Shown piece after piece: positions 1 to 64,000 of a stretch of DNA of 64,000 bases; within the stretch, counting starts at the first letter, position 1; the number at the start of each line of letters is the position of its first letter. A program made the translations under genes and the position numbers. Below the pieces are notes generated by a model. That model searched no databases and was not told the origin of the DNA. It worked only from the letters and a program-made list of their open reading frames with translations. Location of the stretch: NCBI GenBank assembly GCA_030832185.1, contig JAURJQ010000016.1, forward strand, positions 124,001 through 188,000, written 5' to 3'. The stretch is from Chitinophagales bacterium. GTDB lineage: Bacteria; Bacteroidota; Bacteroidia; Chitinophagales; JADJOU01.

Positions 1-2608
1 CCTTTCCATCTGTCACATAGCATCCCGCTATGGTACCAATCTTAGTGATTTTAAAGATTTCTTTTATCTCTATGTTACCTGTTACTTTTTCCTCTACTGT
101 TGGCTCAAGCATACCTTCCATGGCAGCTTTGATTTCATCTATAGCCTGATAAATAACGGAGTAATGTCGAATATCAATACTTTCTCTTTCTGCTATAGCT
201 TTGGCTTGAGCAGAAGGCCTTACTTGGAATCCAATTATAATAGCATCCGAAGCCGAAGCTAATAATACATCTGATTCTGTGATGGCTCCTACCGCTTTGT
301 GCAGAATATTCACCTGTACTTCTGGAGTAGATAGTTTGGTCAATGAATCTGAAAGTGCTTGAACTGAACCATCCACGTCACCTTTGATGATGATGTTGAG
401 TTCTTTAAATGTACCTAGAGCTAATCGTCGACCAATTTCATCTAGTGTGATATGCTTTTTAGTTCGTATTCCTTGCTCTCTTTCTAATTGAGATCGTTTG
501 TAGGCTATATTTTTCGCTTCTTGTTCGTCTGCAAATTCTCTAAATGTCTCTCCAGCAGAAGGAGCACCATTTAGTCCTAGAATTTGAACGGGCTCGCCAG
601 GATAGACTTTAGTCACTTTAGTTCCTGTATGATCATACATGGCCTTTATTTTCCCATAGTTAGAACCTACTACTAAGAAATCTCCTATATTAAGAGTACC
701 TGATAAAACTAGTACTGTGGCTACATAACCTCTACCTTTATCAAGAGAAGCTTCAATAACTGTTCCTGTAGATAATTTTTTAGCATTAGCTTTGAGCTCG
801 AGCATATCCGCTTCGAGAAGTATTTTCTCTAAAAGTTCTTCTATACCCAATCCTGATTTTGCAGATATTTCTTGATCCTGAAATTTACCTCCCCAGCTTT
901 CTACAAGGATATTCATCTCAGATAATTGAGTCCGAACACCTTCAGGGTTAGCCCCCGGTTTATCTATTTTATTGATAGCAAATATCATAGGCACATTAGC
1001 CGACTGCGCATGACTAATAGCTTCCCGAGTTTGCGGCATTACCTTATCATCTGCTGCCACAACTATGATCGCCACGTCGGTTAATTTAGCTCCTCTGGCA
1101 CGCATCGCCGTAAATGCCTCGTGACCTGGAGTATCTATAAAGGTAATTTTTCTATCATGTTTAGGGACTTTTACGTCATAGGCACCAATGTGTTGTGTGA
1201 TTCCGCCAGCTTCCTTATTAGCTACATTTGCATTTCGAATATAATCTAGTAGCGAGGTTTTACCATGATCTACGTGTCCCATAATTGTAATAATAGGAGC
1301 TCTAGATGTTAGGTCTTCAGGATTGTCCTCTTCCTCTTCTATTTCTGTGCTATCTTCTACAGAAATGAATTCTACTTCATAATCATATTCTGAGGCTAAT
1401 AGCTCAATTATTTCAGCGTCTAGTCTTTGGTTTATCGAAACGACTAACCCCATACCAAAACAGAAAGTTATAAGCTCTGTTGGCTGCTTATTCATGAGTG
1501 ATGCTAACTCGCTGACAGTTATAAATTCTGTAATTCTTAACTTACCATCATTTTCAAAATCAGCTAGTTGTTGGGCTTTTTCAGCATGGTCATCTCTTTT
1601 CTTCTTGCGGAGTTTCTGACGCAGATTTTTGGGAACCTGCACCTGAGCTTGTTTTTCGGGTCTTTTTGGTCCATCTGTGACCGTTTCTTTTTCGAATTTA
1701 TCTTTCTTCTTTTTCTTATCAAAGAAGAATTTTGCTTTATCAGGTTCACTGCCTATGACTACCCGTTGCTTCTCAGGACTTGTTTCATTAATTCTTGACC
1801 GTTTCTTTTTAGCATCTATATCATCCTCCGTTTTTACTTTTTCTACTATGGGTCTCTTAGGCGGCTCTTCTTTCTTTTCCTTTTTAGGTTTTTCCTTTTT
1901 TTCTGCGGCGAGACTTTGTAGATCTACTTTTCCTAGTTGTTTTAGCCCTTCTATTTTCTGGAATCTGGTTTCTATATGCTCTACAGATTCGTCCTCTTCT
2001 TCAAGACTGGGATCCTCTTTAGGGGTAGCCGCAGCATTATTTATATTTGATAATTCTTCTGACTTGTTTTCAGAAATCTTAGGTTTCCTTGGCCTTTTTT
2101 CTACAGTATTCTCTTCTAATTCCTTTTCTTCTTCAGTAGGGATTATCTTTTCTGTCTTTGTAAGCGTTTTCTTAGGTTTTTTATTACCTAGATTTTCTAT
2201 ATCTATCTTATCTAAAATCTTTAGCTTAATTGTTGGTTTTTCAATCTCCACTTTATCCATTGTTTCCTCAGAAATGATAGTAGTATTAGGGTCCAATTTA
2301 TCATTAGTTTCTTTTTCTGGACCTAAGATTTCTTTTTCTTCTTTATTCTCTATCTTTAGCGTTGCAGAGATTAATTTTTCCTCCCTTGGCTTATTGTGCT
2401 GTGAGAGAAACTGAGCTGATTCTTCTTTCAGATCATGTTCTGAGCTATACTTTTCATTAAGCACCGCAAACATGTCGTCCTCTATCTTTGCGTTAGGATT
2501 ATCTGCTATAGAAAATCCCTTTTCAGTGAGATATTGAACAATCTCTTCCCTAGCTACATTGAAGTAGGATGCTGCTTTTGCTAATCTTGTAGGTTTTATT
2601 AAGGACAT
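1..2608 (-). CDS. infB: Translation initiation factor IF-2, 3' end truncated by the window edge
   Basis: Open minus-strand frame starting [27 protein letters not shown] at 2608; Lys/Glu-rich N-terminal region; G-domain motifs [24 protein letters not shown] and NKID; lies downstream of nusA. Missing from the ORF track because it runs off the edge. Confidence 0.95.
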
Positions 2609-2667
2609 TTATTTTTTTATTCTTGAATAATTTTTTTCTTCTTGTGGTATCTCAAAGAAGAGTGTTT

Positions 2668-3909
2668 TTATGATTTGTCAAATTCTGATTTAAGAACATG
2701 CATTACGTCTCTTACCGTTTCTTCTTCTAAATCTGCTCTTTTGGCTAATTCATCTACGGTAAGACTTAATACACTCTTCGCTGTGTCGCAGCCTACTTTT
2801 TTTATTTCATCTATAATCCAGCCCTCTATTTCGTCTTTGAATTCATCGAGGTCTATATCTTCCTCATCTGTATCGATATCTCTATAAACGTCTATTTTAT
2901 AATCTATCAGTCTACTAGCTAGCTTGATGTTTACTCCATTTTTACCTATAGCTAGAGATACCTGATCGGGTTCTAACCATACCTTTACCCGTCTATTTTT
3001 TTCATCTATTTCTACTGAGTTTATAGCTGCAGGTGCTAGAGATCGCTGAATAAAGAGTGGAAAATTAGTTGTATAATTTATTATATCTATATTTTCATTT
3101 TGCAGCTCACGCACTATTCCATGAATTCTAGATCCTTTGACTCCTACGCAGGCGCCTACAGGGTCTATTCTATCATCATAGCTTTCTACAGCTATCTTAG
3201 CTTTTTCACCAGGCTCACGAACGACTTTTTTAATCGCTATGATGCCTTCCATAATCTCAGAAACTTCTAATTCAAGCATAGCTTCTAGAAATTTAGGGTC
3301 CGTTCTAGACAACCTAACCTTTGGTAAATTGTTTCGAAGTTCTACATCTTTAATCACAGCACGAACGGTGTCTCCTTTCTTGAAGAAATCACTTTTTATT
3401 TGTTCTGATTTAGGTAAGACCAATTCATTTCCTTCGTCATCCATTATTAGGATTTCGTTTTTCCAAACCTGGTATACCTCGCCATGAACGATTTCGCCTA
3501 CCCTTTCTTTGTACTTTTTGTACACCTCATCTTTCTCTAACTCAGTGACTCTGGAGTTAAGTGTTTGCTTAGCAGCCATAATGGAGCGTCTAGTAAATTG
3601 CTTTATTTCTATCTGCTCATAGGTCTCTTCACCCAGCTCAAAACTCTCGTCTATCAACTTGGCTTCAGTGATTCCAACTTCTTTGACTTTGTCTGCCACA
3701 GCATCATCTTCTACGATTGTTCGTATTTGGTAGATTTCTATTTGACCTTTGTCCGTGTTGACCACTACGTCAAAATTGTCCGTATTACCATATTTTTTCT
3801 TCAGCGAGGTCTTGAATGTATCTTCAAGAAGTCTCATCATTTTGACTTTGTCTATGTTTTTTTGTTCTTTAAACTCCGAGAACGAATCGATTAAGTCTAT
3901 AGTGTTCAT
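2668..3909 (-). CDS. nusA: Transcription termination/antitermination factor NusA
   Basis: 413 aa; S1/KH-type motifs (DPVGACVGVKGSRIHGIVRELQNENIDII, VSLAIGKNGVNIKLASRL); located between rimP and infB. Confidence 0.96.
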   Translation of the reverse strand: MNTIDLIDSFSEFKEQKNIDKVKMMRLLEDTFKTSLKKKYGNTDNFDVVVNTDKGQIEIYQIRTIVEDDAVADKVKEVGITEAKLIDESFELGEETYEQIEIKQFTRRSIMAAKQTLNSRVTELEKDEVYKKYKERVGEIVHGEVYQVWKNEILIMDDEGNELVLPKSEQIKSDFFKKGDTVRAVIKDVELRNNLPKVRLSRTDPKFLEAMLELEVSEIMEGIIAIKKVVREPGEKAKIAVESYDDRIDPVGACVGVKGSRIHGIVRELQNENIDIINYTTNFPLFIQRSLAPAAINSVEIDEKNRRVKVWLEPDQVSLAIGKNGVNIKLASRLIDYKIDVYRDIDTDEEDIDLDEFKDEIEGWIIDEIKKVGCDTAKSVLSLTVDELAKRADLEEETVRDVMHVLKSEFDKS

Positions 3910-3911
3910 TG

Positions 3912-4391
3912 TTATTTCTTTTTAAAATTTGTGGGTACTGGTATGAGTGCTTTTTTAATTTCTGTGTAATTTAATATATGTTCTATTTTTTTTTCTTCTT
4001 CTTTCGTTTTTTTATTCTTAGCTATCAACTGAACTATGGTTACATTGGTATCATTCACATCCTTTACTTCTCCTTCAATCGATATTCCTTCATTCGTCAA
4101 TATTTCCAGTTTTTTTCCCATTCTTTTCTTGTATTGAAAAGGATGTAATAGCGGATTTGACATTCCTGGAGAGGATACATTAAATGAAAATTTAGTTAAA
4201 ACATCATCTGATTCTTCCTCCAGTTTATTTTGAATATATCTACTCAGCTTACCACATTGTTCTATCGTTATATTATCCATTCCATCGGCATAAACCTCTA
4301 TGGCACCTGCCGCTTGTTCTACTTTTACTAGAAATAAATTATGCTCTTTGCAGAACTCTTCACCCCATTCTTTTATCTTTTCTAAATACAT
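3912..4391 (-). CDS. rimP: Ribosome maturation factor RimP
   Basis: 159 aa, RimP-like (VSSPGMSNPLLHPFQYKKRMGKKLEI), 2 nt upstream of nusA. Confidence 0.93.
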   Translation of the reverse strand: MYLEKIKEWGEEFCKEHNLFLVKVEQAAGAIEVYADGMDNITIEQCGKLSRYIQNKLEEESDDVLTKFSFNVSSPGMSNPLLHPFQYKKRMGKKLEILTNEGISIEGEVKDVNDTNVTIVQLIAKNKKTKEEEKKIEHILNYTEIKKALIPVPTNFKKK

Positions 4392-4407
4392 TCTCTACTC
4401 TTAGTTT

Positions 4408-4439
4408 AAAAAAATAGGGAAGCAAACCTGCTTCCCTAT
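4408..4439 (-). terminator. Hairpin plus T-run in the rimP-nusA-infB leader (candidate attenuator)
   Basis: Perfect 11-bp inverted repeat ATAGGGAAGCA(AACC)TGCTTCCCTAT at 4414-4439; read on the minus strand it is followed by seven Ts (4408-4414). Confidence 0.7.
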
Positions 4440-4465
4440 CAATTCTATCCGTCTATTTCTGAATG

Positions 4466-4495
4466 CAAATATAATGCTTATTTTTTGAATGTCAA
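4466..4495 (-). promoter_or_regulatory. Predicted Bacteroidota-type promoter for rimP-nusA-infB
   Basis: Minus strand TTG (4493-4495), 19 nt spacer, TATATTTG (4466-4473); matches the TTTG/TAnnTTTG consensus. Confidence 0.65.
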
Positions 4496-4730
4496 TAGAT
4501 TTTTTATAATTAGGTGCTAAGTTTCGTTAATGTATAGGGTATATAATTGTTTTATCATTTTAAATGAAACTATTTTCCAAATACTTTATAGACTGCTTTA
4601 TTGGAATTTTACACATTTTAATAACTAAAATCATCTAATTTGATATGCAACAAAAAAGAATAAATTTTTTTCTGTTAGTGCTTATCTTAACCACTATTAA
4701 AGAGACTCTTGAATCCGCTGTGCTTCATTA

Positions 4731-4780
4731 GGAATGACGCAAATGGTCAGAGACTTCGTCATTCCTGCGAACGCAGGAAT
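4731..4780. repeat. Compound intergenic inverted-repeat element
   Basis: GGAATGACG (4731-4739) pairs with CGTCATTCC (4757-4765); ATTCCTGCG (4761-4769) pairs with CGCAGGAAT (4772-4780). Overlapping, mutually exclusive stems. Confidence 0.7.
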
Positions 4781-4859
4781 CTTTACATAGTTTTGTCGCA
4801 AGCAGGCCTACTAGCATAATTTTTTTATCATTTAATTCTTATTTAAATAAATTTGTGAA

Positions 4860-5324
4860 GTGAAATACATTTTTTTCTTAATAATCAGCTTCAATCTGCT
4901 TTCTTGTAAAATCTCCGAGCCTACATTCAAGAATATTGGACAATGGCAGATTTCTAAAATCAATGGTACCGAAGTCACTGTTTCGAATACAGCTTTTTTC
5001 TATAACCCCAATACTGTGGACGGTATAAAAATAAACGGAATCAATCTAGCCGTGCAGACGGAGGGAAAAAATTTAGGTAAATTAGAGATAAGTGAACCCA
5101 TCATGACCATTCCTAAGCTTTCAGACTTTCAAATACCGATAAGTTTTGTTATCAATATCTCAGATTTGATTGGCAATTTGTCATCTATAATCAGTATTGT
5201 ATCAGGTAAAACTGTAGATTTAAGATGTTTAGGAGCTGTAAATGTAGGTTATGCTATATTTAGTAAATCTATTAAGATAGACCAAACGATTCCAGTGAAC
5301 ATAAAAGACATTAAACAATTATAA
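4860..5324 (+). CDS. Putative lipoprotein, LEA-like
   Basis: N-terminal signal with lipobox LLSC; NTAFFYNPNTVDGIKINGINLAVQTEGKNLG resembles LEA/WHy-like domains. 9 nt before the downstream protease. Confidence 0.55.
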   Translation: MKYIFFLIISFNLLSCKISEPTFKNIGQWQISKINGTEVTVSNTAFFYNPNTVDGIKINGINLAVQTEGKNLGKLEISEPIMTIPKLSDFQIPISFVINISDLIGNLSSIISIVSGKTVDLRCLGAVNVGYAIFSKSIKIDQTIPVNIKDIKQL

Positions 5325-5333
5325 ATAAAATAT

Positions 5334-7313
5334 ATGAAAATTAAGTTATTATTTCTTGTATGCATTATTACCTTTCATTCACATGCCCAGTTTTCATGCG
5401 GCACTAAGGATAAGGATTATGATCAATGGATTGCAGATATAGGTCGCCCAGAACTTAATCCTGATTATTTAGGTCCACGTTCTATTACTTATATTCCTAT
5501 TCATTACCACATTGTTTCTAGAGGCAATGGTTTTGGTGGTTATCCACTAAATTACCTTTATTTTATTCATTGTGATATGAATTTCCATTTTGAGAAATCA
5601 AAAATCAATATTAGATTTTATATTGACACAATTAGTTATATAAAATCTGACAACTATTTTGATATCCAAAAGCCTGAGGATATAACACTTATGGGTCTGT
5701 ATAATACATTAAATCACTGCAATATATATTTGGTGAATGATCCTAGTGGCGCCTGTGGCTATGTGACAGATTTCCCAACAATGAACGATCCTTCTCAGCG
5801 GAGTGGAATTTTTATGCAGGCCTCTGCTGAAAAATTCGATTGTTCAAATCCAGGAAATAAAACCTTGCCCCACGAAATGGGTCATTGGTTAGATCTTCGT
5901 CATACTTTTTTTAAGTGGGAAGGGAATACCTATCCTCCTAATTTAGCTCAGCATCCTAAAACGGAATGGGAAAATGTGGATAGAACTGGACCATTAGCTA
6001 ATTGTTTGACAAAAGGAGATGGATTCTGTGATACAGACCCAGATTACCTTCCACAGCGTTGGAAATGCCCCTATTCAGGTGCTCCATTTTCCGACCCTAA
6101 TGGCAAAACCATACAAATGAATGTCATAGGTAGAAATTTTATGTCTTATTCGGATGATGAATGCTCGGATACCTTTTCACCACTGCAAGCCAAACGAATG
6201 GAAGCAGCCATGGCTAACTATACGGATAGAAAAGATCTTCTACTATTAAAAGTGCCTGTTTTTCCTGAAATCGGGGCTTTTACATATTTCTATCCTAAAC
6301 AACAGACCAATGTCAATGCACGTTTTGCTCGAAAAAATTTCCAATTGAAATTTAATAGCTTGCCTGGCACTACAAAATACCTAGTAACCTTAGGTAAAAG
6401 TACTAATACAACAATTAATAATAGTTATGACTTTTTGCCCACAGACCTTCTGATAGATACCTTGATTTCGGATACTTTTCTCACCGTACCTACCTCCAAA
6501 TTAGGACCTGCACTGAATAATACTTATTTCTATTGGAAAGTGCGTGCTTTCAATAAAATGTCTGCCTGTGGTGATAACGTGATAACAAAACAAGCATTTA
6601 GATTACGTGATATTAATTTTAGTTTTCAAGGGGTAAATCCTACATGTAATGGAGATAACAATGGAAAGCTTTTAATCCTAGACAGCACTGGTATGACTAC
6701 CAATACATATTTCTACAATGGTACTAGTGTCTCCGGTAAAGAAATTACTAATAAAGGAGCGGGCCTGCATACGCTCGAGGTTAGGCTGCAAGATGGGTCC
6801 TCTGTATTTTTCGATGTACAGTTGAGTGATCCTGCGAAAGTGACCGCTGTTACTACCTATCCTACTAGTTTTGCCGCTACAGTGACAGGTCAGGGTGGAA
6901 CGCCTCCATACACCTACACATGGAGTAACGGTAAAACAGGTGGAGCTCAAACTGGATTAGCTGCGGGAACTTATGGGGTGACTATTACTGATAAAAATGG
7001 CTGTAAGTTGGAAGAATATTCAGTGAAGATCAATGCGAATGGCAGTGGCGGAAGTAATATATCGAATGGAAATATGGAGGGTATCAGTTTATTTCCAAAT
7101 ATAGTTAGCTATGGTGAATATATAGCTGTGAAGGAGTTGAACAGTCCAATGAAAGTGGAAATATATGATATGTCTAGCAAGCTTGTGAAAAATTTATCAC
7201 TCACACCAGATCAACCAAAATTTGCATGGGAAATCAAGAATCATGGTCTATATTTCATAAAACTAACCAATTCAAAAGGCGAAGAACATATTGAAAAAAT
7301 AGAAAGCAAATAG
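5334..7313 (+). CDS. Secreted M43-like metalloprotease with SprB-type repeats and a T9SS C-terminal domain
   Basis: Signal peptide; HEMGHWLDLRHTF zinc motif; Met-turn-like NFMSYSDDECSDTFSPLQAKRM; SprB-like PTCNGDNNGK and GGTPPYTYTWSNGKTGGAQTGLAAGTYGVTITDKNGC; C-terminal sorting-like ISLFPN...VEIYDMSSKLV...GLYFIKL. Confidence 0.82.
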   Translation: MKIKLLFLVCIITFHSHAQFSCGTKDKDYDQWIADIGRPELNPDYLGPRSITYIPIHYHIVSRGNGFGGYPLNYLYFIHCDMNFHFEKSKINIRFYIDTISYIKSDNYFDIQKPEDITLMGLYNTLNHCNIYLVNDPSGACGYVTDFPTMNDPSQRSGIFMQASAEKFDCSNPGNKTLPHEMGHWLDLRHTFFKWEGNTYPPNLAQHPKTEWENVDRTGPLANCLTKGDGFCDTDPDYLPQRWKCPYSGAPFSDPNGKTIQMNVIGRNFMSYSDDECSDTFSPLQAKRMEAAMANYTDRKDLLLLKVPVFPEIGAFTYFYPKQQTNVNARFARKNFQLKFNSLPGTTKYLVTLGKSTNTTINNSYDFLPTDLLIDTLISDTFLTVPTSKLGPALNNTYFYWKVRAFNKMSACGDNVITKQAFRLRDINFSFQGVNPTCNGDNNGKLLILDSTGMTTNTYFYNGTSVSGKEITNKGAGLHTLEVRLQDGSSVFFDVQLSDPAKVTAVTTYPTSFAATVTGQGGTPPYTYTWSNGKTGGAQTGLAAGTYGVTITDKNGCKLEEYSVKINANGSGGSNISNGNMEGISLFPNIVSYGEYIAVKELNSPMKVEIYDMSSKLVKNLSLTPDQPKFAWEIKNHGLYFIKLTNSKGEEHIEKIESK

Positions 7314-7445
7314 CCAATTCTATAGGAATTGCATTTAAACTGTAAAAGCGATTTGACGTTTCCTAATAACTGATGCAGATTTTAGGTCAAAAAAATAGTT
7401 CTCGCCATACAGGGAGACAAATCTTTTTATTTATATTTAAAAAAA

Positions 7446-8966
7446 TTAAGACTGCTTTTCAGGTCGCATTTGAGGGAAGAGTAGTACCTCTTGTATCGTT
7501 TTATTATTGGTCAGAAACATACACAATCTATCTATTCCTATGCCGAGTCCAGAGGTCGGAGGCATGCCGTATTCTAGAGATCGAACAAAATCCATGTCTA
7601 TCATCATCGCTTCATCATCACCTTTTTCTGCCAATTTTAACTGCTCCTGGAATCGCTCCAATTGATCAATAGGATCATTGAGTTCACTATAGGCATTGGC
7701 TACCTCCTTTCCATTGATAAATAACTCAAAACGCTCCGTTAACTGAGGGTCTGTTCTATGCTTTTTACAAAGAGGTGACATCTCGATAGGGTAATCGATA
7801 ATAAAGGTAGGTTGAATCAAATGCTTTTCACATTTTTCGCCAAACAATTCATCTATTAATTTACCTCTACCCATAGTATCATCTACGCTGACACTTTGAC
7901 TTTTACAGAAGGCTTTAAGCTCCCCTTCATTCATGGCTGAAATATCGGTACCTGTATATTTTTTTATGACATCATACATGCTGATTCGCTCATAAGGTCC
8001 TGCATATTGTATCATTTTTCCATCAAATTCTATTTCAGATTTTTGATAGACTTTTTGCACGATATGCTCCAGCATAGATTCTGTGAAATTCATCATCCAA
8101 TGATAGTCTTTATAGGATATATAAATTTCCATAGCAGTAAACTCAGGATTGTGCGTACGATCTATTCCCTCATTCCTAAAATTTCGTGAAAATTCAAAAA
8201 CGCCTTCAAATCCACCTACAATTAATCGTTTTAGATATAGCTCGTTGGCTATTCTTAAATACAATGGAATGTCGAGTGCATTATGATGTGTCGTAAATGG
8301 CCTAGCAGCAGCACCTCCAGGTATAGATTGTAAGACAGGTGTATCTACTTCTATATATCCTTTATTTAAAAAGAAGTCTCGCATAGCTTGAATAATTTTA
8401 GCACGTGCTATAAACGTTTCTTTTACTCCTTTATTGACTATTAGGTCTACATATCGCTGCCTGTAGCGCATTTCGATATCTGAGAAAGCATCATGTATGT
8501 TACCTTCTGCATCTGTTTTGACTATAGGTAGAGGCTTGATAGATTTAGATAAAAAGGTCATGGCACTTGCATGCAGACTGGTATGACCTGTTTGGGTCTT
8601 GAATACCTTACCATAAAAACCGACGAAGTCGCCAATATCCATGTATTTTTTAAACAAATCATTGTAAACGGATTTATCTTCACCTGGACATAATTCATCC
8701 CGATTCAGATAGACTTGGATTCTACCTGTACTATCTTGAATCTCTGCAAAGGAGGCTTTACCCATGATTCTTTTCTGCATGAGACGTCCTGCGATCATTA
8801 CATCTTGAAAATTATTCTTTTCCTCTGAAAAATCTGAGAGTATTTCTTTGGCATGATGACTTACCTTAAATTCCTCTGCAGGAAAAGGTTCAATTCCCAT
8901 GTCAATGATGGCCTGTAAATTTTTTCTTCGCTGAATTTCTAACTCAGTTAAACTGATATGCTCCAT
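7446..8966 (-). CDS. lysS: Lysyl-tRNA synthetase (class II)
   Basis: 506 aa; OB-fold plus class II motifs (FRNEGIDRTHNPEFTAMEIYISYKDY; GLGIGIDRLCMFLTN). Confidence 0.97.
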   Translation of the reverse strand: MEHISLTELEIQRRKNLQAIIDMGIEPFPAEEFKVSHHAKEILSDFSEEKNNFQDVMIAGRLMQKRIMGKASFAEIQDSTGRIQVYLNRDELCPGEDKSVYNDLFKKYMDIGDFVGFYGKVFKTQTGHTSLHASAMTFLSKSIKPLPIVKTDAEGNIHDAFSDIEMRYRQRYVDLIVNKGVKETFIARAKIIQAMRDFFLNKGYIEVDTPVLQSIPGGAAARPFTTHHNALDIPLYLRIANELYLKRLIVGGFEGVFEFSRNFRNEGIDRTHNPEFTAMEIYISYKDYHWMMNFTESMLEHIVQKVYQKSEIEFDGKMIQYAGPYERISMYDVIKKYTGTDISAMNEGELKAFCKSQSVSVDDTMGRGKLIDELFGEKCEKHLIQPTFIIDYPIEMSPLCKKHRTDPQLTERFELFINGKEVANAYSELNDPIDQLERFQEQLKLAEKGDDEAMMIDMDFVRSLEYGMPPTSGLGIGIDRLCMFLTNNKTIQEVLLFPQMRPEKQS

Positions 8967-9047
8967 AAATTTGTTGAAAATAGGTGCAAATATAGGCTTA
9001 TTTTATATAATTAAAAGTCTATCTTTACTTAATTATAGAATTTTTAA

Positions 9048-10859
9048 ATGCGATTATTTTTTATACTCCAAGCCCTACTTGTATCTAGTATTTTATCAGC
9101 CCAAGATAAAATGCTTATCAAACTTGCGAAAATGGATAGTTTGAGGAGTGTGGCTATAGCAAATCTTTCAAGAAAAAACATAGTCACGGCCGAAATTCAT
9201 AATGTTTTGTTTCGAAACATTTATCCTACGCAGTCTTATAATGAAGAAGAGGTTTTTAATCAGGAAATAGATCGTCTAAAGCCGTTTGATAATAAAATAA
9301 TTGATACTGTCATTTTCATTCAGTTAAATGTCTTTGGAGAGAGTGTTTATGATAGCTCTATAAAGAGTAATAAGTTCGATAATTTCCTCTCGAATTCACT
9401 GCATGTGAATACAAGTCAGAAAGTTCTGCGAAACCGTTATCTATTTCTAAAAGAAGGCAATACGTTTTCCCCATATAGAGCCTATGAAAATGCTCGTTTG
9501 ATAAGGAGTTCTGGTATATTACACGATGTGCGGATTGAGCCCATTATAGTGGATAAAGATAGTCAGCATATTATTTTAGTGTATCGTATTCAGGATGCAT
9601 TCCCTTATGGATTTAGCCTTGGGGTCAATAGCTCTAACGATATATCTTTTGGAGTAGAAAATGTGAATATTGGTGGATTAAACCATAGGATAAATACTGA
9701 TTTTAGAGTTAATCCGAATGATAAATATCGAGGTTTTGGATATGGTTTTCGATATACTATTCCGAATTTAATTAATAAGTCTTTTATTGATATGTATGCG
9801 CAGTATCGAAGCTTCAGTCTCGATCGAAGTTTTGAGACGGGAGTTTTTCGTGAATTTGTAAGAAGAGAGTTTCGCTGGGCTGGTGGAGATATAGTTTCCT
9901 ATAGAGACCAAGGAGTCATGGATACGGGCAATAAAATTATTCCTAATAGATTTATTGAGAACAATGCCTGGCTGAGTCATGCTTTTCCTTTCAAGTCCTA
10001 TAACACGACTTTACATGCCATAATAGTAGGCTTAGCATTTAATTCCAAGTATAGTTTCGAAAGACCCACTATTCAGCCAAATGAGAGATTTAAATATTCA
10101 AATTCAAATATGCTTTTGATTAGCCTAGGATTTTCGAGAATTAAATTTCGTCAAGATAGGTTGCTTAATGGATTCGGACGAACAGAAGACGTACCAGTTG
10201 GACTATCCATAAACGTATTGCACGGCATTGATTATAATGAGTTTGAAAAGAGAAGTTATTTTGGGGGACAGTTTTTAGCTCAGTACCACACAGGAAAAGG
10301 CTATTACGTGAATATGAATGCACGCCTTGGATTTTTTTCTAATGGCACGGATGCTAGTCAGGGTGTTTGGGATTTTAATTTTCAACAGGTATCTAAAGCA
10401 TACAAGATAGGAAGTTTTAGGTTGAGAAATTATTTTAGAGTGCGAACTACCATAGGTGTAAACCAAGACAGAGATATTACATTAAATGAATATGATGGAA
10501 TAAGAGGTATTCGTAATGCCTCTTTTACTGGTAGATCAAGATTTACCACAGGCTTTCATTCAAATTTATTTTTACCAATTTCGTTTATGGGATTCAGATT
10601 TTCCGTATTCGGTATTGCAGAGTTGGCTAAAATCCAACCAAGTTTCGATCGTTTCTTCAGCACGCCCATTAAATCTGGTCTAACTTTTGGGATAGCTATA
10701 AAAAACGAAAATCTAATTTTTGATGTTATACAAATTCAATATGGCTTTTATCCATCTACTAGCAGTCTAGATCAGCGCGGCATTATTATTAGTTCTATCA
10801 TCCCATTCAATTTCCAACGATTAGATATTTCTCGACCTAGGATAATCAATTATGAGTAA
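9048..10859 (+). CDS. Omp85/BamA-TamA-like outer-membrane protein
   Basis: Signal peptide; POTRA-like segment (FLKEGNTFSPYRAYENARLIRSSGILHDVRIEPI) followed by a C-terminal beta-barrel-like region. Confidence 0.7.
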   Translation: MRLFFILQALLVSSILSAQDKMLIKLAKMDSLRSVAIANLSRKNIVTAEIHNVLFRNIYPTQSYNEEEVFNQEIDRLKPFDNKIIDTVIFIQLNVFGESVYDSSIKSNKFDNFLSNSLHVNTSQKVLRNRYLFLKEGNTFSPYRAYENARLIRSSGILHDVRIEPIIVDKDSQHIILVYRIQDAFPYGFSLGVNSSNDISFGVENVNIGGLNHRINTDFRVNPNDKYRGFGYGFRYTIPNLINKSFIDMYAQYRSFSLDRSFETGVFREFVRREFRWAGGDIVSYRDQGVMDTGNKIIPNRFIENNAWLSHAFPFKSYNTTLHAIIVGLAFNSKYSFERPTIQPNERFKYSNSNMLLISLGFSRIKFRQDRLLNGFGRTEDVPVGLSINVLHGIDYNEFEKRSYFGGQFLAQYHTGKGYYVNMNARLGFFSNGTDASQGVWDFNFQQVSKAYKIGSFRLRNYFRVRTTIGVNQDRDITLNEYDGIRGIRNASFTGRSRFTTGFHSNLFLPISFMGFRFSVFGIAELAKIQPSFDRFFSTPIKSGLTFGIAIKNENLIFDVIQIQYGFYPSTSSLDQRGIIISSIIPFNFQRLDISRPRIINYE

Positions 10860-12327
10860 GTTTTTCTTAGCTTTAGATCAGGGAACTACCTCTAGTCGAG
10901 CTATTCTTTATGACCAAAGTTTTAACTTTATTGCCAAAGCACAGTTAGATATTACACAATATTATCCGCAAGAAGGTTGGGTAGAACATAATCCTGCAGA
11001 AATCTGGGAGACTCAGTTATCATGTTGTACATTAGTCATCCAAAAAGCGAATATAAAGGTCGATCAAATCTCTGCTATGGGTATCACCAATCAGCGAGAG
11101 ACTATCGTGGCATGGAATAAGGCAGACGGGTGTCCAATATATAACGCTATTGTATGGCAGGATCGACGCACTGCCTCAGATTGTATGCAGGATGCTGAAC
11201 TCATTGGACTGGAAAATAATCGTTGGAAGACAGGGTTAAATCTAGATGCTTATTTTTCTGCGCCTAAAATTAGATGGATACTAGAAAATGTAGCGCAAGC
11301 TAAAGAACTATTAAGCGATAACTCTTTATGCATAGGTACGGTGGATTCATGGTTGATTTGGAATCTTACGAAGGGAAAATTATTCATCACTGATATCACA
11401 AATGCCTCTAGGACTAATATTTTTAATATTCAAACCTTAACTTGGGATCATGATTTACTAGATTATTATAAAATTCCATGCTCTATACTGCCAGAAGTAG
11501 TCGATAGCATAGGTTTTGTTGGTAATACTTCAATTGATGTTTTTGGTATTGCCATTCCTATAGCTGGTATAGCAGGCGACCAGCAAGCCGCATTATTTGG
11601 TCATAGATGCTTTAAAAAAGGGATGATGAAAAATACCTTTGGCACAGGCTGTTTTCTCTTACAGCATATCGGCAATGAATTTAAACTGTCAGAAAATAAA
11701 CTACTGACTACGATAGCTTGGAAGAGAGGGGAGGAGCTGGCTTATGCGCTGGAAGGAAGTGTTTTTAATGCAGGCTCTGCACTCAAATGGCTGAAAGAAA
11801 ATTTACAATTATTTGCCGATTATGCCGAAGCCGATGAATTAGCAGCTTCCGTCTCCTCTACAGATAATGTCTATCTAGTGCCTGCCTTTACAGGATTGGG
11901 TGCTCCATATTGGGATATGCATGCGCGGGGTGCTTTGCTGGGTTTAAATCGAAATACCAATCGCGCACATATCATTCGTGCTACTTTTGAATCTTTGGCT
12001 TTTCAGTGCAGAGATATTGTCGAGACTTTAGCCAGAGATTCAGGTGTTCCAATTCAGTCTTTACAAATCGATGGAGGGGTTAGTAAAAGTCCATTTTTAC
12101 AACAGTTTTTAGCCGATGTGCTTCAAACTAAGATTTTGGTTAGCCCTAGTAAAGAATGCACCGCCTTGGGCGTGGCCATGATGGCGGCCGAGGGTATTGG
12201 GATGAACCTTGATGATGAGGAGCGCAGGGGCACTCAATTTAAAATACCAATAATGCCAGCGCAGCAGGTAGAAATTATTTATTCAAAATGGAAAAAAGCT
12301 GTAGAGCGAAGTAAGGGATGGGCTTAG
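10852..12327 (+). CDS. glpK: Glycerol kinase
   Basis: FGGY-family kinase; LDQGTTSSRAILYD, GITNQRETIVAWNK, GIAGDQQAALFG, FTGLGAPYWDMHARGALLGLNR. Overlaps the preceding ORF by 8 nt. Confidence 0.95.
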   Translation: MSKFFLALDQGTTSSRAILYDQSFNFIAKAQLDITQYYPQEGWVEHNPAEIWETQLSCCTLVIQKANIKVDQISAMGITNQRETIVAWNKADGCPIYNAIVWQDRRTASDCMQDAELIGLENNRWKTGLNLDAYFSAPKIRWILENVAQAKELLSDNSLCIGTVDSWLIWNLTKGKLFITDITNASRTNIFNIQTLTWDHDLLDYYKIPCSILPEVVDSIGFVGNTSIDVFGIAIPIAGIAGDQQAALFGHRCFKKGMMKNTFGTGCFLLQHIGNEFKLSENKLLTTIAWKRGEELAYALEGSVFNAGSALKWLKENLQLFADYAEADELAASVSSTDNVYLVPAFTGLGAPYWDMHARGALLGLNRNTNRAHIIRATFESLAFQCRDIVETLARDSGVPIQSLQIDGGVSKSPFLQQFLADVLQTKILVSPSKECTALGVAMMAAEGIGMNLDDEERRGTQFKIPIMPAQQVEIIYSKWKKAVERSKGWA

Positions 12328-12359
12328 CACTCCTGTCGATTTTTAGTAAAATAAACTAA

Positions 12360-12809
12360 TTATAAAACAGCAGCCCTTGAAAAATCGCTCGCTTTATGGA
12401 CTATTTTATTATCCATAGGTTTTTGGATGGAATTATTTATAGAATTAATTTCAGCATTCAAATCAGCACCCTCATGGATTATGAGTCCTTTGGAAACTAT
12501 AATTCCTTCTAATCTCGCTGATTTCTCTATCTCCAAAGTTCCATTTACTGTGATATTGCCGATGATCGTTCCTCCAATTTTAGCGCTTTCCACATTAATA
12601 TCACCTTTGATTTCAGAATCAGGACCCGTTACTAATTTTCCTTGATTCAAAATATTTCCTTTCAAATGACCATCTATTCGTATATCACCACCACAAATCA
12701 TATTCCCAGTTATTGTCGTACCTTTTGATATCAAATTAATGACGGTCAATTCGCTAGTTTCATTGGATTTGTTAGAAAAATAGTTTAGCATACTAAAAGT
12801 TTTCAACAA
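12360..12809 (-). CDS. Bactofilin (polymer-forming cytoskeletal protein)
   Basis: Short beta-helical repeat protein: GTTITGNMICGGDIRIDGHLKGNI...GDINVESAKIGGTIIGNITVNGTLEIEKSARLEGII. Confidence 0.85.
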   Translation of the reverse strand: MLKTFSMLNYFSNKSNETSELTVINLISKGTTITGNMICGGDIRIDGHLKGNILNQGKLVTGPDSEIKGDINVESAKIGGTIIGNITVNGTLEIEKSARLEGIIVSKGLIIHEGADLNAEINSINNSIQKPMDNKIVHKASDFSRAAVL

Positions 12810-13038
12810 ATATAAGGGCTTACTGTGTAGTTTGCAATACGTTGTGTAATTTTTAACACTTTTTTAACACCGGGATACGCTTTGTGGATAATTCCAAATT
12901 CATCATCAGAAAATGAACCATTACACAATATTTTTCAATTCAGTTAAACAAAAAATTGCCATAATCAAGATCTAATGGTAGAATACCCTCAAAATGCCAC
13001 ATTTATTTTATAAATCTACGTGTCGCATTTTAAGTAAT

Positions 13039-14046
13039 CTATAACTGAGACTTCACATAGTCATTAAGCTCTAATTTACTGCTGCTAAATTGCAATTCAT
13101 TCGCTATTTCAAAATAGTTTTGCTTGTCTATACAACGGTTAAATAAAAACTTTGCTAATTCTAATCGACTAGAGTCATAGGTGAGGAGTTTAATCACCTG
13201 CTTTATCTGAGCAGTTGTCATAAACGCATTTTTCATGTAGGTTTTTATATGCTGCTCCTTGTCCTTTTCAAAACTCTGTTTGCGTATCGTATTTAGAAAA
13301 TTCTTGAAATCTATTTCTGCCATGGCTTGGGGTGCGGCTGGAGTACTTGGATTACTGGGGTTTGTAGTTGTCGGATTTTGAAGAAATGCTATAAACTGAC
13401 TTCGCAGAGCTGGTGATAAGGTATTGGATACCTGCGCATAATTCTCCCCATCATATACATATCGATAGAGCCTTTTAAGTACGTCGATTCGTATATTCTC
13501 ATCTTGTATACTGATTATGAGCTGTTCTATCTGCTGGCTGGTCATACACTGTGTGCCAGCATTAAGTATAGCAGAGGCTTTAGACCTATCATCCGCCGCA
13601 CCGAATACTTGACCTCGCAATTGATTAAATGAATTAGGATTCATAGCTCTAGGGCAGTTAGGATTGGACGATATGGGCTGAGGTGAAGAAATAGCTCCTG
13701 ATCCTAACGTCTGATGATATAGGCGTATGGCGGATGAAAACAATCGAAAAACATCCATCACATCAGTGAAATTTTCTTTATCACTAATATTGATATAGCT
13801 CGCTTTTAAAAAATCAAACTTATCTCTGTCATTTGCCAAGAAATTAGCTAATTCTCTAGCCTGACTGGCGCTAAGACAATAGATACGGTTCATATCCATA
13901 GCTGTTTGAAAGGTATTTATATTGCGACTATTGGCCATCAGCCGGTATTTCGCTACCTGAAAATCTCGTTCAGACATAAACTGACACTGAGCAGCGATCC
14001 ATTGAAAGGAAACAATAAAAATGAGAAAAGTCAATAATCTATGCAT
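13039..14046 (-). CDS. DUF4476 domain-containing secreted protein
   Basis: Signal peptide; repeated helical segments typical of DUF4476 (MSERDFQVAKYRLMANSRNINTFQTAMDMNRIYCLSASQARELANFL). Confidence 0.65.
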   Translation of the reverse strand: MHRLLTFLIFIVSFQWIAAQCQFMSERDFQVAKYRLMANSRNINTFQTAMDMNRIYCLSASQARELANFLANDRDKFDFLKASYINISDKENFTDVMDVFRLFSSAIRLYHQTLGSGAISSPQPISSNPNCPRAMNPNSFNQLRGQVFGAADDRSKASAILNAGTQCMTSQQIEQLIISIQDENIRIDVLKRLYRYVYDGENYAQVSNTLSPALRSQFIAFLQNPTTTNPSNPSTPAAPQAMAEIDFKNFLNTIRKQSFEKDKEQHIKTYMKNAFMTTAQIKQVIKLLTYDSSRLELAKFLFNRCIDKQNYFEIANELQFSSSKLELNDYVKSQL

Positions 14047-14104
14047 AACTTAGGATTTAAAACTAGGATTCCAATATAAAAATACAAGTTTAATTGTTGC
14101 CAGT

Positions 14105-14737
14105 TTAATGTAAAATATCATTGAGTATATCAATGGATTTCAATGGTTTATAATTTGTTAAATTTTCCAAATAGTGTTCTTCGAATTGGTGAAACAATGC
14201 ATTTCTTTCCTTTTTACTTAGATTTAGTTGCCCTAAAGAAGAATAGTCTGTGAATAACTCGAGAGGTGTATTAAATGAGGTCAGAGGTATCTCAATCCCG
14301 AGGTAGACTGAGTATTGGTATAGAAATGATAAATAGAAGTGTGGGTTGAGAGGGTGGTCTCTCAGATAGGCAATGCTGTAGGAGATAAAATCATATTTTT
14401 CGCTCTCAGAGGAACTGTTTTCAGGGATTGTATGATTGAGTAGTTCAACTATAAACATACTTATAGCTGATTTGTAAATACCGAAATTTTGTGCGTCTGG
14501 TGCGAAAAGGAGTTGAGCTTCCTTGATTTGCTTGAGTGATTTGTTCTCTCTTTGATAAAAAGAAAGCGCTAATAAGTTAATTGGCTTGTATAGCGGAGCC
14601 TTAGGATTTTTTTTAGACTTAGCTCCTTTAATAAGGAAACTCTCGAGTCCAAAATCTCTAGTGAGGATTTTGACAATGAGACTTGTATCAGAGAATGGGA
14701 TTTGACGAAGTACTATACCTTCAGTGCTGACCAGCAT
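14105..14737 (-). CDS. recO: DNA repair protein RecO
   Basis: 210 aa; STEGIVLRQIPFSDTSLIVKILTRDFGLESFLIKGAKSKK. Confidence 0.85.
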   Translation of the reverse strand: MLVSTEGIVLRQIPFSDTSLIVKILTRDFGLESFLIKGAKSKKNPKAPLYKPINLLALSFYQRENKSLKQIKEAQLLFAPDAQNFGIYKSAISMFIVELLNHTIPENSSSESEKYDFISYSIAYLRDHPLNPHFYLSFLYQYSVYLGIEIPLTSFNTPLELFTDYSSLGQLNLSKKERNALFHQFEEHYLENLTNYKPLKSIDILNDILH

Positions 14738-14746
14738 GAAAGGTAA

Positions 14747-15112
14747 TTAGAAAGAGCGGACTTGGATAGATTTAGAGAGGTTGTAGATCTTATTTCTCTC
14801 TACAATGCTAGCTAAGTCTATTTTTTCCAGATTTTGAAAGCGTGGCTGATAGATAGCCTTGGTTTCAAATCGACTCTGATTCGACCTCCAGCCCAGAATA
14901 GCGAGATTACTTTTTTTCATTGGCATCACTATTTCACATTTCAGATCGTATTTTTTGGATAGACTGAGGTTATATTTAATCCTGACTATCGGAGTTAAAT
15001 CCGATTTTTTAGCCAATTTAGGCTGAATGTTCACCGTTTTTTTATAATCATTATTGGCTGATAATCCCAGGGCTATGGTGAGAAGTATTATGATTATTGA
15101 GGTCGCTTTCAT
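14747..15112 (-). CDS. Small exported hypothetical protein
   Basis: 121 aa with signal peptide, 9 nt upstream of recO; no recognised domain. Confidence 0.5.
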   Translation of the reverse strand: MKATSIIIILLTIALGLSANNDYKKTVNIQPKLAKKSDLTPIVRIKYNLSLSKKYDLKCEIVMPMKKSNLAILGWRSNQSRFETKAIYQPRFQNLEKIDLASIVERNKIYNLSKSIQVRSF

Positions 15113-15446
15113 TTTTTTCTGTATTTACGTCTTTGAATTAACTCTAATTCAGATAATTTATTGTATTGATAACAGATAAATTAACTAAAAAGTTTCATTT
15201 TCTAAATTAAGTTTACAACTATGGTTAATTTTTAAATAAATCAGAGAATAATATCATTGTTCTCCAGCTAAATCAAATAGTTTAAAAAAAGGAGAACCTA
15301 CTCTTGAAACAATATTAAAACCCAATAAGAACAATTTCTAATATTTTCTCAATTTTATTCACACATAATGGTTTCCTTAACGTTTTCCTAATCTCTAAAT
15401 AACCGAATTTCCTTACATTTGTTTTTCATATTTATCAAAAAGCCGA

Positions 15447-18197
15447 ATGCGGAATATTTTTAGTTTAGTAGCGTTTGTCTCTCTTAGTCTATCCAGCTGG
15501 GCGCAGGGGAGAATCGAAGGGAAGATATTCGAAGCAGAGTCGAAGCAACCTGTGAGTCGTATTATTGTGAAATTGGTGGCACCTAGCTTTGAGAGGTATA
15601 CTAAGACTAATGATATTGGTGAGTATTTTTTTGAGAGTTTAAATACAGGTATTTTCACCATAGTCATATCAGAGCCAGGTTATTTTGAGACAAGTATAGA
15701 TATAGACTACATAGGTGGAGAAAATATGGTGGTAGAAGATATCGTAATAGAAAAGCAGCAGCAAGGCAAGGATATGAATAATGAAATCCCCACTATGGAG
15801 CAGACGGAGGATGATGCAGGTAATTCGGTAGCTAGTCTTTTGAATTCTTCGCGTGATATCTTTGTCTCTAATTCTATGTTTGGACTTGGGCAGGGTGGAT
15901 TTAGAAATCGCGGTTTGCGTTTTCAAGACCAGACCTTATTTATAAACGGTGTGCCACTAGAGAATATCGTGCAGGGCAATAGTATTACCTTTAATGATTT
16001 CTCTGGACTTAACGATGTCTTACGATCACGAAATAATTATTATGGAATTAAGGCTATTCCATTCGCTTTCGGCGAACAAACGAATAATATAGATATAGAT
16101 GCCGAAGCTATCAATCAGCGCAAGGGATTGAGAATATCACAGTGGTTCTCCAATAGAAATTTCACAACCAGGACTACCGCTACTTTTAGCACGGGTCTTT
16201 TAAAAAGTAATTTTGCCTTTTCAGGAAGTATAGGATTTAGAGGTGCTAAGGAGGGTTATATACCTGGTACAGCTATGCAGGCTATTTCAGGCTATTTTTC
16301 TGTATCTAAACTGTGGAGTCAAAAGTTTAATACGACCTTATCTGCTTTTTATGTAGACAATAAGCGCGCTGTGGCTGGAGCCGTCATTAGAGAATTCAGT
16401 GAATTGGCAGGTTCCAATTTCTATAATCCACATTGGGGGTATCAAAACGGGGAGAAACGAAGTTCTAACATCCGACGAGACAATGTGCCATTAGTGATTC
16501 TTTCGGGAGACTTCAAACCGAGTAATTCGACTCATATCAATGGCTCCCTTGGATTTCAGTTTGGTAAGCGCTATCAGGAAAGGCTCGATTGGTACAATTC
16601 TTACAACCCTAATCCAACTTATTATAGAAATGCGCCGAGTTTCTATGATGATGAGCCAGACGTTTCCGCTGAGATATTCAATGCTATAAAAGCAAATCCC
16701 AATTTACTGCAGGTAGACTGGAATGGATTTTATGAAGCGAATAGAAGCAACAGGGAGTCAGTTCCTACCAAGGGGGAGACGGGAAATTGGGCGCGATACA
16801 TAATGAATAAAGAGGTGTCTGATGTAAAGAGTGGTTCGGCTAACATTGTTGTCAAGCATCAATTGAATAAAATGGTGGACATAAGTGGCGGTGCTATGCT
16901 TCAAATCAATAGTACAGAGTATTACCGTCAAATTTCAGACTTATTGGGAGCCGACTTTTTCGTTAATATTAATCAGTTTGCTCAAAGAGCCAACCCAGAT
17001 AATCCGGATGCAATTCATAATGACCTCAATAATCCTTACGGTATTGTGCGGGTAGGCGACAAATATGGTTATAACTATAAGTCGAATGTCATGAATTCCA
17101 CAATCTGGGGCCAATCTGTGGTCACTTTGAATAAGATCGATTTCTATGGCACTTTAAGACTCGAATATACTAGCTATGGTAGAGACGGTTTATATAAGAA
17201 TGGAGCTTATGCAGCGAATAGTTTTGGCAAATCAGAGACTGCAGCTTTTCTCAATGCAGATGCCAAAGCGGGTTTAACCTATAAATTGAATGGAAAAAAT
17301 TATTTTTCATTCGCTGCAGCAAGGTGGAGCTACGCCCCACAATATGAGCAGACCTTCATTCTGCCGCGTACTACCAATCTGCTCGACAAAGATGCTAAAA
17401 GTATGAATATTATGAGTGGAGAACTATCATATTTCCACAGAGGCGCAAGAACTAAAGTGAATTTGACAGGATTCTATACCTTATCACAAAACGAAACTGA
17501 AATAAGAAGGTTTTTTACAGAATTAACCAATAGCTTTGGCTCCCTGCTGATGAAGGATATGAATAAGCGCTATATGGGGATAGAGGCGGCTGTAGAAACT
17601 AAAATTATGAATACTGGTTTTACCGCAACAGCCTTAGCTAATATCGGAGACTATATTTATGATAACAGACCGGTGGCTACTTTTTATTATGACAATTCAA
17701 ATCAAGTATCCAATCCTGAAACGGTTTATTTCCAAGGATTGCATTTACCTTCTGGCCCTCAATTGGCAGGAATGCTCAAGCTAAATTATAATTCAAAACA
17801 ATTCTGGTCGGCATCTATTAGTGTCAATTATTTTGATAAAATATATGTAGACCCTAGTCCGCAGCGCCGCACCACAGATGCTTTAATAGGAGTCACCCCA
17901 GGCTCAGACCAGTATAATAAAATACTATCTCAGGAGCGTATGCCATCTGCCATTACCGTAGATGCTTATTTTAGAAAGTCATTTATGATAAATAAATACA
18001 TTAAGAGTATCAAAAAGCGAATGTACTTTGATATTTCAGCTAATTTCACTAATCTACTAGATAAAAAAGATTATGCAATAGTCGGTAGAGAGCAATTGCG
18101 CTTTGACTTTAGAGATAGAGACCCTGATAAATTTCCTAATACCTATTCGTATATGATGGGTAGATCTTTTTACATTAATTTTATTTACAGATTATAA
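15447..18197 (+). CDS. TonB-dependent receptor with N-terminal carboxypeptidase-regulatory-like domain
   Basis: Signal peptide; GRIEGKIFEAESKQPVSRIIVKLVAPSFERYTKTNDIGEYFF; plug and barrel-like 916 aa protein ending in aromatic SFYINFIYRL. Confidence 0.88.
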   Translation: MRNIFSLVAFVSLSLSSWAQGRIEGKIFEAESKQPVSRIIVKLVAPSFERYTKTNDIGEYFFESLNTGIFTIVISEPGYFETSIDIDYIGGENMVVEDIVIEKQQQGKDMNNEIPTMEQTEDDAGNSVASLLNSSRDIFVSNSMFGLGQGGFRNRGLRFQDQTLFINGVPLENIVQGNSITFNDFSGLNDVLRSRNNYYGIKAIPFAFGEQTNNIDIDAEAINQRKGLRISQWFSNRNFTTRTTATFSTGLLKSNFAFSGSIGFRGAKEGYIPGTAMQAISGYFSVSKLWSQKFNTTLSAFYVDNKRAVAGAVIREFSELAGSNFYNPHWGYQNGEKRSSNIRRDNVPLVILSGDFKPSNSTHINGSLGFQFGKRYQERLDWYNSYNPNPTYYRNAPSFYDDEPDVSAEIFNAIKANPNLLQVDWNGFYEANRSNRESVPTKGETGNWARYIMNKEVSDVKSGSANIVVKHQLNKMVDISGGAMLQINSTEYYRQISDLLGADFFVNINQFAQRANPDNPDAIHNDLNNPYGIVRVGDKYGYNYKSNVMNSTIWGQSVVTLNKIDFYGTLRLEYTSYGRDGLYKNGAYAANSFGKSETAAFLNADAKAGLTYKLNGKNYFSFAAARWSYAPQYEQTFILPRTTNLLDKDAKSMNIMSGELSYFHRGARTKVNLTGFYTLSQNETEIRRFFTELTNSFGSLLMKDMNKRYMGIEAAVETKIMNTGFTATALANIGDYIYDNRPVATFYYDNSNQVSNPETVYFQGLHLPSGPQLAGMLKLNYNSKQFWSASISVNYFDKIYVDPSPQRRTTDALIGVTPGSDQYNKILSQERMPSAITVDAYFRKSFMINKYIKSIKKRMYFDISANFTNLLDKKDYAIVGREQLRFDFRDRDPDKFPNTYSYMMGRSFYINFIYRL

Positions 18198-18205
18198 TCA
18201 TTATT

Positions 18206-19669
18206 ATGAAGAAAATACCAAGCTTATTTGTTTTATCGATTCTCTTGCTTTCAGGCTGCATGAAAGATACCTTTGATGTTCCAGCTAACCCAAAAGATCC
18301 AGCTATCACTGCGAACTACACTATTTTTGACCTGAAACAAGATTTTAAAGCCAGTGGTCAGACAATATGGTCTATCCAAGATGATAAAGTCATCGAGGCG
18401 ATAGTGAGTGCCAATGACCAAGGAGGCAATTTCTATAAAGAAATAGTCATTCAGGATAAGGATAATAGATCAGCTATTGGATTATTAATCAATAGAACCA
18501 ATTTATACAATGATTTCCCTTTAGGAAGAAAAGTATTTATCAAGCTCAAAGGGATGGCTATGGCCAATCAGAATAACCTCATAGTATTAGGCGGGTTTAT
18601 TGATACTACATCCGTGCCTGGTGCCAAAAGCCTAGGAGAATGCCCTCCTACAGCTATAGATAAGACTATTTTAAAAGGAACAGTAAATAATGAAGTCAAG
18701 ATAGATGAAATTACTATCAATCAATTGTCTGAGAGCTATCATTATAAATTAGTGCGATTTAAGGATGTCGAGTTTACTTGTAGCAATATCACCCTGACCT
18801 ATGCAGATGCCGTAAATCTAAGAGACGCGAATAGAACTCTAGAAGATAAAAATGGTAATGATGTCATAGTGAGAACCAGTGGCTATGCAAATTTTGCAGC
18901 AACTAAAGTAGCTGCGGGTAAGGGTAGTTTGACGGGTGTGTTCACCGTTTACAGAAATGATTTTCAACTCAAGTTACGAGATATAAATGATGTCAAACTC
19001 ACTGATACCAATAGAACCAAGCCATGTACCGGCTCAGGTGGCGGTGGCGGTGGCGGAAGCACATTTACACCCAAAACAATCGCGGAAATAAGAGCGTTTT
19101 ATACAGGCTCTCCGCTGCAAATAACAGGTTTTAGTATCGAAGGAGTAGTTATCTCAGATAAAGCTAATGGCAATATAAATTCTCGAAACATTGCTATTCA
19201 AGATGCAAGTGGGAGAGGTATCATTGTAAGATTCGGATCTAATCACAACTTCAATTTAGGTGACAAGGTGTTAGTTAAAATTACGAATGATTCTTTGAGC
19301 ACATTTAATGGTGTCATGCAGTTAGGGGGTTCGGCAGGTATTTTATCTACTGATGCTACGTTAGTTAGTTCTGGCAATACCATTACCCCAGCCACAGTGA
19401 GTATAGCTTCTATCAATGGTAATATAGATCTATATGAATCTACCTTGGTGAAAATAGTGAATGCGACATTTGGTGGTGGCACTACCTATAATGGAACGAA
19501 TGGTAATACTACCTTAACTGATGGAGCCAGCATCGCCCACTATACCACTTCTGCTGCCACCTTTAAGGGAGATGCATTGCCATCAGGGCCTAAAACAGTG
19601 ACGGCTATAGTAGGAAGATTTAATAGTACCAAGCAGATATCTATAAGGAATACCTCTGACGTGCAGTAG
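18206..19669 (+). CDS. DUF5689-type lipoprotein
   Basis: Lipobox LLSGC; two OB-like segments (TIFDLKQDF...IEAIVSANDQGGNFYKEIVIQD; IAEIRAFYTG...IEGVVISDKANGNINSRNIAIQD) joined by GSGGGGGGGS; 8 nt after the TonB receptor. Confidence 0.75.
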   Translation: MKKIPSLFVLSILLLSGCMKDTFDVPANPKDPAITANYTIFDLKQDFKASGQTIWSIQDDKVIEAIVSANDQGGNFYKEIVIQDKDNRSAIGLLINRTNLYNDFPLGRKVFIKLKGMAMANQNNLIVLGGFIDTTSVPGAKSLGECPPTAIDKTILKGTVNNEVKIDEITINQLSESYHYKLVRFKDVEFTCSNITLTYADAVNLRDANRTLEDKNGNDVIVRTSGYANFAATKVAAGKGSLTGVFTVYRNDFQLKLRDINDVKLTDTNRTKPCTGSGGGGGGGSTFTPKTIAEIRAFYTGSPLQITGFSIEGVVISDKANGNINSRNIAIQDASGRGIIVRFGSNHNFNLGDKVLVKITNDSLSTFNGVMQLGGSAGILSTDATLVSSGNTITPATVSIASINGNIDLYESTLVKIVNATFGGGTTYNGTNGNTTLTDGASIAHYTTSAATFKGDALPSGPKTVTAIVGRFNSTKQISIRNTSDVQ

Positions 19670-19672
19670 ACT

Positions 19673-20875
19673 ATGCATAGAGTTGAATTGATCATTTATG
19701 GATTGCAATTCATTGCTCTACTAACATTAGTATTATACGTCGAATATAGATTTCAGTATACGAGATTGAGCCTCCGCTCCGTTTGTTTACTTTTTTTGAG
19801 TTCAGTATGCTTAGCTGCATTCTCTGCCTATATAGCAGAGATGGATTCTAGAAAGTATCTCCGAGATTCTATTTTACTGATGTCTTTTCTTGAAAAAGAT
19901 CCTCGCATGTATGGTTTGTTTTTCCTTTCGGGTGGCAATAGTCTCTATCCTGAGTCCTATTTTCCTATGCTTATCGCCTCCAATACATGGTCTAATTATA
20001 CTAGCTATACTATTGAGAAGTTTTATCTATTCTTCTCCCTTATTTCCAAGCCAAACCTATACAATGTTTCCCTTTTCTTTGGGGCACTCAGTTTTGTATC
20101 TAAAAGTTTACTCATTCGCAGCTTTCAACTATTAGATCAGGATTCATTTAAGTTAAAATTGATATACGCTTTTCTTTTGATAGGTGGATTAGAAGTCTTT
20201 TTTATTTCTGGAGTATACAAGGAGAATCTTCTATTTTTCTTCCTAAGTTTTATAGTTTATACCTACTGCAGCAGACCTCGTGTTTGGAAATATATAATAG
20301 CTTTTCTATGTCTCTTGAATGCTGTTTTCCTGCGCCTAGATACTATGATTATTATTATGTTGATTTTAAGTGTCCTTTTTCTTTTTTTTAAATATAGGCA
20401 TTGGGGTCTTTGTCGATATCTTATAATTATCCTTAGTTCTACTCTTTCGCTATTCTGCCTCTATTGTTTAAATTATAAGGATTACGCTATTGGAAAATTA
20501 AATCGCTACGCCAATCTAAAACCTGGTAATACTCATTTTGACCCAATAGATTGGAATAATGATGCCATTAATTTGTGCGGTCAAATACTTCTCCGATGGC
20601 GACAAGCATTTTACTCTATTTATACCACTACAGACTATTTGTATATTGTAAGTATAGTGAATGGCTTATCTGTAATTTTTATTGGTGTTTTACTTTATTA
20701 TCAATCTATAAAATGGCATAAACTAACTTTAGTAACCGTTTCAGTCTTTATAGCCTTTATGCTGACTCTATCTCTTTTTATTCCGAATTATAACGCTTTA
20801 CTCCGTTATAAGTCGCCCTTGTTTGTTTTTATGATATTTGGGTTGATATTAAATATTAGAAAAAAAACTATATGA
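19673..20875 (+). CDS. Polytopic membrane protein of unknown function
   Basis: 400 aa with many hydrophobic helices; begins 3 nt after the DUF5689 stop. Confidence 0.65.
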   Translation: MHRVELIIYGLQFIALLTLVLYVEYRFQYTRLSLRSVCLLFLSSVCLAAFSAYIAEMDSRKYLRDSILLMSFLEKDPRMYGLFFLSGGNSLYPESYFPMLIASNTWSNYTSYTIEKFYLFFSLISKPNLYNVSLFFGALSFVSKSLLIRSFQLLDQDSFKLKLIYAFLLIGGLEVFFISGVYKENLLFFFLSFIVYTYCSRPRVWKYIIAFLCLLNAVFLRLDTMIIIMLILSVLFLFFKYRHWGLCRYLIIILSSTLSLFCLYCLNYKDYAIGKLNRYANLKPGNTHFDPIDWNNDAINLCGQILLRWRQAFYSIYTTTDYLYIVSIVNGLSVIFIGVLLYYQSIKWHKLTLVTVSVFIAFMLTLSLFIPNYNALLRYKSPLFVFMIFGLILNIRKKTI

Positions 20876-20941
20876 TGAAATATATTCAAAAATATAATTA
20901 AATGTCTATTTTTGCAGCATATAAATTAAATATAATTAAAT

Positions 20942-23131
20942 ATGCTGCGATTTTCTGCATTTGATGAAGCTAATTCGAGAAATAATCCTGAAATAGATTT
21001 TATTTCTCACAAGGTATCTGACTATTATGCTCAGAATGTATTTACGGACGACAAGCTAAAAAACTATGTGTCAAATAAGGTATATAAGCAGCTTAAAGAA
21101 TGTGTATCTAATAATCAAAAAATAGATAGAGAAACTGCCGAGCATATAGCCCAAGGTATGAAAAACTGGGCGATAGAGCATGGTGCAAAGAGCTATACGC
21201 ATTGGTTTCAGCCACTGACTGGACTGACTGCGGAGAAGCATGATTCGTTTTTCGAACCGACCGAGAATGGCAAAGCTATTGAGAGTTTCGGAGCGAGCAA
21301 CCTCGTGCAGCAAGAACCAGATGCTTCCAGTTTCCCAAATGGAGGTATACGCCAGACATTTGAAGCTAGAGGTTATACGGCATGGGATCCTACATCACCA
21401 GCGTTTTTAATGGATAGTAAGTTTGGTAAGACACTTTGCATCCCTACCATATTTATAAGTTACACAGGGGAGACCTTAGATTTTAAAGCCCCACTTTTAA
21501 AATCGATAGAAGCTTTAGAGAAAGCAGTATTGCCAGTAGTCAATTATTTCGATAAAGCTGCTACTAAAATTACCGCTACTCTAGGATGGGAGCAAGAGTA
21601 CTTTCTCGTAGATGAAGCGCTATATAATGCTAGACCAGATTTAAGATATACTGGAAGAACCTTATTGGGAGCTATTCCTGCTAAAGGTCAGCAACTTGAA
21701 GACCACTATTTCGGTGCTATTCCCGATAGAGCGCTTAATTTTATGATTGATCTAGAAAGAGAGAGTCATATATTGGGCATTCCTATTCGTACAAGACATA
21801 ATGAAGTAGCTCCTTGCCAGTTTGAGTGCGCTCCAATGTTTGAAGAGTGCAATGTGGCAGTAGATCACAACCAGCTGCTGATGGATGTGATGGAAAAAAT
21901 CGGTAAAAAGCATAAGCTAAAAGTATTACTTCACGAAAAACCATTTAAAGGAGTGAACGGTAGCGGTAAGCACAATAACTGGTCTATGAGCACAGATACT
22001 GGCAAGAACCTACTATCTCCAGGTAAAACGCCAAAGACCAATCTTCTATTCCTCACCACCTTTGTGAATGTGATTGCCGCTGTAGCGAAATATAGCGATG
22101 TTCTGCGCGCAGCTATAGCTTCTGCAGGTAATGATCATAGGCTTGGAGCCAATGAAGCTCCTCCAGCGATTATCTCCGTATTTATAGGAAAAGCGCTCAC
22201 TCATGTGCTCAATGATGTGGCAGAAAAAGTAAGTGATACTAAGTCCAATCAGCTTCTAACGGAAGATTTGAAATTGCATATTCACAATCAAATTCCAGAT
22301 ATTCTTCTAGACAATACTGATAGAAATAGAACGTCACCTTTTGCCTTTACAGGCAATAAGTTTGAAATAAGAGCAACAGGCTCATCGGCCAATTGTTCTT
22401 CTACCATGGTTGTCATTAATACCATTGTGGCGGATCAATTTCTTAGATTTAAAACCGATGTAGAAGCCCTTATAGCAAAGGAAGGTGAGAAGAAAGAAGG
22501 TGCTATCATGCGCGTATTGAAGAACTATATTATAGAGTCTCAAAATATTCTTTTCGAAGGGGATAATTATAGTCAAGAATGGGCTGACGAAGCAGAGAAA
22601 AGAGGTTTGAAGAATGTTCGCACTACTCCGTATGCATTAGATTTCTGGATGGTCAAAGAAAATGTCGATGTATTCGCTCGTCATGGAGTGCTGTCTGAGC
22701 GTGAAATGGAGGCTAGATACGATATTTTCAATCATAATTACCTCTTGAAGGTGCAGATAGAAGGAAGATTGATAGGCGAGCTCTGCGTCAATAACATTAT
22801 CCCAGCAGCTATTCAGTATCAAAATAATATCCTAGATAATATCTTAAAAATGAAGAGTGCAGGCTTCGATACTTCTATGTACAAAGCGCAGTCAGAACTC
22901 GTAGTTGATTTATCTAATCATCTAGCTCAGGTAAAGTCCAATGTAGATGCTATGATAGAAGCGCGCAAGGTGTGTAATAAAATAGAAGAGAATGCTCCAA
23001 AAGCTAAAGCTTATTGCGATCAGGTCGTTCCATTCTTTGATAAAATTCGATACCATGCGGATAAGTTAGAGCAATTGGTGGATAATCAATTATGGCCATT
23101 ACCGAAGTATAGAGAGATCTTAAGTTTGTAA
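20942..23131 (+). CDS. glnN: Type III glutamine synthetase (GSIII)
   Basis: 729 aa; TAWDPTSPAFLM, GWEQEYFLVD, NEVAPCQFECAPMFEECNVAVDHNQLLMD, KPFKGVNGSGKHNNWSMST. Confidence 0.94.
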   Translation: MLRFSAFDEANSRNNPEIDFISHKVSDYYAQNVFTDDKLKNYVSNKVYKQLKECVSNNQKIDRETAEHIAQGMKNWAIEHGAKSYTHWFQPLTGLTAEKHDSFFEPTENGKAIESFGASNLVQQEPDASSFPNGGIRQTFEARGYTAWDPTSPAFLMDSKFGKTLCIPTIFISYTGETLDFKAPLLKSIEALEKAVLPVVNYFDKAATKITATLGWEQEYFLVDEALYNARPDLRYTGRTLLGAIPAKGQQLEDHYFGAIPDRALNFMIDLERESHILGIPIRTRHNEVAPCQFECAPMFEECNVAVDHNQLLMDVMEKIGKKHKLKVLLHEKPFKGVNGSGKHNNWSMSTDTGKNLLSPGKTPKTNLLFLTTFVNVIAAVAKYSDVLRAAIASAGNDHRLGANEAPPAIISVFIGKALTHVLNDVAEKVSDTKSNQLLTEDLKLHIHNQIPDILLDNTDRNRTSPFAFTGNKFEIRATGSSANCSSTMVVINTIVADQFLRFKTDVEALIAKEGEKKEGAIMRVLKNYIIESQNILFEGDNYSQEWADEAEKRGLKNVRTTPYALDFWMVKENVDVFARHGVLSEREMEARYDIFNHNYLLKVQIEGRLIGELCVNNIIPAAIQYQNNILDNILKMKSAGFDTSMYKAQSELVVDLSNHLAQVKSNVDAMIEARKVCNKIEENAPKAKAYCDQVVPFFDKIRYHADKLEQLVDNQLWPLPKYREILSL

Positions 23132-23161
23132 ATGGTATAAAATCCTTATTACATATATTAC

Positions 23162-23189
23162 ATAGCCCATGGTTTGAACCATGGGCTAT
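23162..23189. terminator. Bidirectional terminator-like hairpin between convergent genes
   Basis: 13-bp inverted repeat ATAGCCCATGGTT(TG)AACCATGGGCTAT between the glnN and ABC-F 3' ends. Confidence 0.7.
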
Positions 23190-23233
23190 TTAATATCAAT
23201 GATATATTTGAATTGGTTTATCCATTTAACCCT

Positions 23234-25093
23234 TTACCCTTGTTTCTCCGCTAGCTCTAGCCATCGCAGATTGTAGTCCTCTATGGTCGTGGCTATAACG
23301 GATAGTCTGTCGGTGACTTTTTGTAATTCTTCAAATGATAGAGATTCTGTAAGTTTCGAAGAAAGATCAAGTTGTTCTATTTCCAATTTTGGCAATTCAT
23401 CTTCTATTTTTGAGAATTCTCTCTGCTCGTTAAAACTCATCTTGTTTTGAGACTTACTTATTGTCTTGGTTTCTGTCGTTTTATCTGTTTCGGGCTTGGA
23501 TTCAGTATTAGTGTATTTTGTATCCTGTAGTTCATTTCTATACTCTGTATAGGTTCCGTAGTAATCTCTCACTTTCCCATTTCCTTCGAAGCAGAAAAGA
23601 TGCTCTACACAGTTATCCATGAAATATCGATCATGCGATATCACAATGACACAACCTTCAAATTCTTCAATAAATTCTTGGAGGACGTTCAATGTGATGA
23701 TATCTAGATCATTGGTAGGCTCATCGAGTATAAGAAAATTGGGATTGAGCATCAAGGTGCGAATCAAAGACAGACGGCGTTTTTCACCACCACTCAGTTT
23801 TTTGACAAAGACATAATGCATATGACCTGGAAAGAGAAATCGCTCTAACATTTGCGAAGCTGTATACGATTTTCCTCCTTTGAGTGGTATATGTTCTGCC
23901 GCATCTTTTATGATTTCTATCATGCGCTTTTCTCCGTCAAATTCATTATTCTCTTGTCTATAGTAGCCTATTTTGACTGTTTCACCAAGAACTACTTCTC
24001 CTTTATCTGGCTTTTCTATACCCATGATGAGATTGAGAAAGGTCGTTTTTCCCACACCATTTTTCCCTACGATTCCTACTTTTTCATTTCGCTTAAACTT
24101 ATAGTCAAAGTTCTCCAGAATTTTTTTAGTCCTAAAAGATTTATAGGCCTTGTGAAATTCTAAGATCTTACTGCCTAGCCTATTCTCTACTGTTTCTAGT
24201 TTTAGTTCGTCTTTCTTAGGCTTCAGTACCGTATTTTCTTCTATAGTATCAAAATTTTGGATACGCGATTTAGCCTTAGTGGTTCTAGCCTTGGGCTGTT
24301 TACTCATCCATTCCTTCTCTCTACGGAATATATTTTTCATTTTCTCATTTTGTGAGAAGAGAATCTCCATTTGAAGCTGTTTTTTCTCAAGGTAATAGGC
24401 GTAAGTGCCAGCATACTTCTGCATTTTGCCATTTTCCAATTCTACGATTTGATTACAAACCGCATCTAGAAAATAACGATCGTGTGTAATCACTAACAGG
24501 GTCAGTTCTCTGCTGCGTAAATAGTTTTCCAGCCACTCTATCATCTCTGGGTCTAGGTGGTTGGTAGGCTCATCCATTAGGATGAGGTCGGGTTCTTCGA
24601 TCAGAATAGCCGAGAGAGCTACCCGCTTCTTCTGACCACCAGATAGGCTACCCACACGCTGCTCTAGGTCGTAGATATCCAATTTGCCTAGTATCTGACT
24701 CATTCTCGATTCTAGGTCCCAGACATTGAGTTTATCCATAGCTACCATGGCATCTTCCAGCGAGTAGTTGCCTTCCATCGCTTTATTATAGTTATCTATG
24801 GCCTGAAATTTCTCTGAATTTTGACTAAAAAGAACTTCTCGAATAGTCATAGTCTCATTGAGCGGTGTATCCTGTTGTAGATAACCTACTTTGACATCCG
24901 AATGAATGAAAAATTTAGCATCGCTGTTTGGCAGTTCTTCACCAAAAATCATTTTTAATAGCGTGGTCTTGCCCGTGCCATTTTTTGCTACTAGCGCTAC
25001 TTTATCACCTTTATTGATATAGAAATTGATATCTTCAAATATGATTTTGTCTCCATAATGAAGAGTAAGGTTTTCTATAGCTAAATAATTCAT
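23234..25093 (-). CDS. ABC-F family ATPase (Uup-like)
   Basis: Two ABC domains (LSGGQKKRVALSAILIEEPDLILMDEPTNHLD; LSGGEKRRLSLIRTLMLNPNFLILDEPTNDLD), no transmembrane domain, coiled-coil C-terminus. Confidence 0.92.
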   Translation of the reverse strand: MNYLAIENLTLHYGDKIIFEDINFYINKGDKVALVAKNGTGKTTLLKMIFGEELPNSDAKFFIHSDVKVGYLQQDTPLNETMTIREVLFSQNSEKFQAIDNYNKAMEGNYSLEDAMVAMDKLNVWDLESRMSQILGKLDIYDLEQRVGSLSGGQKKRVALSAILIEEPDLILMDEPTNHLDPEMIEWLENYLRSRELTLLVITHDRYFLDAVCNQIVELENGKMQKYAGTYAYYLEKKQLQMEILFSQNEKMKNIFRREKEWMSKQPKARTTKAKSRIQNFDTIEENTVLKPKKDELKLETVENRLGSKILEFHKAYKSFRTKKILENFDYKFKRNEKVGIVGKNGVGKTTFLNLIMGIEKPDKGEVVLGETVKIGYYRQENNEFDGEKRMIEIIKDAAEHIPLKGGKSYTASQMLERFLFPGHMHYVFVKKLSGGEKRRLSLIRTLMLNPNFLILDEPTNDLDIITLNVLQEFIEEFEGCVIVISHDRYFMDNCVEHLFCFEGNGKVRDYYGTYTEYRNELQDTKYTNTESKPETDKTTETKTISKSQNKMSFNEQREFSKIEDELPKLEIEQLDLSSKLTESLSFEELQKVTDRLSVIATTIEDYNLRWLELAEKQG

Positions 25094-25233
25094 GGGTCGT
25101 TAAAATTGGAGTGCAAATATAGGCTATTCGACGAAACTAGGCAGACAATGTCTGACGTTTTTGAGATCAGGCTTTTCCTTTCGGATTTAAAAGTTCTTAT
25201 GACCTAAAAATCTATTACAAATAATTATCCTAC

Positions 25234-25611
25234 TTACGATTTAGCTGCATACAAACTATGCTTTTCTAAATCATTGTATTTAATGATATCTAGCGTTCGG
25301 ATATGAGTACCATCCATGAATACTTTAGGAGCGCAGCCCGCCTCGAATGCTTCCTGCCAACGCTGGGCGCATAGACACCATTTGTCGCCGGGTTTTAGAC
25401 CTGGAAACCAGGGATTAGGCGTTGACAGGTCATTACCCGCAGCTTTCGAAAAGGATAGAAATTCTTCGGTGACGACTACACAGACCGTGTGCACTCCGGT
25501 ATCATCGTCATCCGTATGACAGTATCCATCCCGGTACCAGCCTGTTTTAGGTTCAAAACAACAAGCCTGAAGAGGCTCTTCGTATACATTGAGGGAAGTA
25601 GATGATGTCAT
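25234..25611 (-). CDS. DUF2237 family protein
   Basis: CCFEPKTGWYRDGYCHTDDDDTGVHTVCVVVTEEFLSFSKAAGNDLSTP...FPGLKPGDKWCLCAQRWQEAFEAG. Confidence 0.85.
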   Translation of the reverse strand: MTSSTSLNVYEEPLQACCFEPKTGWYRDGYCHTDDDDTGVHTVCVVVTEEFLSFSKAAGNDLSTPNPWFPGLKPGDKWCLCAQRWQEAFEAGCAPKVFMDGTHIRTLDIIKYNDLEKHSLYAAKS

Positions 25612-25896
25612 ATTTTTTCTTTATAAACAAAACTAGTATTTATTTTATAAATTAAAAGTTTACTTACACTGAGACAGCCTTTACTGTCCTTTTTACGGGA
25701 AAGTTGCAAACTTCGCCAAACTGAGAAGTCTGCACATATTTTAGTAATTTTTGTGTCGCTATTTATTAGTTTCAGTTAGGCTTTTTAGGATCCTTTTGCA
25801 GAATATTCTAGGAGAAGAAAATATAAGGTCGTTACATTCCTTTATACTTTATGAACTCTATAAGAACCTTTGCGCTCGAAAACTTACAACGAATCC

Positions 25897-28326
25897 CTAT
25901 CCACTGCAGCTGATACAACCTTCTTCCATCGTGCATACAGGTCCGTTGACAGGCTCTGCTGTGAAGCTATCGAGTATATCTGCTGCGAATTTCGCCGGTT
26001 CTTTGATGGTCTGTACGGTGGAGTTTTTGATTTCTTCGGCTACTGGTATCTGGGCTACTTCCTTTTCGATAGTCACCTGAGAGGCGCGGGTAGCAGCTTT
26101 AGAACGCAGGTAGTAGGTACCTGTTTTCAATCCTTTTTCCCATGCATGCAGGTGCATAGCGGTGAGCATAGCGTTATTCGGATTTTCTAGGTGGATATTC
26201 ATAGACTGCGACTGGCAGATGTATGCACCTCTATCGGCAGCCATATCTATAATAGCCCGCTGCTTGATCTCCCATACGGTTTTGTATAGGTCTTTGATAT
26301 GCTGCGGTATACCAGGTATATTCTGGATAGAACCATCTTCGCCTATGATTTTATTTTTCAGTTCTTCAGACCACAGGCCTAAATCGACTAGGTCATTGAG
26401 TAGATGTTTGTTCACTATGATGAAGTCTCCAGAGTTTACTCTACGGATATAGATATTGGAGGTATAAGGCTCGAAGCACTCATTATTTCCTAATATCTGC
26501 GAAGTAGACGCTGTAGGCATCGGTGCCAATAAGAGGGAGTTTCTAGCTCCGTGCTCCATGACGTCTTTTCTTAGACTTTCCCAGTCGTAGCGTTCGTTTC
26601 CTGGGTTCACATTCCACATGTCAAACTGGAAGATCCCTTTGGATAGAGGAGAGCCTTCGAAGGAAGAGTATTTGCCTTCTTCTTTGGCTAGCTCTATCGA
26701 TGTCTTCATCGCAGAGTAGTATATGGTCTCGAAAATATCTCTATTGAGCTTTTTAGCTGCTTCTGATTCGAATGGCATACGCATCAAGATAAATGCATCT
26801 GCAAGTCCTTGCACACCTATACCGATAGGTCTATGGCGCATATTGCTATTCTGCGCTTCTATCACAGGGTAGTAGTTGACGTCTATGATTCTATTGAGAT
26901 TTCTCGTCACACGAGCCGTCACCTCTTCTAGCTTTTTGAAATCGTATTTTTTATCTTCTGTCACGAATTTATTCAATGCGATAGAAGCTAAATTACACAC
27001 CGCTATCTCATCTTCTGATGTATATTCTATGATCTCACAGCATAGGTTAGAACTTTTGATAGTTCCTAGATTCTGCTGATTGGATTTTGAATTGGCGTGG
27101 TCTTTGTATAGGATATAGGGTGTACCTGTCTCTACCTGTGAAGTCAATATTTTCAACCACACTTCGGAGGCCTTGATAGTTTTCTTCACCTTGCCTTCTG
27201 CTTCGTATCTTTCGTATAGCGCTTCGAATTCGGCGGAGTGACTATCTGCCAATCCTGGGCATTCATTCGGACACATTAGAGACCAATCACCATCTACTTT
27301 GAGACGCTTCATGAATAAATCGGGAATCCACATGCCATAGAATAAATCTCTTGCACGCATTTCCTCTTTACCGTTATTCTTTTTCAAATCAAGAAACTCC
27401 ATCACATCCGCATGCCAAGGCTCCAGATAGACTGCGAAAGCACCTTTGCGCTTTCCTCCACCTTGATCTACATAGCGCGCGGTATCATTAAATACTTTGA
27501 GCATAGGTACGATACCATTTGATGTGCCGTTCGTGCCTTTGATATAGCTGCCATTCGCACGGATGTTGTGAATGCTCAAACCTATACCACCTGCGCTTTT
27601 AGAAATCTGTGCACATTGTTTTAAGGTATCGAAAATTCCATCGATACTGTCATTCTTTGTCGTCAATAGAAAACAGGAAGAAAGCTGTGGCTTAGGGGTT
27701 CCTGCATTGAATAGAGTAGGAGTAGCATGGGTAAACCATTTCTCACTCATCATATTATAAGTCTCGATGGCATCATCTATATTGCCTTTGTGAATACCAA
27801 CGGCTACACGCATGATCATGTGCTGCGGCCTCTCCACTATTTTGCCATGTATTTTTAGCAAATAAGATTTTTCTAAGGTTCTAAACCCAAAATAATCATA
27901 GAATGAATCTCGTGCATGTACAATGGCTGCATCTAATTTTTCCTTATTAGCCATGACCACTTCGTATACATCGTCTGCTATCAATCCTGCTTGTTCACCT
28001 GTTTCTATCTGCACGTAATGATATAAATCAGAGATAACATCAGAGAATTTTTTCTTGGTATTCTTATGTAAATTGGATACGGCTATCCTCGCGGCTAATA
28101 CAGCATAGTCTGGGTGAATAGGAGTCATAGATGCGGAAGTCTGCGCTGCCAATTCATCTAACTGCGATGTAGTCACTCCATCAAAGATACCACTTATGAC
28201 GTATTTAGTCACACGCTGTGGCACTACATATTCTGGATTCAACCCATAGCAGAGCTTGCGTACACGCTCTGTGACTTTGTCATACATGACTGGCTCTTGG
28301 TTTCCGCCTCTTTTGATTACGTACAT
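25897..28326 (-). CDS. nrdA: Class I ribonucleoside-diphosphate reductase alpha subunit
   Basis: 809 aa; ATP-cone N-terminus, [29 protein letters not shown]-terminal [12 protein letters not shown]. Confidence 0.96.
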
Positions 28327-28347
28327 ATGATTGTTCTTTATATATTA

Positions 28348-29343
28348 TTAAAAATCGATTTCATTGTTTTGTGGTATACTAAAGGCTGTATCTTCCGCTG
28401 CCTTGTCTACACCTGCTTTTTGGTACTCTCCTACTTTTCTTTCGAAGAAATTGGTCTTTGGTCGCATAGATATCATTTCCATCCATGGGAAAGGATTAGA
28501 TGCGTTATATATTTTCGGACAGCCTAGTGATATAAGTAGTCTATCCGCTACAAATTCTATGTATTTACACATAGATTCTGAATTCATACCTATGAGAGAT
28601 ACTGGTAAGGCATCACTGACAAATTCTTTTTCATACTCGACCGCTTCTGAGATAATAGCCGTCACAGTTTCGTTACTCAATTTATTATTGAGCATGGAGT
28701 ATAGCAGGCAAGCGAAATCACAATGCTGTCCTTCGTCTCTTGATATTAATTCATTGGAAAAGCTTAATCCCTTCATCAGTCCTCTATTATTTAACCAATA
28801 GATGGAACAAAATGAACCAGAAAAGAATATACCTTCTACTGCTGCGAAGGCAACCAATCGCTCAGCAAACGAAGTAGACTTCTCAATCCACCTCAGTGCC
28901 CAATCTGCTTTTTTCTTCACACATGGTACGGTCTCTAGTGCGTTAAATAGTCGCTCTTTTTCTTTAGGATCTCTTATATAAGTGTCGATTAATAAACTGT
29001 AGGTCTCTGCGTGAATGTTTTCGATAGCTACTTGATAGCCATAAAAACATCGTGCCTCCGGAATGGTGACATCCTGCATGAAGTTGACCACTAGATTTTC
29101 ATTGACTATACCATCGCTAGCTGCAAAAAATGCTAAAACATGCGAAATAAAATGTTTTTCATCCGCATTCAATTTATTATTCCAATCATCTAAATCGGGC
29201 TGCAAATCTATCTCTTCAGCCACCCAAAAGCTATTCACAGCATCTTTATACATTCTCCAGATATTCTCATGCTGGATAGGAAATAACACAAATCGATCGT
29301 TCGATTCTTGCAGTATGGGTTCTATATTCTGTGCCTTTTCCAT
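28348..29343 (-). CDS. nrdB: Class I ribonucleoside-diphosphate reductase beta subunit
   Basis: 331 aa; ferritin-like diiron motifs, [25 protein letters not shown]; immediately upstream of nrdA. Confidence 0.95.
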
Positions 29344-29512
29344 TATATGATTATATTTGTACGTTTAATTTAGAGATCGTTAAATAATTAAGAAAACTTG
29401 TAATTACTTTCTGTTGACAAAACTAATTTTTATATCAACGAATTCATTTTTATGTATCCACATGTGTTCAAAAAAATATAGTTATTTTTATCTTCCTATA
29501 CGAGACTAAGGT

Positions 29513-30460
29513 TTGAACAATATTTCCTCATTTATACTGACCAGTAAATTGAAAGAATACGCTAAAAGTGTTGGATTTCAAGATGTTGGCATTTCTAAAG
29601 CTATTACTTTAGAAAAGGAAGCAAAAGACTTAGAACGCTGGTTAAAAATTGGTTATCAAGGTGAAATGAGTTATATGGAACGAAATTTTGACTTGCGAAT
29701 TGACCCAAGAAAACTCCATGAGAATACAAAAAGTATTATCAGTTTATCCTATAATTACTTTAAGGAAGAAATTCAAGAAAATGACCCTGAACAGATTAAG
29801 ATTTCTAAGTATGCCAGAGGTCGAGATTATCACAAGGTGTTGAAAAGAAAATTGAAATTAATCATTGAATGGCTAAAAAATGAACTAGGAGATATCAGTG
29901 CACGAGGATTTGTAGATAGCGCCCCTATCATGGAGAGAGTATGGGCCGAAAAAAGCGGCGTGGGCTGGGTTGGTAAAAATTCGCTTCTTCTCACTAAGGC
30001 CAAAGGCAGCTATTTTTTTCTAGCAGAAATACTCCTCGATGTAGAGCTAGACTATGATAGTCCTGTAAAAAATTATTGTGGTACCTGCACCAAGTGTATC
30101 GATGCCTGTCCTACACAGGCCATCGTAGCGCCTTATGTGGTGGATAGTAAAAAATGCATCTCCTATTTGACTATAGAGTATCGTGGAGAAGCACTGCCAC
30201 AGGACTATACCAGCCATAGTCAAGGCTGGGTCTATGGCTGTGATATATGTCAAGAAGTCTGCCCTATCAATGCTAGAGCGAAACAACACAAAGAGCCAGA
30301 GTTTAATGATAAAGAAATTTTCTCCGATATGAGAAGAAGTATCTGGGAAGAAATCACGGAAGACAATTTCAATGAAGTATTTCACGATAGCCCCATCAAG
30401 CGCACAGGATATAAGGGGCTGATGCGGAATTTAGAATTTAGTAAACAAGTTAAAAGCTAA
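29513..30460 (+). CDS. queG: Epoxyqueuosine reductase QueG (TTG start)
   Basis: 315 aa; 4Fe-4S motifs CGTCTKCIDACPTQAI and CDICQEVCPIN; DPRKLHENTKSIISLSYNY. Confidence 0.9.
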   Translation: MNNISSFILTSKLKEYAKSVGFQDVGISKAITLEKEAKDLERWLKIGYQGEMSYMERNFDLRIDPRKLHENTKSIISLSYNYFKEEIQENDPEQIKISKYARGRDYHKVLKRKLKLIIEWLKNELGDISARGFVDSAPIMERVWAEKSGVGWVGKNSLLLTKAKGSYFFLAEILLDVELDYDSPVKNYCGTCTKCIDACPTQAIVAPYVVDSKKCISYLTIEYRGEALPQDYTSHSQGWVYGCDICQEVCPINARAKQHKEPEFNDKEIFSDMRRSIWEEITEDNFNEVFHDSPIKRTGYKGLMRNLEFSKQVKS

Positions 30461-30477
30461 AAGTTTTAAATGTTTAG
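30443..30477 (-). repeat. Degenerate heptanucleotide tract over the queG stop codon
   Basis: Plus strand ...AACAAG TTAAAAG CTAAAAG TTTTAAA TGTTTAG; the queG TAA is at 30458-30460. Confidence 0.6.
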
Positions 30478-30515
30478 TTTTGCTAATTGATTCTCGCCAT
30501 GCATCAATAAAATTT

Positions 30516-31592
30516 ATGCGATTAAATTTTTTACTTCTCCTTTCATTTTTACATTGCCATCCATTGAATGGTCAAACGGCAATCATCGATACAATAGAAA
30601 ATTCATTAACCATAAGTGCTTATGGAGAGTTTTATCATAGCTACGATTTTTCTGAACCTATGAATAGAGAAAAATCTAATTTTATATATAACCACAAAAG
30701 GCATAATGAAATCTCAGCTAATCTCATTTATGTCAAAGCAAATTATAAAAAACAACATTATAGGGCGAACCTTGGAGCTATGGTCGGGACTTATGCGGAG
30801 TATAATTTAGCTTCTGAACCTACATGGGCACAGTTTATCTATGAAGCTAATGCTGGAATGAAACTTTCTAATAGACATAATCTCTGGTTCGATATCGGTA
30901 TCATGCCATCTCATTTAGGTTTTGAAAGTGCCGTCGGTGGCGACTGCTGGACTTTGACGAGGAGTTTATTGGCGGAGGGTTCACCGTATTATGAAGCAGG
31001 TGCTAAACTTTCCTATATCAGTAAAAATGAAAAATTCTATTCTTCTATTCTCGTCTTGAATGGTTGGCAACGCATACGACGGTTGCAGAATAGTTCTCCA
31101 TTAACAGTACTGGGCTTTCAATTTCAGTATAAACCTAAAGATGGATGGCTCTTGAATTATGGCAATTTCATAGGAAATGCACAACCAGATAGTTTAAACG
31201 CTCTAAGACATTTTCATAATGTTTATATTCAATATGAATCGCAGAAAAAATGGGGGTTTATTTTAGGATTTGATCTAGGATTGGACAAACACAATCCTAC
31301 TGATTATGGTCTATGGTATTCGCCAGTAGCTATTTTAAGATACAAATGGACGCCTAAGTGGACAACGGCAGCGCGATTAGAATATTATTTTGATCGACAT
31401 GGGATCATTTTTCCCACATCTACGTTGAATGGCTTCCAAACCTTCGGAGCATCTTTGAATCAGGATTATCAAATCAATAATCATATCAAATGCAGGCTAG
31501 AATACAAGTATTTGCAGTCTAAGGATGCCATTTTTAATGACCAAAATGAAAGGAATCACGCCATTACATCAGCTTGTATTTTCTCCTTTTAA
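30516..31592 (+). CDS. Putative outer-membrane beta-barrel porin (OmpL/bbp2-like)
   Basis: Signal peptide if started at the ATG at 30516 (MRLNFLLLLSFLHCHPLNGQ); alternating barrel-like strands; C-terminal aromatic residue (ACIFSF). The ORF track starts at TTG 30480. Confidence 0.65.
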   Translation: MRLNFLLLLSFLHCHPLNGQTAIIDTIENSLTISAYGEFYHSYDFSEPMNREKSNFIYNHKRHNEISANLIYVKANYKKQHYRANLGAMVGTYAEYNLASEPTWAQFIYEANAGMKLSNRHNLWFDIGIMPSHLGFESAVGGDCWTLTRSLLAEGSPYYEAGAKLSYISKNEKFYSSILVLNGWQRIRRLQNSSPLTVLGFQFQYKPKDGWLLNYGNFIGNAQPDSLNALRHFHNVYIQYESQKKWGFILGFDLGLDKHNPTDYGLWYSPVAILRYKWTPKWTTAARLEYYFDRHGIIFPTSTLNGFQTFGASLNQDYQINNHIKCRLEYKYLQSKDAIFNDQNERNHAITSACIFSF

Positions 31593-31675
31593 AAATAAAA
31601 GAATACAATCTGTAAACTCATCCTAAATTTGCACAATTTTTGATAAATCTACCTAGAAACTAATTTTCCCAATCC

Positions 31676-33673
31676 ATGCAAACATCGTCATCTGGTGGTC
31701 ATCATCATCCATTATCCGCTGCGGGTATTCTCGTATCTCTAGGTATTATATATGGAGATATAGGCACTTCACCTCTTTATGTTTTAAGTGCTATAATTAC
31801 TAATAAAGTTATCTCCGAAGATATAGTCTATGGCGGTATCTCCGCCGTTTTTTGGACTATTACACTTCTAACCACTGTGAAGTATGTCATTTACACTTTG
31901 CAGGCTGACAATAATGGCGAAGGGGGAATATTTTCATTATTTGCTTTAATTAAGCGAAAAAGAAAAAGGGGTTATCTGATATGGGTAGCCATGATCGGAG
32001 GAGCCATGATGCTTGCGGATAGCGTTATTACACCGCCTATTTCGGTATCTTCTGCTATAGAAGGATTATCATTTTTCAAGGCAGATATAGACACGGTACC
32101 TATAGTCATTGCTGTGATTATTGGAATTTTCCTATTACAACAATTAGGAACTGCCAGAGTAGGTAGAAGCTTCGGACCTATTATGCTATTGTGGTTCTCG
32201 GCATTAGCAGTGATAGGCGTCTATAGTATTATGCAAAATGTGGTTATTTTGAAAGCTTTGAATCCATATTATGCAATCAAAATGGTATTTAATTTTTATC
32301 AAGATCCTAGTACAATGTTGTCAACTAGTGGGTTTTGGCTATTAGGGGGCGTTTTTCTTTGTTCTACAGGGGCAGAGGCCTTATTTGCTGATTTAGGGCA
32401 CGTAGGTAGAGATAATATTCGCATCAGTTGGATTTTTGTAAAAATCTGCCTAATTTTAAATTATCTTGGTCAAGGAGCTTTCTTACTAAATCATGTGGGC
32501 GAAACCCTTAATGGTCAAAATCCGTTTTTTCTAATGATCCCTGGTTTTTTTAAAGTTTTTATGGTTATTTTGGCATGCTTAGCAGCTATCATTGCTTCTC
32601 AAGCTGTCATTAGCGGAAGTTATTCATTAATTAGTGAGGCTATCCGTCTTAATATTTTCCCAAAGATAGAGGTTAAATATCCTTCTATGTCAGAAGGACA
32701 GATATATATTCCATTTATAAATAATTTCCTTTTGGTTGGCTGCATATTAGTGGTACTTTATTTTGAAAAAGCTGCAAATATGGAAGCTGCCTATGGACTT
32801 TCTATCACTGTGACGATGATTATGACGACCATACTACTTCGAGAATATTTTATTGTTAAGCGCAAGTCTTTTGCCTATTTAGTCGGTTTAATTGGAGTAT
32901 TTCTTTTTATTGAATCCTTATTTTTCTTTTCTAATTTATTGAAATTTTTCCATGGAGGATATATAGCCGTGCTTATTTCAGGCATATTTATTGTTTTGAT
33001 GTTTAGTCGATATAGAACTATAAGAATAAAGAAAGCACTACGTGAATTTGTGCCGATCAATATGTACAAGGATCAACTGATAGAGCTTAGTCATGATGTC
33101 TCACAAGAAAAATTTGCTACTAATTTAGTATTCCTGACCACATCCTCTAATGAAGCAGAAGTAGAAAACAAAGTATTCTACTCTATATTGCATAAACAAC
33201 CCAAACGCGCTGATAATTATTGGTTCGTTCATGTGCATGTTACACGTTATCCATTTACTTGTGAATACAAAGTAGATGAAATAGTCAAGAATGATATTTA
33301 TCGTATTACCTTTTATCTCGGCTTCAAAGTGGAAGAAAAAATAAGTCAATTCTTGAAGCAAGTGGTAGAGGATATGGTGAAACGTGGTGAAATTACCAAT
33401 ATTGATAATCGCTACCATCTTGTAGACGATGAGAAGCTTTCAGGAGATTTCAAATTCTTGATGCTAGAAGAAGAATTATCGGCGGAGAATGATTTAGGCT
33501 TCTGGGATAGACTGGCCATTCAGATAAATCTTTGGTTCAAATCATTTACAGCTTCACCAGAAAAATGGTTCAATATCGACAAAAATTTACTTGTCGTAGA
33601 GAAGGTGCCCCTTGTTATCAAGCAAAGCATGGATCAAACATTAGTTCGATTAGAAACTAAACCTAACTATTAA
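31676..33673 (+). CDS. kup: KUP family potassium transporter
   Basis: 665 aa; GIIYGDIGTSPLYVL, DNNGEGGIFSLFALI, SVITPPISVSSAIEGL. Confidence 0.94.
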   Translation: MQTSSSGGHHHPLSAAGILVSLGIIYGDIGTSPLYVLSAIITNKVISEDIVYGGISAVFWTITLLTTVKYVIYTLQADNNGEGGIFSLFALIKRKRKRGYLIWVAMIGGAMMLADSVITPPISVSSAIEGLSFFKADIDTVPIVIAVIIGIFLLQQLGTARVGRSFGPIMLLWFSALAVIGVYSIMQNVVILKALNPYYAIKMVFNFYQDPSTMLSTSGFWLLGGVFLCSTGAEALFADLGHVGRDNIRISWIFVKICLILNYLGQGAFLLNHVGETLNGQNPFFLMIPGFFKVFMVILACLAAIIASQAVISGSYSLISEAIRLNIFPKIEVKYPSMSEGQIYIPFINNFLLVGCILVVLYFEKAANMEAAYGLSITVTMIMTTILLREYFIVKRKSFAYLVGLIGVFLFIESLFFFSNLLKFFHGGYIAVLISGIFIVLMFSRYRTIRIKKALREFVPINMYKDQLIELSHDVSQEKFATNLVFLTTSSNEAEVENKVFYSILHKQPKRADNYWFVHVHVTRYPFTCEYKVDEIVKNDIYRITFYLGFKVEEKISQFLKQVVEDMVKRGEITNIDNRYHLVDDEKLSGDFKFLMLEEELSAENDLGFWDRLAIQINLWFKSFTASPEKWFNIDKNLLVVEKVPLVIKQSMDQTLVRLETKPNY

Positions 33674-33684
33674 ATTCATTTTTT

Positions 33685-35670
33685 ATGAAAAATTTATTGT
33701 GTCTATTATTGGGACTAGTATTTACTCATGCTGTCTATGGTCAATGGGACTATATAGATAAATCGGTTCGTCTTCAAGATGATTTTTACAACTATGTCAA
33801 TGGTGGCTGGATGAAAAAAACAGAAATTCCCGCAGATAGAGGTCGGTGGGGTAGTTTCGATCAGCTCAGAGAGCATACTGATACGCTGACTCTTGGCCTT
33901 CTCAATCAGCTTATACGTCAAGATGTAATTACAAATGCAGATGAGTATAAAATCAAAACGCTCTATAATGCTTTCACAGATTGGGATCAGCGAAACGCTG
34001 CTGGACTTAACCCGCTAAAACCATATTTTGATTCTATAGATAGAATTAAAAACAGACAGGATTTCTATACTTATCTCACACAACTGGCAGCAGAAGGTAG
34101 AGATCCTTTTGTAGGCACTTGGGTATATAGTCATATGAGACGCAGCAATGAACAAGCAGCTTATCTCGGAGATATTAATTTGGCGCTCGGTAGAGATTAT
34201 TATCAGAATGAAGATGAAAAATCAAAGGAATTACTAAAGGGATTAAGTCAGTATATCGATCAATTGTATCGAATGGTTTATCCTAAAAGTAAAAGAGTTT
34301 TTGGAACACAGTATGTTAGTTTTCAAAAAGAAATGGCGAAGACCTTATTGTCACTTGAAGATGTGCGCAATTCAGAGTTGCAGTATAACCCTATAGCTGT
34401 AAAAAATTACAATGATTCCATTTCATCCTTTCCTGTGATGAGCTATTTTCAGCATCTTCATTTGGCAGTAGATACGGTTATTATAGGTGAACTCGCTTAT
34501 CATAAAAACCTAGATAAATTTATAAGAGAAGATAATCTTTCCTTTCTAAAAGATTATTTAAAAATAGAATTACTGAGAAGTTCTATGTCTCATTTGACCA
34601 AGGCTTGTGATATTATGCAGTTTGAATTTTATGGAAAACAAGTCTATGGACAGAATCAGCAACGCGCTATGGAAAAAAGAGCTCTAGAGACTGTGAATAG
34701 TATGATGGGAGAAGCCTTAGGTAAGGTATATGTAATGAATTCTTTCCCTCCTCAGGCGAAGGCTAAAGCGGTCGAGTTAGTTTCATATCTGAAAAAATCT
34801 TATGAAAAACATATACTCGCCCTACAATGGATGTCGGATTCTACTAAGAAGAAAGCCCTATACAAACTGAATAATATCGTCGTAAAGATCGGTTATCCTG
34901 ATAAATGGAAAGATTATTCTAAACTCAATTTTAAATCTAATTTATATTTTGATCTAGTCAAGAGCCATAGTCTGTGGAGTGCAGAAGAGAATAGAGCCAA
35001 ACTCAAACTGCCTGTGGATAGAACGGAATGGGGTATGAACCCTCAGACGGTTAATGCTTATTATAATTCGTCCTATAATGAAATTGTATTTCCTGCGGCT
35101 ATATTACAGCCTCCATTTTATAGTATTGATGTAAACCCTGCCGTCAACTTTGGAGGTATAGGAGCGGTCATCGGCCATGAAATTTCTCATGGATTTGATG
35201 ATGGAGGTAGTCAATACGATGGCGATGGTAATTTGAAAAACTGGTGGACTCCAGAAGATAAAGCCAAATTTCAGGTGGCGACCAAAGCGCTGGAAGCCCA
35301 GTTTAATGGCTATGAGCCTTTACCAAAAATGTTTGTTAATGGCAAATTTACACTCGGTGAAAACATCGCTGACCTAGCAGGTGTTGCTGTAGCCTTTGAT
35401 GCACTTCGCATGTATATGAAAGATCATCTAATCCTAGATGGTGAAACTGTATACTCTGAGAAAGATTTCTTTTTCTCATGGGCTACAGTTTGGCGCACGA
35501 AAATGCGTGAAAAGGCACTAGTTAATATGATTAAAACGGACCCACATTCCCCAGGAAATTACCGAACTATAGGACCTTTAGTTAATCTAGATGCGTTTTA
35601 TGAAATCTTTGATGTCAAAGCAGGAGACAAACTTTATAAAAAACCAGAGGAGCGCATTGTCATTTGGTAG
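33685..35670 (+). CDS. M13 family (neprilysin-like) metallopeptidase
   Basis: DFYNYVNGGWMKKTEIPADRGRWGSFDQLRE; VIGHEISHGFDDGGSQYDGDGNLKNWWT; ENIADLAG. Confidence 0.94.
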   Translation: MKNLLCLLLGLVFTHAVYGQWDYIDKSVRLQDDFYNYVNGGWMKKTEIPADRGRWGSFDQLREHTDTLTLGLLNQLIRQDVITNADEYKIKTLYNAFTDWDQRNAAGLNPLKPYFDSIDRIKNRQDFYTYLTQLAAEGRDPFVGTWVYSHMRRSNEQAAYLGDINLALGRDYYQNEDEKSKELLKGLSQYIDQLYRMVYPKSKRVFGTQYVSFQKEMAKTLLSLEDVRNSELQYNPIAVKNYNDSISSFPVMSYFQHLHLAVDTVIIGELAYHKNLDKFIREDNLSFLKDYLKIELLRSSMSHLTKACDIMQFEFYGKQVYGQNQQRAMEKRALETVNSMMGEALGKVYVMNSFPPQAKAKAVELVSYLKKSYEKHILALQWMSDSTKKKALYKLNNIVVKIGYPDKWKDYSKLNFKSNLYFDLVKSHSLWSAEENRAKLKLPVDRTEWGMNPQTVNAYYNSSYNEIVFPAAILQPPFYSIDVNPAVNFGGIGAVIGHEISHGFDDGGSQYDGDGNLKNWWTPEDKAKFQVATKALEAQFNGYEPLPKMFVNGKFTLGENIADLAGVAVAFDALRMYMKDHLILDGETVYSEKDFFFSWATVWRTKMREKALVNMIKTDPHSPGNYRTIGPLVNLDAFYEIFDVKAGDKLYKKPEERIVIW

Positions 35671-35785
35671 CCATATAGTTTGAGTTTAAACTTAATTCTA
35701 TTTTGATTTTTGTGGAATGAAGTGAGGAGTTTACATCTATTTCTAACGAAGTCTATCGAGGTGGACTCACCAGAGGTAAAGCTTT

Positions 35786-36286
35786 TCAAGGAGTTTGTGC
35801 TCCATATGTTTTTTGACTAAGCTTTATTTCAGTTTTTAAAAATCTATAAATACTAACTATAAAAAGATTATCAAAATCATTATCTTGAATTTCTACTCGC
35901 TCACCTGTAAGGAGTTGAATCATTCTAGGCACAGTGTTAGAGTGTCCTATCACCAAAATATTTTTTCCTTTTTGATTCACTAGTTTTTGACTGAATTCAC
36001 TGAGCGAATCTAGATTATAAATAATTATTGGCTTGTGGATAGCATGGGCTAATGGCTGCGCAGTTTGTTGTGTGCGGATATATTTAGTAGCATAAATAGA
36101 ATCAATGGATGCTTTAATTAATAGCTCGGATAATGCCTTAGCTCTTTCTTGACCCAAAGGTGATAGCGAAGTAGTATCCGTGTTATTCCTTTTCTCTGCA
36201 TGGCGCACAAAATATAAATGTGTTGTACATGATTTAAAGCAAAGGCTTATTAATAAAATGGAAAGATAAAAAATAAAATGATTCAC
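35786..36286 (-). CDS. Histidine phosphatase family protein, probably exported lipoprotein
   Basis: LYFVRHAEK motif, VIGHSNTVPRMI; N-terminal hydrophobic segment with possible lipobox (CFKSC). 4-nt overlap with the upstream gene. Confidence 0.8.
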   Translation of the reverse strand: MNHFIFYLSILLISLCFKSCTTHLYFVRHAEKRNNTDTTSLSPLGQERAKALSELLIKASIDSIYATKYIRTQQTAQPLAHAIHKPIIIYNLDSLSEFSQKLVNQKGKNILVIGHSNTVPRMIQLLTGERVEIQDNDFDNLFIVSIYRFLKTEIKLSQKTYGAQTP

Positions 36287-37263
36287 TTTTTTATTTGGGT
36301 CTTATTAAAACTAGCCTTCCTCAATCGATCATTAATCGCTAGCCCTAAATGCTCTTCAGGTGCCCATTCGCAGATAATGTATTGCGCCTGGCACTTATCT
36401 GCTTCACGCATGATTTTAAATAGATTCTGTGCGGCTTCTGCGCTTGAATCGTGATTAGATAGCACGAACTGTTTTTTGACCTCATAATCCTTTAATTTGT
36501 GATAATTGATAATGACGATTTCCTTTGGATACTTGTCTTTAATAAGTTCATCTATGTTGCCTACTAAAAGCGGTGTTTGAGTAGCGTAGTGACTCTTTAA
36601 TTGCCCTGGTGTGGTGGGTTGGTCATGATGAATATCCACTCGAATCTTTTCATGGAGGAAGGCTTCCATTTCTTCAATACTCAAGCCACCTAATCGATGG
36701 ATAGTGATTTCATCTAATCTATCATCATAGCCTACTATTGTGCTTTCTATGCCTATACTCGTCTCTCCACCATTTAGTATATAGGGAATTTTCCCATTTA
36801 ATTGCTCAAAGACATGTTCAGCTGAGGTAGGGCTCACAGTTCCTGAGATATTGGCACTAGGCGCTGCTAATGGAAAATCTAGCCTATTTAGTAAATCTAA
36901 CGTGAGTGTATGATTCGGTATGCGAATAGCTACCATCGAACTACCAGCAGTCACCAAATCCGAAACTAATTCAGACTTAGGAAGAAGCACGGTTAATGGT
37001 CCAGGAGAGAATTTCTGAATTAAAATTTCCAGCTTTGAGGGTAGATGAGATACATATTTCTTCATCTCTGTCACATTGGCTACGTGAAGAATCAATGGGT
37101 TGAATTGGGGACGATTTTTGACTTGATATATTTTAGACACCGCTTCTATTGACAAGGCATTCGCTGCAAGACCATAGACCGTTTCTGTAGGGATAGCTAC
37201 GAGCTCTTGATTATTTATAAATTTAAAAGCTAAGTCTAAATCTAGACCAATTTGAGTTTGCAT
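36283..37263 (-). CDS. L-threonylcarbamoyladenylate synthase (Sua5/TsaC type)
   Basis: AIPTETVYGLAANALS, KNRPQFNPLILHV, PGPLTVLLPKS, PSANISGTVSPTSAEHV, Sua5-like C-terminus (PTTPGQLKSHYATQTPLL). Confidence 0.92.
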   Translation of the reverse strand: MQTQIGLDLDLAFKFINNQELVAIPTETVYGLAANALSIEAVSKIYQVKNRPQFNPLILHVANVTEMKKYVSHLPSKLEILIQKFSPGPLTVLLPKSELVSDLVTAGSSMVAIRIPNHTLTLDLLNRLDFPLAAPSANISGTVSPTSAEHVFEQLNGKIPYILNGGETSIGIESTIVGYDDRLDEITIHRLGGLSIEEMEAFLHEKIRVDIHHDQPTTPGQLKSHYATQTPLLVGNIDELIKDKYPKEIVIINYHKLKDYEVKKQFVLSNHDSSAEAAQNLFKIMREADKCQAQYIICEWAPEEHLGLAINDRLRKASFNKTQIKK

Positions 37264-37288
37264 CTATTGAATCCCATTTAAGGACTAA

Positions 37289-38341
37289 TTACTTACCTTT
37301 GAAATAGAGAATAATAGCGGCTGTAATTAGCATATTGATTAAGGAGATTGGAATCAGTTTTTTCCAGCCTAGTTCCATCAATTGATCATATCTAAATCTC
37401 GGCAGAGTCCAACGTATCCACATGAATACGAAGATAAAAAATACTGTTTTGAGCATCATAGCTCCGAAAGACAATAGAGCCAAAGGAATACCTTCGAAAT
37501 GCTGCATGCCCGGGAAAGCATAGCCCCCAAAGAATAAGATAGAGATAATAGCAGAACTAACGAACATATTGATATACTCAGCAAAAAGGAAAAAGCCGAG
37601 TTTCATACTCGAGTATTCTGTATGATAGCCTCCGATCAGCTCCGTCTCGCATTCTGCCATGTCAAATGGCGCTCGATTGCATTCTGCTAGTGCACAGGTA
37701 AGGAATAAAATAAAAGCCAACGGTTGATAAAATACATTCCAGTTGAGGCCTTGTAAAGCACTGATACCATAGAGTCCGCCAGATTGCTGCGAGACTATAT
37801 CTTTCAGATTCATAGAGCCTGTCATCATGACGATAGTAATGATAAGTAGACCCATAGCTAATTCATAAGATATCATTTGCGAACTAGCACGAATAGAGGA
37901 GAAGAGGGAGTATTTATTATTACTAGCCCAGCCACCTATGAGGATACCATAAATACCTACGGACAAGAATCCTAAGATATAAAGCATACCAATATTAATA
38001 TCTGAAATCTGAAGAGAGATTAGCCTACCATTATGAATGAAATCAGCCCCCCAAGGTATGACTGCACTGGTCATAGTCGCTGTAAACATAGCTATACCCG
38101 GACTCACTACAAATAATATCTTATCTGCATTGGACGGGGTAAATTCCTCTTTAAAAAACATTTTAGCGCCATCCGCTAGCGGCTGAAATAGTCCGAAAGG
38201 TCCGGCTCTATTAGGGCCTATTCTATCCTGTAAAAAAGCGGCTACTTTTCTTTCCATATAGGTAGAATACATAGCTACGACGAGTGATAGGGTAAATACA
38301 GCTGCAGCGAGAGCGGATTTTTCAATGATGAAATCGAGCAT
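37289..38341 (-). CDS. nuoH: NADH-quinone oxidoreductase subunit H
   Basis: 350 aa membrane protein; ERKVAAFLQDRIGPNRAGPFGLFQPLADGAKMFFKEE; NRAPFDMAECETELIGGYHTEYSSMKLGFFLFAEY. Confidence 0.95.
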   Translation of the reverse strand: MLDFIIEKSALAAAVFTLSLVVAMYSTYMERKVAAFLQDRIGPNRAGPFGLFQPLADGAKMFFKEEFTPSNADKILFVVSPGIAMFTATMTSAVIPWGADFIHNGRLISLQISDINIGMLYILGFLSVGIYGILIGGWASNNKYSLFSSIRASSQMISYELAMGLLIITIVMMTGSMNLKDIVSQQSGGLYGISALQGLNWNVFYQPLAFILFLTCALAECNRAPFDMAECETELIGGYHTEYSSMKLGFFLFAEYINMFVSSAIISILFFGGYAFPGMQHFEGIPLALLSFGAMMLKTVFFIFVFMWIRWTLPRFRYDQLMELGWKKLIPISLINMLITAAIILYFKGK

Positions 38342-38542
38342 GAAGACGAAACTTTATATTATTGGGCAAATTTATTAATTATCGCTCATTCAAAGGCTAT
38401 TATTTGAAAAATTGAAAATTTATTTCTTTAAACTATTATGAAGCCTTTGATAGCAAAGGAGAGAGGCTGTTTGTGGAAAAACTAGTTTTAGAATAAGGGA
38501 GAAATACGTAATTTTACTATCAAATTTTAATAAAAAATTTTT

Positions 38543-39700
38543 ATGAATCCCTTCGAACTCTATAACCCTACCAAGCTCATTTTCGGCATAGAATCTTATT
38601 TGCGAATATCTCATGAAATACCCAAAGGAGCTAAAATCCTTATGACCTATGGCGGTGGCAGTATAAAATCCAATGGCGTTTATGACCAAGTACTCGCTCA
38701 GTTAAAGGACTTTCAAGTACTTGAATTTGGTGGTATTGAAGCAAATCCTACCTTTGAAACACTTTCGAAAGCATTAGATATTATTCGTAGTGAAGGTATT
38801 ACCTTTTTATTGGCTGTAGGCGGTGGTTCGGTGATCGATGGGACTAAATTCCTATCTGCAGCAGCCTACTTTGAAGGAGATAGCTGGGATATATTAAAGA
38901 AAGGAATACGGGTATCGAAAGCCATGCCATTTGGAACTGTTTTGACACTTCCTGCTACGGGTTCTGAAATGAATAGTGGAGCGGTGATCACACGAAAAGA
39001 AACAGGGGAGAAGCTCGGCATGGGCAGTCCCGCTTTATTCCCACAGTTTTCTTGTTTGAATCCTGAGGTGATCAAATCACTTCCTCAGCTTCAATTAAAA
39101 AATGGTATAGTAGATGCCTTTACACACGTACTAGAACAGTATATGACCTATCCTATTGGGGCAGAACTCCAAGATAGAATATCGGAAAGTATTCTTAAAA
39201 CCTTGATCTATATTGCACCTAAGGTGATTTTCGAACCCTATAATCTGCCCATAGCCTCTAATTTTATGTGGTGCTGCACCATGGCACTCAATGGGTTGAT
39301 TCAAAAAGGAGTGCCTACGGACTGGGCTACCCACATGATAGGACATGAGTTGACTGCCAAATATGATATAGACCATGCCATGACCCTAGCGATAATTTTC
39401 CCGAATCTATGGCGATATAAATTTGAAAATAAAAAAGAGAAACTAGCCCAATACGCTGAGAGAATCTGGGATATCCGTACAGGCAGTATAGAGGAGAAAG
39501 CGGAATTTGCTATTCAAAAGACCGTAGACTTTCTGCATAGCATAGAAGTGAAAACGAAGCTGAGTGATTACACAGAAAATTATAATGGTTTCTCAGACGA
39601 AGTCAAAAAAACCTTTGAAGCTAGAAACTGGATAGCACTTGGAGAGCGAAAAGATATTACTCCTGATGATGTAAAGAAAATTGTAGAGCGCAGCTACTAA
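38543..39700 (+). CDS. Iron-containing alcohol dehydrogenase (YqhD-like)
   Basis: MNPFELYNPTKLIFG; GGGSVIDGTKFLSAAAYF; metal-binding region DWATHMIGHELTAKYDIDHAMTLAI. Confidence 0.9.
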   Translation: MNPFELYNPTKLIFGIESYLRISHEIPKGAKILMTYGGGSIKSNGVYDQVLAQLKDFQVLEFGGIEANPTFETLSKALDIIRSEGITFLLAVGGGSVIDGTKFLSAAAYFEGDSWDILKKGIRVSKAMPFGTVLTLPATGSEMNSGAVITRKETGEKLGMGSPALFPQFSCLNPEVIKSLPQLQLKNGIVDAFTHVLEQYMTYPIGAELQDRISESILKTLIYIAPKVIFEPYNLPIASNFMWCCTMALNGLIQKGVPTDWATHMIGHELTAKYDIDHAMTLAIIFPNLWRYKFENKKEKLAQYAERIWDIRTGSIEEKAEFAIQKTVDFLHSIEVKTKLSDYTENYNGFSDEVKKTFEARNWIALGERKDITPDDVKKIVERSY

Positions 39701-39771
39701 AGAAAAGAACTATAATATAGAATTAAATTCCCATCCCAAGAAACTATGTAGTATCAAGGCTCAGAATCATT

Positions 39772-40515
39772 TTATTTATGCCTTACGTAAATATGCTTTA
39801 TATTTTGGAGACCGGTCTCTCGCACATCGATTTCAAACACAGGTATAGATTTGATAAGTGGTAATAATTTCGGAAAACCAAAATTACGCGGATCAAAGTC
39901 TGGACGGCGTCTTAGAATATAGTTTCCCAGTTCTCCTAGGAAGGTCCAACCACTCTCATCCGCTAGGTCATTGACGCTTTGTTTGATGAGTTTGATAGTT
40001 TCAGGATTGACTTTATTCAATGGTTCTTTTTTTACTTTTTGCTTCTTATCGGCTAATGAGATGGTTACTATCTCTGTTTTATCAGCCTTGAGTATTTCTA
40101 TATAGATAAACTTATTACAAGCAGCAATAAAGGGTTGTGGGGTTTTCTTTTCACCAAATCCTATAACTTTCATGCCTGCTTCACGCAGTCTAGTAGCTAG
40201 TCGGGTGAAGTCGCTATCGCTAGAGACGATACAAAATCCATCAACCTTTCCTGAATACAAAATGTCCATAGCATCAATGATGAGAGCGCTGTCACTGGAG
40301 TTTTTGCCAGTCGTATAGCTATATTGCTGTATAGGAGTTATGGCATTTTCGAGTAAGATATTTTTCCATCCAGATACCGTCGGCTTGGTCCAGTCAGCAT
40401 AGATACGTTTAATTGTAGGGGTACCATTTTTTGCTATTTCTTCTAGCATCTCTTTCACATTGGCATAAGGTACATTATCGGCATCGATTAGTACGGCCAG
40501 TTTTTCGTCGGTCAT
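39772..40515 (-). CDS. NYN domain (LabA-like) protein with OST-HTH-like C-terminus
   Basis: LAVLIDADNVPYANVKEMLEEI; DSALIIDAMDILYSGKVDGFCIVSSDSDFTRLATRLREAGMKVIGFG. Confidence 0.85.
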   Translation of the reverse strand: MTDEKLAVLIDADNVPYANVKEMLEEIAKNGTPTIKRIYADWTKPTVSGWKNILLENAITPIQQYSYTTGKNSSDSALIIDAMDILYSGKVDGFCIVSSDSDFTRLATRLREAGMKVIGFGEKKTPQPFIAACNKFIYIEILKADKTEIVTISLADKKQKVKKEPLNKVNPETIKLIKQSVNDLADESGWTFLGELGNYILRRRPDFDPRNFGFPKLLPLIKSIPVFEIDVRETGLQNIKHIYVRHK

Positions 40516-40904
40516 TATTTCTTCGTTTATTTGAGTTTAAAGATAAGGTATTGAGCAGGATAGTCGCCAAATTTCTTGCCAAACCTATGGTGTGACTTCG
40601 ATTAATTAATCAATTTTGTCCTTTTCAGGGAGTTGTCACATGCATAACGTAAGAATATTTTCTCATTCAAGATATTGTATTCATTATAAGGACTCTGCTA
40701 TAATTATCTATCCAGTCTAATTCTAATTTTCTCTTGCAGAAGAGTTTCAAGAGAGAAAAAAATTAAATGAGCTTGTTTATCAAAGAGCTCATATGCGTGG
40801 TAAAGAAAAAATAAATATTATACTGCTAAAAAATACTAGCTTTGTGTATCTAAGTCAAATTTATCCTAAGATCCATGTTTTAGATGACTTCTGCATTATA
40901 AAAA

Positions 40905-41966
40905 ATGAAATTATCTCAGCTAATTCTGCTAATATTTTTTACTAGTCATATACTTTCTCAAACTAATTTAGAGGTTACTCCTCTTTTTGGATCGATAATT
41001 AATCATTCTCCAAGAGTTATGAAAACGCCTATACTGGATCCTTCTTATGGCCTTAAAGTTTCATACTCGAAAAGAAGCTACAGTGGAAATACTTTTTTTA
41101 AAAAATTTCGTTATCCTGAAATTGGTGCTTCAATTAATGCTGCGAGATATGGGAATAATGATATTTTCGGGAATTCATATGGAGCTCAAGCCTTTCTTAA
41201 TTTTTACCTAAAAGAAAGAAAAAGTTACAGTATTCAACTAACCACAGGTGCGGGTTTAGGATATCAAACTCAGACGTATGAAACTACCAATAAATTAAAT
41301 GCTTTTATCGGGTCTCATTTAAATGCAACAATTAATGTTGAATCTTATTTAGAATTTAAGTTTACAAAATCACTAAATCTAAAACCTAGTTTCGGAATTC
41401 TTCATTATTCGAATGGAAGAATCTCGCACCCTAATTTGGGCTCTAATTATGTTTATCTAGGATTAGGATTCAGTTATAGAAAAGGGGTGTTTGATACATC
41501 AAAATTCAGGTTAAAAGAAAAAAAGATAACTAAATTCAAGAATCAATTGAGTTTCAGTCCAGGACTCTCTGATAAAGGTACTTACGAGAATAACAATACT
41601 TTACCTACCGCTATGATCATGTATCATAAAAATTTATATACGAGTGAGTTTAATGCATTTCAGTATGGATTAAGTGCTGAGTATAAAAATCTAGATTACA
41701 AAGAAAACCTATTAAAAGAAAGAGAAAATATAGATGTAGCTATGACCTTCGGGGATGAAATCTTTTTCGGGAAAACGAGCTTTCAAGCTACACTAGGTAT
41801 ATATTTATATTCCATCAGTCAATCCAAAAACGTAGTCTATCAGCGAGTAGGTATCAATTATAGGTTAGTAGATTTTGAAAAGATTGGAATTTCAATAGGT
41901 GCGCAACTAAAAGCTCATGGAGGCGTGGCTGAATTAGCCGAGGGTAAACTATCTGTACTTTTTTAG
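40905..41966 (+). CDS. Acyloxyacyl hydrolase / PagL-like outer-membrane lipid A deacylase candidate
   Basis: Signal peptide; PagL-like signature LHYSNGRISHPNLGSNYVYLGLGFSYRK; extra C-terminal barrel-like region. Confidence 0.65.
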   Translation: MKLSQLILLIFFTSHILSQTNLEVTPLFGSIINHSPRVMKTPILDPSYGLKVSYSKRSYSGNTFFKKFRYPEIGASINAARYGNNDIFGNSYGAQAFLNFYLKERKSYSIQLTTGAGLGYQTQTYETTNKLNAFIGSHLNATINVESYLEFKFTKSLNLKPSFGILHYSNGRISHPNLGSNYVYLGLGFSYRKGVFDTSKFRLKEKKITKFKNQLSFSPGLSDKGTYENNNTLPTAMIMYHKNLYTSEFNAFQYGLSAEYKNLDYKENLLKERENIDVAMTFGDEIFFGKTSFQATLGIYLYSISQSKNVVYQRVGINYRLVDFEKIGISIGAQLKAHGGVAELAEGKLSVLF

Positions 41967-41981
41967 AACTAACATGCTAGT

Positions 41982-42593
41982 TTAGTATATTTTCTGACCT
42001 AGTTCTAAACCAACAATTTTACCTTTATTGAAGGTAAAGGTTTTATGCAGTAGCCCCTCTACATAAAATGACCAGACTCCATGTGGAGCAGGGCACCGAT
42101 TACAAGTAGATACAAAGGTTTCGGCTATTCCAGTCTCATTATTAATCCGTCTTTCTCGAATTTCTAATTCATTTAAATAGTGACTAGAATCATTTATATA
42201 TTGCCCCTGAGATTCCAATTCACCACGGAGGGTATATATCCAAAAACTATCCATATAAGGGCTATACTTAGTTATTTTACGAATACAACCATTAACATGC
42301 CATTCATATTGTGCACTTGTTTTTTTATCTTGATCATATTCTATATATTCTTTTAGATTCATTTCATTGTTATATATAAAATATTTGACTACATAGTTCT
42401 GCTCGACACAGAGTTGATAAATTTCACCTAGATATTGAAACTTAATTTCCTTGAAACTTGAATCCCCGCGATTTTCAATTATTTTATTATCATGAGATAA
42501 CTGAAAACTTATATTCTCAAATTCTAGTTTTTTATTCTGACTATGCAGTGCTGTGGAGATAAGAAAGCTCAGTATTATATATATTTTTTTCAT
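41982..42593 (-). CDS. Exported hypothetical protein, MORN/YwqK-like repeats possible
   Basis: Signal peptide; YEWHVNGCIRKITKYSP...LRGELESQGQYIND...HGVWSFYVEGLLHKTFTFNKGKIVG. Confidence 0.5.
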   Translation of the reverse strand: MKKIYIILSFLISTALHSQNKKLEFENISFQLSHDNKIIENRGDSSFKEIKFQYLGEIYQLCVEQNYVVKYFIYNNEMNLKEYIEYDQDKKTSAQYEWHVNGCIRKITKYSPYMDSFWIYTLRGELESQGQYINDSSHYLNELEIRERRINNETGIAETFVSTCNRCPAPHGVWSFYVEGLLHKTFTFNKGKIVGLELGQKIY

Positions 42594-42619
42594 GTTAATT
42601 ATACGTGAAATTGAGCAAT

Positions 42620-44284
42620 TTATTTTATCCTCACCCTTTTCAGGTCTAGTGTATTCAATACATTAGGACTAAGACCTTCAATATTGGGCTGCACGAGTCG
42701 AATGGTTTGATCATAAAATAAGGGAACGATAGGAGATTCTTCTACAAGGATCTCTTCGAGTTGTCGATAATAATTTCTTCGAGTACTCGGATTCATTTCA
42801 GATATTAATTTTTCATAGAGCATATCATATTTCGCATTTGAAAAACGGGTATAGTTCGGTGGGGAGCCATTTTTAGAATAAAAACAAGCTAAGAAGTTTT
42901 CCGCATCGGGATAGTCCGCCATCCATGAACGACGAAAAAAATCTAATTGCCCAGCCGCTGCCAGTTGCATCATCATATCCGCGGGATGAAGTTTGATCTC
43001 TACCTTAAAACCAGCAGAACTTAATTGATGGGCTAGGAGCTCTGCCATTTCTACAAAGTTATTATTAATATGAAGTTCTAATGTAGGTTTAGCTTTATCC
43101 GAATGTCCTTCTTCGGTTAATAGACGCTTTGCTTTTTTAGGCTGATAACTCAATCCTTGAAAACTGCTGTCATAATTGGGCATGGCAGAAGGCACAAACC
43201 CTTTATTGGCCGGCAGAACTAGATTGTATTTTAGATACTGAGCTAATTCATTTCTATCAATACTGTAATTGATTGCTTGGCGCAATTTTTTACTTATCAT
43301 TATTGAGTGTGGATTTAGCATATCTTCTCGAACCAGAATGGCCATATACTCTGTATTGAGAAATGGCTTTTTGTATAGCTGCACTTTTTTATTCCAATTT
43401 TCATTGAGTTGACCATTTCGATCGAATACCTGCTGAATAATGCTCTGATCTAGTCCTGTGATAAAACTCAATTCTCTTTTTTCAAATGAAAATAATTCTG
43501 TTTTTTTGTTTTGATTAAACGTGATTTTGACATAGTCTAGATATGGGAGAGTCTTCCCTTCGCTATCTCGTATATGATAGTGCGGATTCTTTTTCAAGAA
43601 TAATACTTCAGCATCTTCCCAGAACTTAAATGCAAAAGCTCCCGTTCCTACTGGATTTTTTCTAAACGTTTTTCCATAATAGTCTACTGCTTCTTTCGGA
43701 ACGATAGCGCAATATGGCATAGATAATATTTGTAGAAATTGTGCATTCGGTTGACGTAATCGAATCATAATATGAAATGAATCGATGATCTGGAATGGAG
43801 AAAGACTATCTAATTTATTTCTCAGGACCCAAGCACCAGGTGATGCTGTTTTAGGATTTATCAATCGAAGAAAAGAATAGGCGACATCATAGGCATTGAA
43901 TGATCGAGTGCTATCTGTATTTTTAAAACAGGAATTCTTGTGAAAATAGACATCTTTTTTTAATTTGAAATGATAGTTTAGTTGATTCGCTTCTACCCAT
44001 GAGCTATCCGCTAATAAGGACTTCAGTTCTGCATTCGAGTCCAATATAAACAAGCCTTCGTAGATATGACTGCATGCCCACATCGTCGCTAAATCTTTAG
44101 AGAAAGCAGGGTCTAGGCTATTTAATTCTACTACTTGGTTGTATTTGAAGGTTTTTGTGTTTGTTTTTGAGTCTAAGCTACAAGAGACAAGTTTCAGGAT
44201 ACAAGCTGCAAGTATTGCATACTTTACCAGTCTAAAGTTAGGAGTAGGTAGTATATACAATTTAAAGTAGAATTGGGGTTTCAT
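42620..44284 (-). CDS. Family 5 extracellular solute-binding lipoprotein (OppA/DppA-like)
   Basis: Lipobox LVSC; LNSLDPAFSKDLATMWACSHIYEGLF; YFHKNSCF..TRSFNAYDVAYSFLRLINP; NPVGTGAFAF. Confidence 0.88.
   Translation of the reverse strand: MKPQFYFKLYILPTPNFRLVKYAILAACILKLVSCSLDSKTNTKTFKYNQVVELNSLDPAFSKDLATMWACSHIYEGLFILDSNAELKSLLADSSWVEANQLNYHFKLKKDVYFHKNSCFKNTDSTRSFNAYDVAYSFLRLINPKTASPGAWVLRNKLDSLSPFQIIDSFHIMIRLRQPNAQFLQILSMPYCAIVPKEAVDYYGKTFRKNPVGTGAFAFKFWEDAEVLFLKKNPHYHIRDSEGKTLPYLDYVKITFNQNKKTELFSFEKRELSFITGLDQSIIQQVFDRNGQLNENWNKKVQLYKKPFLNTEYMAILVREDMLNPHSIMISKKLRQAINYSIDRNELAQYLKYNLVLPANKGFVPSAMPNYDSSFQGLSYQPKKAKRLLTEEGHSDKAKPTLELHINNNFVEMAELLAHQLSSAGFKVEIKLHPADMMMQLAAAGQLDFFRRSWMADYPDAENFLACFYSKNGSPPNYTRFSNAKYDMLYEKLISEMNPSTRRNYYRQLEEILVEESPIVPLFYDQTIRLVQPNIEGLSPNVLNTLDLKRVRIK
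44171..44251. repeat. Two heptanucleotide tracts inside the 5' coding end of the solute-binding lipoprotein
   Basis: Plus strand GTCTAAG CTACAAG AGACAAG TTTCAGG ATACAAG CTGCAAG (44171-44212) and TTACCAG TCTAAAG TTAGGAG TAGGTAG (44224-44251). Confidence 0.7.
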
Positions 44285-44286
44285 AA

Positions 44287-44321
44287 CTATTAACTTGAAA
44301 CTCGCAACTTGTTACTTAATA
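44287..44321. repeat. Heptanucleotide tract over the ABC-2 permease stop codon
   Basis: Plus strand CTATTAA CTTGAAA CTCGCAA CTTGTTA CTTAATA, five consecutive 7-mers; permease stop at 44312-44314. Confidence 0.75.
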
Positions 44322-45625
44322 AATATCCACTGTATCATTTCCTTCCAGCTTACTTTTTTTCCATAAAGCAATATGCCTGTCTTGTATATTCTAGAAGCTA
44401 AGAAAATAAAGAAGACCATAGTCAATAGCATGATAGCCATAGACACTAAAAGCTGCCAGAGAGGGACTCCTTCAGGGATACCAAATACGACGCGACTCAT
44501 CATGACTACAGGTGAGGTAAATGGAATCATACTAGCGATAACGGCTTCCGTGCAGTTGGGGTTATTGACTGATTTGCTCAGAAAGATAAAGGATAAAAAT
44601 ATAGGCATCATGATGGGCATCATGAGGGATTGAACATCCTGGGGGTCATCGCCAACAGAAGCTCCTACTGCTGCAAATAAAGAAGAGTAAAGGAAAAAAC
44701 CACTTATGAAGTAAAATATAAATAAGCCAAATATAGGGATATAATCTATAGACTGCAACCCTTGCATGGCATGGAGAAACTCTGGATTGCTAGCTATAGA
44801 GGCGGCGGCGCTCATTGGCATGTCCGCAGGTAACGACTTTAATTCATGAATACCAAAAACTATTCCAATAGCTAGATTAATGATGAGAATGAATGATCCC
44901 CAGACGCTGAGTTGAAGAAAACTAACCATTCCTATGCCTATAATTTTTCCAAGAAGTAATTCAAATGGACGGACGCTACTGATTATGATTTCAACGATCC
45001 GGTTAGTTTTCTCTTCCATGACTCCTCGCATGACTTGCGCGCCATAAATAGTCAGTATGACATACATCATAATACCGAGCCCAAAACTCAAAGCATAGGC
45101 TATACCTTCTTTCAATTCATTTTCTTCTCCCCCTGATATAGATCTATATACTAGCTTCACAGGGCTTTTGATTTCTTCTATCTTTTTGATATCGATATCA
45201 ATACGCTCAAAACGATTAGTCTCTATGATGTTTTGTAGTTTGGCTTCCAGTTTATTTTTAGTCAGCATACCTAGCTTGGTATAGGTCAGTATCTCAATTC
45301 TTCCAAAAGAAATGCTATCTGCATGACTTGGGACTATCAGTATCGCATCTATTTTATCCTCTTCCTCTATATCCTCTCGACTTGCTATGACTTTGTCGAG
45401 TGATTTGAATACGAAGTTATCTTCATTATTCAATTTTGGAAAAATAGATTGAGAACTATCAATAACGCCTATGCGATGCGTATCGGTATCGGTGGAAGTA
45501 AAAAAGAAGATCGTTCCATAAAATAGAACAATACCTATGGGTAATAATAAAGTAGATATTAGGAAAGTCTTATTTCGAATGCGAATAGAAAAATCGCGGT
45601 AGGCAATGAGAAAGATTTTTTTCAT
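44312..45625 (-). CDS. ABC-2 type transporter permease (NatB-like)
   Basis: N-terminal FLIAYRDFSIRIRNKTFLISTLLLPIG; VMRGVMEEKTNRIVEIIISSVRPFELLLGKIIG; multiple transmembrane helices. Confidence 0.88.
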   Translation of the reverse strand: MKKIFLIAYRDFSIRIRNKTFLISTLLLPIGIVLFYGTIFFFTSTDTDTHRIGVIDSSQSIFPKLNNEDNFVFKSLDKVIASREDIEEEDKIDAILIVPSHADSISFGRIEILTYTKLGMLTKNKLEAKLQNIIETNRFERIDIDIKKIEEIKSPVKLVYRSISGGEENELKEGIAYALSFGLGIMMYVILTIYGAQVMRGVMEEKTNRIVEIIISSVRPFELLLGKIIGIGMVSFLQLSVWGSFILIINLAIGIVFGIHELKSLPADMPMSAAASIASNPEFLHAMQGLQSIDYIPIFGLFIFYFISGFFLYSSLFAAVGASVGDDPQDVQSLMMPIMMPIFLSFIFLSKSVNNPNCTEAVIASMIPFTSPVVMMSRVVFGIPEGVPLWQLLVSMAIMLLTMVFFIFLASRIYKTGILLYGKKVSWKEMIQWIFIK

Positions 45626-45634
45626 GTAGTTAAT

Positions 45635-46546
45635 TTAAGAATTATCTCCTTTTACCAGTTCTATAAATATTTCATTTAGAGTTGGAGTATCTAAAGCCAG
45701 ACTACTTAGTTCAATATCCTGATTTGAAAGGTAAGCTAAGAGCTCCTTTGTTTTTTTTCCTTCTTTTAGGCAGAATTTAAATTCTTTATTGGTAAGTTTT
45801 TCTCCACTGTATAGTTCATTTTCCGGAGGTAAATACTCCAATCTTTCGCCTTTGATTATATAGGCTCCTTTTTGAAAATCCTTTTTTGCATTCACTACTG
45901 TGTCATTGAGAATAATTTTTCCTTTATTCATGAGAACTATCTGTTCGCAAATTTCTTCTACCTGCTCCATTCTGTGTGTGCTGAAAATGACAGTAGCACC
46001 TTTTTCTGCTAGGTCATAGATTTCATTCTTGATGATATCTGCATTGAGAGGATCTAGACCAGAAAATGGTTCATCTAATATAATAAGTACGGGCTCATGA
46101 ATGACAGTGCAGACGAATTGTAATTTCTGCCCCATGCCTTTGCTTACTTCCTCTACTTTTTTATCTCGCCAGCTATTCATATCCAGCTTGTCAAACCAAT
46201 ATTTGACTTTTTCCTTGGCTAGATTGTATGGGAGACCTTTTAGCTGAGCTAGGTAAATAGCTTGCTCCTCTGCTTTCATTTTTTTATAAAGACCTCGTTC
46301 TTCTGGCATATAACCTATGAAGCGCGCATTGGATACAAGATCCGTTTTTTGACCTTGTACATAGATTTCGCCGTGATCTGGAATTAGAATCCCCGTAATC
46401 ATTCTTAGCAAGGTAGTCTTACCAGCACCATTTGGTCCTAGCAAACCAAAAATAGTCCCGCGCTCTATATCGAAACTCAGCTGATTCACCGCGAAATAAT
46501 CCTTATATAGCTTGCTAACCTCTTTAACCTCTAATGCTTTACTCAT
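45635..46546 (-). CDS. ABC transporter ATP-binding protein (NatA-like)
   Basis: Walker A GPNGAGKTTLLRM; VSKGMGQKLQFVCTVIHEPVLIILDEPFSGLDP; 9 nt upstream of the permease. Confidence 0.92.
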   Translation of the reverse strand: MSKALEVKEVSKLYKDYFAVNQLSFDIERGTIFGLLGPNGAGKTTLLRMITGILIPDHGEIYVQGQKTDLVSNARFIGYMPEERGLYKKMKAEEQAIYLAQLKGLPYNLAKEKVKYWFDKLDMNSWRDKKVEEVSKGMGQKLQFVCTVIHEPVLIILDEPFSGLDPLNADIIKNEIYDLAEKGATVIFSTHRMEQVEEICEQIVLMNKGKIILNDTVVNAKKDFQKGAYIIKGERLEYLPPENELYSGEKLTNKEFKFCLKEGKKTKELLAYLSNQDIELSSLALDTPTLNEIFIELVKGDNS

Positions 46547-46590
46547 TGCTTCATCCTGTTTTTCTTGTTCTTATATTTAAATGAATAACT

Positions 46591-46662
46591 ACCCTCAACC
46601 CCTAAACCCTCAACGTTAAGATTTCCTCTTTATACTTTAAACTTTTCACTTTATACTAAATG
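46591..46662. repeat. Short-period repeat tracts at the 3' end of the mutA-like gene
   Basis: ACCCTCAAC direct repeat (46591-46599, 46606-46614), then CTTTATA CTTTAAA CTTTTCA CTTTATA CTAAATG (46628-46662); the gene's stop is at 46651-46653. Confidence 0.7.
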
Positions 46663-47604
46663 GCTATATATCTCCCTCGCCATCTGTTCGCTATAGTTTT
46701 CTATGAAATAACTTCCGCTGCTCACGTCCTGGACGATATGCAAATAGGCTTCTTCCTGCATGAGATGAAAAATATTTCTAGCTATGCGCTGACTAAATTC
46801 TGAGTCCACTTCATTGTCATGAGGTTTGATCCATAGACCTTCGCAGCCACCAATCATAGCTGCCATAGCCTCAGTAGTTAGTTTTAGGATATTATTATCC
46901 TTGTTTTCGACTAGCTTATCTTTCAGGCCGGTCTCACCAATGATAACATATTCAGGAGAATACCCTTCTAGTTTGGTATGCTGAAATAAAATGGTCTTAA
47001 AAGCACGTATTTTAGCAATGTCTCTAAAGTAGTCTCCAGACATCTCTAAGTGAATAAAGGCTTTTTTTCCATTCAAACTCTGAATGAGCTTAGCCGACTC
47101 TGTAACAAACTGATCGTCAGAAATGCAATATACTTGGGCAGATAAGGCTGTATGACTCCAAGATAGTGGGTGTGGATATTTCTGGAGAAATTCTGAGATA
47201 AATCTCTCGGTCACTTCACTGAGATTTAGAAACTCGGTATGAATATAATCTAGCCTTATATCAGTAAACAAGTCAGATAATTGGGTTAAATTCCAATTTA
47301 AATGACTGAAATTCAATATGATTCCGTTTTGGCCTTGCTCCAAGGATTTAATAAGCGCTTGATTGGATGTAGAAATAGCGTTCAAATCAGGATTTGTCAT
47401 TTGGAAAACGACTCTATAATCTAACGAAAAGGGAATACTGACTTGTTTTTCGGAACTAAGGTATATTGGATCTATCTTGAACCCTTCGGGTGCTTGTATC
47501 GTCAACTGCTCTAACGGGATATCCTTCAGCTCCCTTTGTATGAGATTCTGGACTTCTCTTATATTCGGTTTAGAAAATGAAATAGACATACTACAAATGT
47601 ACAT
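46651..47604 (-). CDS. Methylmalonyl-CoA mutase small (beta) subunit-like protein, short form
   Basis: IQRELKDIPLEQLTIQAPEGFKIDPIYLS; C-terminal QDVSSGSYFIENYSEQMAREIY; only 317 aa, no B12-binding DxHxxG motif. True start probably MSISFSKPN. Confidence 0.65.
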   Translation of the reverse strand: MYICSMSISFSKPNIREVQNLIQRELKDIPLEQLTIQAPEGFKIDPIYLSSEKQVSIPFSLDYRVVFQMTNPDLNAISTSNQALIKSLEQGQNGIILNFSHLNWNLTQLSDLFTDIRLDYIHTEFLNLSEVTERFISEFLQKYPHPLSWSHTALSAQVYCISDDQFVTESAKLIQSLNGKKAFIHLEMSGDYFRDIAKIRAFKTILFQHTKLEGYSPEYVIIGETGLKDKLVENKDNNILKLTTEAMAAMIGGCEGLWIKPHDNEVDSEFSQRIARNIFHLMQEEAYLHIVQDVSSGSYFIENYSEQMAREIYSHLV

Positions 47605-47835
47605 AAAATTTATCTAGGTCAAATTAAAAACAGAGATCCTAGATACAGTGTCACAGAGACTAGCTTATTTGATAAATTAAAATAAAGGAGACGGTCAGCT
47701 GGGATAGATTTTGCCAAAAATAATGATATCGCTGTTTCGCCTTTTTTTAGGACTATATAGCATATGTTTATTAATAAATTCCATATCATCTAATAAACCT
47801 TCAAATTTATTTTAAAGAATTAAAAATCAATAGTC

Positions 47836-47843
47836 TATATTTG
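47836..47843 (+). promoter_or_regulatory. Possible -7 element (TATATTTG) upstream of the T9SS multidomain protein
   Basis: TATATTTG 26 nt before the ATG at 47869; no clear -33 element. Confidence 0.35.
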
Positions 47844-47868
47844 TATTAAGTTTATAAACTTAACAGTT

Positions 47869-50800
47869 ATGAAAAAATTAATGTTATTTACTCTTATTGC
47901 CCATTTAGGTTGGGTGACAGCCAGTGCACAATATTGTGCGAGTGTGGCAGATACTTCTATGAGACATGAAATTACGCGTGTATCTTTAAATGTTCCTGTA
48001 GGAGCATTGAATAATTCTACTGCATGTTTCTCATTATCTGGTAGTCAAGGTACTGCCTCAGGTCAGGTCAATAGGTATTCAAATTTTACCACAGATAGTT
48101 TGATGGTAAGACCTATTTTAAAAAAAGGAACTACATATAGTTTAACAGTGCATACTAGAAATTGTAATACTAGTTCGGAAGGGGGAATTCGAATTGCATA
48201 TTTTGACTGGAACAATGATAAAGATTTTTTAGATACCTTAGAAAAGGTCATCATCGATGCTAACTATTCTGCAGATACTTCAAAGACAGTAAATATAGTA
48301 ATACCAAATGTATTTTCCTATACAGGTAAAACTAGAATGCGTATTGTTTATCGTTTTTTGACCTCTCTAGGTCAGATGCAGCCTTGTGGACTTCCAAACA
48401 ATGCTGGAGAGACAGAAGATTATGAGATAGTAATAGTCGATTGTGCAAATCAGCAATTAACTATAGTTCCTGGTACTTCTAATTTTATGACTGCATATAT
48501 TAACCCAAATAATGCTAACTTGACTTATTCATACCAATGGAAAAGAAATGGCACAGTACTTTCAGGTCAAACTCAACCGGTTCTAAGTTACGGCCCTAAT
48601 GATACAGGTAATTATTGTATATACGTCACTGTGAGTAATAGCTGTGTTTATGATGCTTGTCTTAAAGTAAAAGGAGGTACTTCTTCTAACGGTCCTAAAT
48701 GCTCTGAATTCCGTAAAATTTTCTTTACTAAAAACGGTTCTACCTTCATATTTGCTACTTCAGGTCCTGCCACAGTGCCTGCCCAATATGCCGTTCGATA
48801 TAACTGGTTGTTTAGCAATGGTCAAACCAGCACACAGAAAAATCCTTCAGTAGTTTTTACCACTTTCCCAGCTTGGACTAAGTTAAAAATATGCATCGAT
48901 AGTGGTTCGACCACAATATGTTGTGATAGCTCTGTGAGAGATAGTATTGAATCTAACGCTAATCCTTGTGCTGCTTATCGCTACATCAGTTATTCGCAGA
49001 GTGGCAAAAACTTTAATTTTAGCTCTGGCATACCAGCTGGTGCCAATGCTACATTTGAATGGAAATTTGGAACGGGTGCTACAAGTGCGCAGCCTAAGCC
49101 ATATTATACGTATCCAAATGCTGGATCTTATATAGTGAAGTTGAAGTATTGTTTGCGCGATAGTTCAAATGCGATTATTTGCTGTGATAGTGTCGATAAA
49201 ACAGTTTATGCTGTTACTCCGCTACCATGCAATGTGAAAGCTAATTTCAAATGGAATAAGTTAGCCAATGGCCAAGTTCAGTTTACTGATTCTACCAAGC
49301 CAGATACGAGCATGTATACCTACTATTGGGTATTTGGTGACGGCACGGTTTCTACTCAGAAGAATCCTTTAAAAACCTTCGCGACCAATGGTTCTAAGAC
49401 GGTTTGCCTTTATATCAAAAAATGGATGAATTCCAATAATATGTATTGTATGGATACGATATGTAAAACAGAGTCTATAACGAATGCAAGTCCATGTAAT
49501 AGATTGGAGCCTAGATTCGCATGGAGCAGTACAGGAGGAGTATACACCTTTACCAACACCACCAATTTGACAGGCTTTAACTTGGTAGGAATTAGTTATG
49601 TGATTCACAACTCTAATACGACCTACACTGCCGCCAATCCTACTCATGTATTTACTACCAATGGCAATTATACAGTGACTATGACTATAGTGGCATTTGA
49701 TGTGACCACAGGATTGAGTTGTACGAAAACAGTCTCTAAGACCTTCTATGTCAATACAGGCGTCTGCGGTTGTTTCAAAGCCTATAACTCATTTACTAGA
49801 ACAGGTTCTATGGCTCATTTCGTCAATAATTCACAATGTGTCGATACGAATACCAAGTATCTTTATAAATTTGGAAATGGTGATACTTCGAATCAACCGA
49901 GTCCAAACTATTTCTATACACTACCAGGTTTATATAGAACGGTAATGTATATTGCCAGAACGTTATCAAACGGAGTGACTTGTAGAGATTCATTTGTCAG
50001 AATTATTCAAATCACTACGGCCAATCCATGCAAAGACAGCGGCTATGTCAATAATGCATCTCAGCCATGTCCTCAATTTATATCTCCAGTTTGTGGTTGT
50101 GATACCATTACGTATAAAAATACATGCTTGGCTTCTAGATCAGGTGTCAAGATGTTTACCAAAGGTCCATGTCCTAATGATACCAACTATGTGAAAATAT
50201 GCGGTAATGTATATAGAGATATCAATAAGAATTGTGCTTATGATACATTTGATCAACCATTAAGAGAAATAACAATTAAGTTTAACACAACTCCAGTTAC
50301 TTATGCATATACCAATGCATCTGGTTATTATCAGATCTATTTACCAAAAGGTAGCTATCAGATTTCTCAGGTTTTGACTTTCAGAAATCCTCCAATAAAT
50401 CAATTGTGCCCTGCGTCCAATGCAGCAATTACAGTCAATGCGACTGCAGGTGGTGCGACCTATTGCAATAATAACTTCTATGATACTACGAGTTTATGTC
50501 CAGATTTGGCAGTAGGGATTTTCAAAGTAGCGAACCTAACACCTGGTTTTGTCTCTAAGAAAGCTGTTCGCTATGCGAATCGAGGAGCCATTCCTATAGC
50601 GGGTGTAGTGCTTAAATACAGATTCCTTTCTGGATTGACTGTTCTAGGTTCTACCACAGCTACCTACTCAGTCAGTGGTAATGTGATTACGTGGAATTTA
50701 GGTACACTTCCAGCCTATACGAGTGGTACGAAACTTGTCAATCTTCAAGTACCGACGACACTAGCTTTAGGTACTGCTGTAGTAGATAGTGTATGGATAG

Positions 50801-51564
50801 AGCCAGCAGGTGGCGACTGCGATCAGAGCAATAATTCAGCTACATACAATGATACCTGCGTAGGAAGTTATGACCCCAATGATAAAGCGGCTTCTCCTGC
50901 TGGAGATATGTCTCCTAGTGTCAAGACCTTAGATTATCTCATAAGATTCCAAAATACAGGAACAGCTCCTGCTCATAATGTGAGAATCGAAGATAAAATA
51001 GATGATAACTTTGAAAAAGCTTCTCTAACGGTCAATGATTTCTCTCACCCTATGAATTCTTATTTTGACGATAATGGTAAGATCTATTTCGAGTTTCAGA
51101 ATATCATGCTACCAGATAGTGGCACAGATTACGAAGCGAGTCAAGGTTATGTGTCTTATTCTATTCAGTTAAAGGATAATCTAGCACTAGGTACTACGTT
51201 GAAAAATACGGCTGAAATCTATTTCGACTTCAACGAGCCAATTATAACCAACACTACGGTTAATACTATCGTATTGAAATCTAGCAGCGGAGTGAAAACC
51301 GAGGTTGATGGGTTGAATGTATCCATTTATCCAAATCCTACGCAAAATATAGCTACGATAGAGATCAATTTAGATAAGGCTAGTAGTATATCTTATACCT
51401 TATTTAATATCCAAGGTAAGCTGATTAGACAAGAAGAATTTGCTAACAAGGCGATAGGTAATGTCAAACAAGAAATCAACCTAGATGGTATTAATTCAGG
51501 TATTTATATTCTGAATATATCTATCAATGGAAAAGAAACTTCACTGAAGATAGTGAAAGAATAA
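47869..51564 (+). CDS. Large secreted multidomain protein: GEVED, tandem PKD-like repeats, Kazal-like, SdrD-B-like, DUF7619-like and T9SS sorting domain
   Basis: GEVED-like IAYFDWNNDKDF...NNAGETEDYEIVIVDC; five Cys-bracketed PKD-like modules; SPVCGCDTITYKNTCLASRSGVKMFTKGPC; ICGNVYRDINKNCAYD; GSYDPNDKAASPAG...LDYLIRFQNTGTAPAHNV; C-terminal VSIYPNPTQN...GIYILNI. Confidence 0.85.
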   Translation: MKKLMLFTLIAHLGWVTASAQYCASVADTSMRHEITRVSLNVPVGALNNSTACFSLSGSQGTASGQVNRYSNFTTDSLMVRPILKKGTTYSLTVHTRNCNTSSEGGIRIAYFDWNNDKDFLDTLEKVIIDANYSADTSKTVNIVIPNVFSYTGKTRMRIVYRFLTSLGQMQPCGLPNNAGETEDYEIVIVDCANQQLTIVPGTSNFMTAYINPNNANLTYSYQWKRNGTVLSGQTQPVLSYGPNDTGNYCIYVTVSNSCVYDACLKVKGGTSSNGPKCSEFRKIFFTKNGSTFIFATSGPATVPAQYAVRYNWLFSNGQTSTQKNPSVVFTTFPAWTKLKICIDSGSTTICCDSSVRDSIESNANPCAAYRYISYSQSGKNFNFSSGIPAGANATFEWKFGTGATSAQPKPYYTYPNAGSYIVKLKYCLRDSSNAIICCDSVDKTVYAVTPLPCNVKANFKWNKLANGQVQFTDSTKPDTSMYTYYWVFGDGTVSTQKNPLKTFATNGSKTVCLYIKKWMNSNNMYCMDTICKTESITNASPCNRLEPRFAWSSTGGVYTFTNTTNLTGFNLVGISYVIHNSNTTYTAANPTHVFTTNGNYTVTMTIVAFDVTTGLSCTKTVSKTFYVNTGVCGCFKAYNSFTRTGSMAHFVNNSQCVDTNTKYLYKFGNGDTSNQPSPNYFYTLPGLYRTVMYIARTLSNGVTCRDSFVRIIQITTANPCKDSGYVNNASQPCPQFISPVCGCDTITYKNTCLASRSGVKMFTKGPCPNDTNYVKICGNVYRDINKNCAYDTFDQPLREITIKFNTTPVTYAYTNASGYYQIYLPKGSYQISQVLTFRNPPINQLCPASNAAITVNATAGGATYCNNNFYDTTSLCPDLAVGIFKVANLTPGFVSKKAVRYANRGAIPIAGVVLKYRFLSGLTVLGSTTATYSVSGNVITWNLGTLPAYTSGTKLVNLQVPTTLALGTAVVDSVWIEPAGGDCDQSNNSATYNDTCVGSYDPNDKAASPAGDMSPSVKTLDYLIRFQNTGTAPAHNVRIEDKIDDNFEKASLTVNDFSHPMNSYFDDNGKIYFEFQNIMLPDSGTDYEASQGYVSYSIQLKDNLALGTTLKNTAEIYFDFNEPIITNTTVNTIVLKSSSGVKTEVDGLNVSIYPNPTQNIATIEINLDKASSISYTLFNIQGKLIRQEEFANKAIGNVKQEINLDGINSGIYILNISINGKETSLKIVKE

Positions 51565-51589
51565 GCTTTACTATATTCTAAATTTTTAA

Positions 51590-51622
51590 AAGCGGTTGTC
51601 TATAAGGCAACCGTTTTTTTTT
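51590..51622 (+). terminator. Rho-independent terminator
   Basis: CGGTTG(TCTATAAGG)CAACCG hairpin (51593-51613) followed by a T-run, 29 nt after the stop of the large T9SS protein. Confidence 0.85.
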
Positions 51623-51733
51623 ATTGTAAGGATTATGATAAGAATCAAGAAATTGTATGAGGACTAAAATTCAAGTTTTCGTCTTTAACTATAGAAATCG
51701 AAAACAATTGGAATAATAAAGATTAAGAAAATT

Positions 51734-51810
51734 TGGTAGCGAGTGGGGGACTTGAACCCCCGACCTCCGGGTTATGAATCCGACGCTCTAACCAGCTGAG
51801 CTAACTCGCC
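51734..51810 (-). tRNA. tRNA-Met (anticodon CAT), CCA encoded
   Basis: Reverse complement GGCGAGTTAGCTCAGCTGGTTAGAGCGTCGGATTCATAACCCGGAGGTCGGGGGTTCAAGTCCCCCACTCGCTACCA folds as a cloverleaf; anticodon loop TTCATAA. tRNA-Ile2 is not formally excluded. Confidence 0.93.
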
Positions 51811-52036
51811 AAAAAGGAGTGCAAAATTAAGATTTTTTTCTAGATTGATTCATTTTTTTATATGGATGTCACTCTCGGCTCTATAAAGACTTCTCAAATA
51901 TATCTGACTCCCTTGAAGTAATTATGCTAATTCTACTTAAGTATGAGCCATTCTTCTGTATATTTGAAATTAAATTATTAAATTCTCTTTCTGTATTTAT
52001 CTCTAATCTATGAGTACTAAACTAAATTAAACAAAC

Positions 52037-54367
52037 TTGTTGGTGCGTCTTATTCTCTTTCTAGCTCTTTTTCGGCCTACTCTAGTATTATCTCAGAGTG
52101 CAGAGCTTATCATAAAGGATATAGAGACCAAAAAAGTAATCCCTGCCGCTACTATAGCTTATAAAAATAAGCCAATAGCCAAGGCAGATATGCAAGGCAA
52201 GGCCAATGTATCATTAGACTATAAAATGGTCTGGGTCTATGCTATGGGGTTTGATACTGCGGAGGTAGTGCTGGGTAGCACCCAACAAATCGTATACTTA
52301 TACAAGAAAGATAATAAGTTAAAAGAAGTCACGATCAAGCCATGGATAGACGAGTATGCGAATAGCTTAATCAAAAAAATGATGGATAAGGCTAAAGAAA
52401 ATCACCCGGATGTATTGGCTTCTTATCAGTTCTATACCTATAGTAAATTTACTGCAGATGCAGAGGAGGATACGTCTAAACCTAAATTGGAATCTAAGGA
52501 TACCGCAGAATATAAGGAAGGCAAGGCTTTTTTGAAGAATAATAAGATGTTCGTTTGGGAAAGAGCCTCTATTTTCAAACATGATAAAAATATTGGGACA
52601 AAAAAAATACTTCTAAACTCGAATATGAGTGGCTTTAAATTGCCTATCTACGAGTTGCTCGCCATATCGCTAGATGAGGTTAATTTTCTACCTCGAATTT
52701 TCAGAGGTGATGCCTATAAGGAGTATTACTTCCGATTAGAAGATAGTTTTCAGCTAAATGGACGAAAAATCTATGAAGTGGCTTTCTTTCCATTTAAGAG
52801 GACCAAGAATAAACGCAGCAGACATGGCTATGTGCACATAGATGCTCTGACTTACGGTTGTATGGCTTATAAAGGTACTACTAAACAGGGCTTTTTTGAA
52901 TTGCATAATCAACTGATAGAAAATAAGGTATTTACCAAGACGCTTTTTGTCAACTTGACCAATAGTATGGTGCAGCTAAACAACTTTAATACGAATACCA
53001 TATATAAACTCAAAGTTGAAAATGTAGAAGTTCCGAAAGTCTTTACTAAAGGTGATTTTAAAGGATATGATGCGGAGATATCAGCCAGTCTCAATGATAA
53101 ATCATCCGAGGACTTACTGGTCAAATTAAGAGGAGTAGACACCCTCCTAGAGCGAGAGAAGAATACCTATACAGTGCTAGATAGTATCGTAAAGAAACAG
53201 AATTTAGAGTCTAAGCTCAGACTATTTCTGGCGCTGAGAAATGGCTATGTCAGGTTTGGTAAGATTAATTTATCTATAGTAGACCTCCTTCAGTTTAACC
53301 GCTACGAAGGATTCCGTTTGACTCTCGCAGGGGAGACCAATTATAAATTTCACTCTAAATTATCTTTTAACGGACTACTGGGATATGGCTTCGGAGACCA
53401 AGTATTTAAATATAAGTTGGGTTCATCTTTTATGGTAAATTATCAGAATCAATCTAAGATATCAATACAATATGAGAATGAAGTCTATCCTGCGGGTAGG
53501 CCTTTTTCTAACCTAGGCTCCAAAATGGAAAAGTTTAATCATTTAATGAATGTCTGGTTTTTTGATAAATACTATCAATCTCAAAGTCTGACTCTAGGCT
53601 ATCAGAGTGATTTACATAAATATCTAGAACAGAAATCTACCATACAATACGAGCGTGTATCGGCTAATTTCCCTTATACTTTTTTAGGACAAACGATCGA
53701 TGGGCTTGAATTTGTCAATTTCAACCTCGATCTCAAATACTATCCGAAAACCAAATATGTAGTCACTCCAGAAGGTAAACATAAAATTAGTTCTAAACCC
53801 ACAGTCATAGCGCTCAATTATGCATACAGGCATCCAGTTAATACGGTCTTGAATCCTTACCATACCTTAAATATAGAAGGAAAGTCTAGCTTCAAGTCAC
53901 CACTCGGTAAGACGGAATTCTCTACTTGCCTAGGATATATGCATGGCTCGGGCTCGCTCATTTCGCTATTTGAAGGATTCGGGAGTTCGAATAGAAATAC
54001 CAACCTTATCTCGACCTTTGGGCTTGGCTCGTACCGATATTTTGAAACCATGGAGCCATCTAGTTTTTATTCTGATCAATATGTGAGTTTGTTCGTCAAG
54101 CATCATTTACCCAATATTTCCCTCAATCCACGATATGACCTAAGACTATCTTTAATATATAAGTCTCTAATCGGAAGTCTTAGAGATCCATCTCAGCATA
54201 GTCTGCCACTAACAGCGCCTAATGAGCTTTATCAAGAAGGAGGCATAGAATGGGACGATATCATCAATAAATTCCCAATAGGTCTAGGATTTTATTATCG
54301 ATTTGGCGCTTATTATCAAGGTGAATTTAAAGATAATTTTGCAGCTAGACTTCTCATAAGACTTTAA
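52037..54367 (+). CDS. DUF5686-like outer-membrane protein with carboxypeptidase-regulatory-like N-terminus (TTG start)
   Basis: ELIIKDIETKKVIPAATIAYKNKPIAKADMQGKANVSL; ANSLIKKMMDKAKENHPDVLASYQFYTYSKF; barrel-like C-terminus ending RLLIRL. Confidence 0.75.
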   Translation: MLVRLILFLALFRPTLVLSQSAELIIKDIETKKVIPAATIAYKNKPIAKADMQGKANVSLDYKMVWVYAMGFDTAEVVLGSTQQIVYLYKKDNKLKEVTIKPWIDEYANSLIKKMMDKAKENHPDVLASYQFYTYSKFTADAEEDTSKPKLESKDTAEYKEGKAFLKNNKMFVWERASIFKHDKNIGTKKILLNSNMSGFKLPIYELLAISLDEVNFLPRIFRGDAYKEYYFRLEDSFQLNGRKIYEVAFFPFKRTKNKRSRHGYVHIDALTYGCMAYKGTTKQGFFELHNQLIENKVFTKTLFVNLTNSMVQLNNFNTNTIYKLKVENVEVPKVFTKGDFKGYDAEISASLNDKSSEDLLVKLRGVDTLLEREKNTYTVLDSIVKKQNLESKLRLFLALRNGYVRFGKINLSIVDLLQFNRYEGFRLTLAGETNYKFHSKLSFNGLLGYGFGDQVFKYKLGSSFMVNYQNQSKISIQYENEVYPAGRPFSNLGSKMEKFNHLMNVWFFDKYYQSQSLTLGYQSDLHKYLEQKSTIQYERVSANFPYTFLGQTIDGLEFVNFNLDLKYYPKTKYVVTPEGKHKISSKPTVIALNYAYRHPVNTVLNPYHTLNIEGKSSFKSPLGKTEFSTCLGYMHGSGSLISLFEGFGSSNRNTNLISTFGLGSYRYFETMEPSSFYSDQYVSLFVKHHLPNISLNPRYDLRLSLIYKSLIGSLRDPSQHSLPLTAPNELYQEGGIEWDDIINKFPIGLGFYYRFGAYYQGEFKDNFAARLLIRL

Positions 54368-54444
54368 AAATTAAAAGAACATCGTATTATTTCCGCAAAG
54401 TAAAGTATATCAGCGGATGAAATAAAAGTCCATAGTGGAGGATT

Positions 54445-54592
54445 CGTTAAAATTACGACTAAAAAGCGCAGAAAATTTTAGTCGAGGAACGAGATAATTA
54501 AAATTTTCCGCTTTGAGGAAGATAATTTTAGAATTCGTAACGTTAGGACTTGACCTTTTTTGTTACTTTTTTGGGTTAAGCCAAAAAAGTAA
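54445..54592. repeat. Intergenic element with several inverted repeats
   Basis: CGACTAAAA (54456-54464)/TTTTAGTCG (54476-54484); AAAGCGcaGAAAATTTT (54463-54479)/AAAATTTTCCGCTTT (54500-54514); TTACTTTTTTGG (54563-54574)/CCAAAAAAGTAA (54581-54592). Confidence 0.7.
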
Positions 54593-54773
54593 ATTAAAAA
54601 AAACCTTTATTATTGAAGAATTGAGAAGTTTTGGGATATTCTAAATTTTTACTATCCTATGTGCTTCAAAAAATTAGTTTTGTATTAGAATTGGATAGAA
54701 TGCCTAGCTTTACCTCATAGAAAAATAGAATGTCAAACATTTAAGTTAAAACATTATCTGATAAATTAAAAAA

Positions 54774-55955
54774 ATGAATCCGCGTCAACTCTTTCTCTCT
54801 CATATCGCTCAGACTACTCCGAATCCTCTCGGCATAGAGGTAGAGCGAGCCGAGGGAGTTTATCTTTATGGACCAGATGGTAAAGAATACATGGATATGA
54901 TATCCGGTATATCGGTGAGTAATGTAGGTCACTGCCACCCTCAGATAGTACAAGCTATTCAAGAGCAGTCTGCCAAATTCATGCATCTCATGGTTTATGG
55001 GGAATACGTCTATTCTCCGCAGACCAAACTAGCAGAGGCTTTATTAGAGGTCTTACCACCGAGTTTAGATAATTTCTATTTTACCAATTCTGGAACAGAA
55101 GCTACGGAAGGAGCGTTCAAACTCGCGAAACGCTATACTGGTCGAGCAGAGATTATCTCCTGCTTTCAATCCTATCATGGCAGTACAGCAGGTGCTTTGA
55201 GTGCCATGGGCGATGAAACCTATCAAACAGCCTTTCGTCCCTTGGTGCCCGGCCATAGTCATATTCGATTTAATGAAGTGGAGGATATAGCCAAAATCAC
55301 CGAACACACAGCGGCTGTCATCATCGAATTGATATCTGCTGAGAAAGGCGTCATTATTGGTGATTACAATTATTTTCAACTTCTCAGAAAGCGATGCACC
55401 GAGGTAGGTTGCCTATTGATTTTCGACGAAATACAAACGGGTTGTGGTCGAACGGGAACTATGTTTGCTTTCGAGCAATATGATGTTATCCCTGATATAT
55501 TATTGATAGGAAAAGGATTCGGAGGTGGTATGCCTATCGCGGCATTTATAGCCTCACATTCGGTGATGAAAACCTTGAGTTTCGATCCTATCCTAGGACA
55601 TATATCTACCTATGGAGGCAATGCGGTTTGCTGCGCTGCTGCGCTGGCTTGTTTGCGTGTTTTGAAGGAAAAAGGCTTCATTTTAGAGGTAGAAAGTAAA
55701 GGTTTATATTTACATCAAGCAATGGAAAGAATAGGATTTTCAAAAATTCGCAGAAAAGGCCTTCTCCTCGCCGTCGATCTAGATTCACAGGAGAAAAATT
55801 TCAAATTAATAGATCAATGCATTCAAAATGGCATCATTACCGACTGGTTTCTATTCAATACACAGTCCATGCGCATCTGCCCACCTCTAACTATAAGCTA
55901 TGAGGAAATAGATAAGTTTATAAGGAAAATGGAGGAGGTCAAATTGAATTTTTAA
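54774..55955 (+). CDS. Class III pyridoxal-phosphate aminotransferase (acetylornithine aminotransferase-like)
   Basis: YMDMISGISVSNVGHCHPQIVQAIQEQ; FTNSGTEATEGAFKLAKRYTGR; LLIFDEIQTGCGRTGTMFAFEQYDVIPDILLIGKGFGGGMP. Confidence 0.92.
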   Translation: MNPRQLFLSHIAQTTPNPLGIEVERAEGVYLYGPDGKEYMDMISGISVSNVGHCHPQIVQAIQEQSAKFMHLMVYGEYVYSPQTKLAEALLEVLPPSLDNFYFTNSGTEATEGAFKLAKRYTGRAEIISCFQSYHGSTAGALSAMGDETYQTAFRPLVPGHSHIRFNEVEDIAKITEHTAAVIIELISAEKGVIIGDYNYFQLLRKRCTEVGCLLIFDEIQTGCGRTGTMFAFEQYDVIPDILLIGKGFGGGMPIAAFIASHSVMKTLSFDPILGHISTYGGNAVCCAAALACLRVLKEKGFILEVESKGLYLHQAMERIGFSKIRRKGLLLAVDLDSQEKNFKLIDQCIQNGIITDWFLFNTQSMRICPPLTISYEEIDKFIRKMEEVKLNF

Positions 55956-56058
55956 ATTCATAGAAATCGTTGATTTAAAATTTCATCTTTAAATCCCCAG
56001 TATATCTATAAACCCATAGTTTTGCTTCTAATTATTTAAATTTTAATTTAGTTGTATT

Positions 56059-57219
56059 TTGTATAAAAAAGTAACCATTAAACCGCAGCGCGAAGCTAGT
56101 CTTCAGCGATTTCACCCTTGGATATTTTCAGGTTCTATACATTCTGTAGAGAAAGGAACTAAAAATGGTGATGCCGTCATTCTCATTAATGTCAAAGGTG
56201 AAAAACTAGCTGTTGGTCATTATTTTGAAGGTTCTATAGCAGTGCGGGTCTTGAGCTTCGATGGTGATCAGTCGATAGAAGGTATCCTGAAAGACAAGCT
56301 GGAAAAAGCCTATAGCTATCGTCAGCAGTTGGGGCTAGTCGACAATACCAACACTAATTTATATCGGCTCATTCATGCGGAAGGGGATGGTCTGCCCGGT
56401 CTTATCATAGATATCTATGGACATACTGCCGTCATTCAGTGCCACACATTGGGTATGTATCAGCATCTGAGCTCCATAGAGGAGGTGTTGGTCGGTCTCT
56501 ATGGTTCGGGTATTCATATTTTTGATAAATCGAGTGATCTGATATCAGAAGCAAAAGAGAAGAATTATATTCGAGGCAGTTATCAGCGGGAAAACTGGGT
56601 GGAAAATGGTTATCAATTTGATATAGATTGGGAAAAAGGGCAGAAAACAGGCTTTTTTATCGATCAGCGAAATAATAGGAAAGCCCTGCAAGCCTATTGT
56701 CGTGGTAAAAAAGTCATGAATCTATTTAGCTACAGTGGAGGATTTTCTATCTATGCGCAGGCCGCAGGGGCAGCTAAGGTGGTATCCGTAGATGCTTCTG
56801 CGAATGCTAATGAGATTTGTAAACGAAATTTCCAATTGAATTTCAATGCCGAACATGAGGCTATCACAGCAGATGCTCTGGATTATATGAAAGATATGAG
56901 CCAGGAATTTGACGTGATCATTCTGGATCCACCTGCTTTTGCCAAGCACCTCTCTGCCAAACATAAAGCCATCCAAGCCTATAAGCGCATCAATCTTCAA
57001 GCTATGCGACATATTCAGAAAGGGGGAATTTTATTTACCTTTTCCTGTTCACAAGTTATTGATGCACTAACCTTTAGAGATACCGTGGTGGCCGCTGGCA
57101 TAGAGTCTGGCAGAACGATCCGCATAGTGCAACAGCTCTCTCAGCCCGAAGATCATCCTATCAATCTCTTTCATCCAGAGAGTAATTATTTGAAGGGATT
57201 GGTGCTGCATGTTGAGTAG
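56059..57219 (+). CDS. Class I SAM-dependent rRNA methyltransferase (RlmI-like, PUA domain), TTG start
   Basis: LQRFHPWIFSGSI; GLPGLIIDIYG; KTGFFIDQRNNRKAL; NLFSYSGGFSIYA; VIILDPPAFAKHL. Confidence 0.9.
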   Translation: MYKKVTIKPQREASLQRFHPWIFSGSIHSVEKGTKNGDAVILINVKGEKLAVGHYFEGSIAVRVLSFDGDQSIEGILKDKLEKAYSYRQQLGLVDNTNTNLYRLIHAEGDGLPGLIIDIYGHTAVIQCHTLGMYQHLSSIEEVLVGLYGSGIHIFDKSSDLISEAKEKNYIRGSYQRENWVENGYQFDIDWEKGQKTGFFIDQRNNRKALQAYCRGKKVMNLFSYSGGFSIYAQAAGAAKVVSVDASANANEICKRNFQLNFNAEHEAITADALDYMKDMSQEFDVIILDPPAFAKHLSAKHKAIQAYKRINLQAMRHIQKGGILFTFSCSQVIDALTFRDTVVAAGIESGRTIRIVQQLSQPEDHPINLFHPESNYLKGLVLHVE

Positions 57220-57283
57220 TTTATTCTGTTTTAATATGTATTGTCAAGTCTAGTTAGGACATTGTAAGATTTACCATTTTGGC

Positions 57284-57325
57284 CTTAAGGAGCATTAAGT
57301 TCTTTTTTCTCTTAACTTCCTTAAC
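57284..57325. repeat. Imperfect intergenic hairpin
   Basis: TTAAGGAGCATTAAG versus downstream CTTAACTTCCTTAA (reverse complement TTAAGGAAGTTAAG); includes a CTTAACTTC CTTAACTTC 9-mer direct repeat. Confidence 0.5.
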
Positions 57326-57536
57326 TTCTTTATTGGTTTGAAAAAGTAGTCACTCTTATGGTGAAAAAGCGCAATAGCATTATGTATGTCTTAACGAAAT
57401 CTCATTTTATGTCTCATGGTTATTAATTTTGTGTCTTTTGTGAGTCCTTGGTGTAACTTTGTGTTATAGCTTTACCATATAAATACAAAGAATGTACAAA
57501 GCTTTTTTCATATCTAAATGACATTTAAAATAATAT

Positions 57537-58102
57537 ATGAACCGTCCACTAGTACATCCAGCCTCAGAAAAAGAAGACCAAGCCTTCCAAGACTTGATTG
57601 AATTTTTTAATGAGACCTTGGGCTTCTGCCCCAATAGTGTCAAAACGATGTATCATAGACCAGCAATCGCCTGCTTTTATAGCATTAAATAAGGCCGTGA
57701 TGGAAAATAAAGGTCGTTTGACCAGTTCCATGAAGCGATTTATAGGTTATATCCGCAGCAATCTGGCGGGCTGTAGGTATTGTCAGGCACACGCGATTCG
57801 CGCTGCAGAGCGCTATAGAGCATAATTAGATTAATTGCAGAATATTTGAGAGTTTAGAACACATTTGCTTTACAGAATTAGAGAGAGCTGCCCTTGAATG
57901 CACGTGGGCGAGCTCTATGGTCCCCGATGCAGCAGTCGACACTATAGCCGAAAACCTTCGTAAGTATTGGGATGAAGGTGAAAACGCAGAAATACTATGC
58001 GTGGTAGCACTCTTTGGCTATCTCAATCGCTGGAATGTCTCTATGGGCAAAGAAACAGAAGATGGAGCCGTGGAATCTGGAGATAAGTTCTTTAAAGACT
58101 AA
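57537..58102 (+). pseudogene. Frameshifted AhpD-like/carboxymuconolactone decarboxylase family gene
   Basis: Three consecutive frames carry parts of one protein: MNRPLVHPASEKEDQAFQDLIEFFNETLGFCPNSVKTMYHRPAIA; FIALNKAVMENKGRLTSSMKRFIGYIRSNLAGCRYCQAHAIRAAERY; IFESLEHICFTELERAALECTWASSMVPDAAVDTIAENLRKYWDEGENAEILCVVALFGYLNRWN. Confidence 0.85.
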
Positions 58103-58128
58103 GGCTGGTACACAGGGAAGCATCGGTA

Positions 58129-58995
58129 TTAAAACTCAAAATAACTACCTACAAATTGATTCTTGGTTTTGTCACTATAGGTTTTTAGCTCATAAAGGTC
58201 ATTAAGACCATATATAGGCCTATGACGAAGGATGTCATCCGCTTGCCATTTCAGGATATAAGGGTGTTTTCTCAGCTCGTCTTCTTTAGCATTATTGATA
58301 TTGATTTTTAGGATACGACCTTTTTTTAAATTTAAATATGGTTTAATTTTCTGAAAGCTAGTGTCAGGAAATCGATAAAGCTCTGCTATCTGAGCTATGT
58401 CTATGTAGGCGCCTAATCCTTCTCGCTTCTCAATAAATTTTTTAGCAAAATAATCTCCTATGCCGGGCAATGCTTTCCATTCGTCTAGACCAGCGGTATT
58501 GATATCTATGGGTTTAGGTTCTGCTCTAGTATAACTTTTGGATTCTTTGGAGTAGGAAGAAGCCTCGCTTTGGATGAGAATATAGGGCGCTAGTCTATGA
58601 TATAAATCAGGGGCGACACTATATATTTTTTTGACATCTTCTTTACTTCTAAATTGTCCACCTTTCTTACGGTAGTTGATAAGGATAGTGGCAGTCTTCG
58701 CGCTAAAGCCCAATCGAACTAGTTCATCGTGACTGGCGGTGCTGGGATAGAAAGGAAAAAGGGATGAGGTTGTATTCTGAGAATGAAACGTTGCAGCTGC
58801 TTCCTTGTCATTAGTAGTTGAGTTAGATTTTACAATTTCTAGAGTATCTGGCGCAGTTAAATATTGATTATCCAGTATATAGAACCCTAGTTTGATGGCA
58901 AGGCTAAAAGTTAGAATTAGTCCAACAGTTTTTCGTTCCTTAGCAATGATATCGGTCAATTCATTGACTAATTTTTTTAGATTTTCAGCATTCAT
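58129..58995 (-). CDS. Helix-hairpin-helix (ComEA-like) domain protein
   Basis: Membrane anchor near N-terminus; repeated HhH segments (LVRLGFSAKTATILINYRKKGGQFRSKEDVKKIY; DINTAGLDEWKALPGIGDYFAKKFIEKREGLGAY; ININNAKEDELRKHPYI). Confidence 0.85.
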   Translation of the reverse strand: MNAENLKKLVNELTDIIAKERKTVGLILTFSLAIKLGFYILDNQYLTAPDTLEIVKSNSTTNDKEAAATFHSQNTTSSLFPFYPSTASHDELVRLGFSAKTATILINYRKKGGQFRSKEDVKKIYSVAPDLYHRLAPYILIQSEASSYSKESKSYTRAEPKPIDINTAGLDEWKALPGIGDYFAKKFIEKREGLGAYIDIAQIAELYRFPDTSFQKIKPYLNLKKGRILKININNAKEDELRKHPYILKWQADDILRHRPIYGLNDLYELKTYSDKTKNQFVGSYFEF

Positions 58996-59024
58996 ATTTC
59001 CCGATATAAATGGTTAATTTATGC

Positions 59025-60362
59025 TTATCTAAGGTATCGATCCAGATAGTCTTGGATTTGATTATTTTTTATTTTAGAATAAATCTCTTTGTCCTTGGCC
59101 ATTTCTTCTAGCATAGCATATTGTTTTTTACCTATGTCATATGCAAAGGCATATGACTCATTGGAAAACGATACATACTGATACATAGAGGTATAGTTGT
59201 AAATAGGATTTTCCATGATTTCGTGCTCTATATGCTTCATCTCCAGAAATTCTGGTATCCCCACCTTATCTCTCATTTCGATAAAGTTATCCAAAGCCAT
59301 CTGGGCTATAGCATCCCCATTTTCTTTTCTTTGCTGAGAATAGGCTTGAAACAATTCGTTTTGGTCTGGATATATATCGATGAGTTCGTCTAAAATTCTC
59401 GCATCTTCAAACCCACAATTCATGCCTTGACCGAAAAATGGAACTATGGCATGAGCTGCGTCTCCTAATAGCAAGGAGTTTTTATGATGCCATGGATAAC
59501 ATCTTACCGTAACCAAAGCCGATGTCGGATTTTTAAAGAAATCTTTTATAAGACTGGGCATAAGCGCAACCACATCTGGAAAATATCGATCAAAATAAGC
59601 CTTGACTTGCGTTTCGTTATTCAAATCATCAAATGCCATTTCCCCTTCAAAAGGTAAAAATAAGGTGCATGTAAAGCTACCATCTAGGTTAGGAAGGGCT
59701 ATCATCATAAATTGACCTCTCGGCCAAATGTGTAATGAGTTTTTATCTAATAAAAATTCACCGTTAGGGCCAGCAGGTATAAAAAGTTCTTTATAACCAT
59801 AGTCTATATAATACTGGGAATATTGAAATCTCGGCACAGTCTGAATAGCCTGCCTCACCCTGGAAAATGCACCGTCGGTACCCATGATGAAATCGGAAGC
59901 TATCGTATTATTTTCTTGAGTCTGGGTATTTACGAAATTGATTTCAGACTTTTGAAAATTAATATTTTTACAAAACTGATTGAAATGAAAATCTACATTT
60001 TCATATGAATCCGCTAATTCGACTAGTTTTTTGTTGAGTTCTCCGCGTGAGACGGAATATATAGCTTGATTTTCTTTGCCATACGGCTGATAATTAACTG
60101 TACCATCTGTCATATGAATAGCTCGACCATACATTGGAATGGCTATTTTTTTGATTTCACCATCTAGTCCTATCTTTTCTAATGCTGTCCAGCCGCGAGT
60201 GCTCAATGCCAGATTAATGCTCCTGCCGCCTATATATCCAACTTTTCTCATATCGCCTCGGCTTTCATATACGTCTACCTTATAGCCTCTGCGCTGCATA
60301 TAGCATGCTTGCAATGCACCTACTAATCCACCTCCTATTATCGTTACTTTCTTTTGACTCAT
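59025..60362 (-). CDS. kmo: Kynurenine 3-monooxygenase
   Basis: FAD-binding VTIIGGGLVGALQACYMQRRGYKVDVYESRGD; GRSINLALSTRGWTALEKIGL; HSLLLGDAAHAIVPFFGQGMNCGFEDARIL-type motif. Confidence 0.93.
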   Translation of the reverse strand: MSQKKVTIIGGGLVGALQACYMQRRGYKVDVYESRGDMRKVGYIGGRSINLALSTRGWTALEKIGLDGEIKKIAIPMYGRAIHMTDGTVNYQPYGKENQAIYSVSRGELNKKLVELADSYENVDFHFNQFCKNINFQKSEINFVNTQTQENNTIASDFIMGTDGAFSRVRQAIQTVPRFQYSQYYIDYGYKELFIPAGPNGEFLLDKNSLHIWPRGQFMMIALPNLDGSFTCTLFLPFEGEMAFDDLNNETQVKAYFDRYFPDVVALMPSLIKDFFKNPTSALVTVRCYPWHHKNSLLLGDAAHAIVPFFGQGMNCGFEDARILDELIDIYPDQNELFQAYSQQRKENGDAIAQMALDNFIEMRDKVGIPEFLEMKHIEHEIMENPIYNYTSMYQYVSFSNESYAFAYDIGKKQYAMLEEMAKDKEIYSKIKNNQIQDYLDRYLR

Positions 60363-60512
60363 TATAAAAATCTATGTTAGCAAATATAGAAAAAATTTCC
60401 TCAAAAATTAGCTCATTTGACTTCTTTTTCATTTTGATTTGGGGTTTTTTAACCCTTGATAGAAATTTAAACCAAGATAAATGATTTATCCTACTTTTAT
60501 CGCTCTACTGAT

Positions 60513-61487
60513 ATGGAAAAATTCAAAGATTTAAAATCAAGTTTTGAGGCCTTTATAACTTCTCATTTACCTAAAATAGCTCCTAGAGAGCTTTATGAAC
60601 CCTATCATTATATTGTGAATTTAGAGGCTAAACGAGTTCGTCCAGTCATGCTTTTAGCTACCAAGCGATGTTTCGCTCCTTTAGGAGAAGATGATTTTTA
60701 CGCAGCTCTAGCTATAGAGCTATTTCATAATTTTTCCTTGATGCACGATGACATCATGGATAAATCTGAAACCCGCCGTGGACAAGCTACTGTGCATAAA
60801 AAATATGGAGATAATAGTGCTATTCTCTCGGGAGACGCGCTTCTTATATTGAGTTACAAATTATTAGAAAATATTGCGAATAAAGTACATTTTCTATCGA
60901 TATACAGTCTCTATAATAAGACAGCAACCGAAATATGCATAGGTCAGCAGCTTGACATGAATTTTGAATCTGAAGTCCTAGTTTCAGAGCCAGAATATCT
61001 GATGATGATAGAACATAAAACTGCCGTTTTATTAGCTACTAGTATGAAAATTGGAGCTATTTTGGGCGATGCTAATTCGACGGATTGCGATGCATTTTAT
61101 AAGTTTGGCTTAGCTATAGGCATGGCATTCCAGATTCAAGATGATTTGCTAGATACCTTTGGAGAGACTGCATCTGTAGGTAAGCGTATAGGTGGTGATA
61201 TCTGTAATAATAAAAAGACTCTTCTGCATATTTACGCACTTCAAAATGCTCATAAAACACATAAAGAATTGCTTCTTCAGTGGTCTCAAACCAATGAGTT
61301 TAATGAGATGAAGATTAGTGAAATTACTCAAATTTTCATTGATTCAGGGGCAAAAGACTATGTCATTCGCAAGAGAGATTTATATTATCAAGAAGCCCTG
61401 AAGAGTATTGAATTCGCCTCTATATCCAGAGAGGATAAGGATTATTTAATTAAATTTGCCCAAAAGGCAGTTGATAGAATAAAATAG
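60513..61487 (+). CDS. Polyprenyl synthetase family protein
   Basis: Aspartate-rich motifs LMHDDIMDKSETRRG and FQIQDDLLDTFG. Confidence 0.93.
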   Translation: MEKFKDLKSSFEAFITSHLPKIAPRELYEPYHYIVNLEAKRVRPVMLLATKRCFAPLGEDDFYAALAIELFHNFSLMHDDIMDKSETRRGQATVHKKYGDNSAILSGDALLILSYKLLENIANKVHFLSIYSLYNKTATEICIGQQLDMNFESEVLVSEPEYLMMIEHKTAVLLATSMKIGAILGDANSTDCDAFYKFGLAIGMAFQIQDDLLDTFGETASVGKRIGGDICNNKKTLLHIYALQNAHKTHKELLLQWSQTNEFNEMKISEITQIFIDSGAKDYVIRKRDLYYQEALKSIEFASISREDKDYLIKFAQKAVDRIK

Positions 61488-61488
61488 A

Positions 61489-62178
61489 ATGGAGGCAATA
61501 GATCATTGGTACGCTGATTTTAAATATAATTGGAAGAAATTTCTCTCCAAGCGAAGCAACTTTATTGAGTTGTTTTTCTGTGTTATTTACTTCTTATTTG
61601 TTTCCTTTCTTTTCAAAAAGTATCTCGTGGTCTATGAGACCATTCCTGGGATACAGCTCTATGATATCTTGTTAGAATATTTTAAACCAGCCGATGTATC
61701 GGTTTATATCTTTGTCTTATTATATACGATTATTTTTTATAATTATTTATACTTATTGGCATATCCTAGAATGTTGGTTTGTTTCTTTATTTTCTATGCT
61801 ACCTGTTTATTCATTCGGTTTATCCTTTTGACTTTTATCAATTTAGAGCCACCGTTAATGTATCAAGAATTTTCTGATCCCATATTATCATCCAGTACCT
61901 ATGAGGGTATAAAAATTACAAAAGACTTATTTTTTAGTGGGCATATGGTAACTGCATTTTGTAGTTATTTCGCTATGCCTAATCGTACCTTAAAGATAGT
62001 ATTCCTTCTAGGAAGCATTGCGCTAGCTATTTTATTGATTATTCAGCACGTCCATTACACTATAGATATTCTAGGGGCATATGTAGCTGTGTTTTTGATA
62101 TACAGAGTTTACTACGAAAAAATATATAATCATTCTAAGTTAACGTATCAATATTCAAAAGAAATAACTAATTACTGA
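61489..62178 (+). CDS. Sphingomyelin-synthase-like PAP2_C membrane protein
   Basis: Polytopic 229 aa; LFFSGHMVTAFCSYFAMPNRTL...IIQHVHYTIDILGAYVAVFLIYRVYY carries the SGH...HYTxD catalytic pattern of the SMS/PAP2_C family. Confidence 0.7.
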   Translation: MEAIDHWYADFKYNWKKFLSKRSNFIELFFCVIYFLFVSFLFKKYLVVYETIPGIQLYDILLEYFKPADVSVYIFVLLYTIIFYNYLYLLAYPRMLVCFFIFYATCLFIRFILLTFINLEPPLMYQEFSDPILSSSTYEGIKITKDLFFSGHMVTAFCSYFAMPNRTLKIVFLLGSIALAILLIIQHVHYTIDILGAYVAVFLIYRVYYEKIYNHSKLTYQYSKEITNY

Positions 62179-63806
62179 TGAGCATCGAAGAAAATAGGAA
62201 TATAGATGAAATGAAACTGAAAGTTTCGCAATGGAAAAGACTGCGATCGACCATTCATCTTGGTGGTGGCCAAAAGGCGATTGATAAGCAACATGAGCAA
62301 GGAAAATTGACTGCTAGAGAGCGTATAGCCTTATTGCTCGATAAAAACACAGATACTATTGAAATTGCTGAATTTGCAGGCTATGAAATGTACGAAGATG
62401 TAGGAGGATGTCCGTCTGGAGGCGTAGTGGTTGTTATGGGATACGTATCTCGCAGGCTCGTCATCATCGTAGCCAATGATGCTACGGTAAAGGCTGGCGC
62501 TTGGTTTCCAATTACTGCTAAGAAAAACCTACGTGCGCAGGAGATAGCTATGGAGAATAAAATTCCTATTATCTATCTGGTAGATAGTGCTGGGGTCTTT
62601 CTTCCTATGCAGGATGAGATTTTTCCGGATAAAGAACACTTCGGCAGAATGTTTCGAAACAATGCGAAAATGAGTGCCATGGGTATCCCTCAGATAGCGG
62701 CAGTGATGGGAAGCTGCGTAGCAGGAGGTGCCTATTTACCCATAATGAGCGATGAATCTCTGATAGTAGATAAGACGGGAAGTATATTTCTGGCTGGCTC
62801 ATACCTAGTGAAAGCGGCTATTGGAGAAGATATCGACAATGAAACCCTAGGTGGAGCTACTACTCACTGCGAGATCAGTGGCGTTACGGATTATAAAATG
62901 GAAAATGACCAGGCTTGTATAGAGAAAATACGAAGTCTAGTAGATAAGTTAGGTCATAGAGCCCAAACTGGTTTTGATCGTATAGAATCTCAACCTGCTT
63001 CTGGAGACGAGGATGCTATTTATAAATTCGTATCCGAAGATAACTCAAAGCCCTATGATACACAAGAACTCCTCAAAACTATCGTCGATAAAGGAGAAAT
63101 AGATGAATATAAAGCTCTCTATGGTCAGTCTATAGTATGCGCTTATGCACGTATAGATGGCTGGGCTGTAGGCATAGTAGCCAATCAGCGCAAAGTGGTC
63201 AAGAGCAAGAAAGGGGAGATGCAATTCGGTGGTGTCATTTACAGCGATAGTGCGGATAAGGCTGCTCGATTTATCATGAACTGTAATCAAAAAAGAATCC
63301 CACTGGTTTTCCTTCAAGATGTGACTGGATTTATGGTAGGGTCGAGAAGCGAACACGGCGGTATTATTAAGGATGGCGCTAAATTGGTGAACGCCATGGC
63401 GAATTCTATTGTACCGAAATTTACTATCATCATAGGAAATAGCTATGGAGCAGGAAACTATGCCATGTGCGGCAAAGCCTATGATCCGCGACTTATTTAT
63501 TCATGGCCTACAGGCAAAATGGCTGTAATGGGAGGTTCTCAAGCAGCCAATACCCTTATGCAAATCCAAGTAGCTGCGCTGAAGAAAAAAGGAGAGGAAA
63601 TAGATGAAGAAAAAAAGCAAGAAATGCTTAAAAAAGTGACCGATCAATATCTAAAAACTACAACCCCTTACTACGCTGCAGCCAGATTATGGACAGATGG
63701 CATCATAGATCCTGCAGACACCCGTAAAGTTATTTCCATGGGCATAGAAGCAGCCAATCATGCACCAATTCCAGATCAATATATTTTAGGTGCTATTCAA
63801 ACATAG
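62178..63806 (+). CDS. Acyl-CoA carboxylase carboxyltransferase (beta) subunit
   Basis: LTARERIALLLD; ENKIPIIYLVDSAGVFLPMQDEIFPDKEHFGRMFRNNAKMSAMGIPQIAAVMGSCVAGGAYLPIMSDE; NSYGAGNYAMCGKAYDPRLIYSWP; methylcrotonyl-CoA carboxylase-like. Confidence 0.92.
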   Translation: MSIEENRNIDEMKLKVSQWKRLRSTIHLGGGQKAIDKQHEQGKLTARERIALLLDKNTDTIEIAEFAGYEMYEDVGGCPSGGVVVVMGYVSRRLVIIVANDATVKAGAWFPITAKKNLRAQEIAMENKIPIIYLVDSAGVFLPMQDEIFPDKEHFGRMFRNNAKMSAMGIPQIAAVMGSCVAGGAYLPIMSDESLIVDKTGSIFLAGSYLVKAAIGEDIDNETLGGATTHCEISGVTDYKMENDQACIEKIRSLVDKLGHRAQTGFDRIESQPASGDEDAIYKFVSEDNSKPYDTQELLKTIVDKGEIDEYKALYGQSIVCAYARIDGWAVGIVANQRKVVKSKKGEMQFGGVIYSDSADKAARFIMNCNQKRIPLVFLQDVTGFMVGSRSEHGGIIKDGAKLVNAMANSIVPKFTIIIGNSYGAGNYAMCGKAYDPRLIYSWPTGKMAVMGGSQAANTLMQIQVAALKKKGEEIDEEKKQEMLKKVTDQYLKTTTPYYAAARLWTDGIIDPADTRKVISMGIEAANHAPIPDQYILGAIQT

Positions 63807-63846
63807 TTTAACTAATAAGTAATAGCGAATAGTTTAAATAAGTAAA
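63804..63846. repeat. Heptanucleotide-like tract starting at the carboxylase stop codon
   Basis: TAG TTTAACTAATAAG TAATAG CGAATAG TTTAAATAAG; irregular 6-7 nt spacing of AG-ending units. Confidence 0.45.
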
Positions 63847-63958
63847 TTTTGAAATTGAGAATGTAAGATAAAGATTGAAAAATGTTCGTATATACAACCA
63901 AATATAATCATACAAGTTATTTTAAAGAATTTATTAGTTCGTATGTCAATGTTTCAAA

Positions 63959-63990
63959 CTTATTACCTATTAACTATTAACTGTCTTGTC
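63959..63990. repeat. Short heptanucleotide tract near the right edge
   Basis: CTTATTAC CTATTAA CTATTAA CTGTCTTGTC. Confidence 0.5.
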
Positions 63991-64000
63991 TATCATATCG

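Follow-up and report, generated by a model that had tools for sequence, protein, structure and literature searches.

Why does an imperfect repeat with a period of seven nucleotides sit on the stop codon of an ABC-2 permease gene? The tract belongs to a window of 64,000 nucleotides, the whole stretch of DNA that was analysed, which lies within contig C10 of a 2.2 Mb genome. The permease gene (ABC2_membrane_3; 44312-45625, minus strand) has its nearest named relatives in "Saprospirales bacterium CE-Oct18-152" (95% at the amino acid level) and in a "Sphingobacteriales" MAG (75%); the remaining ones are mostly from Chitinophagaceae or Chitinophagales, Bacteroidota. The five 7-mers that the initial annotation read at 44287-44321, the stop codon among them, are exactly as written. 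Their lag-7 identity is 18/28, for a mean of 8.0 in shuffled sequences (P<0.0005), and the array delimited by lag-7 scoring (44284-44321, minus strand) reaches a score of 11, segments being retained at 11 or more. Arrays are named G-type when the plus strand has more G than C, and C-type in the reverse case; read on the permease coding strand, the units TATTAAG, TAACAAG, TTGCGAG, TTTCAAG and TTAATAG are G-type. The permease gene and the next one are separated by 27 bp. A weak candidate for an opposite arm (44178-44212, plus strand; units CTACAAG, AGACAAG, TTTCAGG, ATACAAG and CTGCAAG) was read by eye below the detection threshold, in the signal-peptide part of a solute-binding lipoprotein gene (42620-44284, minus strand). 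The permease array pairs with this side at -16.9 kcal/mol, compared to -11.4 kcal/mol when flanks are swapped, which is weak evidence for an arm. At the place of this 7-nt rhythm, the sequence of the relative L009 is unrelated.

The same period had been noted at three other stop codons of the window, and the gene names assigned to all four loci hold. The mutA-like gene (MM_CoA_mutase; 46651-47604, minus strand) ends in an array that covers 46591-46657 of the minus strand (score 16); CTTTATA-type units adjoin the stop and are followed by a second class, CCCTCAA/CCCTAAA. The lag-7 identity over 46628-46662 is 20/28 (shuffle P<0.0005). At queG (QueG; 29513-30460, plus strand) the array (30427-30481, plus strand, score 12) crosses the stop codon and occupies the whole 19-bp gap up to the following gene, with an identity of 17/28 over 30443-30477 (shuffle P=0.004). 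The carboxylase gene (Carboxyl_trans; 62178-63806, plus strand) is a partial case: the weak G-type stretch at its stop (63804-63846, plus strand) does not reach significance by itself (17/36, P=0.08), but the start-side far end of the same spacer carries a clear C-type array (63958-63982, minus strand, score 14; units ACTTATT, ACCTATT, AACTATT and AACT) of opposite polarity. The orthologous gap of the relative G002 has an array there too, with altered units. No long copies of the window arrays occur at other sites of the sampled sequence, and a reading of the arrays as mobile elements was rejected on this ground. Separately, a stretch of about 40 nt surrounding the mutA-like start (47593-47635) matches several sites of related genomes with 82-91% identity, the sampled sequence giving a single match of 19 nt; this is possibly a small dispersed element or a conserved leader.

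The period is a property of the genome. In an 807-kb sample, about 36% of the host genome, 31 lag-7 segments are found outside genes, as compared to 4-9 for lags 4-6 and 8-13; lag 14 gives 22. The first 464 kb hold 15 lag-7 segments for 1.7 in dinucleotide shuffles, and the relatives G001, G002, G003 and G024 likewise peak at lag 7. Breadth was assessed in 60 genomes drawn from the class by searching AAGT followed by three free bases, four times over, with one mismatch. This pattern occurs in 39 of the 60 genomes with about 960 matches (summed from the table), vs. 29 matches at a spacing of 6 and about 190, mostly from three genomes, at a spacing of 8; the host genome has 30, 0 and 0, respectively. 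The spacing controls are relied on because the reversed-pattern control, TGAANNN, is itself a heptamer class. The proposal, made from the window, that gene ends carry a dispersed family of degenerate 7-nt repeats is borne out by the excess outside genes over shuffles and other lags and by the polarity bias described below: these short imperfect repeats are real in the host and spread over its phylum. Note that a parallel class of 8-nt arrays (GATGTGAT GATGAGAC; AAATGTGC AAATATGC), likewise G-left and C-right, was found in stretches L201-L220 of G003 and at loci L037, L055, L071, L073 and L078. In G003 the 8-nt arrays are as numerous as the 7-nt ones.

Placement and polarity were counted in 2.66 Mb from five genomes, each read in part, with gene models from a simple ORF caller. 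Arrays are found in 42/755 and 43/759 co-directional gaps and in 14/263 convergent gaps, vs. 3/255 divergent gaps, where 22 would be expected by length (P=1e-7). For gaps of 60-250 bp the counts are 50/446 co-directional, 11/78 convergent and 2/163 divergent, a tenfold deficit of the last at matched length (2/163 vs. 61/524). The arrays are also close to the genes: in gaps of at least 120 bp, 38 of 50 span a gene edge or are no farther than 10 nt from one, for 6.9 expected at random, start-side distances being uncertain because gene starts were set to the leftmost possible position. Some occupy gaps of less than 30 bp between co-directional genes. The statement that the tracts sit on stop codons describes many of them, though not all: among the 67 stop-side arrays, 38 share bases with the stop codon or ORF end and a further 21 are no more than 10 nt away. 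Two C-type arrays, at G002 C23:5739-6099 (L183) and G000 C10:102036-102171 (L094), span from a TAnnTTTG promoter-like motif to the start codon and look like the entire 5' leader, which makes the near absence of arrays from divergent gaps more puzzling.

Stop triplets within the units cycle through all three frames, 7 not being a multiple of 3, and a translation-stop safety role had been named as possible: the arrays would place stops in every frame beyond the gene. Stops within them do exceed dinucleotide shuffles on both strands, but they are only slightly raised, antisense stops as much as sense ones, and three-frame coverage is that of a column-permuted control, in which unit columns are shuffled while period and composition are kept (0.54 vs. 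0.51 at stop edges, P=0.39; 0.37 vs. 0.41 at start edges). The idea is therefore left without support and, as start-side arrays would have no such need, it is hardly credible.

The polarity was initially described as matching the gene being ended. This is correct at stop edges of co-directional gaps when all genes are turned alike (G-type 32:12), but start edges are C-type by the same margin (32:12), and a polarity along the gene is rejected by the overall balance of G-type and C-type arrays on the coding strand (44:44). The direction is therefore outward from gene edges. Over the five genomes, left gap edges are G-type (34:9) and right gap edges C-type (47:19), so that the G-bearing strand, with its A-G-T core, points outward at both sides of the gap (81:28, P=4e-7). 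In terms of genes, the G strand is sense after stops (49:14) and antisense before starts (32:12). The earlier rule is too narrow and must be restated as outward from both gap edges. A general base skew of gaps was rejected as its source, the skew of array-less gaps being 0.00 vs. +0.305 after stops and -0.149 vs. -0.351 before starts. Two arms share one non-divergent gap in 33 cases for 11 expected, and in 27 of these 33 gaps the arms are in convergent orientation (G then C).

Two convergent arms in one gap could be the halves of a hairpin, and the arrays could then be arms of terminators or of mRNA-protecting 3'-end hairpins that are kept for function, the unpaired ones being decayed or special. 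Their link to gaps containing a gene end agrees with this, as do the near-perfect long stems built from 7- or 8-nt units at the permease 3' ends of the Chitinophagales loci L024, L045, L056 and L078. Co-directional gaps with arrays in Chitinophagales loci fold better than other gaps (mean z -2.84 vs. -0.72, P=0.03), and in the third of the swapped-partner tests the half-gaps of these loci are complementary beyond swaps (P=5e-5). Moreover, transcripts start or stop more often within the heptamer repeats of Xanthomonas and Nostoc (Rehm et al. 2015, PMC4692102). Against a general role, RNA folding of array gaps in the host genus and in G024 is no stronger than that of other gaps, convergent gaps fold equally well without arrays, the two arms in G024 are often built from unrelated units, and the co-directional gaps of less than 30 bp mentioned above carry arrays as well. 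The other two forms of the arm-pairing test were null, and pairing of the arms as hairpins was rejected as a general rule; the third test is weak for the host genus, where trimming of the swapped halves may bias it. The hairpin is a state that the arrays can take and does not define them, and retention as terminator or protective hairpins appears unlikely as the explanation for the class.

Comparison of relatives reveals arrays that persist while their letters change. Among 292 orthologous gap pairs, arrays are present in both members of 8 pairs for 0.76 expected (P=2e-8, an optimistic value since orthologous loci are related by descent and not independent). The unit class is common to some of these pairs and different in others. 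In one gap with conserved flanking genes the arms are of GTATTAT type in the host and of AAGTTNC type in the closest relative available, which is about 92% identical in coding DNA. The permease 3' end has 7-nt arrays in 17/80 loci of relatives vs. 29/576 other gene ends (P=6e-6) and 8-nt arrays in 7/80 vs. 9/576; matching for gap length weakens the 7-nt enrichment (11/49 vs. 23/253, P=0.012), and both P values are optimistic for the reason just given. Since arrays recur at equal spots with other letters, it is the 7-letter rhythm, rather than the sequence, that seems to be kept.

How such units arise had been tentatively ascribed to replication slippage. Close relatives differ in a concerted way, with the same change in adjacent units (two GGTCAGT vs. 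two GGGCAGT; units CTATTAA vs. CTAAAAA), and one array of G001 C19 has a 28-nt higher-order repeat; as judged from these sequences, slippage does act on the arrays. A purely mutational account would add only decay, the repeats being tolerated without function where constraint is weak. Besides the concerted changes and the fast turnover, it can draw on the report that in many bacterial genomes no long-unit repeat is more common than the heptamer, for which slippage was proposed as the cause (Mrazek et al. 2007, as cited in PMC4679880). It is at odds with the outward polarity, the deficit in divergent gaps of equal length and the recurrence in orthologous gaps with new units, as well as with the anatomy of the units. 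These are AT-rich with one G in the consensus (e.g., AGTTAAA, AGTATTA) and, aligned on that G, mismatch to their own consensus is 0.14, 0.11 and 0.13 at positions -1, 0 and +1 and up to 0.33 at +3 (chi-square P=1e-18 over six positions; P=1e-9 for A-consensus positions alone), an unevenness that speaks against slippage followed by even decay, which would give a flat profile. Unit similarity also does not fall with the distance between units. Slippage alone accounts for neither the core-and-spacer pattern, the polarity nor the placement, and an origin by slippage and decay without function is quite doubtful, slightly more so than the hairpin explanation.

Outward G strands evoke chromosome ends. 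If telomere-like repeats were added to broken DNA ends that were then rejoined, outward arrays would be left on both sides of the junction. This predicts the observed polarity together with unrelated units on each side, as in G024, and some units resemble TTTAGGG. Flanking gene order is, however, not significantly more broken next to arrays (adjacent in 30/37 vs. 548/613 elsewhere, P=0.17), so that their reading as rearrangement scars was rejected, and the addition of repeats to broken ends gives no reason for their lack in divergent gaps. It is considered very improbable. The minus-strand units TTGAGGG/TTTAGGG at 46591-46615, which resemble plant-type telomere repeats and point away from the gene edge as they would at the end of a chromosome, recur identically in G003 C29:16326-16363; the likeness is probably a coincidence.

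The explanation favoured here, with moderate confidence, is that slippage makes and homogenises the arrays while edge-specific selection or mutational bias keeps and orients them. The permease tract belongs to a class of degenerate tandem arrays, of 7 nt and in some relatives 8 nt, found genome-wide flush against gene edges in gaps with at least one gene end. Each unit combines an A-G-T core, fairly constant on one strand, with a variable spacer, and as the G strand leads outward from every edge, the arrays of two-array gaps are in convergent orientation. Replication slippage of 7 nt, as the main source, would create, extend and homogenise the arrays, and their unit sequences would therefore turn over fast. 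Selection specific for gene edges, on RNA or DNA, or a mutational bias would retain them in particular gaps and set their orientation. Long 3'-end hairpins can form from arms of like unit class, which several Chitinophagaceae show; most arms of the host genus no longer pair strongly.

The initial annotation knew of no equivalent description. Rehm et al. 2015 (PMC4692102) had in fact reported the placement and polarity for the G-rich heptamer repeats GGGAATC and GGGGA(C/T)T of Xanthomonas and Nostoc, which are mostly intergenic, come as convergent pairs and are rare between divergent ORFs, with the G strand sense near stops and antisense near starts; their loci are stable while repeat length and sequence vary. 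The present arrays share the 7-nt tandem organization, the intergenic position, the scarcity in divergent gaps, the G strand sense at stops and antisense at starts, the convergent pairing and the stability of loci under changing repeats, but their units are AT-rich with about one G, strongly degenerate, of many classes per genome and organized as core and spacer. Rehm et al. discuss G-quadruplexes and propose a three-G type (PMC4692102), which the units found here cannot form. With a single G in consensus units such as AGTTAAA and AGTATTA, the arrays are not filed in the quadruplex family, although the placement rules are identical. The rule as such was already described for G-rich heptamers; the AT-rich, changing units are what is new here.

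Other heptamer systems are less similar. The TAACTGA direct repeats of Beggiatoaceae, Cyanobacteria and some Bacteroidetes (MacGregor 2015, PMC4679880) are also intergenic, mostly just upstream of start codons, with some near starts or across stops; related heptamers are rarely repeated, and cold-shock proteins, each binding one heptamer, are discussed in that context. They have one fixed unit, which is absent among the consensus units of the present arrays, whereas the latter have many units and both gene edges. The over-representation of unit length 7 is common to the long simple sequence repeats of Mrazek et al., as described in the citing papers PMC4679880 and PMC4692102; those are near-perfect, and most present arrays are too degenerate to count. 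The STRR repeats of heterocystous cyanobacteria are 7-nt tandem and intergenic, as the present arrays are, but have few fixed C-rich units, none of which was seen among the arrays listed here.

In genome annotation, such arrays can pass for coding ends, promoters or mobile repeats. The preference of bacterial long-unit repeats for 7 nt has so far been put down to slippage or to G-quadruplexes. Quadruplexes cannot explain the shared rule, since AT-rich units have about one G each, and finding the same placement and polarity in such changing units argues against them as its cause. If one sequence-independent, outward rule with a 7-nt register applies to the gene edges of Bacteroidota, Xanthomonas and Nostoc alike, a single general process could lie behind it in place of any motif or G-quadruplex, for instance an end-extension repair activity or a protein that binds nucleic acid with a footprint of 7 nt; this is speculative and rather improbable at present. 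What is argued to be kept is the position at the gene edge and the strand, more than the sequence.
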